A stretch of 64,000 nucleotides of DNA from Methylovulum psychrotolerans. Its GTDB lineage: Bacteria > Pseudomonadota > Gammaproteobacteria > Methylococcales > Methylomonadaceae. Made by a program: the position numbers and the translations under genes. Positions 1 through 64,000 of the stretch are shown here, in pieces. Positions within the stretch are counted from its first letter, which is position 1. Each line of letters starts with the position of its first letter. The stretch lies in assembly GCF_002923755.1 (NCBI RefSeq), contig NZ_PGFZ01000001.1, forward strand, positions 1,067,176 to 1,131,175, in the 5' to 3' direction. The notes beneath the pieces are model-generated. The model was not told the DNA's origin. It did no database searches and was given only the letters and a program-made list of their open reading frames with translations.

Positions 1-65
1 GAATACAGCTAAACCCCCATCCATAACGCCCTACGCCTAGCCGTATCCGGTCAACAAGCCCGGAA

Positions 66-91
66 CTGGACACGGCCTAAGCCGTATCCAG
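66..91. repeat. imperfect hairpin downstream of suhB
   Basis: An 11-bp inverted repeat (CTGGACACGGC and GCCGTATCCAG, one G:U-type mismatch) surrounds a 4-base loop, 13 bases past the suhB stop. It could stabilise the 3' end of the suhB message, but no T-run follows on the reverse strand, so it is not a classical terminator. Confidence 0.35.
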
Positions 92-103
92 CATGACCAA
101 AAC

Positions 104-898
104 CTATTTCAAATTCGCCGTCACATAAGGCTCTATGAGCTGATACATCAACTGGTGCATTTTCGGGCTACCTGCAATTAAATTTCCCGACTGCAAATAA
201 TTGTCATTAAAAGAAAAATCGGTAACAACACCGCCCGCTTCCTTAATCAGCAAAATCCCGGCGGCCATATCCCATTCCATCACGCCGATTTCCCAAAAAC
301 CATCTAAACGCCCAGCCGCGACATAAGCCAAATCCAAAGCGGCAGACCCCGCGCGGCGGATGCCGGCGCACTCCATGGTCAACGCGCTGAACATATTCAC
401 ATAAGCCTTAAGATGCAAATCGGTTTTAAAAGGAAATCCCGTACCCAATAACGCACCTTTTAAGCTCGGCTGTTGGGTAACCCGCAAGCGGCGGTTGTTC
501 AGGGTCGCGCCGCCGCCGCGTTTGGCGGTGAACAATTCGTCGCGCAAGGGGTCATAAATAACGCCGACTTCCAGCCTGCCTTTGTGCTTTAAGGCGATAG
601 AAACGGCGTATTGCGGGAAACCATGCAAAAAATTGGTAGTGCCGTCCAGCGGGTCAATTACCCAAACAAAATCATTCCCTTGATGCTCACCGCTTTCTTC
701 CGCCAAAATGGCATGATCGGGATAAGCTGCCCGAATAATGCTGATAATTTCCCGCTCCGCCATACGGTCCACTTCACTGGCGTAATCATTTTTGCCTTTT
801 TGGTCAATACGGAGTTGTCCGATACTGTCAGATGAGCGCAGGATCAAATCGCCCGCGCTGCGTGCCGCCCGGACGGCGATGTTTAACATTGGTTGCAT
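104..898 (-). CDS. suhB: inositol-1-monophosphatase family protein SuhB
   Basis: Magnesium-dependent phosphatase of the inositol monophosphatase family; in enterobacteria SuhB also binds the NusG/antitermination complex that transcribes rRNA. Visible hallmarks are the metal-binding EE pair near residues 67-68, the DPLDGTTNF motif at 82-90 and the second metal motif WDMAAG at 209-214. Its 264 residues match the roughly 267 of the E. coli protein, so the gene is complete. It is divergent from trmJ, a pairing common in gammaproteobacteria, with about 150 bp between the two start regions for both promoters. Whether it acts mainly on inositol phosphate or in rRNA antitermination cannot be read from the sequence. 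Confidence 0.93.
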   Translation of the reverse strand: MQPMLNIAVRAARSAGDLILRSSDSIGQLRIDQKGKNDYASEVDRMAEREIISIIRAAYPDHAILAEESGEHQGNDFVWVIDPLDGTTNFLHGFPQYAVSIALKHKGRLEVGVIYDPLRDELFTAKRGGGATLNNRRLRVTQQPSLKGALLGTGFPFKTDLHLKAYVNMFSALTMECAGIRRAGSAALDLAYVAAGRLDGFWEIGVMEWDMAAGILLIKEAGGVVTDFSFNDNYLQSGNLIAGSPKMHQLMYQLIEPYVTANLK

Positions 899-1049
899 AG
901 GTCAGTTTCTTAATGAGCAGATAAAAGCCAGTATGGTAGCAAATCTTTTGGTAAACTTAAGGCTTTTTTCGGCTTGCACTTTTAAAGTGGCGCTTTAGCC
1001 TGCCCCAAACCCAACGGCGGTTCGGGCTGTCAGGCAAACCCACCTAAAA

Positions 1050-1808
1050 ATGGCCACCTTTTTCATAACAGGTTTAACGTTGCTTTCCCATATCAAAATT
1101 GTCTTGGTCGAAACCACCCATCCGGGTAACATCGGAGCGGTGGCCCGTGCCATGAAAAACATGGGCATGACCCGCCTCGCGTTGGTCGGCCCCAAAACCT
1201 TCCCCAGCAACGAGGCGACCGCCCGCGCTTCAGGTGCCGACGATGTGCTTACCGCCGCCACGGTCTACCCGACCTTGCAGGAGGCCATCGCCGATTGCCA
1301 ATTGATTATTGGCACCAGCGCCCGGCGCAGGACGATTAGCTGGCCGGAACTCAATCCCAAACAATGTGCGCAATTGGCCGTCATCGACAGTCCGCACCAA
1401 CAAATCGCCATTATTTTTGGCCGCGAAAATTCCGGCCTGAAAAATCATGAGCTGGATTTGTGCCATTATTTGCTGCATATCCCTTGTAATGAGAGCTATA
1501 GCTCCCTAAATATAGCCGCTGCGGTGCAAGTGGTGTGTTATGAGCTGTTCGCCGCCACCGACCGCCCCGACACCATACAAGTGGGCGACCAAGGCGAATG
1601 CCCGCTGGCGACCGCCAGCCAAATGGAATCGTTTTACCGGCATTTGCAGGAAGCCTTGGTAGATATTGGTTTTATGCAGCCAGGCCGCTCCAAATCTATT
1701 ATGCGCCGCCTACGGCGCGTGTATAACCGTATCCAACTGGACACGAAAGAAGTCGACATACTCCGGGGCATTTTACGGATGTCCCAGGATCACCAACATA
1801 AGGATTAA
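1050..1808 (+). CDS. trmJ: tRNA (cytidine/uridine-32-2'-O)-methyltransferase TrmJ
   Basis: SPOUT-class methyltransferase that uses S-adenosylmethionine to methylate the ribose of position 32 in the tRNA anticodon loop. The N-terminal [20 protein letters not shown] block and the trefoil-knot segment ending [16 protein letters not shown] are typical of TrmJ, and the length (252 residues) is right. The ATG at 1050 gives about ten residues more than family members usually carry before the IKIVLVET strand; a TTG at 1080 preceded by AGG is a possible alternative start. The stop (1806-1808) is followed at once by cysE, so the two are probably one operon. Confidence 0.9.
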
Positions 1809-1809
1809 T

Positions 1810-2571
1810 ATGTTCAGCCGCTTAAAAGAAGATGTCGCTTGCGTGTTTGCCCGCGACCCCGCCGCGCAGACTTGGATAGAGGTCATCACCACCTATCCGG
1901 GAGTCCATGCCGTGGTCGTCCACCGCCTTAGCCATTGGTGCTGGCAGGCCGGTTTCCGCTGGCTGGCGCGTTTTATCGCCTATCTCAGCCGCTGGTGGAC
2001 GGGCATTGAAATTCATCCCGGTGCCGTCATTGGCCGCCGCCTGTTTATCGACCACGGCATGGGCGTGGTCATCGGCGAGACCGCCGTCATCGGCGACGAC
2101 TGTACCCTTTATCATGGCGTAACGTTGGGCGGCACGACTTGGCAAAAAGGCAAACGCCACCCGACGCTGCATAACGGCGTGGTCATTGGCGCGGGCGCAA
2201 AAGTCTTAGGGCCTATTGATATTGGCGACGGGGCACGGGTCGGCTCCAACTCGGTGGTACTCAAACCTGTACCCGCCGGCGTTACCGTAGTGGGCATTCC
2301 GGCGCATATTATCGGCGAACAAAAAGCCCCGCCGCCCGAACCGACCAGCAGTAACCGCCCGGTCAACTTCAACGCTTATGGGGCCAGCGCCGACATGCCC
2401 GACCCGGTCGCCGTGGCGATTAACCGTATGATCGACCATATCAACGCCCTCGACCAACAAATAGAGACGATGCAAAAAGCCATGAATGAGGCGGGGATCA
2501 GTTGCAAAAATCCCCCTATTTGTACTCTGGACGGTTGCGAAATCAAAGACGCTTACCGTACCCTACCCTAA
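1810..2571 (+). CDS. cysE: serine O-acetyltransferase CysE
   Basis: Transfers the acetyl group of acetyl-CoA to L-serine, making O-acetylserine, the committed precursor of cysteine. The left-handed beta-helix of hexapeptide repeats is plain from about residue 60 to 165, including the [14 protein letters not shown] segment and the terminal GNSVV/VGIPA-type end. An AAGGATT ribosome-binding site lies just before the ATG at 1810, overlapping the trmJ stop; the longer upstream reading frame lies inside trmJ and is not needed. The 253-residue protein carries a C-terminal tail (residues 170-253) with a cysteine-rich end ([12 protein letters not shown]), seen in the longer bacterial CysE subtype. Confidence 0.93.
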
Positions 2572-2598
2572 GCTATGCCCAAAGCAAGGTGGTCTTAA

Positions 2599-3948
2599 AT
2601 GGTTATTTTATGGACAGATGCCCTCATTTTTACCCTGTGCCTAATAATTTTGGCAACTGGCCTGTACCTGCGCGGTAAAGACTATATCCAACGCCCGCTC
2701 AGGCAAATCGGCGGCGACCCGCTCGGTATGGCGGCACTGGCCGTACTGGTGTTTTTCTTGGGCATCGGCCTGCTCGATTCCCTGCATTACGAAAGCACAA
2801 GCCGTACCGAGCAAGCCAATAGCCATGAGATCATCAGCGTCCTGGACGCATGGGCAGAACCCTTACGCCAGCATGGCGAAAAAACCTATTCGGCTCCGTT
2901 CGCACTGACCCTGTACAGCAAAGAAATGGCCACCGCCGCCGACGGTACAGTCGCGTGGACGTATCCGCGCCTGACTTTCGGTGGCCACCATTTGGCCGAC
3001 CCCACCCAGCAGGCCGCCGATATTGGCGTAAAAACAGCCATAGCCTTGGCACAAAGTTTGGCTTGGCTAGGTTTGGCGGCTTTGCTAGTCTGGGCAGGAT
3101 TTGCCTTGGCAGGGCAAAACATACCCAAAAATACCGCTGCTAAGGCGGTTTTTTGCACGGTGGCGGCGGTTTTTTGCACTGCCTATACCTTGTGTTACCT
3201 ATCGGGCTATTATCACGTCCTCGGCACAGATAAGGTTGGTGAAGATGTCTTCTACCAAGCCATCAAAAGTATCCGTACCGGACTGGTCATCGGTACGCTG
3301 ACCACCCTCATCATGTTGCCGCTGGCGGTTATTTTCGGTATCCTCGCCGGGTTTTTCCGGGGTTGGGTGGACGATATGATCCAATATGTCTACACCACCT
3401 TGAACTCAATCCCCAGCGTCTTATTAATCGCCGCCGCCATCTTAATGGTGCAAGTTTACATGGCGAACCATGAAGCCGCCTTCACTAGCCTAGTCGTCCG
3501 CGCCGATATGCGCCTGTTATTTTTGTGCATGATTTTGGGCGTGACCAGTTGGACGGGGCTGTGCCGTCTGTTACGCGCGGAAACCCTTAAGCTGCGCGAA
3601 ATGGAATATGTCCAGGCCGCCACCGCATTAGGGGTCAAACCGCTAACTATCTTAAGCCGCCATATCCTGCCCAATGTCATGCACTTGGTGCTGATTTCGG
3701 TGGTGCTGGATTTCAGCTCGCTGGTGCTGGCGGAAGCGGTGTTATCTTACATCAACATAGGGGTCGATCCGACCACCTACAGCTGGGGCAATATGATTAA
3801 CGGGGCGCGGCTGGAAATGGCGCGGGAACCGATGGTGTGGTGGTCGCTGTCCGCCGCGTTTGTGTTTATGCTGGCCTTAGTTTTGGCGGCCAACTTATTT
3901 GCCGACACCGTACAACAGGCTTTTGACCCACGCCGAAACAGGCAATAA
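2599..3948 (+). CDS. ABC transporter permease, DppC/OppC (peptide) type
   Basis: Inner-membrane permease of the binding-protein-dependent transport family. The C-terminal half (about residues 215-445) has five to six hydrophobic segments and the conserved EAA loop around residue 334 (EYVQAATALGVKPLTILSRH), which docks onto the ATPase. The N-terminal half has an extra pair of membrane segments and a periplasmic stretch of about 80 residues, longer than the roughly 300-residue DppC norm. No partner permease, ATPase or binding protein lies nearby, so it is an orphan component. The substrate is unknown; peptides or nickel are the family's usual cargo. It sits 27 bp after cysE and 27 bp before prsK. 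Confidence 0.8.
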   Translation: MVILWTDALIFTLCLIILATGLYLRGKDYIQRPLRQIGGDPLGMAALAVLVFFLGIGLLDSLHYESTSRTEQANSHEIISVLDAWAEPLRQHGEKTYSAPFALTLYSKEMATAADGTVAWTYPRLTFGGHHLADPTQQAADIGVKTAIALAQSLAWLGLAALLVWAGFALAGQNIPKNTAAKAVFCTVAAVFCTAYTLCYLSGYYHVLGTDKVGEDVFYQAIKSIRTGLVIGTLTTLIMLPLAVIFGILAGFFRGWVDDMIQYVYTTLNSIPSVLLIAAAILMVQVYMANHEAAFTSLVVRADMRLLFLCMILGVTSWTGLCRLLRAETLKLREMEYVQAATALGVKPLTILSRHILPNVMHLVLISVVLDFSSLVLAEAVLSYINIGVDPTTYSWGNMINGARLEMAREPMVWWSLSAAFVFMLALVLAANLFADTVQQAFDPRRNRQ

Positions 3949-3975
3949 CCCCCTTTCTCACAGGCGGCAGGCTTC

Positions 3976-6108
3976 ATGGAACCACTCGTTTTTTATGGCT
4001 ATTTATTGGCTACCATCGCCTATTTTCTCTTATTGCTGACCGCTTGGGTGGGGCGCAAAAAAAATCCCGTCGCCGGACCTTTTTTGCTGGCTCTGGCCTT
4101 CTCCATGCTCTGGGCGGGCTATATCACCGTTTGCGAATACCAACCTACTTACACTTTAATAATTTCAACCAGTTTGGCGTTTGAAACCCTACGCAATGCC
4201 ACTTGGTTTTTTCTGCTCGGCACACTCATTTCGCGGCAGCAGCTTAACCATAACTACCTATTGCTATACCGGTCACGCTTCACTTATATGCTCGCCGCGT
4301 TCATTGTCTTTTTGCTCGTTTTTGAACTGTCCGAAGACGTGCGCACCCCCATTAAACAGTTCGTCGGCAATCAAGTGCATATCCGATTGATGTCCCACCT
4401 CATGTTCGCCATTATCGGCTTGGCCTTAGTCGAACAACTGTACCGCAACGCCACTACCGAGCTGCGCTGGGTCATCAAATTTTTGTGTATCGGCTTAGCG
4501 TCTTTGTTTACTATTGACTTTATTGTCTTTAGCAAATCATTATTGTTCACCAGCCTGGATTACCCGTTGTGGGGTTCGCGGGGCATTATCAATACCCTGA
4601 TCACCCCTTTGCTGGGCATCGCCATGTACCGCCTGCAAACCCACGGCATGACCGACATTAGCCTGTCGCGGACGTTGGTCTTCCATAGCACGGTGCTGAT
4701 GGGGACCGGGTTATACCTGATCACCATGTCTTTAGCGGGCTATTACATCCGCGATTTTGGCGGCAGTTGGGGTGAGTTCGCCGAAATTGTCTTTATTTTC
4801 CTCGCCATTATTCTGCTGCTGGTGTTGTTTGTTTCGGGCAGAGTTAGAGCCTTAGTCAAAGTCTATTTCAACAAGCATCTGTTCAGCTACCACTACGATT
4901 ACCGCGAAGAATGGCTCAAGCTCAGCAAAACTATTGCCCGGTTGAACTCCTTGCCAGAACTCTCCGCCGCCATCATCAAAACCATGGCCGATTTGGTGGA
5001 CAGTTCTGGCGGCGGCTTATGGTTAAAAGACGAGCAAGGCGATTTTTATCTGGCCGATGCAAAAAATTTAGGCTTTGACTCTCCCCAGCAACTGGCGGCC
5101 AACCATAGCATGATCCTATTTATATCAAAAAAACAATGGGTTATTGATTTTTACGAACTAGCAGAAAGCCCCCAGCTCTATAAGGATGCCGACCTGTCAT
5201 TATGGATGACCCCAGAGAAAGCAGTCTGGCTCATTATCCCGCTATTCTTGCAAAATGATCTGGAAGCCTTTGTCGTCCTGACCCAAGCCCGCGCCCCGCG
5301 GCCTTTAAATTGGGAAGACCACGATCTGTTGAAAACCGTGGGTAAACAGCTTGCCAACGCCCTTGCCCTTAACCACGCCAGTGACGCGTTGTCCAGATCA
5401 CGCCAATTTGAAGCTTACAACCGCATTTCCGCTTATTTGGTGCATGATCTGAAAAACTTGATCGCCCAAGTCGGCCTAATTGTCAAAAATGCCGAAAAAC
5501 ATAAGCGCAATCCTGAATTTGTCGATGACGCCATTACTACGCTGGAAAATGTCGTGACCAAAATGGATCATCTGATTACTCAACTGAAAAAAGGCCACGA
5601 CCCTCAATATCAGAACCATCGCCTTAACCTTGCCGATGTTGCCGCCGATGTCGCCTTGCAACAAGCCGGTAACCGCCCTGCGTTGCAAGTGCTGAACACT
5701 CTTACAGACGACTTGTTTGTCGTCGGTGAAAAAACCAAAATCACCGCCATTCTTGGCCATCTGGTGCAAAATGCCCAAGATGCCACACCCGCCGACGGTT
5801 TTGTAAAATTAATCCTAGAAAAACAGCCGCCCCACGCCATTATTAAAATAACCGACAACGGCTGCGGCATGGATAGAAAATTTATCGCCGAACGCCTGTT
5901 TAAACCGTTTGACACCACCAAAGGTAATGCCGGCATGGGCATAGGCGTATATGAAGCGCGTGATTATATCCGCAGATTAGCGGGCAGTTGCCATGTTGAC
6001 AGCACCCCCGGGCTAGGCACAACCTTTACCGTTTGCCTACCCCTTGCCGAAGAGTTGATAGTAGACTCGGAGAGCCCCTCTCCTGCTAATACCGGGGCAA
6101 ACGTATAA
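3976..6108 (+). CDS. prsK: PEP-CTERM/exosortase-system sensor histidine kinase PrsK
   Basis: Membrane histidine kinase of the PrsK type, which with the sigma-54 activator PrsR controls exopolysaccharide and PEP-CTERM protein genes in exosortase-bearing bacteria. Eight to nine hydrophobic helices fill residues 1-290, a GAF-like region follows (about 320-460), then an H box (AYLVHDLKNLI, His near 490) and an ATPase domain with an N box (LVQNAQDAT, about 597), DNGCGMD (about 627) and a glycine lid (GNAGMGIGVYEAR). The 710-residue length fits the family. The usual partner prsR does not follow; coaBC does. The assignment rests on architecture and the HDLKN-type H box. Confidence 0.82.
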   Translation: MEPLVFYGYLLATIAYFLLLLTAWVGRKKNPVAGPFLLALAFSMLWAGYITVCEYQPTYTLIISTSLAFETLRNATWFFLLGTLISRQQLNHNYLLLYRSRFTYMLAAFIVFLLVFELSEDVRTPIKQFVGNQVHIRLMSHLMFAIIGLALVEQLYRNATTELRWVIKFLCIGLASLFTIDFIVFSKSLLFTSLDYPLWGSRGIINTLITPLLGIAMYRLQTHGMTDISLSRTLVFHSTVLMGTGLYLITMSLAGYYIRDFGGSWGEFAEIVFIFLAIILLLVLFVSGRVRALVKVYFNKHLFSYHYDYREEWLKLSKTIARLNSLPELSAAIIKTMADLVDSSGGGLWLKDEQGDFYLADAKNLGFDSPQQLAANHSMILFISKKQWVIDFYELAESPQLYKDADLSLWMTPEKAVWLIIPLFLQNDLEAFVVLTQARAPRPLNWEDHDLLKTVGKQLANALALNHASDALSRSRQFEAYNRISAYLVHDLKNLIAQVGLIVKNAEKHKRNPEFVDDAITTLENVVTKMDHLITQLKKGHDPQYQNHRLNLADVAADVALQQAGNRPALQVLNTLTDDLFVVGEKTKITAILGHLVQNAQDATPADGFVKLILEKQPPHAIIKITDNGCGMDRKFIAERLFKPFDTTKGNAGMGIGVYEARDYIRRLAGSCHVDSTPGLGTTFTVCLPLAEELIVDSESPSPANTGANV

Positions 6109-6237
6109 CAACATCCGCCACCCAGAACTCACAAAGTACGGATCTCCTAGCCATTGCCCACCCGTTTAAAATTTAAGCCTAGAACAATTCAGCCAGACTT
6201 GCCATAATAGCGTTTTTGTCCGTATTCAGGTGCCATT

Positions 6238-7440
6238 ATTAATAAGCGTGTTTTATTAGGTATTAGCGGCGGCATCGCCGCCTATAAATCGGCAGAGTTA
6301 GTACGCTTATTGCGCAAACAAGGCGCACAGGTACGCGTAGTCATGACTACCGCCGCCGCTGAGTTTATCCGTCCCCTCACCTTTCAGGCCTTATCGGGCC
6401 ATCCTGTCCAGACCACCTTACTGGATGCCGATGCCGAAAACGCTATGGGACACATTAACCTCGCCCGCTGGGCGGATGTTTTGGTCATCGCACCCGCCAG
6501 TGCCAACCTGCTCGCCAAACTCAGCCATGGCTTAGCGGATGATTTGCTTTCCACCCTGTATTTGGCGGCAACCTGTCCGGTTTATGTCGCTCCGGCCATG
6601 AACCAAGCCATGTGGTCTAAAGCCGTCACTCAGGCAAACGTCGAACGCCTAAAAACCCACGGAGTCAGATTTATTGGCCCGGCAGCAGGAGACCAAGCCT
6701 GCGGCGAAACGGGCTTGGGGCGTATGTCAGAACCCGAAGACATTTGCCGCCAACTGCTTACTGCGCCCGCTTCGGTGCAAGCCAGTTCGGAACTGGCCGG
6801 CCTTAAGGTCTTAATTAGTGCAGGCCCCACGCGTGAGCCTTTAGACCCGGTACGCTATATCACCAACCGTAGCTCAGGCAAAATGGGCTACGCCTTAGCA
6901 GAAGCGGCAATCAATATGGGGGCAGATGTCACCTTGGTCAGCGGCCCGGTACAATTAGCCGCTCCTGCCCAGGCGCGGCTAATCCAAGTGGAGACCGCCG
7001 CACAAATGTATGCGGCGGTACTGGCCGAGGCCGACAGCCATGCCATTTATATCGGCGCGGCGGCAGTGGCCGATTACAGCCCCGTACCCGCCCCTGAAAA
7101 ACTGAAAAAACACGCGGGCGCAAGCACGCTGGTGCTACACAAAACCCAAGACATCTTAGCGGCGGTAGCGGCCTTAACGCCGCCGCCCTTTACCGTCGGC
7201 TTTGCCGCCGAAACCGAAAACCTGACCGAGTATGCGCTAGGCAAACTCCAAGACAAAAAACTGGCGATGATTGCCGCCAATTGGGTCGGTAAGGCAGAGG
7301 GCGGCTTCGACAGGGACCAAAACGCCTTACAGGTTTTTTGGCCCACTGGCCAAAAAGCCCTGGCAATGACCGACAAATCCCTGCTTGCCCAACAACTGCT
7401 CAGCCTGATCGCCGAACACTTCTATAACACCATGCCATGA
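6238..7440 (+). CDS. coaBC: bifunctional phosphopantothenoylcysteine decarboxylase / synthetase CoaBC, apparent ATT start
   Basis: Coenzyme A synthesis: the C-terminal CoaB half joins cysteine to 4'-phosphopantothenate using CTP, the N-terminal FMN-dependent CoaC half decarboxylates the product. The CoaC half shows [19 protein letters not shown] with the catalytic His, APAMN and the CGETGLGRM clamp; the CoaB half starts at [16 protein letters not shown]. No ATG, GTG or TTG occurs in frame between the upstream stop (6208-6210) and TTG 6310, and starting at 6310 would delete the FMN-binding glycine loop. An AGGTG Shine-Dalgarno at 6228-6232 points to ATT at 6238 (or 6235). The last four bases overlap the dut start (ATGA). 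Confidence 0.9.
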
Positions 7441-7892
7441 ATACCATACAGTTAAAAATTCTTGACCCCCGTTTAGGCGCAACCATCCCTTTGCCTGACT
7501 ATGCCACCTCCGGCTCGGCGGGTTTAGATTTACGCGCCTGCCTTGACCAAACTACCGTTATCGCCCCTGGGGAAACCTTGCTTATCCCTACCGGACTGGC
7601 GATTTATATTGGCGACCCTGGTTTAGCGGCAGTCTTATTGCCGCGTTCAGGCCTAGGTCATAAGCACGGCATTGTCTTGGGCAATTTAGTCGGGCTGATT
7701 GATTCGGATTATCAAGGGCAAGTGTTCGTTTCCTGCTGGAACCGCAGTGATAGTGCCTTTACCCTCCAGATCGGTGAGCGTATCGCCCAAATGGTATTTG
7801 TCCCCATCGCACAAGTCCAGTTCCGCCAAGTCGACGACTTTACGGCCAGTAGCCGGGGAAGCGGCGGCTTTGGCCATACCGGACAACAGTAG
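7437..7892 (+). CDS. dut: dUTP diphosphatase
   Basis: Hydrolyses dUTP to dUMP and pyrophosphate, keeping uracil out of DNA and feeding thymidylate synthesis. All five motifs of the homotrimeric dUTPase are present in 151 residues: [31 protein letters not shown], the GERIAQMVF strand, and the flexible C-terminal [12 protein letters not shown] that closes over the active site. It overlaps coaBC by four bases, so it is translationally coupled to it; coaBC-dut is a conserved pair in gammaproteobacteria. Confidence 0.97.
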
Positions 7893-8212
7893 GTGACATC
7901 GCTAATGTTCTGCCTGAAATTTATAGGCCACTAGCAGAACACTGCCTAAAAAACAGCGGTAAATTATCTAAAGAAGGGGATAAGCCGTCCCATATTGGCC
8001 CAGTTATTTCACAGGCATTCCTAAAATTTTACGGCTATCTTCAGCCAGAATAACTTTTTCGTGTTTTTCGTGGACAACAACCCCTGCGCAAACCCAGAAA
8101 TTATTTTTATGCGTGTTTTCTTGGATACGCCTTTAAAATCAAGTCCCGCACCATTTCAGTGTCTTCCTGCCCGGAAACCACTTAAAAGATTTTTATCTTC
8201 GGAGTTATTATT
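7893..8212. other. non-coding gap between dut and the AlgC-N-like gene
   Basis: About 320 bases without a convincing gene. A GGAG ribosome-binding site sits at its right edge, before the ATG at 8213. The reverse strand around 8030-8110 has short open stretches that look like worn coding sequence, but nothing recognisable. No strong hairpin was seen. Confidence 0.5.
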
Positions 8213-9238
8213 ATGAGAAAAATGTTCTCTTTGCTTGCGCTTGCCATGGTTCTCATCATACTGACGGCGGGTTTTGGCATTTATTGGTTAAGCTCAAACG
8301 AAACCAACACCGCCAAAAAAGAGGCCGCCGCCGCCGAAGCGAAAAGTATTGCCTTAGGGTTATCGGCACACCTTACCTTACTGAACAAAACTCTCGATAA
8401 AATGGCCGAAGACCCCGATGTGCTGAATGCGGTCAACATAGGTAACAGCGGCCTATTAAGGGTTAATGCGGCCAGACTTGAAAAGTATCTCCCGAATGCC
8501 CTAAAAATCCGCTTATTACTGCCTGACACCAATACCATTGACGAGCAAGATAAACCGCGCATGGGCTTTGCCGATTTGGAAATGGTCAAAGAAGCCTTAA
8601 CACACAACCCGTTTCCCAGCATCCACGGCGATAAAGGGGTTGACAGGCACTTGGCGATAACCCGGAGCATTAGCCAAAACGGTAAAGTCGTCGGCATGAT
8701 TCTGGCGAGCTTAGACGAAAACATTATCTTAAATGGCCTTAAACTGATACCGACAAAAAACAGTTATTTTGAACTCAGGCAAGGCTTACAAGTATTGGCC
8801 GCTATCGGCACCAAAAATAGCACAAGCAGCCTGGACGGCAACCAGCAGCCTATTGCCAATAGTGACTGGGCGATATATTATCAATACGACGATAGCATGG
8901 ATATGGCTGATTTGAGCCTGATGCTTAGCATTATCATCATCCCCTGCCTTATCGCCTTAGGCTTGATATTTATCACCCACCGTTGGTTATCAAGCACCCT
9001 AAGCCAAGACTTAGAAAGCCTGATGAAAGCCTTTAAAGATATTATGGCCGGTTCGGCACACAGCCACTATCCTGTCGAACTGGTAGAAATGCACGCCGCC
9101 GTATCCAATCTGATGCAATTTAAAAGGGTTCTCGATTATAGCGACCGCGACAGCCCGCCACCTAGCCATAAATCTGATATAACCGTCACTGACGATAACT
9201 TCGATTTGGATGATTTATTTGATGATTTTAAATTTTAG
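8213..9238 (+). CDS. membrane sensor protein resembling the N-terminal half of long AlgC, catalytic half missing
   Basis: A 341-residue protein with one membrane segment at about 7-27, a periplasmic alpha/beta region to about 230, a second membrane segment at about 235-255 and a cytoplasmic tail ending in an acidic stretch (DDNFDLDDLFDDFKF). The layout, and the phrases RLLLPDTNT, MGFADLEMVKEAL and GKVVGMILASLDENI, resemble the extended N-terminal region that precedes the phosphomannomutase/phosphoglucomutase domain in many long AlgC proteins. Position supports this: in Pseudomonas the order is coaC-dut-algC-argB. Here translation ends before any phosphosugar-mutase motif and argB follows. It may be a free-standing sensor or the remnant of a lost fusion; no role is proven. 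Confidence 0.6.
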   Translation: MRKMFSLLALAMVLIILTAGFGIYWLSSNETNTAKKEAAAAEAKSIALGLSAHLTLLNKTLDKMAEDPDVLNAVNIGNSGLLRVNAARLEKYLPNALKIRLLLPDTNTIDEQDKPRMGFADLEMVKEALTHNPFPSIHGDKGVDRHLAITRSISQNGKVVGMILASLDENIILNGLKLIPTKNSYFELRQGLQVLAAIGTKNSTSSLDGNQQPIANSDWAIYYQYDDSMDMADLSLMLSIIIIPCLIALGLIFITHRWLSSTLSQDLESLMKAFKDIMAGSAHSHYPVELVEMHAAVSNLMQFKRVLDYSDRDSPPPSHKSDITVTDDNFDLDDLFDDFKF

Positions 9239-9404
9239 GTAACGGCAGCTTGCAAATTAGCCAAATTCAAGCATAAATTCGCCGATTAAAATCTTGCAAG
9301 TTTTCATGCCCACCGTGTATAAAATTGGCGGCAATGCTTAATTGTATCCACCGCCGCTTAATTCACCCTTTCCCCTTAATACCCAATAGATGATGGACTA
9401 TTAA

Positions 9405-11285
<1,881 letters not shown>

Positions 11286-11426
11286 AGGCTTCTTAATCGC
11301 TTTAACAAGATTTTGAATTATATGACAAAGGCTCAAACAAAGCGAAAAGCTTATCATCTTGGCGGCCATCTTTAGTTTTAGTTGGGCTTGCTTCTTTCAT
11401 CAGACACACCCGCCACCCGACAGAAT

Positions 11427-12002
11427 CTAACTAAGCAAACTGGCCAATTGCTGCAACGGCGGCAAAACCAGCATCTTTGCCAATTGCAAAAATAGCAGCG
11501 CCGCTAACGGCGACAAATCTATGCCGCCTACATCAGGAATAAATTTCCGGCACAGCGCCAATAAAGGATCGGTCAGGCTCGCCAACATCGACGATGCAGA
11601 ATCGTAAGCGCCGGGGTTTATCCAGCTCAATAACGCCCTGGCAAACACCGCAAAAATAAAAATGTTCAACAGCAAAGCCACCACGTCTGTCATCGACAAA
11701 ATCGCCAAAGCCCCGATATTGACCGTCACCCCTTTCAAAATCAGGATGACGAAATTAGCCAACATTTGCAGGGCCAAAACCAAAACTAACGAAGACGTAT
11801 CAATCCTACCGATGGGCGGTATAAAACGGCGTAATACCCGTAACGGCGGATGGGTGATTTTCAGTAACAATTGCGCAATCGGGTTGTAAAATGATGTCCC
11901 ACACCATTGCAACAAAAACCGCAATAAAACCGCCATAATATACAGTGACGATAAAGAATCGACAACCAAGATAATAGGGTCGGTCAGATAACTGGAATCC
12001 AT
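11427..12002 (-). CDS. yggT: YggT-family membrane protein
   Basis: Small integral-membrane protein made of two YggT repeats (about residues 10-85 and 100-180), each with a hydrophobic pair and the conserved motif F-IPP-G-ID or FIPDVGGIDLSP. The family occurs beside proC in many proteobacteria and its plant relatives take part in plastid organisation; the bacterial role is unsettled, osmotic stress and cell division having been suggested. Its start codon shares a base with the proC stop region at 12002, so proC-yggT is one transcription unit. Confidence 0.9.
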   Translation of the reverse strand: MDSSYLTDPIILVVDSLSSLYIMAVLLRFLLQWCGTSFYNPIAQLLLKITHPPLRVLRRFIPPIGRIDTSSLVLVLALQMLANFVILILKGVTVNIGALAILSMTDVVALLLNIFIFAVFARALLSWINPGAYDSASSMLASLTDPLLALCRKFIPDVGGIDLSPLAALLFLQLAKMLVLPPLQQLASLLS

Positions 12003-12829
12003 CAGGAATTCTCCATTTGTTCAGACATTTCAATAGAGCGGTCACGCGCCGCCTGTAAGGCGCGCGCCACCAATGGCGTAAAACCACCTTGGGTAAACGT
12101 TCGGATCGCTTGTTCGGTCGTCCCGCCCGGCGAAGTTACCCGACGGCGCAATTGCTCCGGCGATTCAGGCGATTCCAAGGCGATTTTCGCCGCCCCCAAA
12201 GCCGTTTGCTGGACTAATAAGCGGGCCGTTTCCGCACCCAAACCCAATTCCACAGCCGCCGCCTCCATCGCTTCCATCAACAAAAAGAAATACGCAGGAC
12301 CACTGCCGGACACCGCCGTTACCGCATCCAGCTCGCTTTCGTCAGCCACCCAGAGGGAAATGCCCACCGCCCGCATCAGGCTCTCGGCCAAATCACGCTG
12401 CTTGGCACTAACATAGCTATTGGCATGTAAGGCCGTCGCCCCGGTCAGCACTAGCGCGGGGGTATTAGGCATACAGCGGACAATTGGCACTTTTGCACCC
12501 AACCAAGCCGCCAAACCGTGTTGCGAAATGCCCGCCGCAATTGAGACCACCAACACCTGTTGCTGCCGCACCACCTCGGCAATGCCACACGCCACTTCCT
12601 TAAGGGCCTGCGGCTTAACCGCCAAAACCACCACATCGGTAGCCGCCACCACATCGGCATTATGGGACGTGGTATTAATGCCCAGATTAGCCGCCAACGT
12701 TGCCAAAGCGGCTTCATTTACATCGGAAACCCAAATGTCCGTCGCCGCATGGCCGCTGGCAATCAGGCCGCTCACCAAACTGGAGGCCATATTGCCGCCG
12801 CCGATAAAACCTATTTTATGTGTTTTCAT
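12002..12829 (-). CDS. proC: pyrroline-5-carboxylate reductase
   Basis: Final step of proline synthesis, reducing 1-pyrroline-5-carboxylate with NAD(P)H. The Rossmann motif IGFIGGGNMASSLVSGL is at the N-terminus, VLAVKPQ at about 68-74, RCMPNTPAL at about 118-126, and the C-terminal dimer domain has the AVSGSGPAYFFLLMEAM and VTSPGGTTEQAI blocks typical of the family. Length 275 residues, complete. It forms an operon with yggT downstream. Confidence 0.96.
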   Translation of the reverse strand: MKTHKIGFIGGGNMASSLVSGLIASGHAATDIWVSDVNEAALATLAANLGINTTSHNADVVAATDVVVLAVKPQALKEVACGIAEVVRQQQVLVVSIAAGISQHGLAAWLGAKVPIVRCMPNTPALVLTGATALHANSYVSAKQRDLAESLMRAVGISLWVADESELDAVTAVSGSGPAYFFLLMEAMEAAAVELGLGAETARLLVQQTALGAAKIALESPESPEQLRRRVTSPGGTTEQAIRTFTQGGFTPLVARALQAARDRSIEMSEQMENS

Positions 12830-12998
12830 AATGTCCCTGTCTGATAGTTATATCACGCTATTTTACCCTATATGGAGCTGGAGCAATAAATCACAAGCTT
12901 TTTCCCTAGAAAATAGCGGGCTTAACTGAACGCGACAAGAACTGTCGATATGATTAACCTAAATTCCAACGTGGTAACGTTCAAGTGGCGGCATAAAA

Positions 12999-13445
12999 CT
13001 AATCCACCACACCCATTTTCCGCAATTCGGCGCGTAAACCCTCAATACGCTTACGGTTAACGCCAAAGTCGCTGTGGCCCACCCGTGACGCGGAACGGAT
13101 ATGGATAAGCTCCCTATCGGCATCAAGCAGCACATTAATGTCATCGACAAACCGGAACACCAAACTGGTGGCTTCGGCATGTAGCGTGGTATGCGTCTCA
13201 TGGGTAATCACCAGACGCGGCTGTTTTAAAATAGCCTTTTTTAAGGCATCCCACGCCTGTAGCGGATTGCCCTTAATTTCAAACGGTAGGATGTAATGCT
13301 GGCGGTCATGGATGTCCGCTTGGCTGGATACACAATTAGGACTGCTACCACACAGTGGCAGCTTACCGTCAATAGCCGAAGCTTGGGTCAGGGTCGGATT
13401 CGTCATAGCCATTATCACGCTGAAAAAAATAATTTTGAAGTGCAT
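12999..13445 (-). CDS. DUF1499 exported protein
   Basis: A 148-residue protein with a short N-terminal hydrophobic segment (signal peptide or anchor) and the DUF1499 core: CGSSPNCVSSQA, then a strand pattern through LVFRFVDDINVLLDAD and the closing RSASRVGHSDFGVNRKRIEGLR. The family is widespread in bacteria and plastids and has no proven function. It lies 170 bp upstream of proC on the same strand and may be transcribed separately. Confidence 0.8.
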   Translation of the reverse strand: MHFKIIFFSVIMAMTNPTLTQASAIDGKLPLCGSSPNCVSSQADIHDRQHYILPFEIKGNPLQAWDALKKAILKQPRLVITHETHTTLHAEATSLVFRFVDDINVLLDADRELIHIRSASRVGHSDFGVNRKRIEGLRAELRKMGVVD

Positions 13446-13829
13446 AAATTATGAGGGCAGAGGTTATATTTCACAACATTATGACAATTTGACACAAACT
13501 GGCTTAGTGTCAAATCTATAGCATCCGGCGCTGGGTAAACGACAGGCTAAACATAGCGTAGACTGAAACGTGCTAGCGTTGTGCCGCCCATCCTCCCATC
13601 TTTCATACTATTAATCCCTTCTCAGGGCTTACCGAAAAACACAGCTTAACACAACAAACAATGCCTTGATCAATCAAAATATTATAAAAAACATCAGCGT
13701 ATATTTATTTTCGGGTAATTAACGGCGCGTACCAACGCTAACGCCGCAATACCGTCCAGTTGGCCTCAAAGATCGGCTTTTAGCTTGCCGTTTCCTTAAC
13801 GGCGGACTCTATAACAGATAAACCCAAGC
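13446..13829. other. non-coding gap upstream of DUF1499 and downstream of mfnF
   Basis: About 384 bases, partly AT-rich around 13640-13720. It should hold the DUF1499 promoter (reverse strand, near 13450-13500) and the 3' flank of mfnF. No gene, clear terminator or repeat was recognised. Confidence 0.45.
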
Positions 13830-14873
13830 CTAGGCACGGGCATGGTTAAGATACCCCACCGCCACCGCAGGCGCACAATCGGCAGGGTTTAAAGCCGTTG
13901 CCGAACACTGGCACAGCTCGGAAAAATCCCGATAAGGCCGTCGCCAGTGCCGCGCCAGTTCGCGTACCAAAAACCGCCCTATACCCGCCCCGACCAGCGG
14001 GGCAGCGGCGGACACACCGTTCTCGGCCAGCACTTTCCCGCTGGCGGCGGTAATGGCCTGGAGTTGCTGGGCCCGCAAATTAACCGCCACGCTTTGCCAA
14101 CGCGGCAATTGTTCGGGATAAAAATCACAACCTAGCATCCGTGCCAAACGTCTGGCACTGGCGGCAACGGTTTTGGCCGCCCCATCGGCGGTCTCAGTCT
14201 GGTCATGAGCTTCGTCCAATTCGCCCGTTAGCCGATACACATCCGCCATCGTGGCAAAATATTCCGCCATCAGACCGACTTCTTGGCCTTCGTCAAGCAC
14301 CGCTTGCGCAACCGCCATCACCGCCGTCCTGACAATCCCGGTATACACCAGCTCTTTAGTAACCAATCGCTGATAGTCGGTATAGCCCTGCACTTGCACC
14401 TGGCGGTCTTGCAGCACCAACACATCCGTGGTGGTGCTGCCTATGTCAATAAACAAACCATCCCCCACGCTATGCGCAGCGAATCCGGCACTGGCCAGCC
14501 AATTGCTTGAGGCAATATCCTGATAATCGGCGGTGCTAATGGCCGACAAAGGCAACAAACCTTGCCGTCCAGCAAACACCAGTATCTCACTGGCAGGCAA
14601 CAATCTGGCCATCGTGGCGATGATTTGCCTGACCCCGTCCTCCCTATCGGCAAATAAATCGACCAACTCACCCGTCATGGTCATCGCGTGGCGATAATCG
14701 GCGGCAGGCAAAGCCTGCATAATGGCGGCGACCGCCGCCTGCAAGGTCGCCAAACCTTTCCATAACGGGCAAGGCTGCTGGTACAGGGCGGTGATGATGC
14801 CATCTGGATTAAGGACAGCGGCTTTAAGATGCGCCCCGCCGATGTCCCAGCCTAAATAATGTCTCGGTTTCAT
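13830..14873 (-). CDS. mfnF: H4MPT-linked C1-transfer pathway protein, MfnF type (hydantoinase/oxoprolinase-like)
   Basis: Member of the ASKHA-fold family found in methanogens and in bacteria that use tetrahydromethanopterin-linked C1 transfer. The methanogen homologue, MfnF, joins the aminomethylfuran diphosphate to gamma-glutamyltyramine to form the methanofuran core. The phosphate loops are visible: LGWDIGGAHLKAAVL at the N-terminus and DIGSTTTDVLVLQ in the middle, with VGAGIGRFLVREL near the end. It overlaps the mfnD stop by four bases, so the two are translationally coupled. In a methylotroph the product would serve formaldehyde oxidation through formyltransferase/hydrolase. The exact reaction in bacteria is inferred from the archaeal enzyme. 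Confidence 0.82.
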   Translation of the reverse strand: MKPRHYLGWDIGGAHLKAAVLNPDGIITALYQQPCPLWKGLATLQAAVAAIMQALPAADYRHAMTMTGELVDLFADREDGVRQIIATMARLLPASEILVFAGRQGLLPLSAISTADYQDIASSNWLASAGFAAHSVGDGLFIDIGSTTTDVLVLQDRQVQVQGYTDYQRLVTKELVYTGIVRTAVMAVAQAVLDEGQEVGLMAEYFATMADVYRLTGELDEAHDQTETADGAAKTVAASARRLARMLGCDFYPEQLPRWQSVAVNLRAQQLQAITAASGKVLAENGVSAAAPLVGAGIGRFLVRELARHWRRPYRDFSELCQCSATALNPADCAPAVAVGYLNHARA

Positions 14874-15853
14874 GAATGTAATGTCAAGGTGATGGCTTGG
14901 TCAGTGCTAACGGTAATGGCGGGCGACCCATGCAGCAACTGCAACACTAACTCGGCGACGTTGATACCTAGAGCAGACCGAAGGGCAGCAAAGGAAGAGG
15001 TCAGGCGCGGGTTGATTTCCAGCACCCAGATGGTTTCGGGGGTTTCGATCAGATCAATGCCGACATAGCCCCATAGCTCGGGGCAAGCCTTAGCCACTTG
15101 CGCCGCCACTTGTTGATACGCGGAAGTCACGGGGCGGTCATTGACGATAATGTCTTGCAACACATACTGGTGGTCACACACCGTAAAACCTTGCAGATTG
15201 ACCGACAGCAACCAGCTTTCGCCGTGCCGGAACAGGCACGACAGGCTGGTCTTCTCGCCGTGCAAGTGCGGCTGGATAATAAACCGGGGCGAGCGGATGA
15301 TGTGCTTAGCAAGCGCGGCTTGGGTCGGCAGAATATAAGTGCCGCCACAGCCCGCACCATCAATCGGCTTGATCAGCCATTCCCCCGGCGCAAACATCGC
15401 CTGGTCGGCCAATTGCGTGGCAACCGTAGCGATGCCGTGTTGTTGCAAGCGTCGATAGGCCTGGTATTTATCGCCCGTCACCGCCACAGCGGCGGCAGGT
15501 GACGTTAACAGCCGCTTACCCTGAGCCTGCACCGCCAAACACAGCCGCAGCAACACCCCATCAGATTCGGGTGCGATAGGCCACACCGCATCGGCAGCCG
15601 CCAACAATCGGGCAAATTCCGCTTCGGTGTCCTGTTCAGGACTAATGATGGCCAGATGCTGCACCGCACGGGTGTCCACCTCAGCCAACAGACGGCTATC
15701 CAACATTACTGTCAGTTCAATAGCCGGGAGGGCGGAAAAATCAGCCAAGAGCGCCTGCAACATCAAACAGCCTTCCCTTGCTAAGGAACTAGGTAACGCC
15801 GCTTGGTTACAACCACCGCCCGTAATATACTCAAACACCAGTACCCGCATCAT
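14870..15853 (-). CDS. mfnD: ATP-grasp protein of the MfnD type (tyramine-glutamate ligase-like)
   Basis: ATP-grasp ligase of 327 residues. It opens with VLVFEYITGGG, a signature of the family that in methanogens contains MfnD, which attaches glutamate to tyramine on the way to methanofuran; methylotrophs carry it in their archaeal-like C1 gene set. The ATP-grasp core is visible in LTSPAAAVAVTGDKYQAYRRL, WLIKPIDGAGCGGTYI and the metal-binding end VLEINPRLTSSFAALR. Coupling to mfnF by a 4-base overlap supports a shared methylofuran role. A 27-codon reading frame just upstream (15856-15939) is not convincing as a gene. Confidence 0.85.
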   Translation of the reverse strand: MMRVLVFEYITGGGCNQAALPSSLAREGCLMLQALLADFSALPAIELTVMLDSRLLAEVDTRAVQHLAIISPEQDTEAEFARLLAAADAVWPIAPESDGVLLRLCLAVQAQGKRLLTSPAAAVAVTGDKYQAYRRLQQHGIATVATQLADQAMFAPGEWLIKPIDGAGCGGTYILPTQAALAKHIIRSPRFIIQPHLHGEKTSLSCLFRHGESWLLSVNLQGFTVCDHQYVLQDIIVNDRPVTSAYQQVAAQVAKACPELWGYVGIDLIETPETIWVLEINPRLTSSFAALRSALGINVAELVLQLLHGSPAITVSTDQAITLTLHS

Positions 15854-15951
15854 GGCTAGCCTGCCGAAGGCGCACGGTCACCGTCCGGCCATTGCCATAA
15901 ACGCAATCGCCCCGTCTCTACAAGCATCCGCAAGATCATATCCGTCAGGGT

Positions 15952-16908
15952 TTACTCAGTAAACACACCAAAATCCATAATGCGTTGGTAACGGGTTTCC
16001 AACAGTTCATCCATATTCTGTTGCTTTAATTCCGCCAAGTGCCGTACCAAGGTCTCTTTCAGATTCTTGGCGGTGCTGACAAAATTCCGATGGCCGCCGC
16101 CTAAAGGCTCGCGCACCACTTCATCCAAAAAGCCCTGCTCACGGATACGGTCGGAAGTAATGCCCATCGCTTCCGCCGCCAATTGTGATTTTTCGGCACT
16201 TTTCCATAAAATCGACGCGCAACCTTCGGGGGAAATCACCGAGTAGGTGCTGTATTCCATCATAATCAGACGGTCACCCACGCCAATCGCCAACGCCCCG
16301 CCCGAACCGCCTTCACCAATCACCGTGCAGATAATCGGCGTTTTCAGCTTCGACATCTCAAACAAATTTCTGGCAATCGCCTCACTTTGTCCGCGCTCTT
16401 CCGCACCGATGCCAGGATATGCGCCCGGCGTGTCAATCAGACAAATAATCGGCAGTTGGAAACGCTCGGCCATTTTCATCACCCGCAAGGCCTTCCGGTA
16501 GCCTTCAGGACGTGGCATACCAAAATTGCGGTAAATCTTTTCTTTGGTGTCGCGGCCTTTCTGATGCCCCATCACTACCACCGGTTGCCCGTCCAGACGC
16601 GCCAGCCCACAAACAATGGCCGGATCATCCGCATAAGCACGGTCACCATGCAGTTCCTGGAAATCGGTCATCATCAGCTCGATATAATCCAGCGTATAAG
16701 GCCGCCCCGGATGTCTGGACAACTGGGAAATCTGCCAATCGGACAGTTCGGCAAAAATAGTTTCGGTTAGCGTCCGGCTTCGGTCTTCCAACTGCTTAAT
16801 GGCATCGGAAATATTAATGTTGTTATCAAACTCCACATTACGAAGCTCTTTTATTTTCGCTTCTAACTCAGCGATAGGTTGTTCGAAATCGAGAAAATTT
16901 AAATCCAT
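15952..16908 (-). CDS. accA: acetyl-CoA carboxylase carboxyltransferase subunit alpha
   Basis: Alpha subunit of the carboxyltransferase that moves the carboxyl group from biotin to acetyl-CoA, the first committed step of fatty-acid synthesis; works with AccD in an A2D2 tetramer. The N-terminal [15 protein letters not shown] helix, [14 protein letters not shown], the crotonase-like [13 protein letters not shown] and [11 protein letters not shown] blocks are all present. Length 318 residues matches the family. It is 98 bp upstream of mfnD on the same strand; co-transcription is possible. Confidence 0.97.
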
Positions 16909-17151
16909 GAAGGTGCGCTATGACGAATGAAAGGTAAACGGTAGATTTTATAGAAATTTAGCGATTTATTCTAAATATAAATTGTAGTAATGCATTTAAA
17001 GGGCAAACTTGAAATTAGCGCGGCCAAACTGGGCGTAACTGCCCGGCCGCTTACGCGAACGGAAATATCTGCAAATCGTCACTTGTTATAGCCGCTTTTA
17101 TAGTAAACTGCCCGCCTTGAATCTGATAGCAGTCCCTTAAATCCACCGACT

Positions 17152-17556
17152 ATGTTTACCATCACCAAAGAAGTTTATTTTTGCTACGGGCACCGGTTAA
17201 TGAACCACGCCGGAAAATGCCGCCACCTGCACGGGCATAGCGTCAAAGCCTCGATTAGCATCCAACAAGAACAGCTTAACGCCGACGGCATGGTCTGTGA
17301 CTTTGCCGACATCCGCGCCTGCGTGGAAAGCTACGTCGACGAGTATCTGGACCACAATTTTTTACTGCATAAAAATGATCCGATCATCCCGATGCTGACC
17401 GCCCAAAACGAGCGCTTCATGGCCTTAGACGAACACCCGACCGCCGAAGTCTTAAGCAAAATGCTCTACCACCATATCAAACAAGCGGGCTTTAACGTCG
17501 CGCAAGTGACGCTATGGGAAACTGCCAGCGCTTACGCCAGCTACCGCGAAGACTGA
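17152..17556 (+). CDS. queD: 6-carboxytetrahydropterin synthase / PTPS-family protein
   Basis: Zinc enzyme of the 6-pyruvoyltetrahydropterin synthase fold, converting 7,8-dihydroneopterin triphosphate to a carboxypterin for queuosine, or acting in another pterin path. Zinc ligands are seen in FCYGHRL and HLHGHS (about residues 12 and 24-28); the catalytic Cys lies in GKCRHLHGH, and the closing WETASAYASY carries the pterin-anchoring Glu. The 134-residue length is typical. In an organism that needs tetrahydromethanopterin, a role in that pterin cannot be excluded. No other queuosine gene lies nearby. Confidence 0.85.
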   Translation: MFTITKEVYFCYGHRLMNHAGKCRHLHGHSVKASISIQQEQLNADGMVCDFADIRACVESYVDEYLDHNFLLHKNDPIIPMLTAQNERFMALDEHPTAEVLSKMLYHHIKQAGFNVAQVTLWETASAYASYRED

Positions 17557-17564
17557 CCGCCGCC

Positions 17565-17993
17565 ATGGCCCTCATCACTCCCATCAACACCTCGCTTTGT
17601 CTGGAACAGCTCTGCGCCTCCAACTTCCAGAAATTGCTGCAACTCATCCCCGACCTAGCCGCCATTAAAAACGCTGCCGTCGGGGTAGCCCCACGCCATG
17701 CCAACCTGCACCTCACCGTCATTGACCACAGCCCCTACACCCTAACCGTCGAACTCAACCATTGCTTTAGCCAACACCTAGACGGACTGCTCGCCCCTGC
17801 CCTGCGCATCCGTATTTACATGGACGCACAACTCGCCGAAGTGCTCAGCGACAACGACCGGGCCAGCGTCGCCCGCACCTTCCCCGATGCCAGCCAAAGC
17901 CGAGAAATCATGCACTACAAATGGCGGCTCAATTATTTCTTACAAAAATGGCTAGACCATTGTTTGGGCAAAAACTACCGGTTCACCAGCTAA
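17565..17993 (+). CDS. DUF1249 (YqiB-like) protein
   Basis: Small soluble protein of 142 residues in the DUF1249/YqiB family, recognised by the N-terminal LCLEQLCASNFQKLLQLIPDL, the central VIDHSPYTLTVELNH and the RIYMDAQLAEV strand, and the end MHYKWRLNYFLQKWLDHCL. Function is unknown; in E. coli yqiB lies beside nudF and cpdA. The ATG at 17565 is eight bases after the queD stop, so the two are probably co-transcribed. The longer reading frame from 17514 lies inside queD and is not needed. Confidence 0.82.
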   Translation: MALITPINTSLCLEQLCASNFQKLLQLIPDLAAIKNAAVGVAPRHANLHLTVIDHSPYTLTVELNHCFSQHLDGLLAPALRIRIYMDAQLAEVLSDNDRASVARTFPDASQSREIMHYKWRLNYFLQKWLDHCLGKNYRFTS

Positions 17994-18040
17994 GTTGCCC
18001 TTAGGCTTCGCTCAGGGAACGGGATAGCTCCCGTTGGCTA

Positions 18041-19225
18041 CTATTGGTTGAGTGAAGCCCGTTGGCTGAGCGAAGCCGAAGCCAACGGGCAACTCAGCAT
18101 AGCCACCACTAAATCCGCCATATTCTTCGACGCGCCGCCCTGCCCTAAAGCCTGCTTAACCTGCACCAATTCTGCCCGCATCGTTTGCGCATAAGCATCG
18201 TCAGTCAAAATCCGCAGCATCTCCGCCGCCAAATTATCCGCCGTGGCCTCATGCTGTATCAACTCCTTAACCACCAACTTGCCAGCGACAATATTCGGTA
18301 AACCAATAAAGGGGGTTTTGACCAACAACCGACCCAGCCAATAGGTCAGCGGCGACAACTTATAAGTAATCACCATCGGCACGGTAAACAAAGCGATTTC
18401 CAAGGTCGCCGTCCCCGAAGTCGTCATCACCGCATCACAGCATTGCATGACTTCATAAGGCTGGTTTTTCACCACTTTAATAGGTAACGCCTCCGGCAAA
18501 TACGCCGCCAGTAAGGCATCAGGGATAGAACTGGCTTGTGGCAAGACAAACTGGACGGCGGGTAAGCGTTGCTGCACTTGCACAGCCGCCGCCAGCATCA
18601 CGGGCAACAGGCGTTTGATCTCATTGGCACGGCTACCCGGAAACAAACCCACGACAGGCCGTTGCCCATCCAAGCCGAACAGCCGCAAAGCCTCCGCCTT
18701 AGCGTATTGCGGATGCACTTTATCGACCGACGGATGCCCGACATAACGCACCGGCACATTCTCCGCCTCGTAATACGCCGTTTCAAACGGAAAAATCACC
18801 GCCATCATGTCGATGGCTTTGCCATACTGTTTCACCCGCCCCGCCCGCCAAGCCCACACTTGCGGACTGACGTAAAACAGCACTTTAACGCCCTGCTGTT
18901 TGGCAAATTTCGCCAATTTATAGTTAAACTCTTTATAATCGACGCACACCAACAAATCGGGCCGTTCCTCGGCGACCAACCGCTGCATAAACGCTAATAC
19001 CCGCCGGATTTCCGCGTAATGCTTAAGCACTTCCACCACGCCAATAACCGCGATAGCCGACGAATCATAACGGACATCTACCCCCGCCGCCGCCATTTTG
19101 GAACTGCCCATGCCCATGGCCTGAATGTCCGGCATTTGCTTTTTCAGCTCCAAAAACAAATTGGCGGCATGTTGGTCGCCGGAGGCTTCCCCCGCACTGA
19201 ACATCACGGTTAAGGGCTTGGTCAT
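18041..19225 (-). CDS. lpxB: lipid-A-disaccharide synthase
   Basis: GT19 glycosyltransferase that joins UDP-2,3-diacyl-sugar and lipid X to form the lipid A disaccharide on the inner face of the inner membrane. Visible blocks are FSAGEASGDQHAANL at the N-terminus, FYVSPQVWAWR, LFPGSRANEIKRLLPVML, and TTSGTATLEIAL at about residues 283-295. The C-terminal 17 or so residues (SCPLASASLSQ to the stop) are encoded by a dispersed palindromic repeat rather than conserved LpxB sequence, so the natural end was probably replaced. It follows gnnB by two bases, and gnnA-gnnB-lpxB form one operon. Confidence 0.95.
   Translation of the reverse strand: MTKPLTVMFSAGEASGDQHAANLFLELKKQMPDIQAMGMGSSKMAAAGVDVRYDSSAIAVIGVVEVLKHYAEIRRVLAFMQRLVAEERPDLLVCVDYKEFNYKLAKFAKQQGVKVLFYVSPQVWAWRAGRVKQYGKAIDMMAVIFPFETAYYEAENVPVRYVGHPSVDKVHPQYAKAEALRLFGLDGQRPVVGLFPGSRANEIKRLLPVMLAAAVQVQQRLPAVQFVLPQASSIPDALLAAYLPEALPIKVVKNQPYEVMQCCDAVMTTSGTATLEIALFTVPMVITYKLSPLTYWLGRLLVKTPFIGLPNIVAGKLVVKELIQHEATADNLAAEMLRILTDDAYAQTMRAELVQVKQALGQGGASKNMADLVVAMLSCPLASASLSQRASLNQ
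18057..18090. repeat. hairpin of the TGAGCGAAGCCGAAG repeat family inside the lpxB 3' end
   Basis: Perfect 11-bp inverted repeat (GCCCGTTGGCT and AGCCAACGGGC) with a 12-base loop. The core TGAGCGAAGCCGAAG at 18067-18081 recurs at 32987-33001 and 39317-39331. It is translated as the last residues of LpxB. A reverse-complement relative (GGCTTCGCTCAG) lies a few dozen bases downstream at 18004-18015. Confidence 0.8.
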
Positions 19226-19227
19226 GG

Positions 19228-20319
19228 TTACAAAGCCGCCTTAATCGTATCGGTAATGGTTTTGATGTCCCCATCCGACAGATACGGACAAATCGGCAAC
19301 GAAAAGCACTGGGCGGCGACGGTTTCAGTGACGGGCAAAGACAACCCCTCACATTCTTCTTTAAACGCCACTTGCTGATGCAGCGGCACGGGATAATACA
19401 CCGCGCAAGCAATTTGTTGCGCCTGTAAAGCCTGCATAATCTCGTCACGACGCTCGGACAATAAGGTATATTGATGGTACACATGCACCCCCAAACCGTC
19501 TTCCAGCGGCGTGGTCAGCGGCAGGCCCGCCAATAACTCGGAATACCGATGCGCCACGCGGCGGCGGCCTTGGTTATATTGGTCAATACGCTTGAGCTTG
19601 GCGCGTAAGATCACCGCCTGCATTTCGTCAAGGCGGCTGTTATAACCGATCACCTCATGATAATAACGGACATTCGAGCCGTGGTTACGCAACTGCTTAA
19701 GCTTAGCCGCCGTGGTGTCGGAATTGGTGACCACCAAACCACCGTCACCAAAACCGCCTAAATTCTTACTGGGGAAAAAACTAAACCCCGCCGCATCACC
19801 GATAGACCCGGTTTGTTTGCCGCCGACACTCGCGCCAAATGACTGGCAACAATCTTCGATCAATTTCAAATTATGCTCTTGGCAGATTTGCTCAATCTGC
19901 TCCATATCGGCAGGTTGGCCGAACAAATGCACCGGCATCACCGCCTTCGTCCGCGAGGTAATGGCGTTAATGATCGCCTCAGGCGCAATATTAAACGTGC
20001 GTGGGTCAATATCGACAAACACCGGCACCGCACCGACATATTTAATCGCTTCCGCCGTGGCAATAAACGTAAACGCCGTCGTAATGACTTCGTCACCCTT
20101 GCCTATCCCCTCCGCCAGCAACGCCAAATGCAACGCATCCGTACCCGAAGCCACGCCTATCGCATGTTTTACGCCCAGATAAGCCGCCGTTTCTTGCTCA
20201 AACGCTTGCACGTTCGGGCCTAAAATAAACGAACAATTCTCTATCGTCTGCGCCAAGCCCTGTTCAACTTCATCTTTAATTTCCGCGTATTGGGCTTTCA
20301 GGTTTACCATGGGTATCAT
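19228..20319 (-). CDS. gnnB: DegT-type aminotransferase, GnnB-like (UDP-GlcNAc3N synthesis)
   Basis: PLP-dependent sugar aminotransferase of 363 residues. The Schiff-base lysine is in FSFFPSKNLGGFGDGG; IGVASGTDALHLALLA and FVDIDPRTFNI are standard DegT/DnrJ/EryC1/StrS blocks. With the adjacent oxidoreductase it matches GnnA-GnnB of Acidithiobacillus, which turns UDP-GlcNAc into the 3-amino sugar that LpxA then N-acylates, and those genes also sit next to lpx genes. The ATG at 20319 has an AAGGA site six bases upstream; the frame continues upstream but lacks one. Relatives such as WbpE aminate uronate sugars, so the substrate is inferred from context. Confidence 0.82.
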   Translation of the reverse strand: MIPMVNLKAQYAEIKDEVEQGLAQTIENCSFILGPNVQAFEQETAAYLGVKHAIGVASGTDALHLALLAEGIGKGDEVITTAFTFIATAEAIKYVGAVPVFVDIDPRTFNIAPEAIINAITSRTKAVMPVHLFGQPADMEQIEQICQEHNLKLIEDCCQSFGASVGGKQTGSIGDAAGFSFFPSKNLGGFGDGGLVVTNSDTTAAKLKQLRNHGSNVRYYHEVIGYNSRLDEMQAVILRAKLKRIDQYNQGRRRVAHRYSELLAGLPLTTPLEDGLGVHVYHQYTLLSERRDEIMQALQAQQIACAVYYPVPLHQQVAFKEECEGLSLPVTETVAAQCFSLPICPYLSDGDIKTITDTIKAAL

Positions 20320-20530
20320 ATTATTTCCTTGTTTCCACAGGGTATTGTGGATGTTGTTATGCAATTGGTATGGCCCGATCATCAAGCCCTTCAAATAACA
20401 GATGCCGTTATGAAAAGCGCAAGCCGGGCAGGAAAGGCCTCCCCTAATAGGAAAAGGCCGTCACCTTGAAATCTATTTTTTGTTCGTTTAAACGCTTAAT
20501 CTAAGTGCTGTTAAGTAGTGGACAATCGCC

Positions 20531-21472
20531 TCACTTATCCCCCAACAACGCCGTAATCCTAATCGCCGTTGCCAAAGCCCTGCGTCCTGCTTCGCCAGAT
20601 ACCAAAGGCGTACTGCCCGTCTGGATGCAATTGACGAAATGCGCAATTTCCGCCAGTAACGCATCACCGCTCTCAAACACCGACTCTTCGGTTTCTATCT
20701 CAGGAATGCCCGGAAACATTTCTTTTGTCCCCGTACGGTGCTTAGTCAGGGTGCGGTTTTGGAAATCGACGGCAATGTAAGAGCTCGGACGGAACAGGCG
20801 CATTTTGCGTTCCAGCTTCATACTGATACGGCTGGCCGTAACATTGGCGACACAGCCGTTCTTAAACAACAGCCGCGCATTGGCAATGTCCGTGCCTTGG
20901 GTCAATACCGCCGTACCGCTGGCATCAATGCGCTCAACCTCGGAATCGACCAACGCCAAAATAATATCAATGTCATGGATCATCAAATCCAGCACCACAC
21001 TGACATCATTCGCGCGGGGATTGAACGGCGCCAAACGGTGCGATTCGATAAATAACGGTTTCTCGTCTTTATCCAAGCCCAAGACCGCCGGATTAAAACG
21101 CTCTAAATGCCCGACCTGCAACGCCACCTTATTGGCTTCGGCAAGGGCGATCAACTCGTCGGCTTCGGCAACCGTCACCGTAATCGGCTTTTCCACCAAC
21201 ACATGCACCCCAGCCGCCAAAAAGTCTTTCGTGACCCGGTGGTGCAAAGTTGTCGGCACCACAATACTGACCGCATCAATAGAGCCGTCTAATAAAGAAT
21301 GGTAATCCGTCAGGGCCTGCACCCCATGCTTATCGGCAACCGAACTTGCCGCCACCGGATTGACATCGACCACCGCCACCAACTCACAATCGGGTAAGGC
21401 GGCATATTTTTCGGCATGGAATTTACCCAGATAACCTGTGCCAATAACGGCGCATCGCAATTTTTTCATCAT
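20531..21472 (-). CDS. gnnA: Gfo/Idh/MocA-type oxidoreductase, GnnA-like
   Basis: NAD-dependent sugar dehydrogenase of 313 residues. The Rossmann motif CAVIGTGYLGKFHAEKY opens the protein, VEKPITVTVAEADELI is the conserved EKP block, and GHLERFNPAV plus DLMIHDIDI hold the catalytic His/Asp residues of the family. In the GnnA-GnnB scheme it oxidises the 3-hydroxyl of UDP-GlcNAc so that GnnB can aminate it. It is the first gene of the operon ahead of gnnB and lpxB (gap of about 210 bp to gnnB). lpxA and lpxD are not in the window. Confidence 0.82.
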   Translation of the reverse strand: MMKKLRCAVIGTGYLGKFHAEKYAALPDCELVAVVDVNPVAASSVADKHGVQALTDYHSLLDGSIDAVSIVVPTTLHHRVTKDFLAAGVHVLVEKPITVTVAEADELIALAEANKVALQVGHLERFNPAVLGLDKDEKPLFIESHRLAPFNPRANDVSVVLDLMIHDIDIILALVDSEVERIDASGTAVLTQGTDIANARLLFKNGCVANVTASRISMKLERKMRLFRPSSYIAVDFQNRTLTKHRTGTKEMFPGIPEIETEESVFESGDALLAEIAHFVNCIQTGSTPLVSGEAGRRALATAIRITALLGDK

Positions 21473-21759
21473 AAAGCCAGAAAGTCTGTACCATCACTCT
21501 GCTTGGCAAAACAGTGAATCGGCACAATTAGTAAAAAAGATATAGGGTGTATTGTAAGCTATCGGAAAATATTCAGAAACCTTTCGATGATTGGGCAAAG
21601 CATAACAACCGCCCCAACCGACCGCCGCCAAGCAAAAAATCATGGTAAAGGTTTGCTTTAGCGTCATTGCCCCGTTAGCATCATGATGGAAACTTATCAG
21701 CATAACCGCAAAGATAATACACCGTACGCAGCACCAAACAGATTAAACGATAAGCTTCA

Positions 21760-22458
21760 ATGTGGATGAAATTTATGAATGCAGAAAATCTAGATCAATT
21801 GGATTTATCATTAGAATCTCCGCCTTTTTCCGTGGCGATATGGAAAAAATTGCTGAATAACGAAGTCTCAACCTACCGCTGCGAAGCTTTAGACCACATA
21901 CCTGATGAAGCCACAGATGAAGAGGTAGCCGAAGCCGTCATCAAAGCGCTACGCGATGAAGAGGATCTGGTGCGTACTTGTGCCGCCGATGCCGCCAGAT
22001 TATTAATGGGGCGGCAAGATATAGGGGACGCGCTCCGTAGCCTCATTAAAGTAGAGACGGACAATTTGACGTTAGCATATGCTTACGCTTCGCTCGGACG
22101 TTGGGGGGAGGCACAGGATATTGCGGCTTTTACTCAGGCGCTAAATACCGTATCTGACATGAGGACTCGCTTGGATATTATGGGTGGCTTTTGTGTGCTG
22201 CTCCATGGCTTGTATTTATCTGAAATGCAAGCATTAATGAAGGCAAAAGACAATAATTTGTTTTATATCGCCGTCAGTATATTTTTACATATCACAGATG
22301 ATGAAAGCTTCATCGAAAAGGAACGGCTTAACAGTATAGAGCGCCATTTTAAGGCCTTGACTCCAGAAGAACTAGCAGCCGATTGCAATGCTTGTGAAAA
22401 ATTGATGAAAAAACTGAATGAAAGGCTTAACAAATCAGAACCCACCACATCCCCGTAG
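21760..22458 (+). CDS. HEAT-repeat-like protein of unknown function
   Basis: A 232-residue acidic helical protein. Residues about 30-115 show repeating helix pairs with the pattern YRCEALDHIPDEATDEEVAEAV and LVRTCAADAARLLMG, as in HEAT or armadillo-type repeats, which usually bind partner proteins. No signal peptide or membrane segment. The start is uncertain among ATG 21760, 21766 and 21775; an upstream GGA fits 21775 best. Codon choice is less GC-rich than neighbouring housekeeping genes. A short unknown gene follows in the same direction; an effector-immunity or polymorphic accessory pair is possible but unsupported. Confidence 0.6.
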   Translation: MWMKFMNAENLDQLDLSLESPPFSVAIWKKLLNNEVSTYRCEALDHIPDEATDEEVAEAVIKALRDEEDLVRTCAADAARLLMGRQDIGDALRSLIKVETDNLTLAYAYASLGRWGEAQDIAAFTQALNTVSDMRTRLDIMGGFCVLLHGLYLSEMQALMKAKDNNLFYIAVSIFLHITDDESFIEKERLNSIERHFKALTPEELAADCNACEKLMKKLNERLNKSEPTTSP

Positions 22459-22557
22459 ATTAGCTTGGACAGATCCGCTCTTCTGCCGTTAATTGCCAAA
22501 AGCGGACAAGGCCAAACTATGCGCGTTCTTTTATCTTACCCGTAGAGATTAAAATTT

Positions 22558-22845
22558 ATGCACGACTGGATTCTGTGGGCAATTTTAGTTGCATGGACAA
22601 AAAGTGGAGAAGATAGGGTGACAATGACCTTTACTACCAATAAATCCAATCAGGTAGAATTGACGGCTACAGGGCTGGTCAATTTGGCTGTCCCTAAATA
22701 TGAGGAATGGGGGCCGAGCAACTCGGTGAACAGGGTCTTTGGGCCAGTTCAACGGGATAATGGCAATTATCGTGTAGAGATAGAGCTTCAGTCTGGGGAT
22801 ACGCTTACCCTTGAAGCGAAATCCATCCAAATGCCGGAACCATAG
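22558..22845 (+). CDS. hypothetical protein
   Basis: A 95-residue protein not recognised as a known family. After a short N-terminal hydrophobic stretch (WILWAILVAW) the rest is beta-rich (TMTFTTNKSNQVELTATG, NYRVEIELQSGDTLTLEAKS), suggesting a small beta-sandwich or barrel. It follows the HEAT-like gene by 99 bp on the same strand. Confidence 0.5.
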   Translation: MHDWILWAILVAWTKSGEDRVTMTFTTNKSNQVELTATGLVNLAVPKYEEWGPSNSVNRVFGPVQRDNGNYRVEIELQSGDTLTLEAKSIQMPEP

Positions 22846-22950
22846 CACTAAGCTCCCCTAACCCATTTCCAGAGCAACCGCTAAAAATGCCGGATAGATT
22901 TATGGGCGCTCTATGTATTAACGGCAAAGAGACATTGAAACCCTATAGCC

Positions 22951-25029
22951 TCAACGATGCACCGACCCCGAAACCCACAAAGCGCCAAAATAATAAACCC
23001 GATAGCCCCCGCAACTAAACACCGCCTGCTCCAGCAAAGCCGCAGGCCATGCCACGGTTGTTGTCGGTTGTAGGATGTACCACGCCAAGCCGTTGCTCAG
23101 CGCGTAGGTTTGTACCGCCTCGGTATCGGCCAAACGGCTAAACGCTTCAACCTCCTTAACCCGCTCTTGCAGGGCGGCTTCTTGCCAGCCGAACATGCTC
23201 TTACTGACAAAATTTTGCCGCTCGGCTAAGGCGGTGACTGCATAGTGGGGGTCAAAGTCCGATGCTTGGATCAGTTCGTCGGGGCGGCTATTATCCCGGA
23301 CAAACCGCGCGGCCTTGACCAGACACGCAGGCACGGCATTAAAATCCTCATACCTTGCATAGCCGCGCAAGGCCGGAAAGGTCTGAAAATTCGCGGCCAC
23401 TAGCCAAGGCACGGCCAAACTGGCACAAACCGCCCCGGCCAAGCCGATACGCGTTAACTTGCGGGGCGGCAAGCCCGCACCCCACAGCCAATAATAGCCC
23501 CCACCCGCCGTCCACGCGACCACAACAAAATACGCCCACCCCAGCGGACGGTTCAATAATTCGTAAGGACTGGCACTATTATGCGCATCCGCCGCCAAGC
23601 CGATGGACATTAACAGATAATTGCCGATAATAAGCACCGGAAACACCGCAATAGCCAGCGGCAGCCGCCGCCACAGCAGCACCCAAACCCCAACAAAAGC
23701 CGCGCCCCACAAACCAAAGGTAGACAGCGACAATAAGACGGCGGCATACAGGGCGTTAACCAGTTTACTATGGTGTTCTTCGACCAGCACGCCGTGGAAA
23801 AAGTTTTTTAACGCGCCAGGGTCAAACGCATCCATCAGCAACAGCAAATAACCCGTGGCACCACTGCCATCCAAGCGCAACACGGGTACAGAGGCCAGCT
23901 GTTGCGACCAAGCGATAACGCCGACAAAGCCGCCGATAAACCCCAAACCGATCAGCAGCCGCAAAAGCCCACCGAGGCGGGTAAAAAACACGCAAGGATA
24001 TAGCCCAATCAGCAAGGCATTGGCGACGAAAAAATGCGCTTTATAAAACAGGCAAACCACGGCCAACCCACAGCCCGCGACTATCGGCCAGTACAAGCCG
24101 CGCCGACAGCCGTCGAAAATACACAGCCAAGCCAAGGCCATGCAGGCGATGCCGTATAACATGCCCAGATTGACCTGGGTAAGAAAATGGTAGCTCAGGT
24201 ATCTATTGGCAAAGCCTTGTTGGTAGGCATCCGGCAGCAAGACAATCGCCACCGTCGCCGCCAGCGCGGGCCACACCCCCCAAAAATAAGCCATCAGGGC
24301 AAACGCCGCCAAGCCGCTGAGGAAAATCCCTAAAGGTAACTGAAACCCCGCATATACCTCGACCGCGCCCGCCCCCGACAGCAAGGCCAGCGCCGCCGCA
24401 GAAAGATAACTGCCATAATGGTAAAACGGCGCGGGCAACCCGGCCATCCTGACATCAGAAAAACTCGCCAAGCCATGATACTGGGTGAAGGCGCTGATTT
24501 CTCTGGCATGAAAAAACATATCCTGCCAAGTGCGGAACACCGCCGCCTGCCCATCCACCAGCACCGGAAAGCGGAAGTCGGCACACCATAACCCCGCCGC
24601 CGCCCCACTGACCGCAATCGCCAACAAGCTGGGCAGATTATCCTGATACCCACCCAGAAAAGGCCGATACTGGACGCGGTAAGCCACCCATAACAGGGCG
24701 ACAACCGTCAGCAACATCAGGTTAGCCATCATCCCTAAAGGCGACACGACCACCAAGACCAACAACAAGGTATTAAAGACAAAATAGCCGCCAAGCAACT
24801 GCAACGCCACCCCGCCCTTACTGACCAGATACGAGTTGGTCGGCAAAACGGCTGTTCCGTAAGCCAAGCACAAGCAGGCATACCAACCTAAAGCACCGAG
24901 CGTCGCCCAACCCACCCCGCCACTGGCCTGCACCTGCCAAACCACAGCGGACAACACGAACAGCACTGCCGCCTCTAATGGTGGCTGGCGCAAACCCTTG
25001 ACGAAGCCTTGGGCGCTTAAAGCCTGCAT
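22951..25029 (-). CDS. large polytopic membrane protein, GT-C glycosyltransferase-like
   Basis: About 692 residues with twelve or more hydrophobic helices up to about residue 560 and a soluble C-terminal region of about 130 residues. After several helices comes the periplasmic stretch FRTWQDMFFHAREISAF, with Asp and His spaced as in GT-C fold enzymes that use lipid-linked sugars, so a lipid-carrier-dependent glycosyltransferase is likely. ATG 25029 has an AGGGG site seven bases upstream; ATG 25035 and 25059 are alternatives that would overlap the upstream aminotransferase gene. Its position in a glycan locus supports a surface-polysaccharide role. Confidence 0.62.
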   Translation of the reverse strand: MQALSAQGFVKGLRQPPLEAAVLFVLSAVVWQVQASGGVGWATLGALGWYACLCLAYGTAVLPTNSYLVSKGGVALQLLGGYFVFNTLLLVLVVVSPLGMMANLMLLTVVALLWVAYRVQYRPFLGGYQDNLPSLLAIAVSGAAAGLWCADFRFPVLVDGQAAVFRTWQDMFFHAREISAFTQYHGLASFSDVRMAGLPAPFYHYGSYLSAAALALLSGAGAVEVYAGFQLPLGIFLSGLAAFALMAYFWGVWPALAATVAIVLLPDAYQQGFANRYLSYHFLTQVNLGMLYGIACMALAWLCIFDGCRRGLYWPIVAGCGLAVVCLFYKAHFFVANALLIGLYPCVFFTRLGGLLRLLIGLGFIGGFVGVIAWSQQLASVPVLRLDGSGATGYLLLLMDAFDPGALKNFFHGVLVEEHHSKLVNALYAAVLLSLSTFGLWGAAFVGVWVLLWRRLPLAIAVFPVLIIGNYLLMSIGLAADAHNSASPYELLNRPLGWAYFVVVAWTAGGGYYWLWGAGLPPRKLTRIGLAGAVCASLAVPWLVAANFQTFPALRGYARYEDFNAVPACLVKAARFVRDNSRPDELIQASDFDPHYAVTALAERQNFVSKSMFGWQEAALQERVKEVEAFSRLADTEAVQTYALSNGLAWYILQPTTTVAWPAALLEQAVFSCGGYRVYYFGALWVSGSVHR

Positions 25030-25039
25030 AGCCATGCCC

Positions 25040-26170
25040 CTACCCCGCCAAAGCATCAATAATCCGCCCGATCACCGCAGCCTGATGAGCCTCAAGCCCC
25101 AACCACAGCGGCAAGCGCAGCAAACGTCCGGCAATGTTATCGGTTATGGGCAAAGCATAGTCAGCACGGCCATAACTCAGGCCAGCGGGTGCGGTATGCA
25201 GGGGGATGTAATGGAACACCGCATAAATGTCATGCTGTTTCAGGGCTTCTATTAACGCGCTCCGCCGTTCGACATCAGGCAGCAAGATATAATACAAATG
25301 GGCGTTATACCCGCACTCTTCAGGAATGCGCGGACGCTCTATCAGCCCCGCCTCGGCCAGCCCTGCCAAGCCTTGGTGGTAAGTGTCCCACAGTGCTGTG
25401 CGGCGGCGGGTAATGGCATCGGCCTCGCCAATTTGCGCCCATAAAAACGCGGCGATAATTTCCCCCGGCAAATACGACGAGCCAATATCCACCCAAGTAT
25501 ACTTATCCACTTGCCCCCGGAAAAATTGGCTACGGTTGGTGCCTTTTTCACGGATAATTTCCGCCCGCGCCACCAAGTCGGGATGGTTGACCAACAACGC
25601 CCCGCCCTCTCCAGAAATGATGTTTTTGGTCTCATGAAACGAATACGCCCCCAGATCGCCGATACTACCCAACGCCCGCCCCTTATAAGTGGACATGACC
25701 GCCTGTGCGGCATCCTCAACCACCCAAAGCCGATGGCGGCGGGCTATCGCCATAATCGTGTCCATTTCGCAAGCCACCCCGGCATAATGCACCGGGACAA
25801 TGGCTTTAGTGCGCGGCGTAATTGCGGCGGCAATTTTCGTCTCGTCAATGTTCAACGTATCGGCGCGAATATCGACAAACACCGGCACCGCGCCCCGCAA
25901 CACAAAGGCATTGGCAGTGGAAACAAAGGTATAAGCGGGCATAATCACCTCGTCACCCGGTTCGATACCGATCAGCATAGCGGCCATTTCCAAAGCGGCG
26001 GTACACGAGTGGGTCAGCAACGCTTTATGCGCCCCCGTGCTGGCTTCCAACCACGCATGGCACTGCTTAGTAAAACTGCCCTCACCCGCAAGATGGCCAT
26101 TAGCATGGGCTTCGGCAATATAATGCAACTCCTTGCCCGTCATATAAGGTTTATTAAAAGGGATACGCAT
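25040..26170 (-). CDS. wecE: dTDP-4-amino-4,6-dideoxygalactose transaminase
   Basis: PLP enzyme of the DegT family, 376 residues. N-terminal IPFNKPYMTGKELHYIAEA and ALLTHSCTAALEMAAMLIGI, then MPAYTFVSTANAFVLRGAVP and the lysine motif AYSFHETKNIISGEGGAL are characteristic of WecE/RffA, which uses glutamate to aminate dTDP-4-keto-6-deoxyglucose to dTDP-Fuc4N. A WecD-like N-acetyltransferase lies about 5 kb away in the same locus (31169), which fits dTDP-Fuc4NAc synthesis for a surface glycan. Its stop lies 11 bases before the downstream GT-C-like start. Confidence 0.87.
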   Translation of the reverse strand: MRIPFNKPYMTGKELHYIAEAHANGHLAGEGSFTKQCHAWLEASTGAHKALLTHSCTAALEMAAMLIGIEPGDEVIMPAYTFVSTANAFVLRGAVPVFVDIRADTLNIDETKIAAAITPRTKAIVPVHYAGVACEMDTIMAIARRHRLWVVEDAAQAVMSTYKGRALGSIGDLGAYSFHETKNIISGEGGALLVNHPDLVARAEIIREKGTNRSQFFRGQVDKYTWVDIGSSYLPGEIIAAFLWAQIGEADAITRRRTALWDTYHQGLAGLAEAGLIERPRIPEECGYNAHLYYILLPDVERRSALIEALKQHDIYAVFHYIPLHTAPAGLSYGRADYALPITDNIAGRLLRLPLWLGLEAHQAAVIGRIIDALAG

Positions 26171-26239
26171 AGCTTACTTGGTCTGTTTATAATCAGGATG
26201 GGGCGATAGGGCTTATGTTACTCGATGTTCAAGTTTTGG

Positions 26240-26273
26240 CGCTGGTTCCCAAGCTCCGGCTTGGGAACCAGCG
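26240..26273. repeat. 15-bp perfect palindrome
   Basis: CGCTGGTTCCCAAGC and its exact complement GCTTGGGAACCAGCG are separated by four bases (TCCG). It lies between wecE and the downstream-facing GMC gene. No T-run follows on either strand, so it is more likely a REP-type intergenic element than a terminator. Confidence 0.7.
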
Positions 26274-26333
26274 TCTGTCATATTATTCAGCGTAGGTTTT
26301 ATGCACAATTTGATCAGCGAGATAAACACAGAA

Positions 26334-27908
26334 CTAACTTAACTCCACTTCACTAGCAATACGGGAGGCATTCGCCATAGCCAGCAGGCCAATTGTCGTG
26401 CCAGGAAGCGAAGGAAAAACACTGCTATCGACAATATGGATACGTTGCCAACCCTTAGGGCGGCCATCGCTATCGGTATCAGTCTCTAAGACAGGGGTAG
26501 CGCACATGGGCAAGCTACCACCGACATGAAACGAGGCCGAGGTTTGCGAGAACGGCAATAGCGCGTAACAGCCCCACTGCCGCCCCAACGTAAATAACGC
26601 TTGGGCGGTTTTTTTCAGCGCGTGGCGAGATTCGGTCAAGTGCTGCGGCGTGGCGACCAATGTCGCAGGGCCGTTAACAGCCTGTTCAAGCTGAAGGCTG
26701 TAGCCATTGCAATGATCCGAATGCAAATTGCAATGGGCGACCAGCAAATGCGCCGACAACAGCCGCTTAAGGGACTGCCAAGCCCCTTGGGTTTCCTTGG
26801 CAAGCCCCAGCTTTGCCAACACCATCTCATTCGGCGTGGACAGTTGGGTATGCACCCAATGCTCGGACAGGCCCTTGACCTTAAACTCCAGAAACACCCC
26901 CGGCAGGGTATTTTCGTGCGGCCACGCGCTGGGCATTTTCTGGACGCTGAACAGCGGCATGACAAAGCCCCCGGTAGACTTTAAGCGCACCGCTTGCCCA
27001 TACAGCCGTTTAGACTGCAAGACAAGGCGGGTGCTGCCCACCGCCCCGGCAGCGACAAACACCCGGTCGAATGTCAACACTTCCGGCTCCCCGCCCGCCC
27101 GCACCAGCGATACCCTGACCTGACCTGCCGCTTCGGCCAGTTCCTGCACCAACACCCCGCCAACATATTCAATGTGCTGCGCCGCCCGCAAGCGGTCGAT
27201 GTCTTGGCTGGCTTTATAAATGGCACCATAAACGCAGCCGCTCATGCAGCACCCGCAGTATTGGCAAGCATTGGCCGCTGGCGTATCGGCAAGCTGGAGC
27301 AGCAGACGGGCTTGGCCGAACACCACCCGGTCTTTAGCCGCCAAGCCGCTAGCGGCCATTTTTGCCAACAACAGACGGTTGCCCGCCGACAGGCGCACCG
27401 CATCGCTGCCCGTTTTGTGCAAAGGAAAGTTCAGGCTTAAGCTGTCGGCACAGGCCGAATAAGGCAAACGTGCCAGAATTTGCGCGTAATAGCCGTGCAA
27501 TTGCCTAGCGGCCAGCGGCCAATCGGCCATATCACAGGCATCGGCGGGCAAGGCCGAACCGCCCCAGCCGACACTTAGGCCACCATAAGCATAACTGAGC
27601 GGCGGCATATCGGCTTCCCTAAGCAGCGGGGCCAACGGCTGCGGACGGCCATAAAAATAATCCGAACCGAACGCCAGCTTAGTCGGCACGGCCTGTTTAT
27701 TAGCCAAAGTCGGGTTATGGCACAGCACAGCGCGCCCAGCCGCCGCCCATTGCTGGGGCGGCAAGGCGGACAACGTATCTACAAGCTGTTGCCTGCCTGT
27801 ATCTAAACATTCGCCATAATCCAACACTATCGGTTTTAACCCCCGCGCAACCAAGGCATTCAACGTCGCCACCGCCGCCAACCCCGAACCGATAACGGCT
27901 ACCCTCAT
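26334..27908 (-). CDS. GMC-type FAD oxidoreductase with cysteine cluster
   Basis: Flavin enzyme of 524 residues. The dinucleotide fold RVAVIGSGLAAVATLNAL opens it, and the GMC-type ending VDSSVFPSLPGTTIGLLAMANASRIA closes it. Between them, at about residues 212-223, lies CQYCGCCMSGC, a ferredoxin-like cysteine cluster seen in some GMC relatives and suggestive of an iron-sulfur or metal site. GMC enzymes oxidise alcohol groups of sugars or sterols. Its place between two DegT aminotransferase genes suggests that it oxidises a sugar or lipid-linked intermediate of the surface glycan. The substrate is unknown. Confidence 0.72.
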   Translation of the reverse strand: MRVAVIGSGLAAVATLNALVARGLKPIVLDYGECLDTGRQQLVDTLSALPPQQWAAAGRAVLCHNPTLANKQAVPTKLAFGSDYFYGRPQPLAPLLREADMPPLSYAYGGLSVGWGGSALPADACDMADWPLAARQLHGYYAQILARLPYSACADSLSLNFPLHKTGSDAVRLSAGNRLLLAKMAASGLAAKDRVVFGQARLLLQLADTPAANACQYCGCCMSGCVYGAIYKASQDIDRLRAAQHIEYVGGVLVQELAEAAGQVRVSLVRAGGEPEVLTFDRVFVAAGAVGSTRLVLQSKRLYGQAVRLKSTGGFVMPLFSVQKMPSAWPHENTLPGVFLEFKVKGLSEHWVHTQLSTPNEMVLAKLGLAKETQGAWQSLKRLLSAHLLVAHCNLHSDHCNGYSLQLEQAVNGPATLVATPQHLTESRHALKKTAQALFTLGRQWGCYALLPFSQTSASFHVGGSLPMCATPVLETDTDSDGRPKGWQRIHIVDSSVFPSLPGTTIGLLAMANASRIASEVELS

Positions 27909-27975
27909 AGCTAAGCCCCTACTACCACTAAGTAACGGATATAAATTAACGCAGGCAAAAGCTTATCCCCCTGGG

Positions 27976-28022
27976 AGCGCGGGCATCTTGCCCGCAAAAG
28001 GGGCGGGCAAGATGCCCGCGCT
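27976..28022. repeat. 20-bp perfect hairpin of the GCGGGCAAGATGCCCGC family
   Basis: AGCGCGGGCATCTTGCCCGC at 27976-27995 faces its exact complement at 28003-28022, with a 7-base loop. The core recurs at 62561-62587 and, more loosely, at 44468-44494. It lies between two reverse-strand genes; it may act as a transcript-stabilising or terminating element, but the recurrence marks it as a dispersed repeat. Confidence 0.8.
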
Positions 28023-28040
28023 TCTATCAGCCGCTTACCA

Positions 28041-29267
28041 TTAACCCACATCATTCAGCACCTGAATAATCCGCTGCCGATCGGCGGCATTTAGGCCAGG
28101 AAAACAGGGTATAAACAAACTGTTGCTATACAGCTTATCGGCATTAGGGGTGTCGCCGTGGTAAGGATAGGCGGGCAAAGCGGAAATTTTTAATAGGCTG
28201 GTGGTCGCCGTATCGATTTTTTTGCCATGCCAGCGTTGCTGGGTTGCTGCCGGGTCAGCAAAATAAGCCAACAATTGCCAATAAATAGGCTTGCCGCCTT
28301 CGCTACCGCGCGGAAAATCGACTGAAGGGGCAGCGGCTTTAATCTCGGCGACATTGTGTAAGCGTTCTTGGTCTAAAGCCTCCAAGCTGACTAGCCCTTC
28401 CAAGCCCACCCGCGCCTGTAATGCCGTGTAAGCACAAAACCACTCGCCCGGCAATTCGTCTATCATGGCTTTATCCCGGTCGCCTGTATGCTTTAGTACA
28501 CTATTGGGTTTTAATTTAGCCAACAGCCCCAGCAGTGGAAAAACGCCAAAATGGAATACCAGCCGCGTGGTGGCGACATTACGGATCAAGTCGGTGACAA
28601 TTTTTTGCCACAACTGGGTTCTGACGGGCGGCGCTAACTGCGCTTGGTCAGCCCTCAAGGCTTCGGCCAGAGCCTCATCATCACAGACCAATAGGCCTCC
28701 GCCATAAGTGTCCAGGGTTTTGATGGAAGACGCGCTATAAACCCCAACCTCGCCAAAGCTGCCGATTTTACGGTCGGCAAACTGGCCGTTCAGACATTGG
28801 GAAAAATCCTCAATAACAAACACCCCGCGTGTACGGCACACCGCCACCAGCTTCTCCACATCTGGCACCATACCAAACAGATAAGTGATGATAACGGCAC
28901 GGGTATTCGCGTTAAGGGCTTTTTCCAACAACTGCTCATCAAAACACAGCGTATCCTTGTCAATATCGACAAACACCGGCACCAACCCCAAAGCCAATAC
29001 CACATCTAAAATGCCCTTGATGGAAATCGGCGGCATGATAATTTCACTGCCATGCGGAAAATGCTGGCGCTTTAAGGCATAGTAAATCGCCGTTCTGGCA
29101 AAAGGGAAAGCCACACAGTGCTTTCTGCCCAGCAACTGCGCAAAACGGGTCTCGAACGCCGCCACCACAGGCTGATCGTCCAACTTGGCAACCAGTGATG
29201 TGACCAGCCATTTCAAATCATCCAGCACCGAATGATAAATAATACCGCGTGGGATTGCTAAATTCAT
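28041..29267 (-). CDS. DegT/DnrJ/EryC1/StrS-family aminotransferase
   Basis: PLP-dependent enzyme of 408 residues. CVAFPFARTAIYYALK, MPPISIKGILDVVLALGLVP and FVDIDKDTLCFDEQL are family blocks, and the active-site stretch YSASSIKTLDTYGGGLLV places the lysine near residue 184. The flanks of the lysine (SIKTLDTYGGG) differ from the common K-N-I/L-GEGG form, so it may be a divergent subfamily; the C-terminal 130 residues are also unlike standard sugar aminotransferases. Part of the glycan locus. Substrate not predictable. Confidence 0.76.
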   Translation of the reverse strand: MNLAIPRGIIYHSVLDDLKWLVTSLVAKLDDQPVVAAFETRFAQLLGRKHCVAFPFARTAIYYALKRQHFPHGSEIIMPPISIKGILDVVLALGLVPVFVDIDKDTLCFDEQLLEKALNANTRAVIITYLFGMVPDVEKLVAVCRTRGVFVIEDFSQCLNGQFADRKIGSFGEVGVYSASSIKTLDTYGGGLLVCDDEALAEALRADQAQLAPPVRTQLWQKIVTDLIRNVATTRLVFHFGVFPLLGLLAKLKPNSVLKHTGDRDKAMIDELPGEWFCAYTALQARVGLEGLVSLEALDQERLHNVAEIKAAAPSVDFPRGSEGGKPIYWQLLAYFADPAATQQRWHGKKIDTATTSLLKISALPAYPYHGDTPNADKLYSNSLFIPCFPGLNAADRQRIIQVLNDVG

Positions 29268-29310
29268 AGGCCTTACCTCATATCCGTTATTGGGCGCACC
29301 GCGTACCTTT

Positions 29311-29841
29311 TCAGGAAGAGGGGTGCAGTTCCCTGTTATTAATTAGTTTGGCGGGATTACCCGCCACCACCGTATAAGGCGCGACATTTTTAGTCACCAC
29401 CGAACCGCCACCGACCACGGCGCCCTCGCCTATCTCCACCCCCGGCAGGATTATGCATCTGCCGCCTATCCAGACATGATCGCCAATCCTGACCGTTTTC
29501 CCAATGTCGGGCAAGTCGAGCCGGTGGTAATCGTGCGCCGCTGCAAAGATACTGGTTTCAGGACCAATAGAGACATGATTGCCGATAATAATCTCGGCCT
29601 CTTTAAGATACCCTGGGTAGAAAGCGCAGCTTCTGTTAATCCACACCTTATCGCCGATAGACACCTTGAAAGGATAACGGATATAAGTGCCGTAATCGAT
29701 AAACCCACCTTTACCGAGTTTTTTTAACAGCAGGCGGAACAGTACCGCGCGTAAAAAAGCCGGCAACACGTCCATGACCAGCGTCACTAGATGTATACAA
29801 TAGGCGTAACTTTTAAACAGCTCTTGCTTGAATGGACTCAC
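29311..29841 (-). CDS. hexapeptide-repeat acyltransferase
   Basis: Left-handed beta-helix acetyltransferase of 176 residues, of the WcaF/maltose-acetyltransferase-like group. Hexapeptide repeats run from about residue 60 to 165 (IGDKVWINRSCAFYPG, IGNHVSIGPETSIF, IGDHVWIGGRCIILPGVEIGEGAVVGGGSVVTK) and the catalytic His is likely in AAAHDYHRLD. A hydrophobic N-terminal stretch (about residues 12-40) may touch the membrane. It would O- or N-acetylate a sugar of the surface glycan. Confidence 0.85.
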   Translation of the reverse strand: MSPFKQELFKSYAYCIHLVTLVMDVLPAFLRAVLFRLLLKKLGKGGFIDYGTYIRYPFKVSIGDKVWINRSCAFYPGYLKEAEIIIGNHVSIGPETSIFAAAHDYHRLDLPDIGKTVRIGDHVWIGGRCIILPGVEIGEGAVVGGGSVVTKNVAPYTVVAGNPAKLINNRELHPSS

Positions 29842-29920
29842 ACTATTAACTTATCGGCTAGCCCGCCAAAACGGGGACAAAAAACAGGAATAACCGCCTG
29901 GATTCCCAAGTGTGTACGCG

Positions 29921-30868
29921 TCACACCGCCTGCCGGCGTACCGACACCCACCCATATAACCGCTGCCAAACCAGCCCATGCACTAACCCAAAGCTTATCA
30001 TCACCACACTAAAACAGCGCAGTATCAGTGCCCCGGCCTCGGCTTGGGCAGCATCATAACCCATCACCTGCAACAGCTTAGCGACTAACACCTCACTGAC
30101 CCCCAAGCCGCCGGGGATAAGGCTAAAGACTTGCGCCAATGCGGTTACCGACATCAGCCATAGAGTCTGCGGCACCGACAAATCAATAGCCACACTCAAC
30201 AGGCTAAGCTTCCAACCCAGGGCGATACACGACCACGTTAGCCAACTGATGGGGATAATCTTCAACCACAACGTGGGCTGATTGCCCGCCTCCAGCAAAC
30301 GCCGGACGAACACCCCTAGTTTGCTTTGGCCGGGCCAGCACAGCAACAGCACTAAGGCCACTATGCCAACGCCTATTATACCACCCAGCATATAGACCAC
30401 CGGGCGCGAAGCAAAACCTAAGCGGGACAAATCCTGACCAAGCCAACCAATCATCCCAAAACTGGCGACCATCACCATATCGATGACCCGTTCGATAAAA
30501 AACGACCCGATCCCCGTCGTCCTGTCTAACGTTATGCGGCGTTTTAACAATTCAATCTTAAGCGTTTCGCCCAATTGACCAGGAGTCACCACGGCCAGAT
30601 TCACGACAATACCAGTAATCAGATACACATCCCCAAACCCCACTTGTGGATTGACCGTCCTGATCATCAGCCACCACCGCCATGCCCGCAACACCGTCAC
30701 AGCCGTACACCCTCCTAGCGTACCCATCAGCAACCAAATAACCTCAGTCTTGCCCAGCAAGGCGATAATGGCAGGCCATTGGAAATAACGGTACAGATAC
30801 CAGCCACAGCCCCCTAAGAGCAGCATCGGCACTAGCTTAGCTAAGACGCGCAAGACCGGAATTTTCAT
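29921..30868 (-). CDS. lysylphosphatidylglycerol-synthase-like/UPF0104 flippase-like membrane protein
   Basis: About 315 residues with eight or so membrane helices, of the family that includes the transmembrane part of MprF and the AglD/UPF0104 proteins. The block GQLGETLKIELLKRRITLDRTTG at about residues 100-125 is the family's conserved cytoplasmic loop, and LIPGGLGVSEVLVAKLLQ near the C-terminus is its second signature. Start chosen at ATG 30868 (MKIPVLRV); the open frame further upstream comes from a dispersed repeat. Members near glycan genes are thought to move lipid-linked precursors. Confidence 0.84.
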   Translation of the reverse strand: MKIPVLRVLAKLVPMLLLGGCGWYLYRYFQWPAIIALLGKTEVIWLLMGTLGGCTAVTVLRAWRWWLMIRTVNPQVGFGDVYLITGIVVNLAVVTPGQLGETLKIELLKRRITLDRTTGIGSFFIERVIDMVMVASFGMIGWLGQDLSRLGFASRPVVYMLGGIIGVGIVALVLLLCWPGQSKLGVFVRRLLEAGNQPTLWLKIIPISWLTWSCIALGWKLSLLSVAIDLSVPQTLWLMSVTALAQVFSLIPGGLGVSEVLVAKLLQVMGYDAAQAEAGALILRCFSVVMISFGLVHGLVWQRLYGWVSVRRQAV

Positions 30869-30884
30869 GCTATGGGATTCGCTT

Positions 30885-31161
30885 AGGAACGTGCATGAAA
30901 TAAAATCTGTTGTACAGGCGAAAGTACAGCAACCCCCTCCCAGCCTCCCCCTTGCCAGGGGGAGGAGCATTTTTCCCCTGATTTTCGCCTGTACGACGGG
31001 GAAGCCATAAGCACCCTCCCCTGCCAAGGGCGACTGCACGGATGCACACCCTCAGGGGTGTAAAGAAGGTAGAGCAACGCAAGGAGCAGTTGCCGAGAGG
31101 GCTGGGGTGGGGTTTAACACGCAGAGATGCAGAGCGCCTACTTAATTTCATGCACGTTCCT
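30885..31161. mobile_element. MITE-like element with 17-bp perfect terminal inverted repeats
   Basis: A 17-bp sequence (AGGAACGTGCATGAAAT, 30885-30901) is repeated exactly in inverse at 31145-31161, enclosing about 243 bases with no coding capacity. The interior shares long stretches with the pqqA-pqqB gap at 39301-39434, for example CAACCCCCTCCC, TTTTTCCCCTGA, GGGGAAGCCAT and GGCTGGGGTGGGGTT. No target-site duplication could be made out by eye. Either a non-autonomous transposable element or a composite of two dispersed repeats. Confidence 0.55.
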
Positions 31162-31168
31162 TATCCGT

Positions 31169-31828
31169 TTATGGCGTTAACCGATGATACACATCCACCG
31201 GATGGCTAAACTGAAACCCCAAGGACGCATACAAATTAAGGGCGGGGATATTGGTGGCGGAAATGGAGCTTTTAAGCACCTCCAAATCCGCAAAACAGGC
31301 CTGACAAACGGCAGTCCAGAAACATTTGCTTAAGCCCTGGCCGCGATAGGCTGCCGACAGCGCGTGTAAGACTAAGATATTGCCGTCCACGGCGATAAAG
31401 CCCGCCAAGTCGCCGCGAAAAAACACCCCATAGACCTTATCCTCAGCGAGCAAAGCCGCCAACCAATTATCATAGCGCAGATCCGCCTTAACGCGGTCTA
31501 GGTTGAAGTCACGCTGGAAACGCCCGTGGGCAAACGCCCCGTGGCAAATGGGCTGCACCTGCGCAAACGTCACCGCCTTAGAGATGCTGACCTCGGCATG
31601 GACAAACGCCTTAAACCGGGCTTTCGGGCAATAAGGCTCGATTAGCGTGTCGCAATAATAAAAGCCATAATCGTGCAGGGCTTTTTTACAGGCTAAGGGA
31701 TCGACCTTAACCGTATAGTGACCGGGCTGGGTGATGGCCATTTGTAGCGTCTGCTCACCCGCATCGGCCAGCTCAAAGGTTGGCACGGCAAAAACCGCCG
31801 CATCCCAAGGCGTAGGCTTACGGCTCAC
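31169..31828 (-). CDS. GNAT-family N-acetyltransferase, WecD-like
   Basis: Acetyl-CoA-dependent N-acetyltransferase of about 219 residues from a GTG start at 31828; the GNAT core is visible in DLAGFIAVDGNILVLHALSAAYRGQGLSKCFW (acetyl-CoA loop YRGQGL) and the closing SATNIPALNLYASLGFQ. The arrangement, an N-terminal half that is poorly conserved plus a GNAT C-terminal half, is like WecD/RffC, which N-acetylates dTDP-Fuc4N made by WecE. The frame reaches back to 31885 inside the GT2 gene; the GTG just after that gene's stop region is preferred because it gives the shorter overlap. Confidence 0.72.
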   Translation of the reverse strand: MSRKPTPWDAAVFAVPTFELADAGEQTLQMAITQPGHYTVKVDPLACKKALHDYGFYYCDTLIEPYCPKARFKAFVHAEVSISKAVTFAQVQPICHGAFAHGRFQRDFNLDRVKADLRYDNWLAALLAEDKVYGVFFRGDLAGFIAVDGNILVLHALSAAYRGQGLSKCFWTAVCQACFADLEVLKSSISATNIPALNLYASLGFQFSHPVDVYHRLTP

Positions 31829-32753
31829 GGTCGGCAAACGTGGCGTTACTGATAATATACAGCGGACGTTTTTTGGTTTCGTCAAAGGTCTTGCCCAGAT
31901 AAATCCCTAATACCCCCAATATGGAAATGATAATGCCGCCCAAAAAGTAAATCGACACGATCAGGCTGCTCCAGCCCATAATCGGCGAGCCATGCGCCAA
32001 CCATTGGTAAATAATGTACAAACCATAGCAAAAGGCAAACAAGGCGATCATAAAGCCAAAGCGGATGGTCAAGCGCAAGGGCTTGTCCGAATAGGCAATG
32101 ATAGTCTCCTGCGCCAGCTTAAACAATTTTCGGAACGTATAAGTAGATTGTCCGGCAAAACGTTCGGCATGGCGGACATCCACCGTACCGACCCGATAGC
32201 CCAGCCAATCGACCAGCCCGCCGAAAAACCGCAGTTGCTCGCGCATCAGCCGGAAACTTTGCACCACTTTTTTGGACATAATCCGAAAATTGTTGGTTTC
32301 GGCATCGTAATTCATATCGGCAAGATAGTTGAACAGGGCGTAAAACAGCCGGGAGGCGCAGCGCTTAAGTAACGGGTCACGGCGCTTGCCGCGCCGCGCC
32401 AACACAATGTCATAACCCGTTTGGGCATGGGCGTACAGCCGGGGGATTTCTTCGGGGCGGTCTTGCAAATCACAATCCATAATCACCACCCAATCGCCCC
32501 CGGCATAGTCCAGCCCCGCCGTAATGCCGTAATGCTGGCCGAAATTGCGGCTAAATTGCAGCCCCTTGACGCGCGGGTCACTGGCCGCCAAGTCGTTAAT
32601 TATCGTCCAAGACCTATCGCCGCCACAATCTTCAACCAAGATCAGCTCAAAATCACCGCTAATCGGCTCAAGCGCGGCCACCAGCCGCCGATATAGCTCA
32701 TGCAGGCAGGCTTCGGCCTTATAGACGGGAATGACAACGGAAATATGCGGCAT
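31818..32753 (-). CDS. GT2-family glycosyltransferase with C-terminal membrane helices
   Basis: Family 2 glycosyltransferase of 311 residues, of the ArnC/GtrB/DPM1-like type that loads a sugar onto undecaprenyl phosphate. SVVIPVYKAEACLHELYRRL opens it, the DXD motif is in VIMDCDLQDRPEEIP, and two membrane helices lie at about residues 228-250 and 260-285. It is the promoter-proximal gene of the reverse-strand glycan locus and overlaps the WecD-like gene. Confidence 0.87.
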   Translation of the reverse strand: MPHISVVIPVYKAEACLHELYRRLVAALEPISGDFELILVEDCGGDRSWTIINDLAASDPRVKGLQFSRNFGQHYGITAGLDYAGGDWVVIMDCDLQDRPEEIPRLYAHAQTGYDIVLARRGKRRDPLLKRCASRLFYALFNYLADMNYDAETNNFRIMSKKVVQSFRLMREQLRFFGGLVDWLGYRVGTVDVRHAERFAGQSTYTFRKLFKLAQETIIAYSDKPLRLTIRFGFMIALFAFCYGLYIIYQWLAHGSPIMGWSSLIVSIYFLGGIIISILGVLGIYLGKTFDETKKRPLYIISNATFADREP

Positions 32754-33100
32754 GGCTATTTAAAGAAGCTGGCTAAGCGGCGGCAAATGTGCAAGATTAT
32801 CATCTAAATAACAGGCAGTGGCAAACTGGAAAAGACAAAGTGCACCCCGCCGGATAGGCCGCTCTGCCCGAAATGGAGTGCAATGGTCTTCAGCCATTGC
32901 ACGATGGCCTAAACAAGCGTTCATTTATTTTTCAACATTCGTTAAACCGTCTATAGGAAGAGCAGCCCCACCCCAGCCCCGTTCTCTGAGCGAAGCCGAA
33001 GGGAACGGGGCTGGGGTGGGGTTATATTATTTTGGTTAGCACCCAAGTGGTTCTATAATCACCCTATCGCATTAATCCTATTAGTCTTACAGCCCTCCTT
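32754..33100. other. intergenic region upstream of yifB and the GT2 gene
   Basis: About 347 bases between two divergent genes, so it should hold both promoters. The right half carries the strong hairpin listed separately at 32966-33021. The left half (32760-32930) shows no gene; a short inverted match GCAATGG/CCATTGC at 32879-32900 is visible. Confidence 0.5.
32966..33021. repeat. 19-bp perfect hairpin with TGAGCGAAGCCGAAG loop
   Basis: CCCCACCCCAGCCCCGTTC (32966-32984) pairs exactly with GAACGGGGCTGGGGTGGGG (33003-33021). The 18-base loop carries the repeat core TGAGCGAAGCCGAAG found also in the lpxB 3' end and the pqqA-pqqB gap. The right arm GGGCTGGGGTGGGGTT recurs near 31099 and 39419. 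Confidence 0.85.
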
Positions 33101-34612
33101 ATGTCTTTAGCCACTGTTTACAGCCGGGGCCGCTCCGGTATTGACGCGCCCTTAGTCACCGTTGAAGTGCATGTATCCAATGGCTTACCCGCCATGTCCA
33201 TCGTCGGCCTACCCGAAACGGCGGTAAAGGAAAGCAAGGATCGGGTGCGCGGGGCGTTACTGACCTCGCAATTTGACTTTCCTATGCAGCGCATTACCAT
33301 CAACTTAGGCCCCGCCGATTTGCCCAAAGAAGGCGGGCGTTTTGACTTGGCCATCGCCTTAGGCATTCTAGCTGCCTCCCAACAGATTTCCGGCCGCCAC
33401 CTAGCCGACTATGAATGCGTCGGGGAATTGTCCTTAAGCGGCGAATTACGGCCTATCAGCGGCGTTTTGCCCATCGCCATCCAAGCGCGTAACCAAGGCC
33501 GCAAACTCATCCTGCCTATTGCCAACACCGCCGAAGCCGCCCTAGTCACTGGCATAGAAATTATCCCGGTCGGGCATTTGCTGGAAATCTGTGCGCATTT
33601 AAACGGCCAAACCCCCATCCCCCTACTAGGCCACCAGCCCGACCCCAATGCCGAAACCGCCACCGAACTGGATTTTGCCGATGTCCACGGCCAGTACCAC
33701 GTCAAACGCGCTTTTGAAATTGCCGCCGCCGGGGCGCATAACCTACTGATGCTAGGGCCACCAGGAACCGGCAAATCCATGATCGCCGCCCGCCTACCCA
33801 CCATTTTGCCGCCGTTGACCGAAACCCAAGCCCAAGAAACCGCCGCCCTCGCCTCCATCAGTGAACAGGGTTTTGATGTCCGGCAGTGGCTAAAATCACC
33901 GTTCCGCGCCCCGCACCACAGCGCCTCGGCGGCGGCTTTGGTAGGCGGTGGCAGCAACCCGAAACCCGGAGAAATCTCGCTGGCGCATAACGGCACTTTA
34001 TTTCTCGACGAACTGCCGGAATTTGACCGTAAAGTTCTGGAAGTGCTACGCGAACCGCTAGAAACTGGCCATATCACCATTTCCCGCGCCAACCGCCAAG
34101 CCGACTTTCCGGCACGTTTCCAACTGATCGCCGCCATGAACCCCTGCCCTTGCGGATACTTAGGCGATGCTTCCGGGCGTTGCCACTGCACCTCGGAACA
34201 GGTAGCCCGCTATCGCGGCAAAATCTCCGGCCCCCTATTAGACCGTATCGACATACACCTGGAAGTGCCCAGAGTCCCCCACGAAGTCTTACGCAAAGGC
34301 TCGGCACAGGGCGAAGAGAGCAGCGCCACCATCCGGGCGCGGGTCGTCAAAGCGAGGACGCTGGCGGTAGCGCGTAGCGGTAAAGCCAACTCAGCACTGA
34401 GCGCCAAAGAAGTCAACGCCGTGTGCGGCTTGCCGGAAGCCGGACACCTGCTCTTAGAGCAAGCGATGGACAAATTTGGCCTATCTAACCGCGCCTACCA
34501 CCGCATCCTTAAACTGGCGCGTACCATCGCCGATTTGGCTGGATCGCCACAAATCGGCATCGCCCATCTCAGCGAAGCCATCAGCTACCGAAAGCTCGAC
34601 CGAAGCCGTTAG
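33101..34612 (+). CDS. comM: YifB/ComM-family AAA+ ATPase (Mg-chelatase-like)
   Basis: AAA+ protein of 503 residues. The N-terminal Lon-protease-like fold (SRGRSGIDAPLVTVEVHVSNGLP to VKESKDRVRGAL) is followed by Walker A GPPGTGKSMIAARLP near residue 218, Walker B LFLDELPEF at about 308, and a zinc-type CPCGYLGD segment. In Vibrio, ComM is a helicase that promotes branch migration during natural transformation; in non-competent bacteria the role is unclear. Stand-alone gene with its own promoter region. Confidence 0.94.
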   Translation: MSLATVYSRGRSGIDAPLVTVEVHVSNGLPAMSIVGLPETAVKESKDRVRGALLTSQFDFPMQRITINLGPADLPKEGGRFDLAIALGILAASQQISGRHLADYECVGELSLSGELRPISGVLPIAIQARNQGRKLILPIANTAEAALVTGIEIIPVGHLLEICAHLNGQTPIPLLGHQPDPNAETATELDFADVHGQYHVKRAFEIAAAGAHNLLMLGPPGTGKSMIAARLPTILPPLTETQAQETAALASISEQGFDVRQWLKSPFRAPHHSASAAALVGGGSNPKPGEISLAHNGTLFLDELPEFDRKVLEVLREPLETGHITISRANRQADFPARFQLIAAMNPCPCGYLGDASGRCHCTSEQVARYRGKISGPLLDRIDIHLEVPRVPHEVLRKGSAQGEESSATIRARVVKARTLAVARSGKANSALSAKEVNAVCGLPEAGHLLLEQAMDKFGLSNRAYHRILKLARTIADLAGSPQIGIAHLSEAISYRKLDRSR

Positions 34613-34747
34613 AATTGTGCATTTATACAGCAATCCTTTGCCACAAATAGCACAAAAATGGTAAGGTAAGCATTTTTTACCCGCTCAAAAACCCTAACGC
34701 CACTCTTTTTTGAGCTTGTCTTAAACCCGTACAGGAAACCTATCAAT

Positions 34748-35515
34748 ATGAAGCAACACACAGCAATTGCTAGCGGCACGTCCTTCCGAACAAAACTGCT
34801 CACCCTCATAACCGGACTCTTACTGGCTCCGCTAGCAAATGCCGAAATCGACCTTTCCTTATACGCCGGACAATCGTTCATCGACAATGGCGATTTGACG
34901 TTGACCCAAGGCAAAACCAACCTAACCTTTAGCGATGTCAGTTGGGATGACCGCTCTTTTGAAGAGCCCATTTTCTACGGGGCGCGTTTAGGTTACTGGT
35001 TCGACAGCGCACCTAACTGGGGTGTGTCGATTGACTTTAGCCATATCAAAAACTACCTGAACTACGACAACAACGCCCAAGTCGACGGCACCCGCGCCGA
35101 CGGCTCTGCCGTCCACGGGGTCGAACCGATCAGCAACAGCATCCAAGACTTTAACATGTCGCACGGTGTCAACACCCTGACCTTCAACGGCCAATACCGC
35201 TGGTTTCCGAGCGGCCAACGCGACAACACCCTGTTAGGCCGTATGCAGTTGTACACAGGCTTAGGAGCCGGTTTCAGCGTTCCGCATGTCGAAGCGCTTA
35301 TCAAAGATGTGTGGACTTATGAATACCAATGGGGTGCAGGCCCAGTCGTCAACGGCATGATGGGTATCAACTACGACATCATCAGCCACCTCTCCGCCTT
35401 CGCCGAATATAAATTAAGCTACGTCAGCGTTGATGATAGCCTAACTGGCGGCGGCAACATCAGCACCGAAACCGTCAACCACCAATTGATCTTTGGCTTG
35501 ACCGCACATTTTTAA
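34748..35515 (+). CDS. outer-membrane beta-barrel protein
   Basis: 255-residue exported protein. A signal peptide (residues about 12-32, ending PLANA) precedes alternating strands rich in Tyr/Trp/Gly (IDLSLYAGQSFIDNG, FYGARLGYWFDSAPNWGVSIDF, LQ-type repeats), and the sequence ends in Phe (TAHF), as expected of an outer-membrane barrel inserted by the Bam complex. About eight strands are likely. It resembles proteins annotated as OmpW/OmpA-like or lipid A oxidase (LpxQ-like); the latter would fit a modified lipid A but no catalytic residue can be pointed to. A Rho-independent terminator follows. Confidence 0.76.
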   Translation: MKQHTAIASGTSFRTKLLTLITGLLLAPLANAEIDLSLYAGQSFIDNGDLTLTQGKTNLTFSDVSWDDRSFEEPIFYGARLGYWFDSAPNWGVSIDFSHIKNYLNYDNNAQVDGTRADGSAVHGVEPISNSIQDFNMSHGVNTLTFNGQYRWFPSGQRDNTLLGRMQLYTGLGAGFSVPHVEALIKDVWTYEYQWGAGPVVNGMMGINYDIISHLSAFAEYKLSYVSVDDSLTGGGNISTETVNHQLIFGLTAHF

Positions 35516-35537
35516 AAGCTTTGATTTTTAAGGCATA

Positions 35538-35575
35538 AAAAAGCCCCGCTTGCATTTTTGCAAGCGGGGCTTTTT
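35538..35575. terminator. bidirectional Rho-independent terminator
   Basis: Perfect 12-bp stem GCCCCGCTTGCA with TTTT loop, flanked by A5 on the left and T5 on the right, so it can end transcription from both sides: the barrel gene (ending at 35515) and the convergent groEL (ending at 35627). Confidence 0.95.
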
Positions 35576-35626
35576 ATTGTTCAAGCAAGCAAAGGGCCTA
35601 AACCACAGACCCTAAGACAGCTAGGC

Positions 35627-37623
<1,997 letters not shown>

Positions 37624-37661
37624 TTATATCTCCTAAGATTAAATTAAAGGTTGAAAAGTTG

Positions 37662-37688
37662 TTAGCACTCTATGGTTATGAGTGCTAA
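37662..37688 (-). promoter_or_regulatory. CIRCE operator (HrcA binding site)
   Basis: A perfect match to the CIRCE consensus: TTAGCACTC, nine bases, GAGTGCTAA. HrcA represses groES-groEL from this element when GroEL is free and releases it on heat shock. Its left arm begins 39 bases upstream of the groES start. hrcA is not in this window. Confidence 0.97.
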
Positions 37689-37715
37689 TGATAATGAGCT
37701 TTTGCAGTGTGTCAA
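37688..37715 (-). promoter_or_regulatory. sigma-70-type promoter of groES-groEL
   Basis: On the reverse strand a perfect TTGACA (-35, 37710-37715) is followed after 16 bases by TATCAT (-10, 37688-37693). The -10 abuts the CIRCE operator, so HrcA bound there would block RNA polymerase. The spacing and the overlap support the assignment. Confidence 0.8.
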
Positions 37716-37760
37716 GTTCTTTGGCATTATCTTACGCTTACCTACCTAGACCTCAGACTT

Positions 37761-38513
37761 ATGAACGACAACCAACTGTTACGCTATAGCCGCCAAATCC
37801 TGCTGCCGCAAATCGACGTCGCCGGGCAGCAACGCCTGCTCGCCGCCCAAGTATTGATCATTGGTGCCGGGGGCTTAGGCTCGCCGGTCGCCATGTACCT
37901 GGCGGCGGCCGGGGTCGGCTCGCTGACCATTTATGACGATGACGTGGTGGATTTATCCAACCTGCAACGGCAAATCGCCCATCACACCCCTGATATAGGG
38001 ATGGATAAAACGATTTCAAGCCAACAAACCCTGAATAAATTAAATCCTGATGTGCAGGTACGCGCGGTCAAACAGCGTTTGGCAGGCGAACTGCTTGATG
38101 CAGAAGTAAAAACCGCCGATGTGGTGGTCGATTGCAGCGACAATTTCGCCACCCGTTTTGCCATTAACAAAGCCTGTGTGGCGCACCAAACGCCCTTAGT
38201 ATCAGGTGCGGCGATCCGTTTTGAGGGGCAAGTGGCGGTGTTCACGCCCGGCCATAATGACAGCCCGTGCTATAACTGCCTGTACCAGAGCGATGGGGAA
38301 GAATTGGTCAATTGCGCCACCAATGGCGTTATCGCGCCGATTACCGGCATTATCGGCAGCATCCAAGCCTTAGAGACCTTGAAACTGATTATGGGCATCG
38401 GTACGCCCTTAACAGGAAAATTATTATTGATAGACGGCTTAAGTATGGAAATCAACACCCTGCGCCTGAAGAAAAACCCCGCCTGCCCCAGCTGTGGGAG
38501 CGTCGGAACATGA
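37761..38513 (+). CDS. moeB: molybdopterin-synthase adenylyltransferase MoeB / ThiF-family protein
   Basis: E1-like enzyme of 250 residues that adenylates the C-terminus of a small sulfur-carrier protein (MoaD or ThiS). LLRYSRQILLPQIDVAGQQRLL, the ATP-binding VLIIGAGGLGSPVAMYLAAAGVG, RQIAHHTPDIG, and zinc-binding pairs CYNC and CPSC are characteristic. The ATG at 37761 is the natural start; the reading frame from 37707 runs through the groES promoter region. No other moa/thi gene is nearby, so MoeB and ThiF remain alternatives; MoeB is favoured because the length is that of E. coli MoeB. Confidence 0.88.
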   Translation: MNDNQLLRYSRQILLPQIDVAGQQRLLAAQVLIIGAGGLGSPVAMYLAAAGVGSLTIYDDDVVDLSNLQRQIAHHTPDIGMDKTISSQQTLNKLNPDVQVRAVKQRLAGELLDAEVKTADVVVDCSDNFATRFAINKACVAHQTPLVSGAAIRFEGQVAVFTPGHNDSPCYNCLYQSDGEELVNCATNGVIAPITGIIGSIQALETLKLIMGIGTPLTGKLLLIDGLSMEINTLRLKKNPACPSCGSVGT

Positions 38514-38547
38514 GGGCTTGACGGGCAAGCCCCCACTCAAACCACCG

Positions 38548-38754
38548 CTATTTTTTCGCCAAGCGGCTTTGGACAAAGCGGATGGCATTTTCCGCCAGGT
38601 CATTAATGACCGACGGGCTATCGCCATGCGGCGCGGTGTCGCCAAATGGCTGACCGTTGCTTTGGGTATACTTATAAATGAAGTACCCCAACGGCACAAA
38701 AGCCGCCCCGGCAACAATAAACATGATAACAAACAACTCTGTGACAGTACCCAT
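38548..38754 (-). CDS. small single-pass membrane protein
   Basis: A 68-residue protein with one membrane helix (about residues 5-29, LFVIMFIVAGAAFVPLGYFIY) and a soluble tail ending in a lysine-rich helix. A GAGGAG ribosome-binding site precedes its ATG at 38754. Family not recognised. It ends 34 bases from the convergent moeB stop. Confidence 0.6.
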   Translation of the reverse strand: MGTVTELFVIMFIVAGAAFVPLGYFIYKYTQSNGQPFGDTAPHGDSPSVINDLAENAIRFVQSRLAKK

Positions 38755-39048
38755 AGCTACTCCTCATAGTAAACCAATTTCTATTATTATTTTTAGGTGA
38801 ATCAGGATAATACACTTATTTTGGCGGCAAAAAAATACCCGCCGGGCAGGATGGTTTTAGCTTGCCCGACACACCGCCCGGAGCAGTTGATTTATCTGCC
38901 CCCACAAGTTGGCAAGCACACGCAAATGCGAAATATTTGCCCAAAGCCCTAGCACATCTTGCGAAAAAAAAGGGTTCATCGTATACTTCGGATTGGCTTA
39001 CTTGATCAAGCTAGCACACACCTATAAAACTATTTGGAGGTTATGATT

Positions 39049-39123
39049 ATGAAATGGGAAACACCAAGCTTTACCGACCTGCGTTTCGGTTTTGAAGTCA
39101 CCATGTACATCTACAACCGTTAA
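39049..39123 (+). CDS. pqqA: PQQ precursor peptide PqqA
   Basis: The 24-residue peptide MKWETPSFTDLRFGFEVTMY and its tail IYNR supplies the glutamate (E16) and tyrosine (Y20) that are crosslinked by PqqE and trimmed to pyrroloquinoline quinone, the cofactor of methanol dehydrogenase and glucose dehydrogenases. The E-x3-Y spacing in EVTMY is the hallmark. A GGAGG site eight bases upstream picks ATG 39049; ATG 39043 would be only two bases from it. A strong terminator follows, which is typical of pqqA, whose product is needed in excess. Confidence 0.95.
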   Translation: MKWETPSFTDLRFGFEVTMYIYNR

Positions 39124-39145
39124 TTTTTAACAAACGGTTAAAGGG

Positions 39146-39172
39146 AGGGGTTCGCACGAACCCCTTTTTTTT
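39146..39172 (+). terminator. Rho-independent terminator or attenuator after pqqA
   Basis: AGGGGTTCG and CGAACCCCT form a 9-bp hairpin around CA, followed by a run of eight T. It lies 22 bases past pqqA and ahead of pqqB; partial read-through would make the pqqA message more abundant than the enzyme genes. Confidence 0.9.
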
Positions 39173-39549
39173 GCCTGATTTTTGGGGCGGAATCCTACGC
39201 ATAAACCGTTTGTATAAGCTTACCCGCAATGCCGGATGCACGGAGAATCGTGGATAGCATTGCTTACACTAGGTAGGTGTGCCTATATTTTGTTATATCT
39301 ACAACCCCCTCCCTCCTGAGCGAAGCCGAAGGGCTCCCCTTACCAGGGGGAGGGGCTTTTTCCCCTGACTTTCACTGTATGATGGGGAAGCCATTCGCTC
39401 CCTCCCCTGCGAAGGGGAGGGCTGGGGTGGGGTTGAATTCACGAATGTTAAAAGATGGCGCACCCTCTTACTAAGCCCCCAACGCCATCAGGAACCTACG
39501 TTAATCACTACCACCTCCTACCCTTCAACCTTACCCAAACCCAAACACC
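39173..39549. other. repeat-rich gap between the pqqA terminator and pqqB
   Basis: About 377 bases with no gene. The stretch 39301-39434 carries the dispersed C-rich/G-rich repeat (including TGAGCGAAGCCGAAG at 39317-39331 and GGCTGGGGTGGGGTT at 39420-39434) that is also found at 30920-31114 and 32966-33023. The 39180-39290 part shows no feature. pqqB therefore probably has its own promoter here. Confidence 0.6.
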
Positions 39550-40461
39550 ATGAAAATAAGAGTCTTAGGTTCCGCCGCTGGCGGCGGCTTCCCACAATGG
39601 AACTGCAACTGCCACAACTGCCACCGCCTGCGCCATAACCAAATGAACGGCAGTGCCCGCACCCAATCTTCCATTGCCGTCAGCACCGACAACCGCAACT
39701 GGCTGCTCTTCAACACCTCGCCGGACATCCGCGCCCAACTGGAAGCCTTTCCCGCCATCCAGCCCAAAGAAGGCATCCGCGACACCGGCATCAAAGCCAT
39801 CATGCTGATCGACAGCCAAATCGACCACACCACAGGTATGTTGATGCTGCGCGAAGGCAAGCCATTAAACGTCTACTGCACCGAAATGGTCAGACAAGAC
39901 CTCACCAGCGGCTTCCCCCTGTTCAACATGCTCGCGCATTACTGCACCGTCAACCACCACCTCGTCCCCGTAGACGGCAGCAGCTTCACCATCCCCGGCA
40001 TCGACGACTTGCGCTTTTACACCCAAGCCCTCAAAAGCAAAGCCCCGCCCTACTCCCCGCACCGCTACGACCCGCACGACGGCGACAACATCGGCGTAAT
40101 TATCGAGCAAATCTCCACAGGCAAAAAAGTCTTCTACTCCCCCGGCCTGGGCGAAATCGAGCCGCACGTCCTAACCGCCATGCAGAACGCCGATTGCGTC
40201 ATGGTTGACGGCACGTTTTGGACAAACGACGAAATGGTCACCCAAGGCATCAGCGAAAAACGGGCGCGGGAAATCGGCCACTTACCGCAATCTGGCGCAG
40301 GCGGCATGATCGACGTGCTGGACAGCATCGGCGCAAAACGCAAAATATTGATACATATCAACAACACTAATCCGATTTTGGACGATGATTCACAAGAGCG
40401 TAAGATATTAGCGGAACATGGCATCGAAGTGTCTTATGATGGCTTGGAAATCGACTTATAG
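39550..40461 (+). CDS. pqqB: PQQ biosynthesis protein PqqB
   Basis: Metallo-beta-lactamase-fold protein of 303 residues that hydroxylates the tyrosine ring of the PqqA-derived Glu-Tyr intermediate. [23 protein letters not shown] opens it (with the zinc-binding Cys cluster), the metal site is in [14 protein letters not shown], and [25 protein letters not shown] near the end are PqqB-specific. The next gene follows after 11 bases. Confidence 0.97.
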
Positions 40462-40472
40462 GAGTAACCGAC

Positions 40473-41045
40473 ATGGGCGCGTTAGTACAAAAACACCACA
40501 TCACTGAACAGGATTATTTGCTCTGGGAAGCGGAAAGCGGACGCAAACATGAATATATTGACGGCGATTGCTACGCCATGGCCGGAGCGGGGGAAAAGCA
40601 TAACCTGATTACCGGCAATATCTTCCTGCAACTACGCCTGGCAATGCGCGATAAACCCGGCTCTTGCAGGGTATTTACCAGCGACATGAAATGCCGCCTT
40701 GACCAAGGGCGGTTTTACTACTACCCAGACGTAATGCTGGTCTGCAACAAAACCGATAAGTCCGAGTTCTACAAAGAACACCCCTGTTTCATCGCCGAAG
40801 TGCAATCCAAAAGCACCGCCCGCATCGACCGCCACGAAAAATGGCCAGTCTACGCGCAAATCCCCAGCCTACACTACTACCTGCTGGCCGATTCGCGGCA
40901 AAAAGCGGCCCAGTATTTCTGGCGCGATGAAACAGGCGCGTGGCAACATAGCCAATTAACAGAGGAACAAACCCTAAACATCACTTGCGGCGACTACCAC
41001 GCCGCTTTACGTTTAGCGGATATTTATGAAGATGTGGTATTTTAA
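40473..41045 (+). CDS. Uma2-family (DUF820) putative restriction-endonuclease-fold protein
   Basis: A 190-residue protein with the PD-(D/E)XK nuclease fold of the Uma2/DUF820 family: YPDVMLVCN supplies PD, and CFIAEVQSKSTARIDRHEKWPVY supplies E-x-Q-S-K. The N-terminal LLWEAESGRKHEYIDGDCYAMAGAG is the standard family lead. Members are abundant in cyanobacteria and methylotrophs, spread horizontally, and have no settled role. An AGGAG site precedes the ATG. It is wedged 11 bases after pqqB, so it would be co-transcribed with the pqq cluster. Confidence 0.87.
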   Translation: MGALVQKHHITEQDYLLWEAESGRKHEYIDGDCYAMAGAGEKHNLITGNIFLQLRLAMRDKPGSCRVFTSDMKCRLDQGRFYYYPDVMLVCNKTDKSEFYKEHPCFIAEVQSKSTARIDRHEKWPVYAQIPSLHYYLLADSRQKAAQYFWRDETGAWQHSQLTEEQTLNITCGDYHAALRLADIYEDVVF

Positions 41046-41425
41046 AAGCGTTTATGTGGGTTTCGGGGGCTTTTTATTGCAAAAACAGCCATATAAGCCT
41101 TAAGGTCTTTATAACCGCCAATAAACATAGCACCCATAAATCCGCCCGTCATTCCGGCATGGATTGCCGGAATCTAGATTACAGGGACGTACACCCGTGA
41201 AAGTCGCCGTCCATGGCTTCTGGATTCGCTTACGCGGCCTAACGGCTCCGGCAATCCATGCCGGAATGACGATGCTTTCTTAATTTTGTGGTGAAAAATA
41301 GGTCGTTAGTCCTGCAAAAATTATGTTAAATAACTTTTGCACACTTGCTCATGAGCCAGAAAACCTAACACCTTTAAATACAGACCATCCCAGTCACAAG
41401 CATTAATGCGTAAGAGGAATAAACC
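41046..41425. other. gap carrying a REP-like palindrome
   Basis: About 380 bases without a gene between the Uma2-type gene and the ATPase. Apart from the element at 41148-41270 it is ordinary AT-rich sequence, which should contain the ATPase promoter. A GAGG ribosome-binding site sits at 41413-41416. Confidence 0.55.
41148..41270. repeat. long inverted repeat (REP/MITE-like), 24-bp arms
   Basis: The 24 bases at 41148-41171 (starting GTCATTCCGGCATGG) are exactly complementary to 41247-41270 (ending CCATGCCGGAATGAC), around a 75-base centre that has no reading frame. Such NCCGGAAT-type palindromes are common dispersed elements in proteobacterial intergenic regions. It lies at the left edge of the ATPase-TOPRIM pair. 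Confidence 0.8.
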
Positions 41426-42772
41426 ATGCGGCTAGTGCGCGTACAAGTCCCTGAGTTCAGGGCGTTAAAAGATGTCGACATCACCTTTGAACCAAACTTT
41501 TACCCACAGGTATTTCCGTTGGGAAGCTTGAATGGCGGCGGAAAAAGTACGCTGTTGCAGTTGATTTTTGTGTTGTTGCACTGTACTGCTGATGAAGAAC
41601 GGCATCCATTTATTGCCAATATGCTAGATAAGGCAATAATTCCAGAAGGCCAAACTAGCAACATATTAGCCAAATTTGAATTACTGGAAGGTGACAAAAA
41701 AATCGAGCTGGAATTTACCCTTTGCAATGACGGTTATTTGCGTGAATTGGACATTGATCCTATTTTTAATAAAGAAATGGTTTCATTTGGCATTTTTGCA
41801 AGACAGGCTTGGCTAATAAAAAGCCTTGGAAAATCAGAGGAAGAACTATGGGAAGAATTTTATCATTCAATTCCAAATGAATCAGGCGGCGACTCACACC
41901 CAGATTCTGAAATAAGCATAGGACAAATGGAATCTGAATTCGAATACACTATAAAAGAAAGAGAATACTTCCAACCTTTAATAAAGAACATTAAAAAATC
42001 CTTAATAGCAAAAAATCAATTTTGCATTACCTCTTTCTATTCAAAACAAGCATTAGGCCTAATTTGCAATTTCTCAGGTTCAAAAAAAGATATAAAAGAA
42101 ATTTTGACATCCGTTTCAAAACGGATATTTCTTTCCGCCCCTTCAACTCAAATATATCTTTTTCTTAACCAAAATGACAAGCAACAGCTTTTCAAAAGAA
42201 AAATAAACCCCATAATCTCATATCGAAATGAAAATTATGAACAAGCCATTGAAAAATCTAAAGGGATCTTACCCAACTTCCTAACCTACGATGTGTTTGC
42301 AACCGATACCCTTGTACATCTTATTGAGACAGCCCGCAATCAAGACTTCAAAACCCTAGTTGACACCGGAACTAACGGCCTCACCTACCAAAAAACGATT
42401 GAAGAATTGAATGCCTTAACACGGGATAAAACCGTACTTCCCCTCCTAGACGATAAGGCGGCTATCATAGGCGTGGTTTTTAAAACGCCAGAAGGCACAG
42501 ACATTTATCCCGAAGATTTAAGCCATGGCGAATTAAAACGCTTAAGCCTTTATGTCTGGCTAAAATTATTGATACCCCAAGACGAAAACATCATTTTGAT
42601 GGACGAAATAGAAAACGGTCTCCACCTAGACTGGCAATACACCATCGTTCGCGACTTACTCGACTGGGGCAAAACCAACCAATATATTTTAGCCACCCAT
42701 TCTTACGAACTTTGCACGGCACTAACCCCCGCCCACGTCAAAGAAATCGAACTCAAGCCCATTGCACAGTAG
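41426..42772 (+). CDS. AAA/ABC-type ATPase of a putative defence pair (AriA-like)
   Basis: A 448-residue P-loop ATPase. Walker A GSLNGGGKST is at residues 33-42, an ABC signature LSHGELKRLSLYVWL at about 369-383, Walker B NIILMDEIENGLH at about 389-401, and the switch His in ILATHSYEL. A helical insert of about 230 residues separates them, as in OLD and PARIS-AriA/AAA15 ATPases. Residues about 140-290 are encoded by noticeably AT-rich DNA (41840-42260), unlike the surrounding pqq genes, which suggests recent acquisition. The TOPRIM-like gene follows after six bases. Function inferred: sensing a phage or plasmid trigger and controlling the partner nuclease. Confidence 0.75.
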   Translation: MRLVRVQVPEFRALKDVDITFEPNFYPQVFPLGSLNGGGKSTLLQLIFVLLHCTADEERHPFIANMLDKAIIPEGQTSNILAKFELLEGDKKIELEFTLCNDGYLRELDIDPIFNKEMVSFGIFARQAWLIKSLGKSEEELWEEFYHSIPNESGGDSHPDSEISIGQMESEFEYTIKEREYFQPLIKNIKKSLIAKNQFCITSFYSKQALGLICNFSGSKKDIKEILTSVSKRIFLSAPSTQIYLFLNQNDKQQLFKRKINPIISYRNENYEQAIEKSKGILPNFLTYDVFATDTLVHLIETARNQDFKTLVDTGTNGLTYQKTIEELNALTRDKTVLPLLDDKAAIIGVVFKTPEGTDIYPEDLSHGELKRLSLYVWLKLLIPQDENIILMDEIENGLHLDWQYTIVRDLLDWGKTNQYILATHSYELCTALTPAHVKEIELKPIAQ

Positions 42773-42778
42773 CCTGTT

Positions 42779-43708
42779 ATGAGCCTATCAACAACCGAAT
42801 TGCAGCTACATTGCCAAGAAATCCGCAAATTGTCACAAAGAAAAAAAGGCCTCGTGGTGCTTTGCGAAGGCAATATCAACGAAATTAAAGGCCGGGTAGA
42901 ACGTTACCGCCGCCTAGAAATATTCCCCGATGCCAATTTCTATAAAGCCTGCATCCCAACATGGTGGACAGAAAAACGCCCTACTTTTGTGCCTTGCGGT
43001 GACAGAAAAGACGTTATCGACAGCTATTTTGCATTAGTAAACACGCCCGCCAGCAGTGATGCCGAAACAAATACCCACCAAGCCCAATTCTTCGCCATTA
43101 TTGATTTAGACTTACAGCCCCATACTTTTTCTGATTATACGGTTGCCGACACCGAAGCCCTTTACGCCCTGTATTATCAAAACGGCACCTGCCAAGCTAT
43201 CGGCATAAACCAGCACGGCATTTTCATTACCGGTCTAATCTACAAAGAAGCCTATTTCCTAATCCCTGATTTACAACCCCTTTTCGACAACCACATTAGC
43301 CGCATTTTTTACCAAGGCCAACCGCTAAATCTCGAAAACCTCTATCACACCATGGCGCAAGCCCTAGCGGACGATAAAAATCTCCGCACCCACTTCCAAC
43401 GCGCTTGCAACCGACTCCAGCATATTGCAACATTAGACCTAAGCGATATAGCGGCCTTACAAGAAAGCTGGCGACAAGCTTTCTTAACCGCCGATGAGCC
43501 AGACAAAAGCCAGCTCATTTATGCGTTGCTCACCATCCACCAAGTCAAGGACTACTGGCAGGCTTTTAACACTATGGACACCCTACCCGAAGCGCGTTTT
43601 AAAGAACAGCTGACCTTGGCTATCGGCGACTTTTACGCCCGGCAGCCACCGGAAAGCGGGCATCATCTGCCCTGTTTCTTTAACGCCCTATCGGCCCACA
43701 ACATTTAA
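42779..43708 (+). CDS. TOPRIM/DUF4435-like effector nuclease partner
   Basis: A 309-residue protein with the strand-plus-acid pattern of TOPRIM or DUF4435 domains: [19 protein letters not shown] (catalytic Glu) near residues 25-43, [12 protein letters not shown] at about 73-84, and [10 protein letters not shown] (DxD) near 107-116. The last 130 residues are helical. It is six bases after the ATPase gene and so translationally linked. The order ATPase then DUF4435/TOPRIM matches PARIS (AriA-AriB); OLD-family nucleases fuse the same parts. Assignment is by motif only; a different TOPRIM subfamily is possible. Confidence 0.6.
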
Positions 43709-43731
43709 TTAAAAATAATAAGGTTATCATC

Positions 43732-44457
43732 ATGAGCGAACAACCCGCCTGGACCCGCGAAGAATTCGAAGCCGCCCTGCGCGGCATGGAAAAGTATTAC
43801 CACATCCATCACCCGTACCACACGCTAATGAACGAGGGCAAACTCACCAAAGAGCAACTGCAAGGCTGGGTTGCCAACCGTTTTTACTACCAAGTGTGCA
43901 TCCCGCTAAAAGATGCCAACATCCTCGCCAACTGCCCCGACCGCGAAACCCGCGCCTTGTGGATACAGCGCATCCTCGACCACGACGGCCACCCCGGCGA
44001 CCCCGGCGGCATTGAAGCTTGGATACAACTGGGCATCGCCGTCGGCTTAAGCCGCGAAGACATCACTTCGTTAAAATACGTCTTGCCCGGTGTGCGCTTT
44101 GCCGTCGATGCGTACGTCAACTTCGCCCGCCGCGCCGAATGGCACGAAGCCGCCAGCTCATCTTTAACCGAACTATTCGCGCCAAAAATCCACCAACAAC
44201 GCCTGGACAACTGGCCTGAGCATTACCCCTGGGTCGAATTGGAAGGCTACAGCTACTTCCGCAAACGCCTGACCGAAGCCCGCCGCGATGTCGAACACGG
44301 CCTGGCGATCACCCTGGACTGGTACAAAACCCGCGAACAACAAGACCGCATGGTGGAGATTTTAAAATTCAAGCTCGATGTGCTGTGGACAATGGCCGAT
44401 GCCATGTACATGGCCTACTTCCATAATATGCCACCCTATTTCAACATCGAAAAATAG
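43732..44457 (+). CDS. pqqC: pyrroloquinoline-quinone synthase PqqC
   Basis: Cofactor-free oxidase that performs the last step of PQQ synthesis: ring closure and an eight-electron oxidation of AHQQ. The 241-residue protein is a compact helical bundle with [38 protein letters not shown] and [16 protein letters not shown], all PqqC-specific and holding active-site His residues. Normally pqqD and pqqE follow; here they do not. The two-gene ATPase-TOPRIM block and the Uma2-type gene separate it from pqqB. Confidence 0.97.
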
Positions 44458-44467
44458 CCGGACACAC

Positions 44468-44494
44468 GGAGGGCGCGCATCTTGCCCGCCCTCC
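44468..44494. repeat. hairpin related to the GCGGGCAAGATGCCCGC family
   Basis: GGAGGGCG and CGCCCTCC pair around an 11-base centre (CGCATCTTGCC) that includes the GCATCTTGCCCGC motif found at 27976 and 62561. It lies right after the pqqC stop and may act as a transcript end. Confidence 0.6.
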
Positions 44495-44669
44495 TCAAGC
44501 AACACCAGCCCGCCGTTTTTAACAAGAAAAACCCACCCAACCGCCACCCCAAAACAATCCCCCAACAATTCACTAGGGATTTAGTTGAATTTGCCCGCAA
44601 AACTCATTAAAGTGCGGGGTGGTGTGATGCTACGGCAAACCACCCCAACATTCGACTGAGGAGTTTACA

Positions 44670-45071
44670 ATGACAATAACAACAATGCTTAAGTCCGGCC
44701 TTTTGCTGGTGACGCTGTTAGCCTGCGCCACCGCCAACGCCTATAGTCCCGAAGAAAAAGAAATCGTCTGCAAAAAACCGCGTTTCACCGATTTTAACCT
44801 GACCCCCTATACCGCCGCCGATAATATCGAAGTGTCGCCCGAATCGGAATTTATCATAAAAATATCGGGCTGGGCGAACCCCGAAACCATTAAGCTGATG
44901 GTCAAAGGCGAACCCGCACCCTTTAAGTTGGAGAGCAACTCCACCTTCCATAAAATCACGGCGAAATTGCCCGCCCAATTTAACGGCCAATTTGTCAGGG
45001 TGAATGTCTATGCCAAAGCCGTTTTAGGTTGCGACGACCAAACCGGCTGGCTGATTAAAATCGCCAAATAA
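44670..45071 (+). CDS. small secreted protein of unknown function
   Basis: A 133-residue protein with a clear signal peptide (residues 1-24, ending CATANA, cut before YSPEEKE). The mature part is beta-rich (ESEFIIKISGWANPETIKLMV, FVRVNVYAKAVLG) with two cysteines, C34 and C121, that could form a disulfide. Not recognised as a family. A GGAG site precedes the ATG. It lies ahead of the ars operon but with its own leader. Confidence 0.62.
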   Translation: MTITTMLKSGLLLVTLLACATANAYSPEEKEIVCKKPRFTDFNLTPYTAADNIEVSPESEFIIKISGWANPETIKLMVKGEPAPFKLESNSTFHKITAKLPAQFNGQFVRVNVYAKAVLGCDDQTGWLIKIAK

Positions 45072-45186
45072 GCCCAGTCTACAGCACAGCACCCCCGTTT
45101 TGCGTCCTTATGCAAAGCGGCGGAGTGTTCGCCCAGTGAAACCACTAGCCTTTTATGGCCTTATAATTAAGACATTTTTACTGCCC

Positions 45187-45537
45187 ATGCTGACCCCGAC
45201 CTTATTCTTCAAATGCCTTGGCGACGACACCCGTCTGCGCTGCCTCATCCTGCTGCACCAACAAGGCAGGCTATGCGTCTGCGAGTTGACCGAAGCCTTG
45301 GACATGCTCCAACCGAAAATCTCCCGCCATCTGGCCTTGTTACGGCAAAGCGCCATCTTGCTGGACAGCCGCGAAGGCCAATGGGTATATTACCAAATCA
45401 ACCCCTCACTGCCGCTTTGGGCGCGGCAAATCCTTGACATCGCCATTCAACAGGCCGCGCAACAGCCGATGCCGCAACAAGACCGCCAACGTTTACACAC
45501 CATGGCCAACCGCCCTGAACCGCTCCGCTGTTGCTAA
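45187..45537 (+). CDS. arsR: ArsR-family metalloid-responsive repressor
   Basis: Winged-helix repressor of 116 residues that leaves DNA when arsenite or antimonite binds its cysteines. LCVCELTEAL (C30, C32) is the sensing motif of helix 3, QPKISRHLALLRQ the recognition helix, and the protein ends in CC, giving extra thiols. The ATG at 45187 matches the usual start; the frame runs upstream to 45100 without an ArsR-like sequence. First gene of arsR-arsC-acr3. Confidence 0.92.
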   Translation: MLTPTLFFKCLGDDTRLRCLILLHQQGRLCVCELTEALDMLQPKISRHLALLRQSAILLDSREGQWVYYQINPSLPLWARQILDIAIQQAAQQPMPQQDRQRLHTMANRPEPLRCC

Positions 45538-45551
45538 GCGGTTTTTTCGCC

Positions 45552-45591
45552 CCTATAATATACGAAAATTCGAATATCCACATATTATAGG
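45552..45591 (+). promoter_or_regulatory. palindromic operator candidate for ArsR upstream of arsC
   Basis: CCTATAATAT (45552-45561) and ATATTATAGG (45582-45591) are perfect complements around 20 bases that contain a second palindrome, ATATACGAAAATTCGAATAT (45559-45578), close to the ATAT-CGAA/TTCG-ATAT shape of ArsR operators. It lies 11 bases before arsC, so ArsR may control arsC-acr3 from here. ArsR binding is inferred. Confidence 0.6.
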
Positions 45592-45601
45592 AACCACCAC
45601 T

Positions 45602-46078
45602 ATGCTCAACGTCTTAATCTTATGCACCGGCAACTCTTGCCGCAGCGTCCTAGGCGAAGCCTTAATCAACCATCTGGGCAAAGGCCGCTTACAGGCCTTT
45701 TCCGCAGGCAGCCGCCCGGTCGGCAAAGTCAACGACCACGCCTTAGCGATCCTGGCGCGGAACGGCTTGCCCACCGACGGCTACCGCAGCCAATCGTGGG
45801 ATGAATTTGCCGACACGGGCATCGACATCGCCATTACCGTCTGCGACCAAGCCGCTGGCGAAGTCTGCCCCATATATCTCAACAGCACCACGCGCGGCCA
45901 TTGGGGTCTGCCTGACCCTGCCCATGTCAGCGGTACCGACGCAGAAATTAACGCCGCGTTCCAAGCCACTTACGACGCATTAGAAAAACGCATCACCGCC
46001 CTGCTCGCTTTACCGTTAGAAACCTTAAGCGGCAGCGAACTGAGCGCCCACATCAACCGCATCGGCCAGAGCAGTTAA
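45602..46078 (+). CDS. arsC: arsenate reductase, low-molecular-weight phosphatase type
   Basis: Reduces arsenate to arsenite, which Acr3 then exports. The protein (158 residues) opens with [18 protein letters not shown], the CX5R phosphatase loop (Cys8, Arg14) of the thioredoxin-coupled LMW-PTPase class, and has [16 protein letters not shown] and the late [13 protein letters not shown] with the redox cysteines. It starts at ATG 45602, 64 bases past arsR, with an AGGA site nearby. Confidence 0.93.
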
Positions 46079-46082
46079 GGCT

Positions 46083-47162
46083 ATGAATAGCGCAACCGCT
46101 GCTGTAAAAACCAACGCCGCCTCCAAACGCCTGGGCTTTGTCGAACGCTTCCTGACTGTATGGATTTTTCTGGCAATGGCCTTAGGGATAGGCCTAGGCT
46201 ATGGTGTGCCTGCCCTGCCCCAGTGGCTAGGCCAATTCCAATCCGGTACCACCTCACTGCCGATTGCCGCCGGACTCATCATCATGATGTACCCGCCGCT
46301 GGCGAAAGTCCGTTATGAAGAACTGCCGTCGCTGTTCAAAAACCTGAAAGTCTTCTCCTTGTCCCTGCTGTTAAACTGGCTGATCGGCCCGGTACTGATG
46401 TTCACGCTGGCGGTGCTGTTTCTGCACGATTACCCCGCTTACATGGTCGGGCTGATTATCATCGGTTTGGCGCGGTGTATCGCGATGGTGCTGGTCTGGA
46501 ATGAATTGGCGGATGGCGACAGCAACTACTGCGCCGGGCTGGTGGCCTGTAACTCACTGTTCCAAGTCCTGCTATTCCCGTTCTACGCCTATCTGTTCGT
46601 CACTGTTTTGCCGGATTGGCTGGGTATCGGCGAAGGGGCGGAAGTGAAGCTGACCATGCTGGAAGTGGCGAAAAGCGTCTTTATCTATCTGGGCATCCCG
46701 TTTCTGGCGGGCATGGCGAGCCGTTTCATCCTAGTGCGGCAAAAAGGCGTGGTGTGGTACGAACAGGTGTTTATCCCGCGTATCAGCCCCATCACCCTGA
46801 TCGCCCTGCTCTTTACCATCTTGGTGATGTTTTCCTTAAAAGGCGACTACATCGTGCAACTGCCGCTGGATGTCTTGCGTATTGCCGTGCCACTGGTGAT
46901 TTACTTCGCCATCATGTTCCTGCTGACCTTCTATCTAGCCGCAAAAATGGGCGCGGATTATCCGGTCAGTGCGACGCTAGCCTTTACCGCCTCCGGCAAT
47001 AATTTCGAGCTGGCGATAGCCGTCGCCGTCGCCGTGTTCGGCCTCAACTCCGGCGAAGCCTTCGCCGCCGTCATCGGCCCCTTGGTGGAAGTGCCCGCCC
47101 TGATCGGATTGGTAAAACTGGCTCTGTATTTTCGCGGCAAATATTATTTGCCTAAAGCCTAA
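46083..47162 (+). CDS. acr3: arsenite efflux permease Acr3
   Basis: Ten-helix arsenite exporter of the BART superfamily, 359 residues. The conserved cysteine used for metalloid translocation is in [19 protein letters not shown] (around residue 132), and [20 protein letters not shown] near the C-terminus is the second signature. It follows arsC after four bases and completes arsR-arsC-acr3. Confidence 0.95.
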
Positions 47163-47232
47163 ACGGCGTGGAAGCTGTGGCGGGGTTAACACGCGCATCC
47201 CCGCTCAGCCCAACCATTAGGGCCATATAACC

Positions 47233-47475
47233 TCAGCCCATTAGCCGCAAAGCCAAATAAGGGGTGATATTCAACAACAGCACCCCTATCTTATACAAGG
47301 CCATACCCGCATAATGGACTGCATCAACCTGTCCGACCGACAATTGGAACCAACGCCCATGTAAGCGATACAGCCAAGCATGGGCGCACTTAAAACAGAA
47401 AAACCATACCATCAACACACTATAGTTAATGACCGCCGAATACCCCAGCAGAGTTGCCAACTCATTGCCCGTCAT
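47233..47475 (-). CDS. DUF6868-like small membrane protein
   Basis: 80-residue protein with two membrane helices (about residues 8-30 and 55-78) joined by a short basic loop (HAWLYRLHGRWFQLSVGQVD). Similar small proteins are annotated DUF6868 in marine and methylotrophic gammaproteobacteria; no function is known. Its stop lies 70 bases from the convergent acr3 stop. Confidence 0.6.
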   Translation of the reverse strand: MTGNELATLLGYSAVINYSVLMVWFFCFKCAHAWLYRLHGRWFQLSVGQVDAVHYAGMALYKIGVLLLNITPYLALRLMG

Positions 47476-47524
47476 TCCCTACTCCCCAAACGGATAGGAC
47501 AGCCCTTGCCCATGGCTCCCCCAA

Positions 47525-47890
47525 CTACAGTATCTTAGCCTCAAGAAACAAAGACACCACTAAGGCAATACCTAACAGGGCGACCATCACATTAATAAAA
47601 ACCCCAAAACCAGCACTATACCCTTCGGGTATTTCAATCGGCTTTAGGGTACGCAACACTTTCCGGTATTGCCTGACCGCCACCAGTGCCGCCAACGCCC
47701 CCATAGCGATAAACCCCAAGCCTATCCAAAAAGCCCAAGCCGTATTTTGCTTGGCTACCAAGATATGCATAAACAGACCAAACCGCTCAATAACAAAACC
47801 AAACGCCATCAAGGTCAGGCTCGTGCGGTTCCACGCCAATAGGGTGCGTTCCGCCGCAAAAAATACTCTAGGGTCGTTTAATTCTGACAT
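47525..47890 (-). CDS. DUF202/YidH-like membrane protein
   Basis: 121-residue protein with three membrane helices. The N-terminal DPRVFFAAERTLLAWNRTSLTLMAFGF is the DUF202 signature. The family (E. coli YidH/YidG) is of unknown function. It is followed on the same strand by the DUF6868-like gene after about 50 bases. Confidence 0.85.
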   Translation of the reverse strand: MSELNDPRVFFAAERTLLAWNRTSLTLMAFGFVIERFGLFMHILVAKQNTAWAFWIGLGFIAMGALAALVAVRQYRKVLRTLKPIEIPEGYSAGFGVFINVMVALLGIALVVSLFLEAKIL

Positions 47891-48313
47891 GTCTTATGCA
47901 ATAAAGTAAGAGGGTTTGTTAACAACACAGCTTAGCACCAGAAAAAAACACCAAGAAAGTCAAAAATTTGCGTTAATACCTAGTAAACCAAGACAACGAA
48001 AGACAACCCTGCCCACCAAAGCAGAGCGCAAAATAACACCTATACTGTTCAGTTGCCGCCGTAACCAGAAAAAAGAATTATGTGGCTGATAAATACCTGT
48101 ATATCATAAGGTAAAAATCCATAAAACCAAGCAAAACAAACAGCCCATAACCCGGCTAAGAGGCGGACAGGCAATAAATTAAGCCACTTGCGGCTTTTTA
48201 GGTTTTGCCGATCGCTTTCATGTCTTACTTTACAGCAGCCGGCAAAAAAAGCAGCCTGCGGCATGAAGCCAGACCATTAGATGCCATAAAATTTACTCTT
48301 TTCGGAACCGAGC
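47891..48313. other. gap upstream of the PAS-GGDEF gene
   Basis: About 423 bases between divergent genes (DUF202 and the diguanylate cyclase), probably holding both promoters. A 71-codon reverse-strand frame (48049-48264) is not convincing. No repeat or hairpin stands out. Confidence 0.45.
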
Positions 48314-50014
48314 ATGTCAACCCTAAATTCGGGCATAGCCGCCCCCTTTTCAGTCCCCGAAGGCTCTGTTTATCTGGCTAACGAAATGCTGCCCGATTTT
48401 TTAGGGCAACTGCCTAACGGCGTCGCCTACGGCAAGATCCTGTACCAAAACGGGCAAGCATACGACTGCGCTTACTTCTACACCAACCCAGCCTTCCAGC
48501 GGCAATCTGGACTCCAAGACTTAAGCGGGCAACCGGATATTTTTGCCCGCTATGCGCGGGTGGCGGCAGGTGGCCCGCCGGAACATTTCCAAGTTTTCCC
48601 CGACACCTTTCAAGCCCCCTATTCGGTACAAGTTTTTAGCCCTAAACCGGAGTATTTTGTTTGCATAGTCAACACCAGCCCGCCACCCCCAACTGACAGC
48701 CCATCCTCCCCCTCGGCACGCCGCTATCTGTGTGTTTTAGAAGACCAGACCGAAATAATTTGCCGCTTTCTGACCGACGGCACAATCCTTTATGTTAACG
48801 ATGCCTACTGCCGCTTCTTTGGCAAATCGCGCGAGTCCTTAATCGGCAAAACTTGGCAACCGACCGCTTGGGCAGAAGATTTACCGCTAATTAATGCAAA
48901 ACTGGCTATGCTATCGCCCGCCCAGCCCGTTGTCACCATAGAAAACCGCCTGATAGCGGCTGACGGTAGCCTACGTTGGGGACAATTTGTCAACCGAGGT
49001 TTTTTCGATGCCAATGGCCAACTCCTAGAAATGCAATCGGTGGGGCGCGACATCACCGAACAAAAGCAGATGGAAGCGGCACTGCGCGAAAGCGAAAAGC
49101 GTTTCCGCCTGTTAGCCGATAACGCGCCCGTACTGATCTGGATGGCGGGGTTTGATGCCTCGCGCCTGTATTTTAATCAAGTCTGGTTAGACTTTACCGG
49201 ACGCACCTTGGCGCAAGAACGCCATCAGGGCTGGACTGAAAATGTCCATCCCGATGATCTCCCACATTACTTAGCGGCCTATCAGACAGCGCTGGCTAAC
49301 CGGGAAAAATTTGCCGTTGATTATCGGCTACGCCGCAAAGACGGGGCATACCGTTGGCTAACCGATCATGGTGTACCCCGTTACGACGACCAAGGCAACT
49401 TTTTCGGCTACATCGGCTCGTGCATAGACATTACCGAACGCCATAACAAGGAGGAACAGGCCAAGCAACAAGCCTTGTATGACCCGTTGACCAAACTCGC
49501 CAACCGCCGCTTGCTGCATGAGCGCCTGGAGCATACCTTGGCCACCCTCAAGCACCATCACGGCTATGGCGCCTTGCTGTTTTTGGACTTAGACAATTTT
49601 AAACCGCTCAATGACCTGCATGGCCATGAAATTGGCGACCTGTTGCTTATTGAAGTGGCGCGGCGCATCGGCCACTGTATCCGCGACATTGATACCGTGG
49701 CACGGTTCGGCGGTGATGAATTTGTGGTGTTAATCAGTAAATTAGAAGCCGTTGAAGCCCGTGCCGCCGCTTGTGTTCACCGGGTCGCCGAACGTATACG
49801 CAACCAACTGGCACAACCCTATACGCTGACCCTACCGTCTGGCGGCGATCAGGCCGTAGTCCATCATTGCACCTCCAGTATTGGCGCGGCCTTATTCGGC
49901 CCCAAACACAGCCAAGCCAAGCAAATCCTCAAACACGCCGACCAAGCCATGTATAAGGCCAAAGCCAACGGACGTAACAGGGTGCATTTTTATACGCCTG
50001 ATGACGACCTATGA
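48314..50014 (+). CDS. PAS-domain diguanylate cyclase
   Basis: Soluble 566-residue protein: an N-terminal variable region of about 140 residues, two PAS/PAC units (about 145-255 and 260-385) and a C-terminal GGDEF domain (about 395-560) that makes cyclic di-GMP from GTP. The active-site GGDEF is at 466-470 and a complete inhibitory RxxD site (RDID, 457-460) sits five residues ahead, so product feedback is expected. No EAL domain. A REC-HD-GYP phosphodiesterase gene lies 40 bp away, convergent, giving a make-and-break pair with the kinase behind it. Confidence 0.9.
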   Translation: MSTLNSGIAAPFSVPEGSVYLANEMLPDFLGQLPNGVAYGKILYQNGQAYDCAYFYTNPAFQRQSGLQDLSGQPDIFARYARVAAGGPPEHFQVFPDTFQAPYSVQVFSPKPEYFVCIVNTSPPPPTDSPSSPSARRYLCVLEDQTEIICRFLTDGTILYVNDAYCRFFGKSRESLIGKTWQPTAWAEDLPLINAKLAMLSPAQPVVTIENRLIAADGSLRWGQFVNRGFFDANGQLLEMQSVGRDITEQKQMEAALRESEKRFRLLADNAPVLIWMAGFDASRLYFNQVWLDFTGRTLAQERHQGWTENVHPDDLPHYLAAYQTALANREKFAVDYRLRRKDGAYRWLTDHGVPRYDDQGNFFGYIGSCIDITERHNKEEQAKQQALYDPLTKLANRRLLHERLEHTLATLKHHHGYGALLFLDLDNFKPLNDLHGHEIGDLLLIEVARRIGHCIRDIDTVARFGGDEFVVLISKLEAVEARAAACVHRVAERIRNQLAQPYTLTLPSGGDQAVVHHCTSSIGAALFGPKHSQAKQILKHADQAMYKAKANGRNRVHFYTPDDDL

Positions 50015-50056
50015 AATGGCTTTTGCTACCGGGCCATTTCAGCCAACCCTAAACCA

Positions 50057-51049
50057 TCAGCCATGCACCACTTCACGACCATCCCATTCGGCTTTAATTT
50101 TTAGGATACTTGGCAAAATACGGATGAAAATAGCCAGCAGTTCGGGGTCGAAATGCTGACCAGAACCTTCTTTGAGAAACTCGATGCTTTTTTCGACAGG
50201 CCATGCGTCTTTATAAGGCCGTTTCATCGACAACGCGTCGAAGACATCGGCAATGGCGACAATACGCGCGGATTCGGGGATGGCTTTGCCCGTCAAGCCT
50301 TCGGGATAACCGCCGCCGTCCCACTTTTCATGGTGATATAGGGCGACTTCCGCCGCCAGTTTGAACAGCGGAGCATTGCTTTTAGAGAGGATATCGTAAC
50401 CGATGCGTGGGTGCGTCTGCATCAGCGCCCATTCGTCTGGAGTCAATTTATCGGGTTTGCGCAAAACCGAATCGGGAATGCCGATCTTACCCGTATCGTG
50501 CATGGGGGCGGCCAACTCCAATAAATTACACTGGTCTACAGGCCAACCCGCCGCCTCTGCCAAGGCGCGGGAATATGCTGCCATACGCCACAGGTGTTCA
50601 CCAGTATCAGTGTCTTTATAATGTCCGGCATCACCAAGCATAAACACCGCATCACGCTGGGTTTTTTCCAGCTCGCAAGTACGCACCAACGACAAATGGG
50701 TGCGTACCCGTGCTTTGACAATACCCGCACTGACCGGCTTAGTCAGGTAATCGACGCAACCGACGGCAAAGCCTTCTTCTTCGTTGCCCAATTCCGACAG
50801 GGCAGTGACAAAGATAACCGGGATGGCTTCAAAGCGCGGATCAGCTTTTAAGGCGCGGCAAACGTGATAGCCGTCCATATCAGGCATGTTAATGTCGAGC
50901 AAAATCAGCCGGGGATGGTGCTTGGCTACCGCCGCTAAGGCCTGAGCGCCGTTACAGGCAAACACCAAATTATAATCCGGTTCCAAAATTTGCCGCAGCA
51001 TGGCGAGATTGGTAGGTTCATCATCTACGAGCAATAAAGGCAGGGTCAT
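50057..51049 (-). CDS. response regulator with HD-GYP cyclic-di-GMP phosphodiesterase domain
   Basis: 330 residues: a REC domain (1-120, phospho-acceptor D52 in LILLDINMPDMDG) joined to an HD-GYP domain with HDTGKIGIPD (HD at 184-185) and HHEKWDGGGYPEGL (GYP at 247-249). Full metal ligands and GYP motif predict an active c-di-GMP phosphodiesterase. Its start is 23 bases past the stop of the hybrid kinase gene, so it is the likely output of that relay. Confidence 0.93.
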   Translation of the reverse strand: MTLPLLLVDDEPTNLAMLRQILEPDYNLVFACNGAQALAAVAKHHPRLILLDINMPDMDGYHVCRALKADPRFEAIPVIFVTALSELGNEEEGFAVGCVDYLTKPVSAGIVKARVRTHLSLVRTCELEKTQRDAVFMLGDAGHYKDTDTGEHLWRMAAYSRALAEAAGWPVDQCNLLELAAPMHDTGKIGIPDSVLRKPDKLTPDEWALMQTHPRIGYDILSKSNAPLFKLAAEVALYHHEKWDGGGYPEGLTGKAIPESARIVAIADVFDALSMKRPYKDAWPVEKSIEFLKEGSGQHFDPELLAIFIRILPSILKIKAEWDGREVVHG

Positions 51050-51072
51050 AGGAGCTCAATTCTTCAACGGTT

Positions 51073-54000
51073 TTAGTCAGCTATTAAGGTGGCCATCAAG
51101 GTGCGTACCGACAGTTCAGCAGCGCGAAAATCAAAATCACCTACCTGATTTTGCAGCAAGGCCAGATGTTCGGGGGCAAGTTGCCCTTGCAATTTTAACA
51201 ACAGCGGTTCGACGCCGCTCGGACTGTCTTGGTCTAAAGCGTCTAACAACTGCACCAGCACCACCATAACCTCAGCCGAAGAGCTAGGTTTGGTTGTTAA
51301 AACTGGGCTTTTTTGTCCTTTTGTGCTTACTTCTTGCCACTGCGCTAGTGATAAGGATACTTCGTCAAGTGCGGCCTGTAAAGCCTCAGCTTTAGTCTGT
51401 GCGGCAAGCACTTCACCCGCCGCTAACCGCACATCCACCGCCTGCGCTTGGGCGGCTACCGAGGTTAACGCTAACGTTGCCGCCACGCCTTTTAGCTTAT
51501 GCGCCAAAGCGGCCGCGGCCGCACGGTCACCCGTTTCAAGGCAATGGCTAATGGTGCGCCCGGCATCGCTATACGCACTGGTAAACTTAGCCAAATAAGT
51601 GCGGTAGACCGCCTTATCTTGCCATTGCCCTAGCCCTGCCGCCACATCAATCCCCGGCAATAAACTAGGGTCTGCGGCGGTGTCAGGCTCAACCTGAGAC
51701 GCTAATGCGGCGGTACGCTCTAGGGTAAAGTGCCGGATCACCGCGATTAATTGCCCGACATCAAACGGCTTAGCGACAAAATCGTCCATACCCGCCGCAG
51801 CAGCCGTCTCGCGCAGGGATTTAAAAGCCCCAGCCGTTAGGGCGATAATAGGCAATTTTTGCCAACGCGCCTCTTGGCGGATATGGCGGGTGGCCTCGTA
51901 CCCATCCATACGCGGCATTTGGATGTCCATTAACACAATGTCAACCGCATCGGGATGGCTATACAACCAATCCAAAGCCTCTTGGCCATCAGCCGCCAAA
52001 TTAACGCGAGCCCCGTCGGCTTCAAGGATGTGCTGCACCACGTCACGGTTGATGTCGCTATCATCCACAACCAACACCCGCACCCCCGGCAAACGTTGGT
52101 TGGGCAGGGGAGCTTCCGCCTCGCTTACTGTGCCGCCCCGCTCCACAGCGTTGATAATGCGGGTAATGGTGTTATATAAGGCCGAGGGCGTGACCGGTTT
52201 AGATAACACACCATCCACCCAAGTGATACCGGACTGGCCGAGCAATTCTTCGCGCGAATAGGCCGTTACCATAATAACGATAGGTGTGCTATTGGCGGTG
52301 CGGATGGGATTTTTCCGTAAGTTTTCTTGGATGATTTGGGCGGTAAGCAGACCGTCTTGTCCGGGCATCTTCCAGTCAAGCAAAATCACATCATAAGGCT
52401 TAGGGCTATCTTGGCGCACTAAAATATGCGCCAGCGCGGCAGGGCCGGAACTGACGGTCTCGGCTATCCAGCCCAAACTGTGCGCCGTCAGCGCCAACGC
52501 TTCCCTGGCGGTGGCGCTGTCATCGGCTACCAGCAACGCCAAATTCGTCAGTTGGGCGGGCGTGCGCCGCCATTGCGGGTCTTTGGTGAGGGGCAGGACA
52601 AACCAAAACACACTGCCCCGCCCAATCTCGCTGTCAACCTGTAATGCGCCGCCCATCAGCCGCACCAACTCTTGGCTAATCGCCAAACCTAAGCCGGAGC
52701 CACCAAACCGACGGCTGATGCTATTGTCGGCTTGGCTGAAGGCAGCAAAAATTTCCTGCTGTTGTTCGGGGGAAATGCCGATGCCAGTATCATGTACCCC
52801 AAAGCGCAGGCTCACCTGTTCCGACGTTTCGGTTTCGAGGCTGACCCGCAACACCACTTCGCCTTGTTCGGTAAATTTAATAGCATTACTGAGCAAATTG
52901 ACCAGCACTTGTTGCAGGCGTAAGCCATCGCCGATAAGCCCGTCAATCGACGGAGCGGGGGTAATGACCAGTTCAATCGCCTTATCATTGGCAGCGGAGG
53001 ACATTAACGCCGCCAAATCGTCCAAGATGTCCGACAAGCGGAACGGTACTTGCTCCATCTCCAAGCGCCCTGCCTCAATTTTAGAGAAATCCAGCACGTC
53101 ATTAATAATCGCCAATAGCGAACGGCCCGCGCGGTGGATTTTGTAGACCAACTGCCGCACCTCATTATCCAACGGCTGTTGCTCCAACAAATAACAAAAC
53201 CCCAACACCGCGTTCATCGGGCTGCGGATTTCATGGCTCATATTCGCCAAAAAGCTGGTTTTTACTTGTGACAGCCGCTCCGCCTCCTCACGCGCCAGTT
53301 GCAGTTCTTCGGTGCGGGTGGACACCAGTTGCTCCAAATGGTCGTGATAATGCAGCAACTCGGCTTCGCTGTGTTTGCGGCGGCTAATGTCTTGCACGGT
53401 GGCGACCCGATAAAGAATCGTTCCGGCACCATCCTTAACACTGACTAAATCAACCTGTACATCAAACACATAGCCGCCTTTGTGCTGGTAGCGCGATTCA
53501 AAGCTGATCCAACCCAAGGTATCGGCAACCTGTAAATGGGGCTTAATCGCCGCCTGTTCCTCAGGCGGATATAAAGCAGCAATCGGCAAACCCACCAGTT
53601 CGCTAGGATCACCGTAACCTTGCATAGACGCAAAAGCCGGATTACAAAAATTGATACCGTTAGTCAACGGGTTGCCGATGACAATACCGTGGGCACAATA
53701 GTGGAAGGCATCTGCCCAGCGCTGCAACTCAGCCGCTGTCCGCTTCTGGGCAGTAATATCCTGTACCGCCCCGATCATCCGCAACGGTACACCGTCCGCA
53801 TTTTTTTCTAGCTCGGCAAACGCCAATAACCAACGGTACTGGCCATTGATGGGGCGGCTGCGGAATTCCAAACTGACTGGCTCACCCCCTGCTATTAATG
53901 CCTCCCGCCACGCTTGGACAGCCATGCGGTCATCAGAATAAACCAACTCCCCAAAAGCCTCCTTATTAGGCGGTGCATCGGTTGCCGACGACAAGCCAAA

Positions 54001-56850
54001 CAGGCGGAAGGTTTCCTCACTCCAGCGGAGCTGCCCGGTTTTAATGTCCAACAACCAACTGCCGATATGGGCAATCGCCTGTGAGGCCGCCAACAGCCGT
54101 TCTTGCTCGCGCAGGGAGTCCTCTATGGCCTTACGCCCGCTAATGTCAATCAGATGCGTCACCAAGCCCTTAAAAGCTCCTTGCAAGGGGACGACATCGA
54201 GCCTAAACCAACGCTGCCCATCGCCAATAGCCAAGAGGAACTCTTGCGAAAAACGCGCTTGGTCGCCATTCAGCACCGCCTGTAAGCCCTGCAAAATTTG
54301 CGTGGCCTGCTGTTGGTCGGTGCTATCACGGCACATAGCAAAATAATTATGGCCAATATCTTCTGGCTGTAATATGCCATGGCTAGCGGCTGTGGAAAAG
54401 TTTTGGCCGTCTTGGTTAACATGGATAATCGTACCCTGATCGTCCAATACGGCAATAGAACTGTCCAGCGAATTCATCACCGAGCGTGTCAGATTTTCCG
54501 AAGCCCGCAAGCTCTCCAGCAAGCGGCGGTGTTCAGTCATATCATTCGCCAAGACCACCATCACCGGACGGCCATGCAAGATCAAGGCATGGATATTAAT
54601 TTGCACCCACAATAACGTGCCGTCTTTCTTTTTATGCTGCCACTCACCCAAATTGATTGGCCGGTCAAATTCGCTCAAGGTCATTTCAATTGCCGCCAGC
54701 GTCCGCTCGATTTCCGTCTCAGGGCGAATATCCTTAATACTCAGCGCTAAAAATTCCTCGCGCGTATAGCCGTATTTAAGCAAGGCAGCACTGTTAACAT
54801 CCAGAAACATCAGCGTTTCATAGTCCAAAATATACATCGGCACAGGATTGGCCGCAAAAATTAGCCGATAATAAGCTTCGGAAGCCCGGATGCTTTCCTC
54901 CGCCTGCTTTAGCTCATGGATGTCAGTACAAGTGCCAAACCATTTATAAATAGCCCCCGACCCGTCGAGAACCGGCACGCCCCGCACCAACCACCAACGG
55001 TACTCGCCGTCGGCACGGCGCAGACGGGATTCCAGCGAATAGATGCCGTTGTGATGCACCGCCTGATGCCAAGCCGCTATAGACTGTTGCCGCTCATCAG
55101 GATGAAACGGAATGCTCCACCCGTCGCCATAGCTTTCCGCCAAACCCAGCCCGGTATACCCGCACCATTGCGAATTAAAATAATACGTCATACCCTCACG
55201 GTCAGTGGCCCAAACAATTTGCGGCATGGATTCCGCCAACCAGCGAAACTCACGCTCACTGGCCGCCAGTGCCTGTTCGCTGAGCTGGGCCGCCAATTCC
55301 GCCTGTTTGCGCCCGGTAATGTCCTGTACTGTGCCATACAAGCTAGTGATCGTATCATTAGCCGCCCGTATTGCCATACCCCGCGCGGTAATCCAACGGC
55401 GGCCACCGTCCGCCCGCAACACTTCAGCATCGCACTCATAAGGCAGCCCCGCCGCCAAAGCCGTTTCGACAGCAACGGTAAGTTGCGCCCAAGTTTCAGG
55501 GGTAAAAAGCGTCTGGACAGCCGGATAAGTGAGCGCGGGCAGTGCCGGATCCAGCCCGTAAATGCGGTAGGTTTCTTCCGACCAAGTATGCGTATCGGTG
55601 GCGACTTCCCAGCGCCAGTTCCCCAACCCCGCCAGCCGTTGCGTCTCCAGCAACTCTTGGTCTTTTCTGACCAACGCTTGCTCGGCTTCTTTGCGGTTTT
55701 GGATGTCTTCAACAATACCCGCTAATAGCAGCGGCTCGCCTTGCGGGTCTAAACGGTGGCCACCCTTAGCACGAATCCAGCGTACCACCCCATCGGCACG
55801 GCGTATCCGGCACTCAAAATCCCAATCCGATCGGGTCTGGGTCGCCTCCTGAAAACAGCTATGGACACCCAACCTATCCTCAGGCACAACATGCTCCAAA
55901 AACTGCTCATAAGTCCAACTATCAAGCGGGGTCGAGTAACCAAAAATCTGGTCGTGCAAGGCCGTGCGTTGTGACTGATGGGTCAGCAAGTCTAACTCCC
56001 AAGCCCCAACTTGCAGAGTGCTAAGGGCAAAATTCAAACGCTGCCCGCTATCTTGCAAGTGCTGCTCCAGCTTTTTCCGGCTGCTAATATCAATGACGAT
56101 ACCGCGATACAGCATCACCGCCCCGTCCGCATCGGCATCCGCCTGCCCGCGCGACATCAGCCAACGCTCTTGGCCGGGCGGACAGCCGGCGACGCGCCAT
56201 TCCAAAACAATACCTGTACCGCTTTGCACGGCCTCATTCAGACGCTTAAGCACCGCTTCCCGGTCATCAGGATGCACAGACGATAACCACAGCTCATAAG
56301 ACGGCTCGGCGCTCCCAGGCACCAAACCATAAAGCCCCCAAAGGTTGGGCGACCACTCATTGCGGTTAGTCCTGACATCCCATTCCCACAACCCGGCCTC
56401 GGCGGCTTCCAGGGCAAGGCGCAATCGGGATTGGCTAACATCCAAATTGCGCGTGCTGATATGGCGCAATTGCGCATAAGCCGTTTGCAAAAGCCCATGT
56501 ACCACACTGAACATCACCCCCATCACCCCAAACACCAATGCCGAATACAGATGCCGGGGGTCCTGAATAACCCAAGACCACTGAGTGGGAATAAAGATAT
56601 AAATGCCTAGGACGATGGCGACACCAGTCGCCATCAGGCCGCCGATAAAACCGCCCACCCAAGCGCTGATAAAGACCGCCGGATACAAAAACAGCCACGT
56701 CAACGGCGGCAGATAAGGCCACAACAGCCATTGCAGCACAGCGGCAAACACCGGCATTAACACCGCCAACAACAACCGCCAAGCACTATGCCCGCGCAAC
56801 GGCTCAACCGGCAGCTTGGACACCAAGAAAGCCGGACATATCATTTTCAT
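51073..56850 (-). CDS. giant PAS-rich hybrid sensor histidine kinase
   Basis: 1925-residue membrane kinase. Residues about 15-110 form four helices of the DUF4118/MASE type. Eight PAS/PAC units follow (about 140-1165, for example LRLALEAAEAGLWEWDV, FRWLAESMPQIVWATDREG, YRLIFAANPVPMYILDYE). Then HisKA (MSHEIRSPMNAVLGF, His near 1207), an ATPase domain (LLSNAIKF, DTGIGIS; about 1283-1430), two REC domains (Asp near 1490 in LLDWKMPGQDG and 1640 in LMDIQMPRMDG), and an Hpt domain (AHKLKG, His near 1781). All phosphorelay residues are present. The REC-HD-GYP gene 23 bases downstream is its probable target. Confidence 0.93.
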   Translation of the reverse strand: MKMICPAFLVSKLPVEPLRGHSAWRLLLAVLMPVFAAVLQWLLWPYLPPLTWLFLYPAVFISAWVGGFIGGLMATGVAIVLGIYIFIPTQWSWVIQDPRHLYSALVFGVMGVMFSVVHGLLQTAYAQLRHISTRNLDVSQSRLRLALEAAEAGLWEWDVRTNRNEWSPNLWGLYGLVPGSAEPSYELWLSSVHPDDREAVLKRLNEAVQSGTGIVLEWRVAGCPPGQERWLMSRGQADADADGAVMLYRGIVIDISSRKKLEQHLQDSGQRLNFALSTLQVGAWELDLLTHQSQRTALHDQIFGYSTPLDSWTYEQFLEHVVPEDRLGVHSCFQEATQTRSDWDFECRIRRADGVVRWIRAKGGHRLDPQGEPLLLAGIVEDIQNRKEAEQALVRKDQELLETQRLAGLGNWRWEVATDTHTWSEETYRIYGLDPALPALTYPAVQTLFTPETWAQLTVAVETALAAGLPYECDAEVLRADGGRRWITARGMAIRAANDTITSLYGTVQDITGRKQAELAAQLSEQALAASEREFRWLAESMPQIVWATDREGMTYYFNSQWCGYTGLGLAESYGDGWSIPFHPDERQQSIAAWHQAVHHNGIYSLESRLRRADGEYRWWLVRGVPVLDGSGAIYKWFGTCTDIHELKQAEESIRASEAYYRLIFAANPVPMYILDYETLMFLDVNSAALLKYGYTREEFLALSIKDIRPETEIERTLAAIEMTLSEFDRPINLGEWQHKKKDGTLLWVQINIHALILHGRPVMVVLANDMTEHRRLLESLRASENLTRSVMNSLDSSIAVLDDQGTIIHVNQDGQNFSTAASHGILQPEDIGHNYFAMCRDSTDQQQATQILQGLQAVLNGDQARFSQEFLLAIGDGQRWFRLDVVPLQGAFKGLVTHLIDISGRKAIEDSLREQERLLAASQAIAHIGSWLLDIKTGQLRWSEETFRLFGLSSATDAPPNKEAFGELVYSDDRMAVQAWREALIAGGEPVSLEFRSRPINGQYRWLLAFAELEKNADGVPLRMIGAVQDITAQKRTAAELQRWADAFHYCAHGIVIGNPLTNGINFCNPAFASMQGYGDPSELVGLPIAALYPPEEQAAIKPHLQVADTLGWISFESRYQHKGGYVFDVQVDLVSVKDGAGTILYRVATVQDISRRKHSEAELLHYHDHLEQLVSTRTEELQLAREEAERLSQVKTSFLANMSHEIRSPMNAVLGFCYLLEQQPLDNEVRQLVYKIHRAGRSLLAIINDVLDFSKIEAGRLEMEQVPFRLSDILDDLAALMSSAANDKAIELVITPAPSIDGLIGDGLRLQQVLVNLLSNAIKFTEQGEVVLRVSLETETSEQVSLRFGVHDTGIGISPEQQQEIFAAFSQADNSISRRFGGSGLGLAISQELVRLMGGALQVDSEIGRGSVFWFVLPLTKDPQWRRTPAQLTNLALLVADDSATAREALALTAHSLGWIAETVSSGPAALAHILVRQDSPKPYDVILLDWKMPGQDGLLTAQIIQENLRKNPIRTANSTPIVIMVTAYSREELLGQSGITWVDGVLSKPVTPSALYNTITRIINAVERGGTVSEAEAPLPNQRLPGVRVLVVDDSDINRDVVQHILEADGARVNLAADGQEALDWLYSHPDAVDIVLMDIQMPRMDGYEATRHIRQEARWQKLPIIALTAGAFKSLRETAAAAGMDDFVAKPFDVGQLIAVIRHFTLERTAALASQVEPDTAADPSLLPGIDVAAGLGQWQDKAVYRTYLAKFTSAYSDAGRTISHCLETGDRAAAAALAHKLKGVAATLALTSVAAQAQAVDVRLAAGEVLAAQTKAEALQAALDEVSLSLAQWQEVSTKGQKSPVLTTKPSSSAEVMVVLVQLLDALDQDSPSGVEPLLLKLQGQLAPEHLALLQNQVGDFDFRAAELSVRTLMATLIAD

Positions 56851-57433
56851 ATCTGCACCTTTTTTAATCAGCCCGCCCCCATTGGCAACCTGACTGCCGA
56901 AGTGCGGGATCTTTAAATCCTAAAACCATAACACCCCATGTTAACCTGTTATATATACTCTGAGCAGAGAAAATGTCCAATTTTTTGCTGTATAACATCA
57001 GCTAAGCACTGGATTTACTGGATTTATCGGAAAATAAGCATTTGCGCAGCAACCAACTACTAAAACACAGCGACCCGCTATTGAAACCCTTTCACATTGA
57101 ATTGTTTAATAACCCGTTTTGATACCCATGTAAGCAACCGCCGCCAAGAATTCCCTAATGAACAGCAAAGCATAATCAAACACTTGAAAAATGGCGTTGT
57201 TCATCAATAAGGGCGTTTATACAATTATGTTTATTCACCACATAGGCCATCATCACTTTACCTTTCAATCTGAATTGTAGGATGTTTGGTGCAGGTGTAG
57301 TTGATCGGGTATTCTATGTATACTTCAAACGGTCAAGTTTTCGGTTTTAGGATTAACCGAAAACTTGGCCGTTCACAGTATCTCTTTGCTTTGTTGTCAT
57401 GCCCTATGAAATACACTCGTTACTTTTGATGCT
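56851..57433. other. gap upstream of the hybrid kinase and the TIGR04282 gene
   Basis: About 583 bases between divergent genes. AT-rich tracts around 56930-57060 and 57160-57250 may hold the promoters. The repeat at 57320-57381 is listed separately. No gene recognised. Confidence 0.5.
57320..57381. repeat. 62-bp palindromic repeat, copy A
   Basis: ATACTTCAAACGGTCAAG at the left and CTTGGCCGTTCACAGTAT at the right are near-complements around a TTTTCGG/CCGAAAA inner stem. A longer copy lies in the opposite orientation at 58899-58991, so the pair brackets the 57.4-58.6 kb genes. Confidence 0.8.
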
Positions 57434-58063
57434 ATGACTTATCACTATCCCGACGCAGTATTAATGGTGTTCTGCAAAGCCCCTGTCCCAGGGCAGGTTA
57501 AAACCCGCTTAATCCCCACCCTCAGTGCTAGGCAAGCCGCCGACGCACATATCGCCCTTGCCCGCCATACCCTGCATATAGCAACTAAACGGCCTTTATG
57601 CGCCGTACAATTATGGTGCGCACCATCGCCAGCGCATCCTTTTTTTCAGGCCGCAGCGCAGAATTTTAGCGTGACGTTAAAAACCCAGCAAGGCAATGAC
57701 TTAGGCGCACGGATGGCGGACGCATTTCAGGACGTTTTGCAAAACTACGCCCACGCGCTCCTGATTGGCTGCGACTGCCCATCCTTGACTGAGGCGGATT
57801 TGGCGCAGGCATTAACCGTGTTACAGAAAGGCTATGACAGTGTATTAGCACCGACCGAAGATGGCGGCTATAGCTTAATTGGCCTAAACCAAACCGCTGC
57901 TGAACTGTTTGCTGCTATGCCGTGGAGTACGCCGCAAGTGCTGCCGGAAACCCGTGCACGTAGCCAGCGTTTAGGACTACAATGCTATGAATTGCGGGAA
58001 CAATGGGATGTGGACACCCCAGCCGATTGGGCGAGATATAAACAATGGTGCGGGGGTATTTAA
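57434..58063 (+). CDS. TIGR04282 glycosyltransferase (arsenosugar-type/CofC-like)
   Basis: Small nucleotidyl/glycosyltransferase of 209 residues. VLMVFCKAPVPGQVKTRLIPTL is the family N-terminus, GNDLGARMADAFQD and LLIGCDCPSLTEADLAQAL the metal and nucleotide-binding blocks, and DGGYSLIGL the substrate loop. Members are linked to arsenosugar synthesis in cyanobacteria; others lie with GT2 enzymes in polysaccharide loci. The ars operon is 10 kb away, so a link to arsenic is only suggestive. Confidence 0.88.
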   Translation: MTYHYPDAVLMVFCKAPVPGQVKTRLIPTLSARQAADAHIALARHTLHIATKRPLCAVQLWCAPSPAHPFFQAAAQNFSVTLKTQQGNDLGARMADAFQDVLQNYAHALLIGCDCPSLTEADLAQALTVLQKGYDSVLAPTEDGGYSLIGLNQTAAELFAAMPWSTPQVLPETRARSQRLGLQCYELREQWDVDTPADWARYKQWCGGI

Positions 58064-58123
58064 GGGGGCTTTGTGGGCAGAGCCACAAGGGTTGAGGCTC
58101 TGCGGGTTGGATGAGGAGTATGA

Positions 58124-58231
58124 TTAAACGTTGCCAAAAAATACGGTGAAAAACATGACGCTTACCACCACTAGGCCAAAAACCCAAAATAACTTTAACT
58201 CATCAAACTGTTTTTTTACTCGTTTCATCAT
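58124..58231 (-). CDS. 35-residue single-helix membrane peptide
   Basis: A short frame with a very good ribosome-binding site (GGGAGG, six bases before ATG). It reads MMKRVKKQFDELKLF followed by a hydrophobic stretch WVFGLVVVSVMFFTVFF and ends GNV, that is a positively charged head and one membrane helix. Similar single-helix peptides often attach to respiratory or transporter complexes; no family is recognised. Confidence 0.55.
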   Translation of the reverse strand: MMKRVKKQFDELKLFWVFGLVVVSVMFFTVFFGNV

Positions 58232-58297
58232 CAGATACCTCCCGACATTCATTATCACAATAAACGGAAGCTATTCGATCGGACGGCTTACAACACC

Positions 58298-58579
58298 CTA
58301 GCCCCCGTCTTCTGGGGGCATTTCGTCAGTGTCTGGAAAAACGTCGTCACCCGACGGAAGAGCTGCCTGCTCTTCAATAGAAGGCTGATGACTGTCGTCA
58401 AGCAATAAGGCCGTTAAGGCGGCGAGCTTATCAGCATCGACAAGACCTGCTTTATAATGGCGTTTTAACTGCTTAACAAAAGGATGTAGCGCGGGATTGA
58501 TTTTTAAGGTCGGTTGCGGCGGTTTCTTTTGCTCCGGCGGTAAGGCCTTACGTCCCCGTTTATCTTTTTTCTTAGTCAT
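58298..58579 (-). CDS. hypothetical protein with basic head and acidic tail
   Basis: 93 residues, start TKKKDKRGRKALPPEQKK (strongly basic), middle LKINPALHPFVKQLKRHYKAGLVDADKLAALTALL (helical), end SGDDVFPDTDEMPPEDGG (acidic). Not a recognised family. The charge layout suggests nucleic-acid or ribosome contact but no function is assigned. Confidence 0.55.
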   Translation of the reverse strand: MTKKKDKRGRKALPPEQKKPPQPTLKINPALHPFVKQLKRHYKAGLVDADKLAALTALLLDDSHQPSIEEQAALPSGDDVFPDTDEMPPEDGG

Positions 58580-58898
58580 AAATTGCTCAATTATTAAAAA
58601 GTAACCTCAGTATAACAGGTATAGGGCGGTATGCAAGAAAATAAAGAGTTACCTTTAAAATTAATTTCAGGCTTGTGCCTAAGGCAAAAAAACTGATTAA
58701 ATGGCTTTGAATAGCTTTGCTACCGAACGCTTTTTTTATAAGAATAATTGTCGTTTATCAATTAGTTATACAAAAAAATTAAAGACATGCAAAGTGGGGA
58801 ACCCCTTCAGCAGGCACAAAACCCGTTTAGAAGCCCGCGTGACCCTATTCGTTTGCCACTGGCAATTCCGGCCTTTAAAATCGCCAAACATCGCATCT

Positions 58899-58991
58899 AT
58901 ACTGTGAACGGCCAAGTTTTCGGCTTTTACAATTCACTGTAGGGTACGCTGTACCCTACCAAAAAACCGAAAACTTGACCGTTTGAAGTAT
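58899..58991. repeat. 93-bp palindromic repeat, copy B (inverted relative to copy A)
   Basis: ATACTGTGAACGGCCAAG at the left end and CTTGACCGTTTGAAGTAT at the right match copy A at 57320-57381 reversed, with the TTTTCGG/CCGAAAA stem. The centre holds an extra perfect 9-bp hairpin, GTAGGGTAC GCT GTACCCTAC (58939-58959), absent from copy A. Confidence 0.82.
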
Positions 58992-59005
58992 ATGCAAAGA
59001 TGTTT

Positions 59006-59044
59006 CGGGTAGTATTGGTTGATCTTTTGGGGCAATACTACCCG
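59006..59044. repeat. 12-bp perfect hairpin
   Basis: CGGGTAGTATTG and CAATACTACCCG are exact complements around a 15-base loop. It follows copy B directly and may be part of a compound element. No T-run follows. Confidence 0.7.
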
Positions 59045-59189
59045 CCCCTTCTCCCTATAACTCCGATACGCGGCGGGCTATTGCCCATTAACATAACCGT
59101 AACATTAAGTAGTGCCGACAAATATACTTAAACCCGAACAAATTCTAATATAATAGCCGCTTAACTTATTTACTTTTCAGGAAACATAG

Positions 59190-60038
59190 ATGAACCCCTC
59201 AGAATGGTTTACCGAACAGCTCCCCGGAGCGGACTCAGCCTTTTCTTTAAAAATCAAAAAGAAATTACACGAAGAACAATCGGCTTTCCAATTTTTAGAG
59301 ATTTACGAAACCGAAACCTTCGGCAACCTGATGGTGATTGACGGTTGTACAATGGTGTCTACGCGTGATAACTTCTTCTATCATGAAATGATGAGCCACC
59401 CTGCCCTGTACACCCACCCTAACCCAAAACGGGTTTGGATTATCGGTGGCGGCGATTGCGGAACCTTAAAAGAAGTGTTAAAACATGACTCTGTCGAACA
59501 CGCCGTACAAATTGACATTGACGAGCGCGTGACCCGTTTGGCGGAAATTTATTTCCCCGAATTGTGCGAGTCCAACGGCGACCCGCGTGCGGAACTGAAA
59601 TTTATCGACGGCATTAAATGGGTCAAAGAGGCCGAGCCAAATTCAGTAGACATTATCATTGTCGACAGCACCGACCCGGTAGGCCCTGCCGAAGGCCTGT
59701 TCAGCAAAGCGTTTTACCACGATTGCTTTAACTGCCTGTCCGAACACGGCATGGTCGTCCAACAAAGCGAATCGGCGCTCTACCATCTGAAACTGATCGG
59801 CGAAATGCGCGGGGCAATGGCATCGGCGGGGTTCGGGCATTTGCAAACCCTGTTCTTCCCGCAGTGCATCTACCCTTCGGGTTGGTGGAGCGCGACCATT
59901 GCCAGCAAAGCCAGCTTGGCAAAATTCCGTGAATTGGAAGCCGCCAATAAGCCCTTTGATACCACTTATTACAATGTTGATATTCATAGAGCGGCGTTGG
60001 CACAACCCGAATTTTTCAAAAAAGCGTTTTCATTATAA
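59190..60038 (+). CDS. speE: spermidine synthase
   Basis: Aminopropyltransferase of 282 residues that moves the aminopropyl group from decarboxylated S-adenosylmethionine to putrescine. WFTEQLPGADSAFSLKI opens it; WIIGGGDCGTLKEVLKH binds the nucleoside and IIVDSTDPVGPAEGLFS holds the catalytic Asp. Length and start are normal. Nine bases separate it from the MarR-type gene, so the two are probably co-transcribed. speD is not present in the window. Confidence 0.95.
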   Translation: MNPSEWFTEQLPGADSAFSLKIKKKLHEEQSAFQFLEIYETETFGNLMVIDGCTMVSTRDNFFYHEMMSHPALYTHPNPKRVWIIGGGDCGTLKEVLKHDSVEHAVQIDIDERVTRLAEIYFPELCESNGDPRAELKFIDGIKWVKEAEPNSVDIIIVDSTDPVGPAEGLFSKAFYHDCFNCLSEHGMVVQQSESALYHLKLIGEMRGAMASAGFGHLQTLFFPQCIYPSGWWSATIASKASLAKFRELEAANKPFDTTYYNVDIHRAALAQPEFFKKAFSL

Positions 60039-60047
60039 AAAAACCGG

Positions 60048-60641
60048 ATGCAGGAATTGAATACATTTAGGCTTATAGAGCGTATCAGTAACCTGTTGCG
60101 CTCGGAAGAGCGAAAAAAATTTGCCGCTATCGGTTTGCAGCCTGTGCATATCCAAGTCTTGGATTACCTGTCCACCTGCAACCGCTTTAGCGATACGCCA
60201 GCGGCGGTCGCCGAATACTTAGGCCTGACCAAAGGCACCATTTCCCAATCCATACAAGTGCTGGAGCGTAAAGACTATGTCAGCAAAAGCCAAGATAGCG
60301 AGGACGGACGGGTGGTGCATTTGGCCTTATCGGAAGCCGGCAGGCAATTATTGGAAGAAATTAAGCCAATAGACGTGTTTGCCCAAGCCCAGGCCATTAT
60401 TTCGTCGCATAACTTTACGACGCTGGAAGATGCCTTAAACAGCGTCTTGATTGAACTGCAAAAAGCTAACAATGCCAAAAGTTTTGGGGTTTGCCATTCG
60501 TGCATCAATTTTGTTGAGGTGGAAAACCACTATCTCTGCAATTTGACCCAACTGCCCTTAAGCCAAAACGATTCGGTTAAAATTTGCCGTGAGCATGTCC
60601 TTGCTGACGGCTTTGGCCCCTCTACTGCCACCTCCCCCTAG
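60048..60641 (+). CDS. MarR-family regulator with C-terminal cysteine cluster
   Basis: 197 residues. A winged-helix domain lies at about 25-105 (VAEYLGLTKGTISQSIQVLERKDYVSK, then the wing SEDGRVVHLALSEAGRQLL). The C-terminal 45 residues carry C149, C152, C164 and C180 with nearby His, in the pattern CHSC-x11-C-x15-C, which points to a metal or iron-sulfur site absent from ordinary MarR (about 145 residues). It sits nine bases after speE and before ubiK, and may sense redox or metal and regulate these genes. The ligand is unknown. Confidence 0.8.
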   Translation: MQELNTFRLIERISNLLRSEERKKFAAIGLQPVHIQVLDYLSTCNRFSDTPAAVAEYLGLTKGTISQSIQVLERKDYVSKSQDSEDGRVVHLALSEAGRQLLEEIKPIDVFAQAQAIISSHNFTTLEDALNSVLIELQKANNAKSFGVCHSCINFVEVENHYLCNLTQLPLSQNDSVKICREHVLADGFGPSTATSP

Positions 60642-60668
60642 TAGACCCTTTTTATAGTGAGAGCCCTT

Positions 60669-60929
60669 ATGTTTGACCCTAAAGCCATTGATGACATCGC
60701 CAACCGTTTGGCAGGCGCTATCCCGCCCGGCCTGAACAGCTTTAAAGAAGACTTGGAAAAAAACTTCCACGCCATTTTGCAAAGCGCGTTAAGCAAACTG
60801 GATCTGGTAACCCGTGAAGAGTTTGAAGTGCAAAAAATGGTGCTGGCCAAAACCCGCAGCAAATTGGAAGACTTAGAGCAACGCGTCGCCGCTATGGAAC
60901 AATCACAGAACAGCCAGCAAGAAGGTTAA
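60669..60929 (+). CDS. ubiK: ubiquinone biosynthesis accessory factor UbiK
   Basis: 86-residue coiled-coil protein (BMFP/YqiC family) that helps the Ubi enzyme complex with lipid binding in aerobic ubiquinone synthesis. FDPKAIDDIANRLAGAIPPGLNSFKEDLEKNF is amphipathic and the C-terminal half (about residues 45-80) is a trimeric coiled coil. ATG 60669 is preferred over GTG 60657 because family members begin MFDP. It follows the MarR-type gene by 27 bases. Confidence 0.9.
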   Translation: MFDPKAIDDIANRLAGAIPPGLNSFKEDLEKNFHAILQSALSKLDLVTREEFEVQKMVLAKTRSKLEDLEQRVAAMEQSQNSQQEG

Positions 60930-61184
60930 GGCAGCCCTAGGCCGCAGATTGCCGCAATCTGCAAACACCTAGCCACTTTGTCACTGGCGGTGCCCCCACA
61001 CCGCCAGCCGTTTTCTGCCTACACCCATCTTTTGCGGTGCAGACCCCGCCTTTTTCCGGCCTGCTATGCCCGGCTTAACGCCCCTCGCGCTTATACGGCA
61101 CCAGCCTTAGGCGATACCGTTCGGTGCCGCGATTAATGACGGTACTAAAAATACAGCTTAACCCATTTGATTAACCTGACCGAC

Positions 61185-62549
61185 ATGAAACCCATAGAAC
61201 TCCTATCCCCCGCCGGCACCATCAAAAACATGCGCTATGCCTTCGCCTTTGGTGCCGATGCCGTTTACGCAGGCCTGCCGCGCTACAGTCTTAGGGTGCG
61301 CAACAACGACTTTCTCGCCGATAATTTGGCGAAAGGCATTAATGAAGCCCACCAACAAGGCAAAAAGTTTTTTTTGGCGACCAATGTCATCCCCCATAAC
61401 GCCAAAGTCAAAACCTTTATTAAAGACCTGACCCCCATTATCGCCATGCAGCCGGACGCATTAATCATGGCCGACCCCGGCTTAATGATGATGACACGGG
61501 AAACCTGGCCGGACATGCCGATACACCTGTCGGTACAGGCCAACACCGTCAATTATGCGGCGGTCAATTTCTGGAAAAGTATGGGCGTTGAGCGGGTGAT
61601 TTTGTCGCGGGAATTGTCCTTGGATGAAATTGCCGAAATCCGCCAGCGTTGCCCTGATATGGAATTGGAAGTGTTTGTCCACGGTGCGTTGTGCATCGCC
61701 TATTCGGGGCGTTGTTTGCTGTCCGGTTATTTCAACCACCGCGACCCCAACCAAGGCACCTGCACCAACTCCTGCCGTTGGAAATACGACACCCTGCCCG
61801 CACATGAAAATGCCGAAGGCGACACCGTACTGGCAGGCGGCTCCTTATCGCTAGCCGACATCAGCACCGCCAGTTGCGGCGGCGCGGAACGCCACCCCTT
61901 AGCCGACAATATTTATTTTCTGGAAGAGGAAGGCCGCAAAGGCGAACTGCTGCCGATCATGGAAGATGAAAACGGCACTTACATCATGAACTCCAAAGAC
62001 TTACGCGCCATTGAGCATATCCATCGCTTGGTCGACATCGGTGTGGACAGCCTAAAAATCGAAGGCCGCACCAAATCGCATTATTATGTCGCGCGTACCG
62101 CACAGTCTTACCGCCAAGCCATTGACGATGCCCAGGCAGGCCGCCCGTTCCAACCGGAACTGATAGGCGTGTTAGAAAACCTGGCTAACCGGGGCTATAC
62201 CGACGGCTTTTACCAACGCCACCACACCCACGAACAACAAAACTACATCAGTGGCTACTCAAAAAGCCACCAGCAACAGTTTTGCGGCGAAATCAGAGAC
62301 TACGACCCAGCGACTGGGCTGGCGACTATTGATGTGAAAAACAAATTTTCAGTAGGGGATAAGCTGGAATTGATCTTGCCGGAAGGCAATCAGGATATTA
62401 CTGTTGAACATATGGAGAACCTGCACGGGCAAGCCATGCACGAAGCTTCCGGCGGCGGTTACGAAGTCAAAATACCCTTGCCGACAGGGGCGAACGGCTA
62501 TGGCTTATTAGCCCGTTATACCGACCAAACCGAGACGGTGGGCGAATAA
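61185..62549 (+). CDS. trhP: tRNA 5-hydroxyuridine modification protein TrhP (YegQ, U32 peptidase family)
   Basis: 454-residue TIM-barrel protein. MKPIELLSPAGTIKNMRYAFAFGADAVYAG opens it, VFVHGALCIAYSGRCLLSGYFNHRDPNQGTC holds the conserved cysteines that can bind iron-sulfur, and the C-terminal region from about 350 is a beta-domain. In E. coli TrhP (YegQ) hydroxylates U34 of wobble-modified tRNAs from prephenate. Start taken as ATG 61185; a TTG at 61167 is less likely. A palindromic terminator-like element follows. Confidence 0.92.
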   Translation: MKPIELLSPAGTIKNMRYAFAFGADAVYAGLPRYSLRVRNNDFLADNLAKGINEAHQQGKKFFLATNVIPHNAKVKTFIKDLTPIIAMQPDALIMADPGLMMMTRETWPDMPIHLSVQANTVNYAAVNFWKSMGVERVILSRELSLDEIAEIRQRCPDMELEVFVHGALCIAYSGRCLLSGYFNHRDPNQGTCTNSCRWKYDTLPAHENAEGDTVLAGGSLSLADISTASCGGAERHPLADNIYFLEEEGRKGELLPIMEDENGTYIMNSKDLRAIEHIHRLVDIGVDSLKIEGRTKSHYYVARTAQSYRQAIDDAQAGRPFQPELIGVLENLANRGYTDGFYQRHHTHEQQNYISGYSKSHQQQFCGEIRDYDPATGLATIDVKNKFSVGDKLELILPEGNQDITVEHMENLHGQAMHEASGGGYEVKIPLPTGANGYGLLARYTDQTETVGE

Positions 62550-62560
62550 GGCAAAAGCCT

Positions 62561-62587
62561 GGAGCGCGGGCAAGATGCCCGCGCTCC
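62561..62587. terminator. 12-bp palindrome, likely bidirectional terminator
   Basis: GGAGCGCGGGCA and TGCCCGCGCTCC are exact complements around AGA, between the convergent trhP (ends 62549) and the ligase-like gene (ends 62612). It belongs to the same family as the hairpins at 27976 and 44468, so it is also a dispersed repeat. The flank has AAAAATA but no long T-run. Confidence 0.6.
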
Positions 62588-62611
62588 AAAAATACGGCTT
62601 AGACGCGTCCC

Positions 62612-64000
62612 TTACAACACCTTACGGAACTTAAACTTGCGGGTATCCGGCTCCTGCCGCGTTTTGCCGCCGCCTTGGTCGCCGTCCCAAGTGCTTAAGC
62701 GCAGATACGCATCCGACAGGCCGACAATAATAAAAAACAAGGTGCAGCTTTGGTTCATCATCGCCACGGTCGCCACGGCGATAAAATACATCAAAAAAAT
62801 CGCCGATAACGAGAACGCCAAAGAACTGCCCCTAGGCTCGGTTATGGGCCGAGACATGCCGTGGATAATCAGGCGCACCATCATGCCCAGCATAATAACC
62901 AGCAGCAACATTAAGGCAATCACGCCGTGGTTTAAATAGGTCAGCAAAAAATGGTTGTCGATGGACTCAAAGCCCGGCACTTCCGGCCATTTCATCAGTC
63001 CCCAGCCCCACCATAAGCGTTCGCTGGCAACATCCATGTACTCCGTCACCAGTTCATAACGGTAGGCGGCGGTTTCTTGGTTATCATCTTTGGCATTCTT
63101 ACGCCCGACCGACGCATAACTTAAAAACGCCAGCAGCAACGGCAAACCGATGAACACCATCACCGCAACCACCGCTGTCACCGCCGCCACCCGTTGCTTG
63201 GAGCGGCCAATGATGACAATCCCGGCCGCCACAATCCCCGCTAACCACTGGCCTTTGCCTAAGGTGGACAACACGCCGCCAAAAATCATCAGCGTAAAAA
63301 ACTGCCCCGGCTTGAGCTTGAACGCCTTCAACCATGTCAAATGCTTCATTTTCTCAGGCCACGCCTCCGACCACTGCAACCAACGTTGCAAACGGTAGCC
63401 GACCGCCATAATCACCCCATCCAGCAAACAATGCCCATAAGGCCCCGCCGCCCGCGCCAAACCAAACCGGAAGGTGGTAATCCAACCCAAGCCCTGTCCA
63501 GGAAAAAACATCCCCAGATAGGCTTGCCAGAGATTGAAACCAAACTTATTCTCGAACAAATTCAGCACAAACACGAACGACAAACACAGCACCACGCTTT
63601 TGGCGAAGTCATAGCGCAAATTAAACGGCTCAATCAGGCTTTTGGCGAAAATATACGGGAACATCACCGAAGTGAGTTCAAAAAACATCAGATTCTGCGC
63701 GTCGGCATAGCCGGAAGCGAGAAACTCGGAAAACGACACCGAAAAGGCGTAAAAACCGACCAGCAAATCGGTCAGGCTAAACTTATATCCCGGCGAGCCT
63801 TGCATGACAAACACCGCAAACAAGGCCACCGACGCGCTTTGGTTAAACGACGGGTCAGGCAAACCAGGGGTGATGGCGCGGTAATAGTCCGGCAACAGCA
63901 ATAAGGTCGGGATATACACCCAAATGAACGCCTTGGTCACCGATTGGTTTTGTGCCACATAATACGCCCACAGCCCCGGCAAATACGCGATATACGATAA
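62612..64000 (-). CDS. O-antigen-ligase-like polytopic membrane protein (5' end beyond the window)
   Basis: At least 462 residues with about ten hydrophobic helices and a large periplasmic loop between about residues 300 and 360 of the visible part (RKNAKDDNQETAAYRYELVTEYMDVA), typical of Wzy/WaaL-type polymerases and ligases and of the putative O-glycosylation ligase family seen with exosortase systems. The frame stays open to the window edge, so the true start lies outside; a TTG at 63982 falls within a membrane helix and is not a good start. It probably belongs to a polysaccharide locus beyond the right edge. Confidence 0.72.
   Translation of the reverse strand, partial: LSYIAYLPGLWAYYVAQNQSVTKAFIWVYIPTLLLLPDYYRAITPGLPDPSFNQSASVALFAVFVMQGSPGYKFSLTDLLVGFYAFSVSFSEFLASGYADAQNLMFFELTSVMFPYIFAKSLIEPFNLRYDFAKSVVLCLSFVFVLNLFENKFGFNLWQAYLGMFFPGQGLGWITTFRFGLARAAGPYGHCLLDGVIMAVGYRLQRWLQWSEAWPEKMKHLTWLKAFKLKPGQFFTLMIFGGVLSTLGKGQWLAGIVAAGIVIIGRSKQRVAAVTAVVAVMVFIGLPLLLAFLSYASVGRKNAKDDNQETAAYRYELVTEYMDVASERLWWGWGLMKWPEVPGFESIDNHFLLTYLNHGVIALMLLLVIMLGMMVRLIIHGMSRPITEPRGSSLAFSLSAIFLMYFIAVATVAMMNQSCTLFFIIVGLSDAYLRLSTWDGDQGGGKTRQEPDTRKFKFRKVL

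Follow-up and report, generated by a model that had tools for sequence, protein, structure and literature searches.

Here we show that a stand-alone gene between dut and argB in Methylovulum psychrotolerans is homologous to the N-terminal half of long AlgC proteins and occupies their chromosomal slot without the catalytic half, that it forms a single clade with the stand-alone genes of its genus, that it is under purifying selection which is strongest at its acidic C-terminal tip, and that its product is modelled with a Cache fold. We consider it reasonably probable that the sensor half of a long AlgC has turned into a free Cache receptor, one that acts in trans and probably uses the acidic tip to signal. 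According to this mechanism, the catalytic half would have been lost before the sampled Methylovulum lineages diverged, with a CpsG-like mutase available. The Cache domain would bind a small periplasmic ligand, the HAMP-like helices would relay the ligand-induced change, and the tip, once exposed or positioned, would dock a cytoplasmic partner in trans. Homology together with synteny, the single clade, the dN/dS ratios, the pN/pS of the tip, the Cache fold, the disordered linker of a fused relative, retention of the sensor alongside GlmM and Pgm only, and Cache-GGDEF proteins in the same slot of three other genomes (G281, G309 and G425) all favour a freed receptor. Counting against it are a stop codon in one copy (G016), a tip that is not universal and whose motif was defined post hoc, the low confidence of the modelled tip helix (pLDDT ~30–40), and the dispensability of the gene, since four Methylovulum genomes have dut adjoining argB.

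Work on AlgC has treated it as a soluble enzyme for the synthesis of alginate, LPS, and rhamnolipid precursors, and no description of its membrane half was found in the literature searched (titles and abstract openings). Lineages that retain this half without the enzyme constitute a natural experiment on its role. The receptor half appears to be under selection alone, which is moderately surprising, and the data suggest that it is selected independently of the enzyme and has a role beyond serving it. They direct the search for a partner of the sensor to the short conserved tip, and the GGDEF protein found in the same slot elsewhere offers a way to test whether sugar-nucleotide supply and biofilm signalling are linked.

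The DNA analysed (the window) is a stretch of 64,000 nucleotides, and the features discussed below are collected in the table. The sensor frame is open from ATG to TAG over 341 codons. As the preliminary description had placed it, the gene is flanked by dut and argB, and the distance to argB is exactly 169 bases. The coaBC gene lies 5′ of dut (NCBIfam coaBC_dfp, E 4e-122). Between positions 7400 and 9600 Rfam gave no regulatory RNA match, and predicted promoters (2 vs 3.1 expected from shuffled sequence) and terminators (1 vs 2.0 expected) gave no signal.

Table. Features of the stand-alone sensor gene, its product, and its neighbours (window coordinates)
Feature	Position	Strand	Basis
dut, 5′ neighbour of the sensor gene	7437..7892	+	NCBIfam E 2e-61
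Stand-alone AlgC-type sensor gene, 341 aa	8213..9238	+	ORF, homology, purifying selection
First membrane helix, residues ~2–25, begins long helix	8216..8287	+	AlphaFold2; membrane nature inferred from sequence
Periplasmic Cache domain, residues ~26–229	8288..8899	+	Block mean pLDDT 74–94, fold matches; periplasmic side inferred
Second membrane helix, residues ~231–255	8903..8977	+	Model helix 231–279; position presumed
HAMP-like cytoplasmic segment, residues ~256–310	8978..9142	+	Model helices; identity 0.54
Variable linker, residues 311–327	9143..9193	+	Mean pairwise identity 0.26; pLDDT <50
Acidic C-terminal tip, residues 328–341	9194..9235	+	Identity 0.57; pN/pS 0.10
169-base gap; site of the catalytic half in relatives; remnant-free	9239..9407	+	Translated search
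argB, 3′ neighbour of the sensor gene	9408..10310	+	NCBIfam E 5e-70

Long AlgC, a protein of ~840 aa, occupies the dut–argB slot in 30 of the 61 family genomes surveyed, and its first 340 residues are homologous to the window protein. The proposed kinship with AlgC N-terminal regions is borne out by 35–47% identity to those of fused AlgCs of the same family (best E 1e-95); a fused AlgC of another family (G063) is 26% identical. Three fused relatives scanned with Pfam have all of PGM_PMM domains I–IV, whereas none of the four was detected in the window protein up to E 1, and its tail is acidic as described, with nine D/E and four K/R/H among the last 30 residues. In a fused relative it is only the second half that matches structures of P. 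aeruginosa AlgC (E ~1e-173; 1k35 and kin, which we take to be that enzyme). The window protein thus resembles long AlgC in its N-terminal half, its dut and argB neighbours, and an acidic motif related to one found in some of the fused linkers, and differs from it in ending within what is linker in the fused form.

The model of one fused relative (G022) bears on how the two halves are joined. All of residues 309–382, between sensor and mutase, have pLDDT <50, leaving ~70 residues predicted to be disordered. Because the segment that joins the halves is disordered, the mutase in fused AlgC looks tethered rather than mechanically coupled; the segment fits a flexible tether, which would account for a separation that leaves both halves undamaged. 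Loss of the catalytic part, one of the options originally put forward, is borne out: no mutase comes after the sensor, in a slot where the long AlgCs of relatives carry one. A deletion scar, in contrast, was not found in the gap before argB: translated searches with AlgC, the replacement mutase, and the neighbours as queries stayed at chance level (tblastn best E 0.66), with no catalytic remnant and no repeats.

The window protein was matched in 81 of 101 genomes of the order. In its own family (f1, 61 genomes classed by open frame) the gene is sensor-only in 17, fused in 30, broken in the sensor in one (G049), and missing in 13; the fused class takes in G054, at a contig end, G038, both interrupted and cut, G037, which carries a tandem copy in addition, and G011. 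Fifteen of the 20 genomes under the Methylovulum genus code have the sensor, stand-alone in 14 (that of G002 ending at a contig end) and fused in G011, where it is probably a binning contamination because 5,177 bases of its contig (L146) share 92.6% DNA identity with G199, a genome from a different genus. The 13 other stand-alone Methylovulum copies are 42–66% identical to the window protein, and 12 of them are free of internal stops. The G016 sensor is interrupted at codon 9 by a stop (L011:1525–1527) that falls in the first membrane helix, and its frame is open thereafter, so this copy is either broken or translated from a later start. The sensor is missing, with dut directly before argB, from G004, G005, G008, and G017, as from other members of the family; in G001, a further sensor-less Methylovulum, no argB locus was detected.

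On a tree of 68 hand-picked sensor rows, in which short frames are over-represented, the 14 stand-alone Methylovulum rows form one clade (support 92/97), and the stand-alone label takes five changes, at least three of them forced by supported branches. Sensor-only genes arose several times within the family. The tandem copies of Methyloglobulus (g19) have a single origin, distinct from that of the split forms in G108, G129, and G147, and the sensor-only gene of G189 nests among fused ones. A concatenated ArgB and CoaBC tree was poorly resolved at depth, with 23 of its 57 inner branches open, so the loss counts are lower bounds taken from the sensor tree. The Methyloglobulus tandem copy (L110, L140) is likewise a stand-alone AlgC sensor in the dut–argB interval; unlike the window gene, it stands alongside an intact fused AlgC, is without the acidic tip, and originated separately. 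Loss of the catalytic half in progress is seen in G155 (L127:3183–6806), where an intact sensor is followed by a fragmented catalytic half, with genes read from sequence as transposase-like between and after the fragments. The reverse case, a broken sensor half with an intact catalytic half, is found in G049 (L078:2924–5190).

Across the class, a profile search with a threshold of E <= 1e-10 gave a single match in each of 66 genomes out of 229. Of these matches, 56 lie in frames of 746–1,065 aa; the ten short matches, inspected individually, were the window and nine further loci. Sensor-only genes are also present in two other families, adjoining argB in G241 and G381 (both f50) and in G324. 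Two of the remaining loci are truncated at contig ends (G286, G351), and in G297 the catalytic half is broken. In G281, G309, and G425 (f90 and f118; L166:2387–3907, L169:698–2113, and L170:2545–3963) a Cache-HAMP-like-GGDEF protein fills the slot after dut. The GGDEF domain has a Pfam E of 3e-39 in G281 and was read from the sequence in the other two, and in G281 and G425 (L166 and L170) the gene is followed by that of a short AlgC. The sensor similarity of these proteins is weak (22–31% identity; profile E 8e-14 to 3e-12), and their descent from the AlgC sensor is likely. They have in common with the window protein the slot and a weakly similar sensor; the window protein has neither a GGDEF domain (Pfam to E 1) nor a short AlgC next to it.

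These observations bear on a further, tentative proposal, possible rather than probable, that long AlgC is itself a two-output protein, in which the acidic linker motif of the receptor would already signal to a cytoplasmic partner and the mutase would merely be tethered. If that is true, lineages that no longer need the mutase would retain the receptor, others would couple the slot to a diguanylate cyclase, and one input would serve both a metabolic enzyme of the exopolysaccharide pathway and c-di-GMP signalling.

The preliminary description had also offered a second option, a separate sensor controlling a mutase whose gene lies elsewhere, and had proposed searching the genome for a stand-alone phosphomannomutase. 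A gene of this type does exist (G000:C1:825140–826507). It is one of three PGM_PMM_I genes, the other two being GlmM and a glucose-specific Pgm (both by NCBIfam), and encodes a CpsG-like protein of 456 aa that scores 704 bits with the CpsG model, under its cut-off of 801. The nearest PDB entries are phosphoglucomutase/phosphomannomutase structures (5bmn and kin, presumably XanA of Xanthomonas). Its identity to the AlgC catalytic half of G029 is 32%, against mostly 63–72% for the catalytic halves of the fused relatives inspected, so the lost half has been displaced by a different mutase rather than relocated.

A free sensor that regulates or recruits this replacement mutase (or Pgm or GlmM) in trans, rebuilding the former Cache-mutase unit with two genes, would fit the adjacent sensor and mutase genes of the split forms and the distribution of the CpsG-like mutase, which was found (E <= 1e-75) in 13 of 17 sensor-only and 9 of 30 fused genomes of the family and was absent from G049. 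For a statistical link between the sensor-only state and the replacement mutase, supported branches yield one independent pair, and the association is inseparable from kinship. The CpsG-like mutase is retained without a sensor in 6 of 13 sensor-less family genomes, which speaks against such a pairing, and four sensor-only genomes (G003, G009, G023, and G041) are without it. The first has ManC and a third type of mutase. In the last three, just two PGM_PMM_I genes were detected in each, GlmM and Pgm (NCBIfam), with no match to GMP_PMI/ManC, at completeness of 94% (G009), 77% (G023), and 99% (G041); the mutase survey covered family PF02878. ManC is an imperfect marker of the pathway: it went unmatched too in two fused genomes (G034 and G045) and in three that carry the replacement mutase (G005, G013, and G015, the last two at 76% completeness). 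In sensor-only G189 the PGM_PMM superfamily is likewise represented only by GlmM and Pgm, which were detected in every one of G000, G009, G023, G041, and G189. The sensor and a recognisable tip are kept in G009, G023, G041, and G189. Because the sensor persists in three genomes in which GlmM and Pgm were the only members of the superfamily detected and ManC was not matched, regulation of a mutase in trans is unlikely as a general explanation, though GlmM or Pgm may be targets.

The freed-receptor reading draws on the predicted structure of the protein. The AlphaFold2 model (mean pLDDT 80.9) starts with a long helix, followed by a Cache domain, another long helix, and then a shorter one. Its top structural matches are Cache sensors, with KinD at Z 14.8 and rmsd 3.5 over 185 residues (the VIA-align rows span mainly residues 24–232), and Pfam, searched to E 1, gave dCache_1 at E 4e-4, below its cut-off; the model thus has a Cache fold. 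Identity to Cache receptors with which this fold is shared, such as the sensor of the sporulation kinase KinD and the chemoreceptors Tlp3 and PctA, is 8–16%, and the window protein differs from them in having no kinase, methyl-accepting, or cyclase output. Helices are modelled where flanking membrane helices would be expected, their membrane nature being read from the sequence. The segment at 256–310 is modelled as two helices and a connector; Pfam detected no HAMP in it to E 1, and calling it HAMP-like is our own reading. In the tail (311–341) pLDDT is <50, and the helix modelled at 333–339 is of low confidence.

Among 17 chosen stand-alone rows, mean pairwise identity is 0.57 in the tip, 0.26 in the linker, 0.49 in the Cache core, and 0.54 in the HAMP-like segment. 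We regard it as improbable that the protein is a membrane anchor or scaffold that does not sense, with the tip localising envelope or polysaccharide proteins and Cache merely a stable periplasmic module: the conserved tip and the long disordered linker of fused AlgC are consistent with tethering, but conservation of the Cache core is close to that of the membrane-proximal parts (0.49 vs 0.50 and 0.54), with P94 and H146 among its invariant residues, and the GGDEF domain that other families have in this slot suggests signalling.

Estimates of selection (Nei-Gojobori, own script) gave dN/dS of 0.09–0.17 for six Methylovulum stand-alone pairs, one using a partial sequence and one the open part of G016, and 0.06–0.07 in two pairs under genus code g23. 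The ratios were 0.06 and 0.26 in two fused control pairs, and 0.12 and 0.10 in two pairs of the Methyloglobulus tandem copy; several dS values are ~1 or above, making individual ratios rough, and the pair G106–G157 was excluded. Pooled over seven stand-alone pairs, with one genome entering two of them, pN/pS was 0.10 in the tip, 0.24 in the body, and 0.38 in the linker, and the acidic tip is the most constrained part of the sensor. A motif pattern for the tip, composed after the alignment had been inspected, is present in 20 of the 37 stand-alone rows (21 counting G157) and 11 of 31 fused rows. It is missing from all six Methyloglobulus tandem copies, all three split forms, and others such as G057 and G155, and so is not universal among free sensors.

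That the sensor is a decaying remnant, functionless since the enzyme was lost and slowly disappearing, is improbable: the sensor is wholly missing from 13 of the 61 family genomes, has a stop in G016, is shortened to 266 aa in G150 and to 217 aa in G167, is broken in G049 and G124, and is fragmentary in G166, but the divergent Methylovulum copies remain open with that one exception, dN/dS well below 1 already strains decay, and constraint peaks at the extreme C-terminus.

Further observations concern the neighbouring genes. PrsK, the histidine kinase of the XrtA/PEP-CTERM system, lies directly upstream of coaBC (window 3976–6108; NCBIfam TIGR02916, E 6e-209), and its position is taken by a 224-aa gene in several relatives. 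At 6211–6310 the coaBC frame extends open 5′ of the first ATG/GTG/TTG and codes for a conserved protein start, so a rare start codon may serve for translation. Finally, at six loci (L142, L098, L099, L123, L128, and L078) Dut is 46–49% identical to that of the window, against ~70–80% in most relatives, while argB at the same loci is 87–90% identical, unlike the diverged dut, which seems to have been replaced in place.
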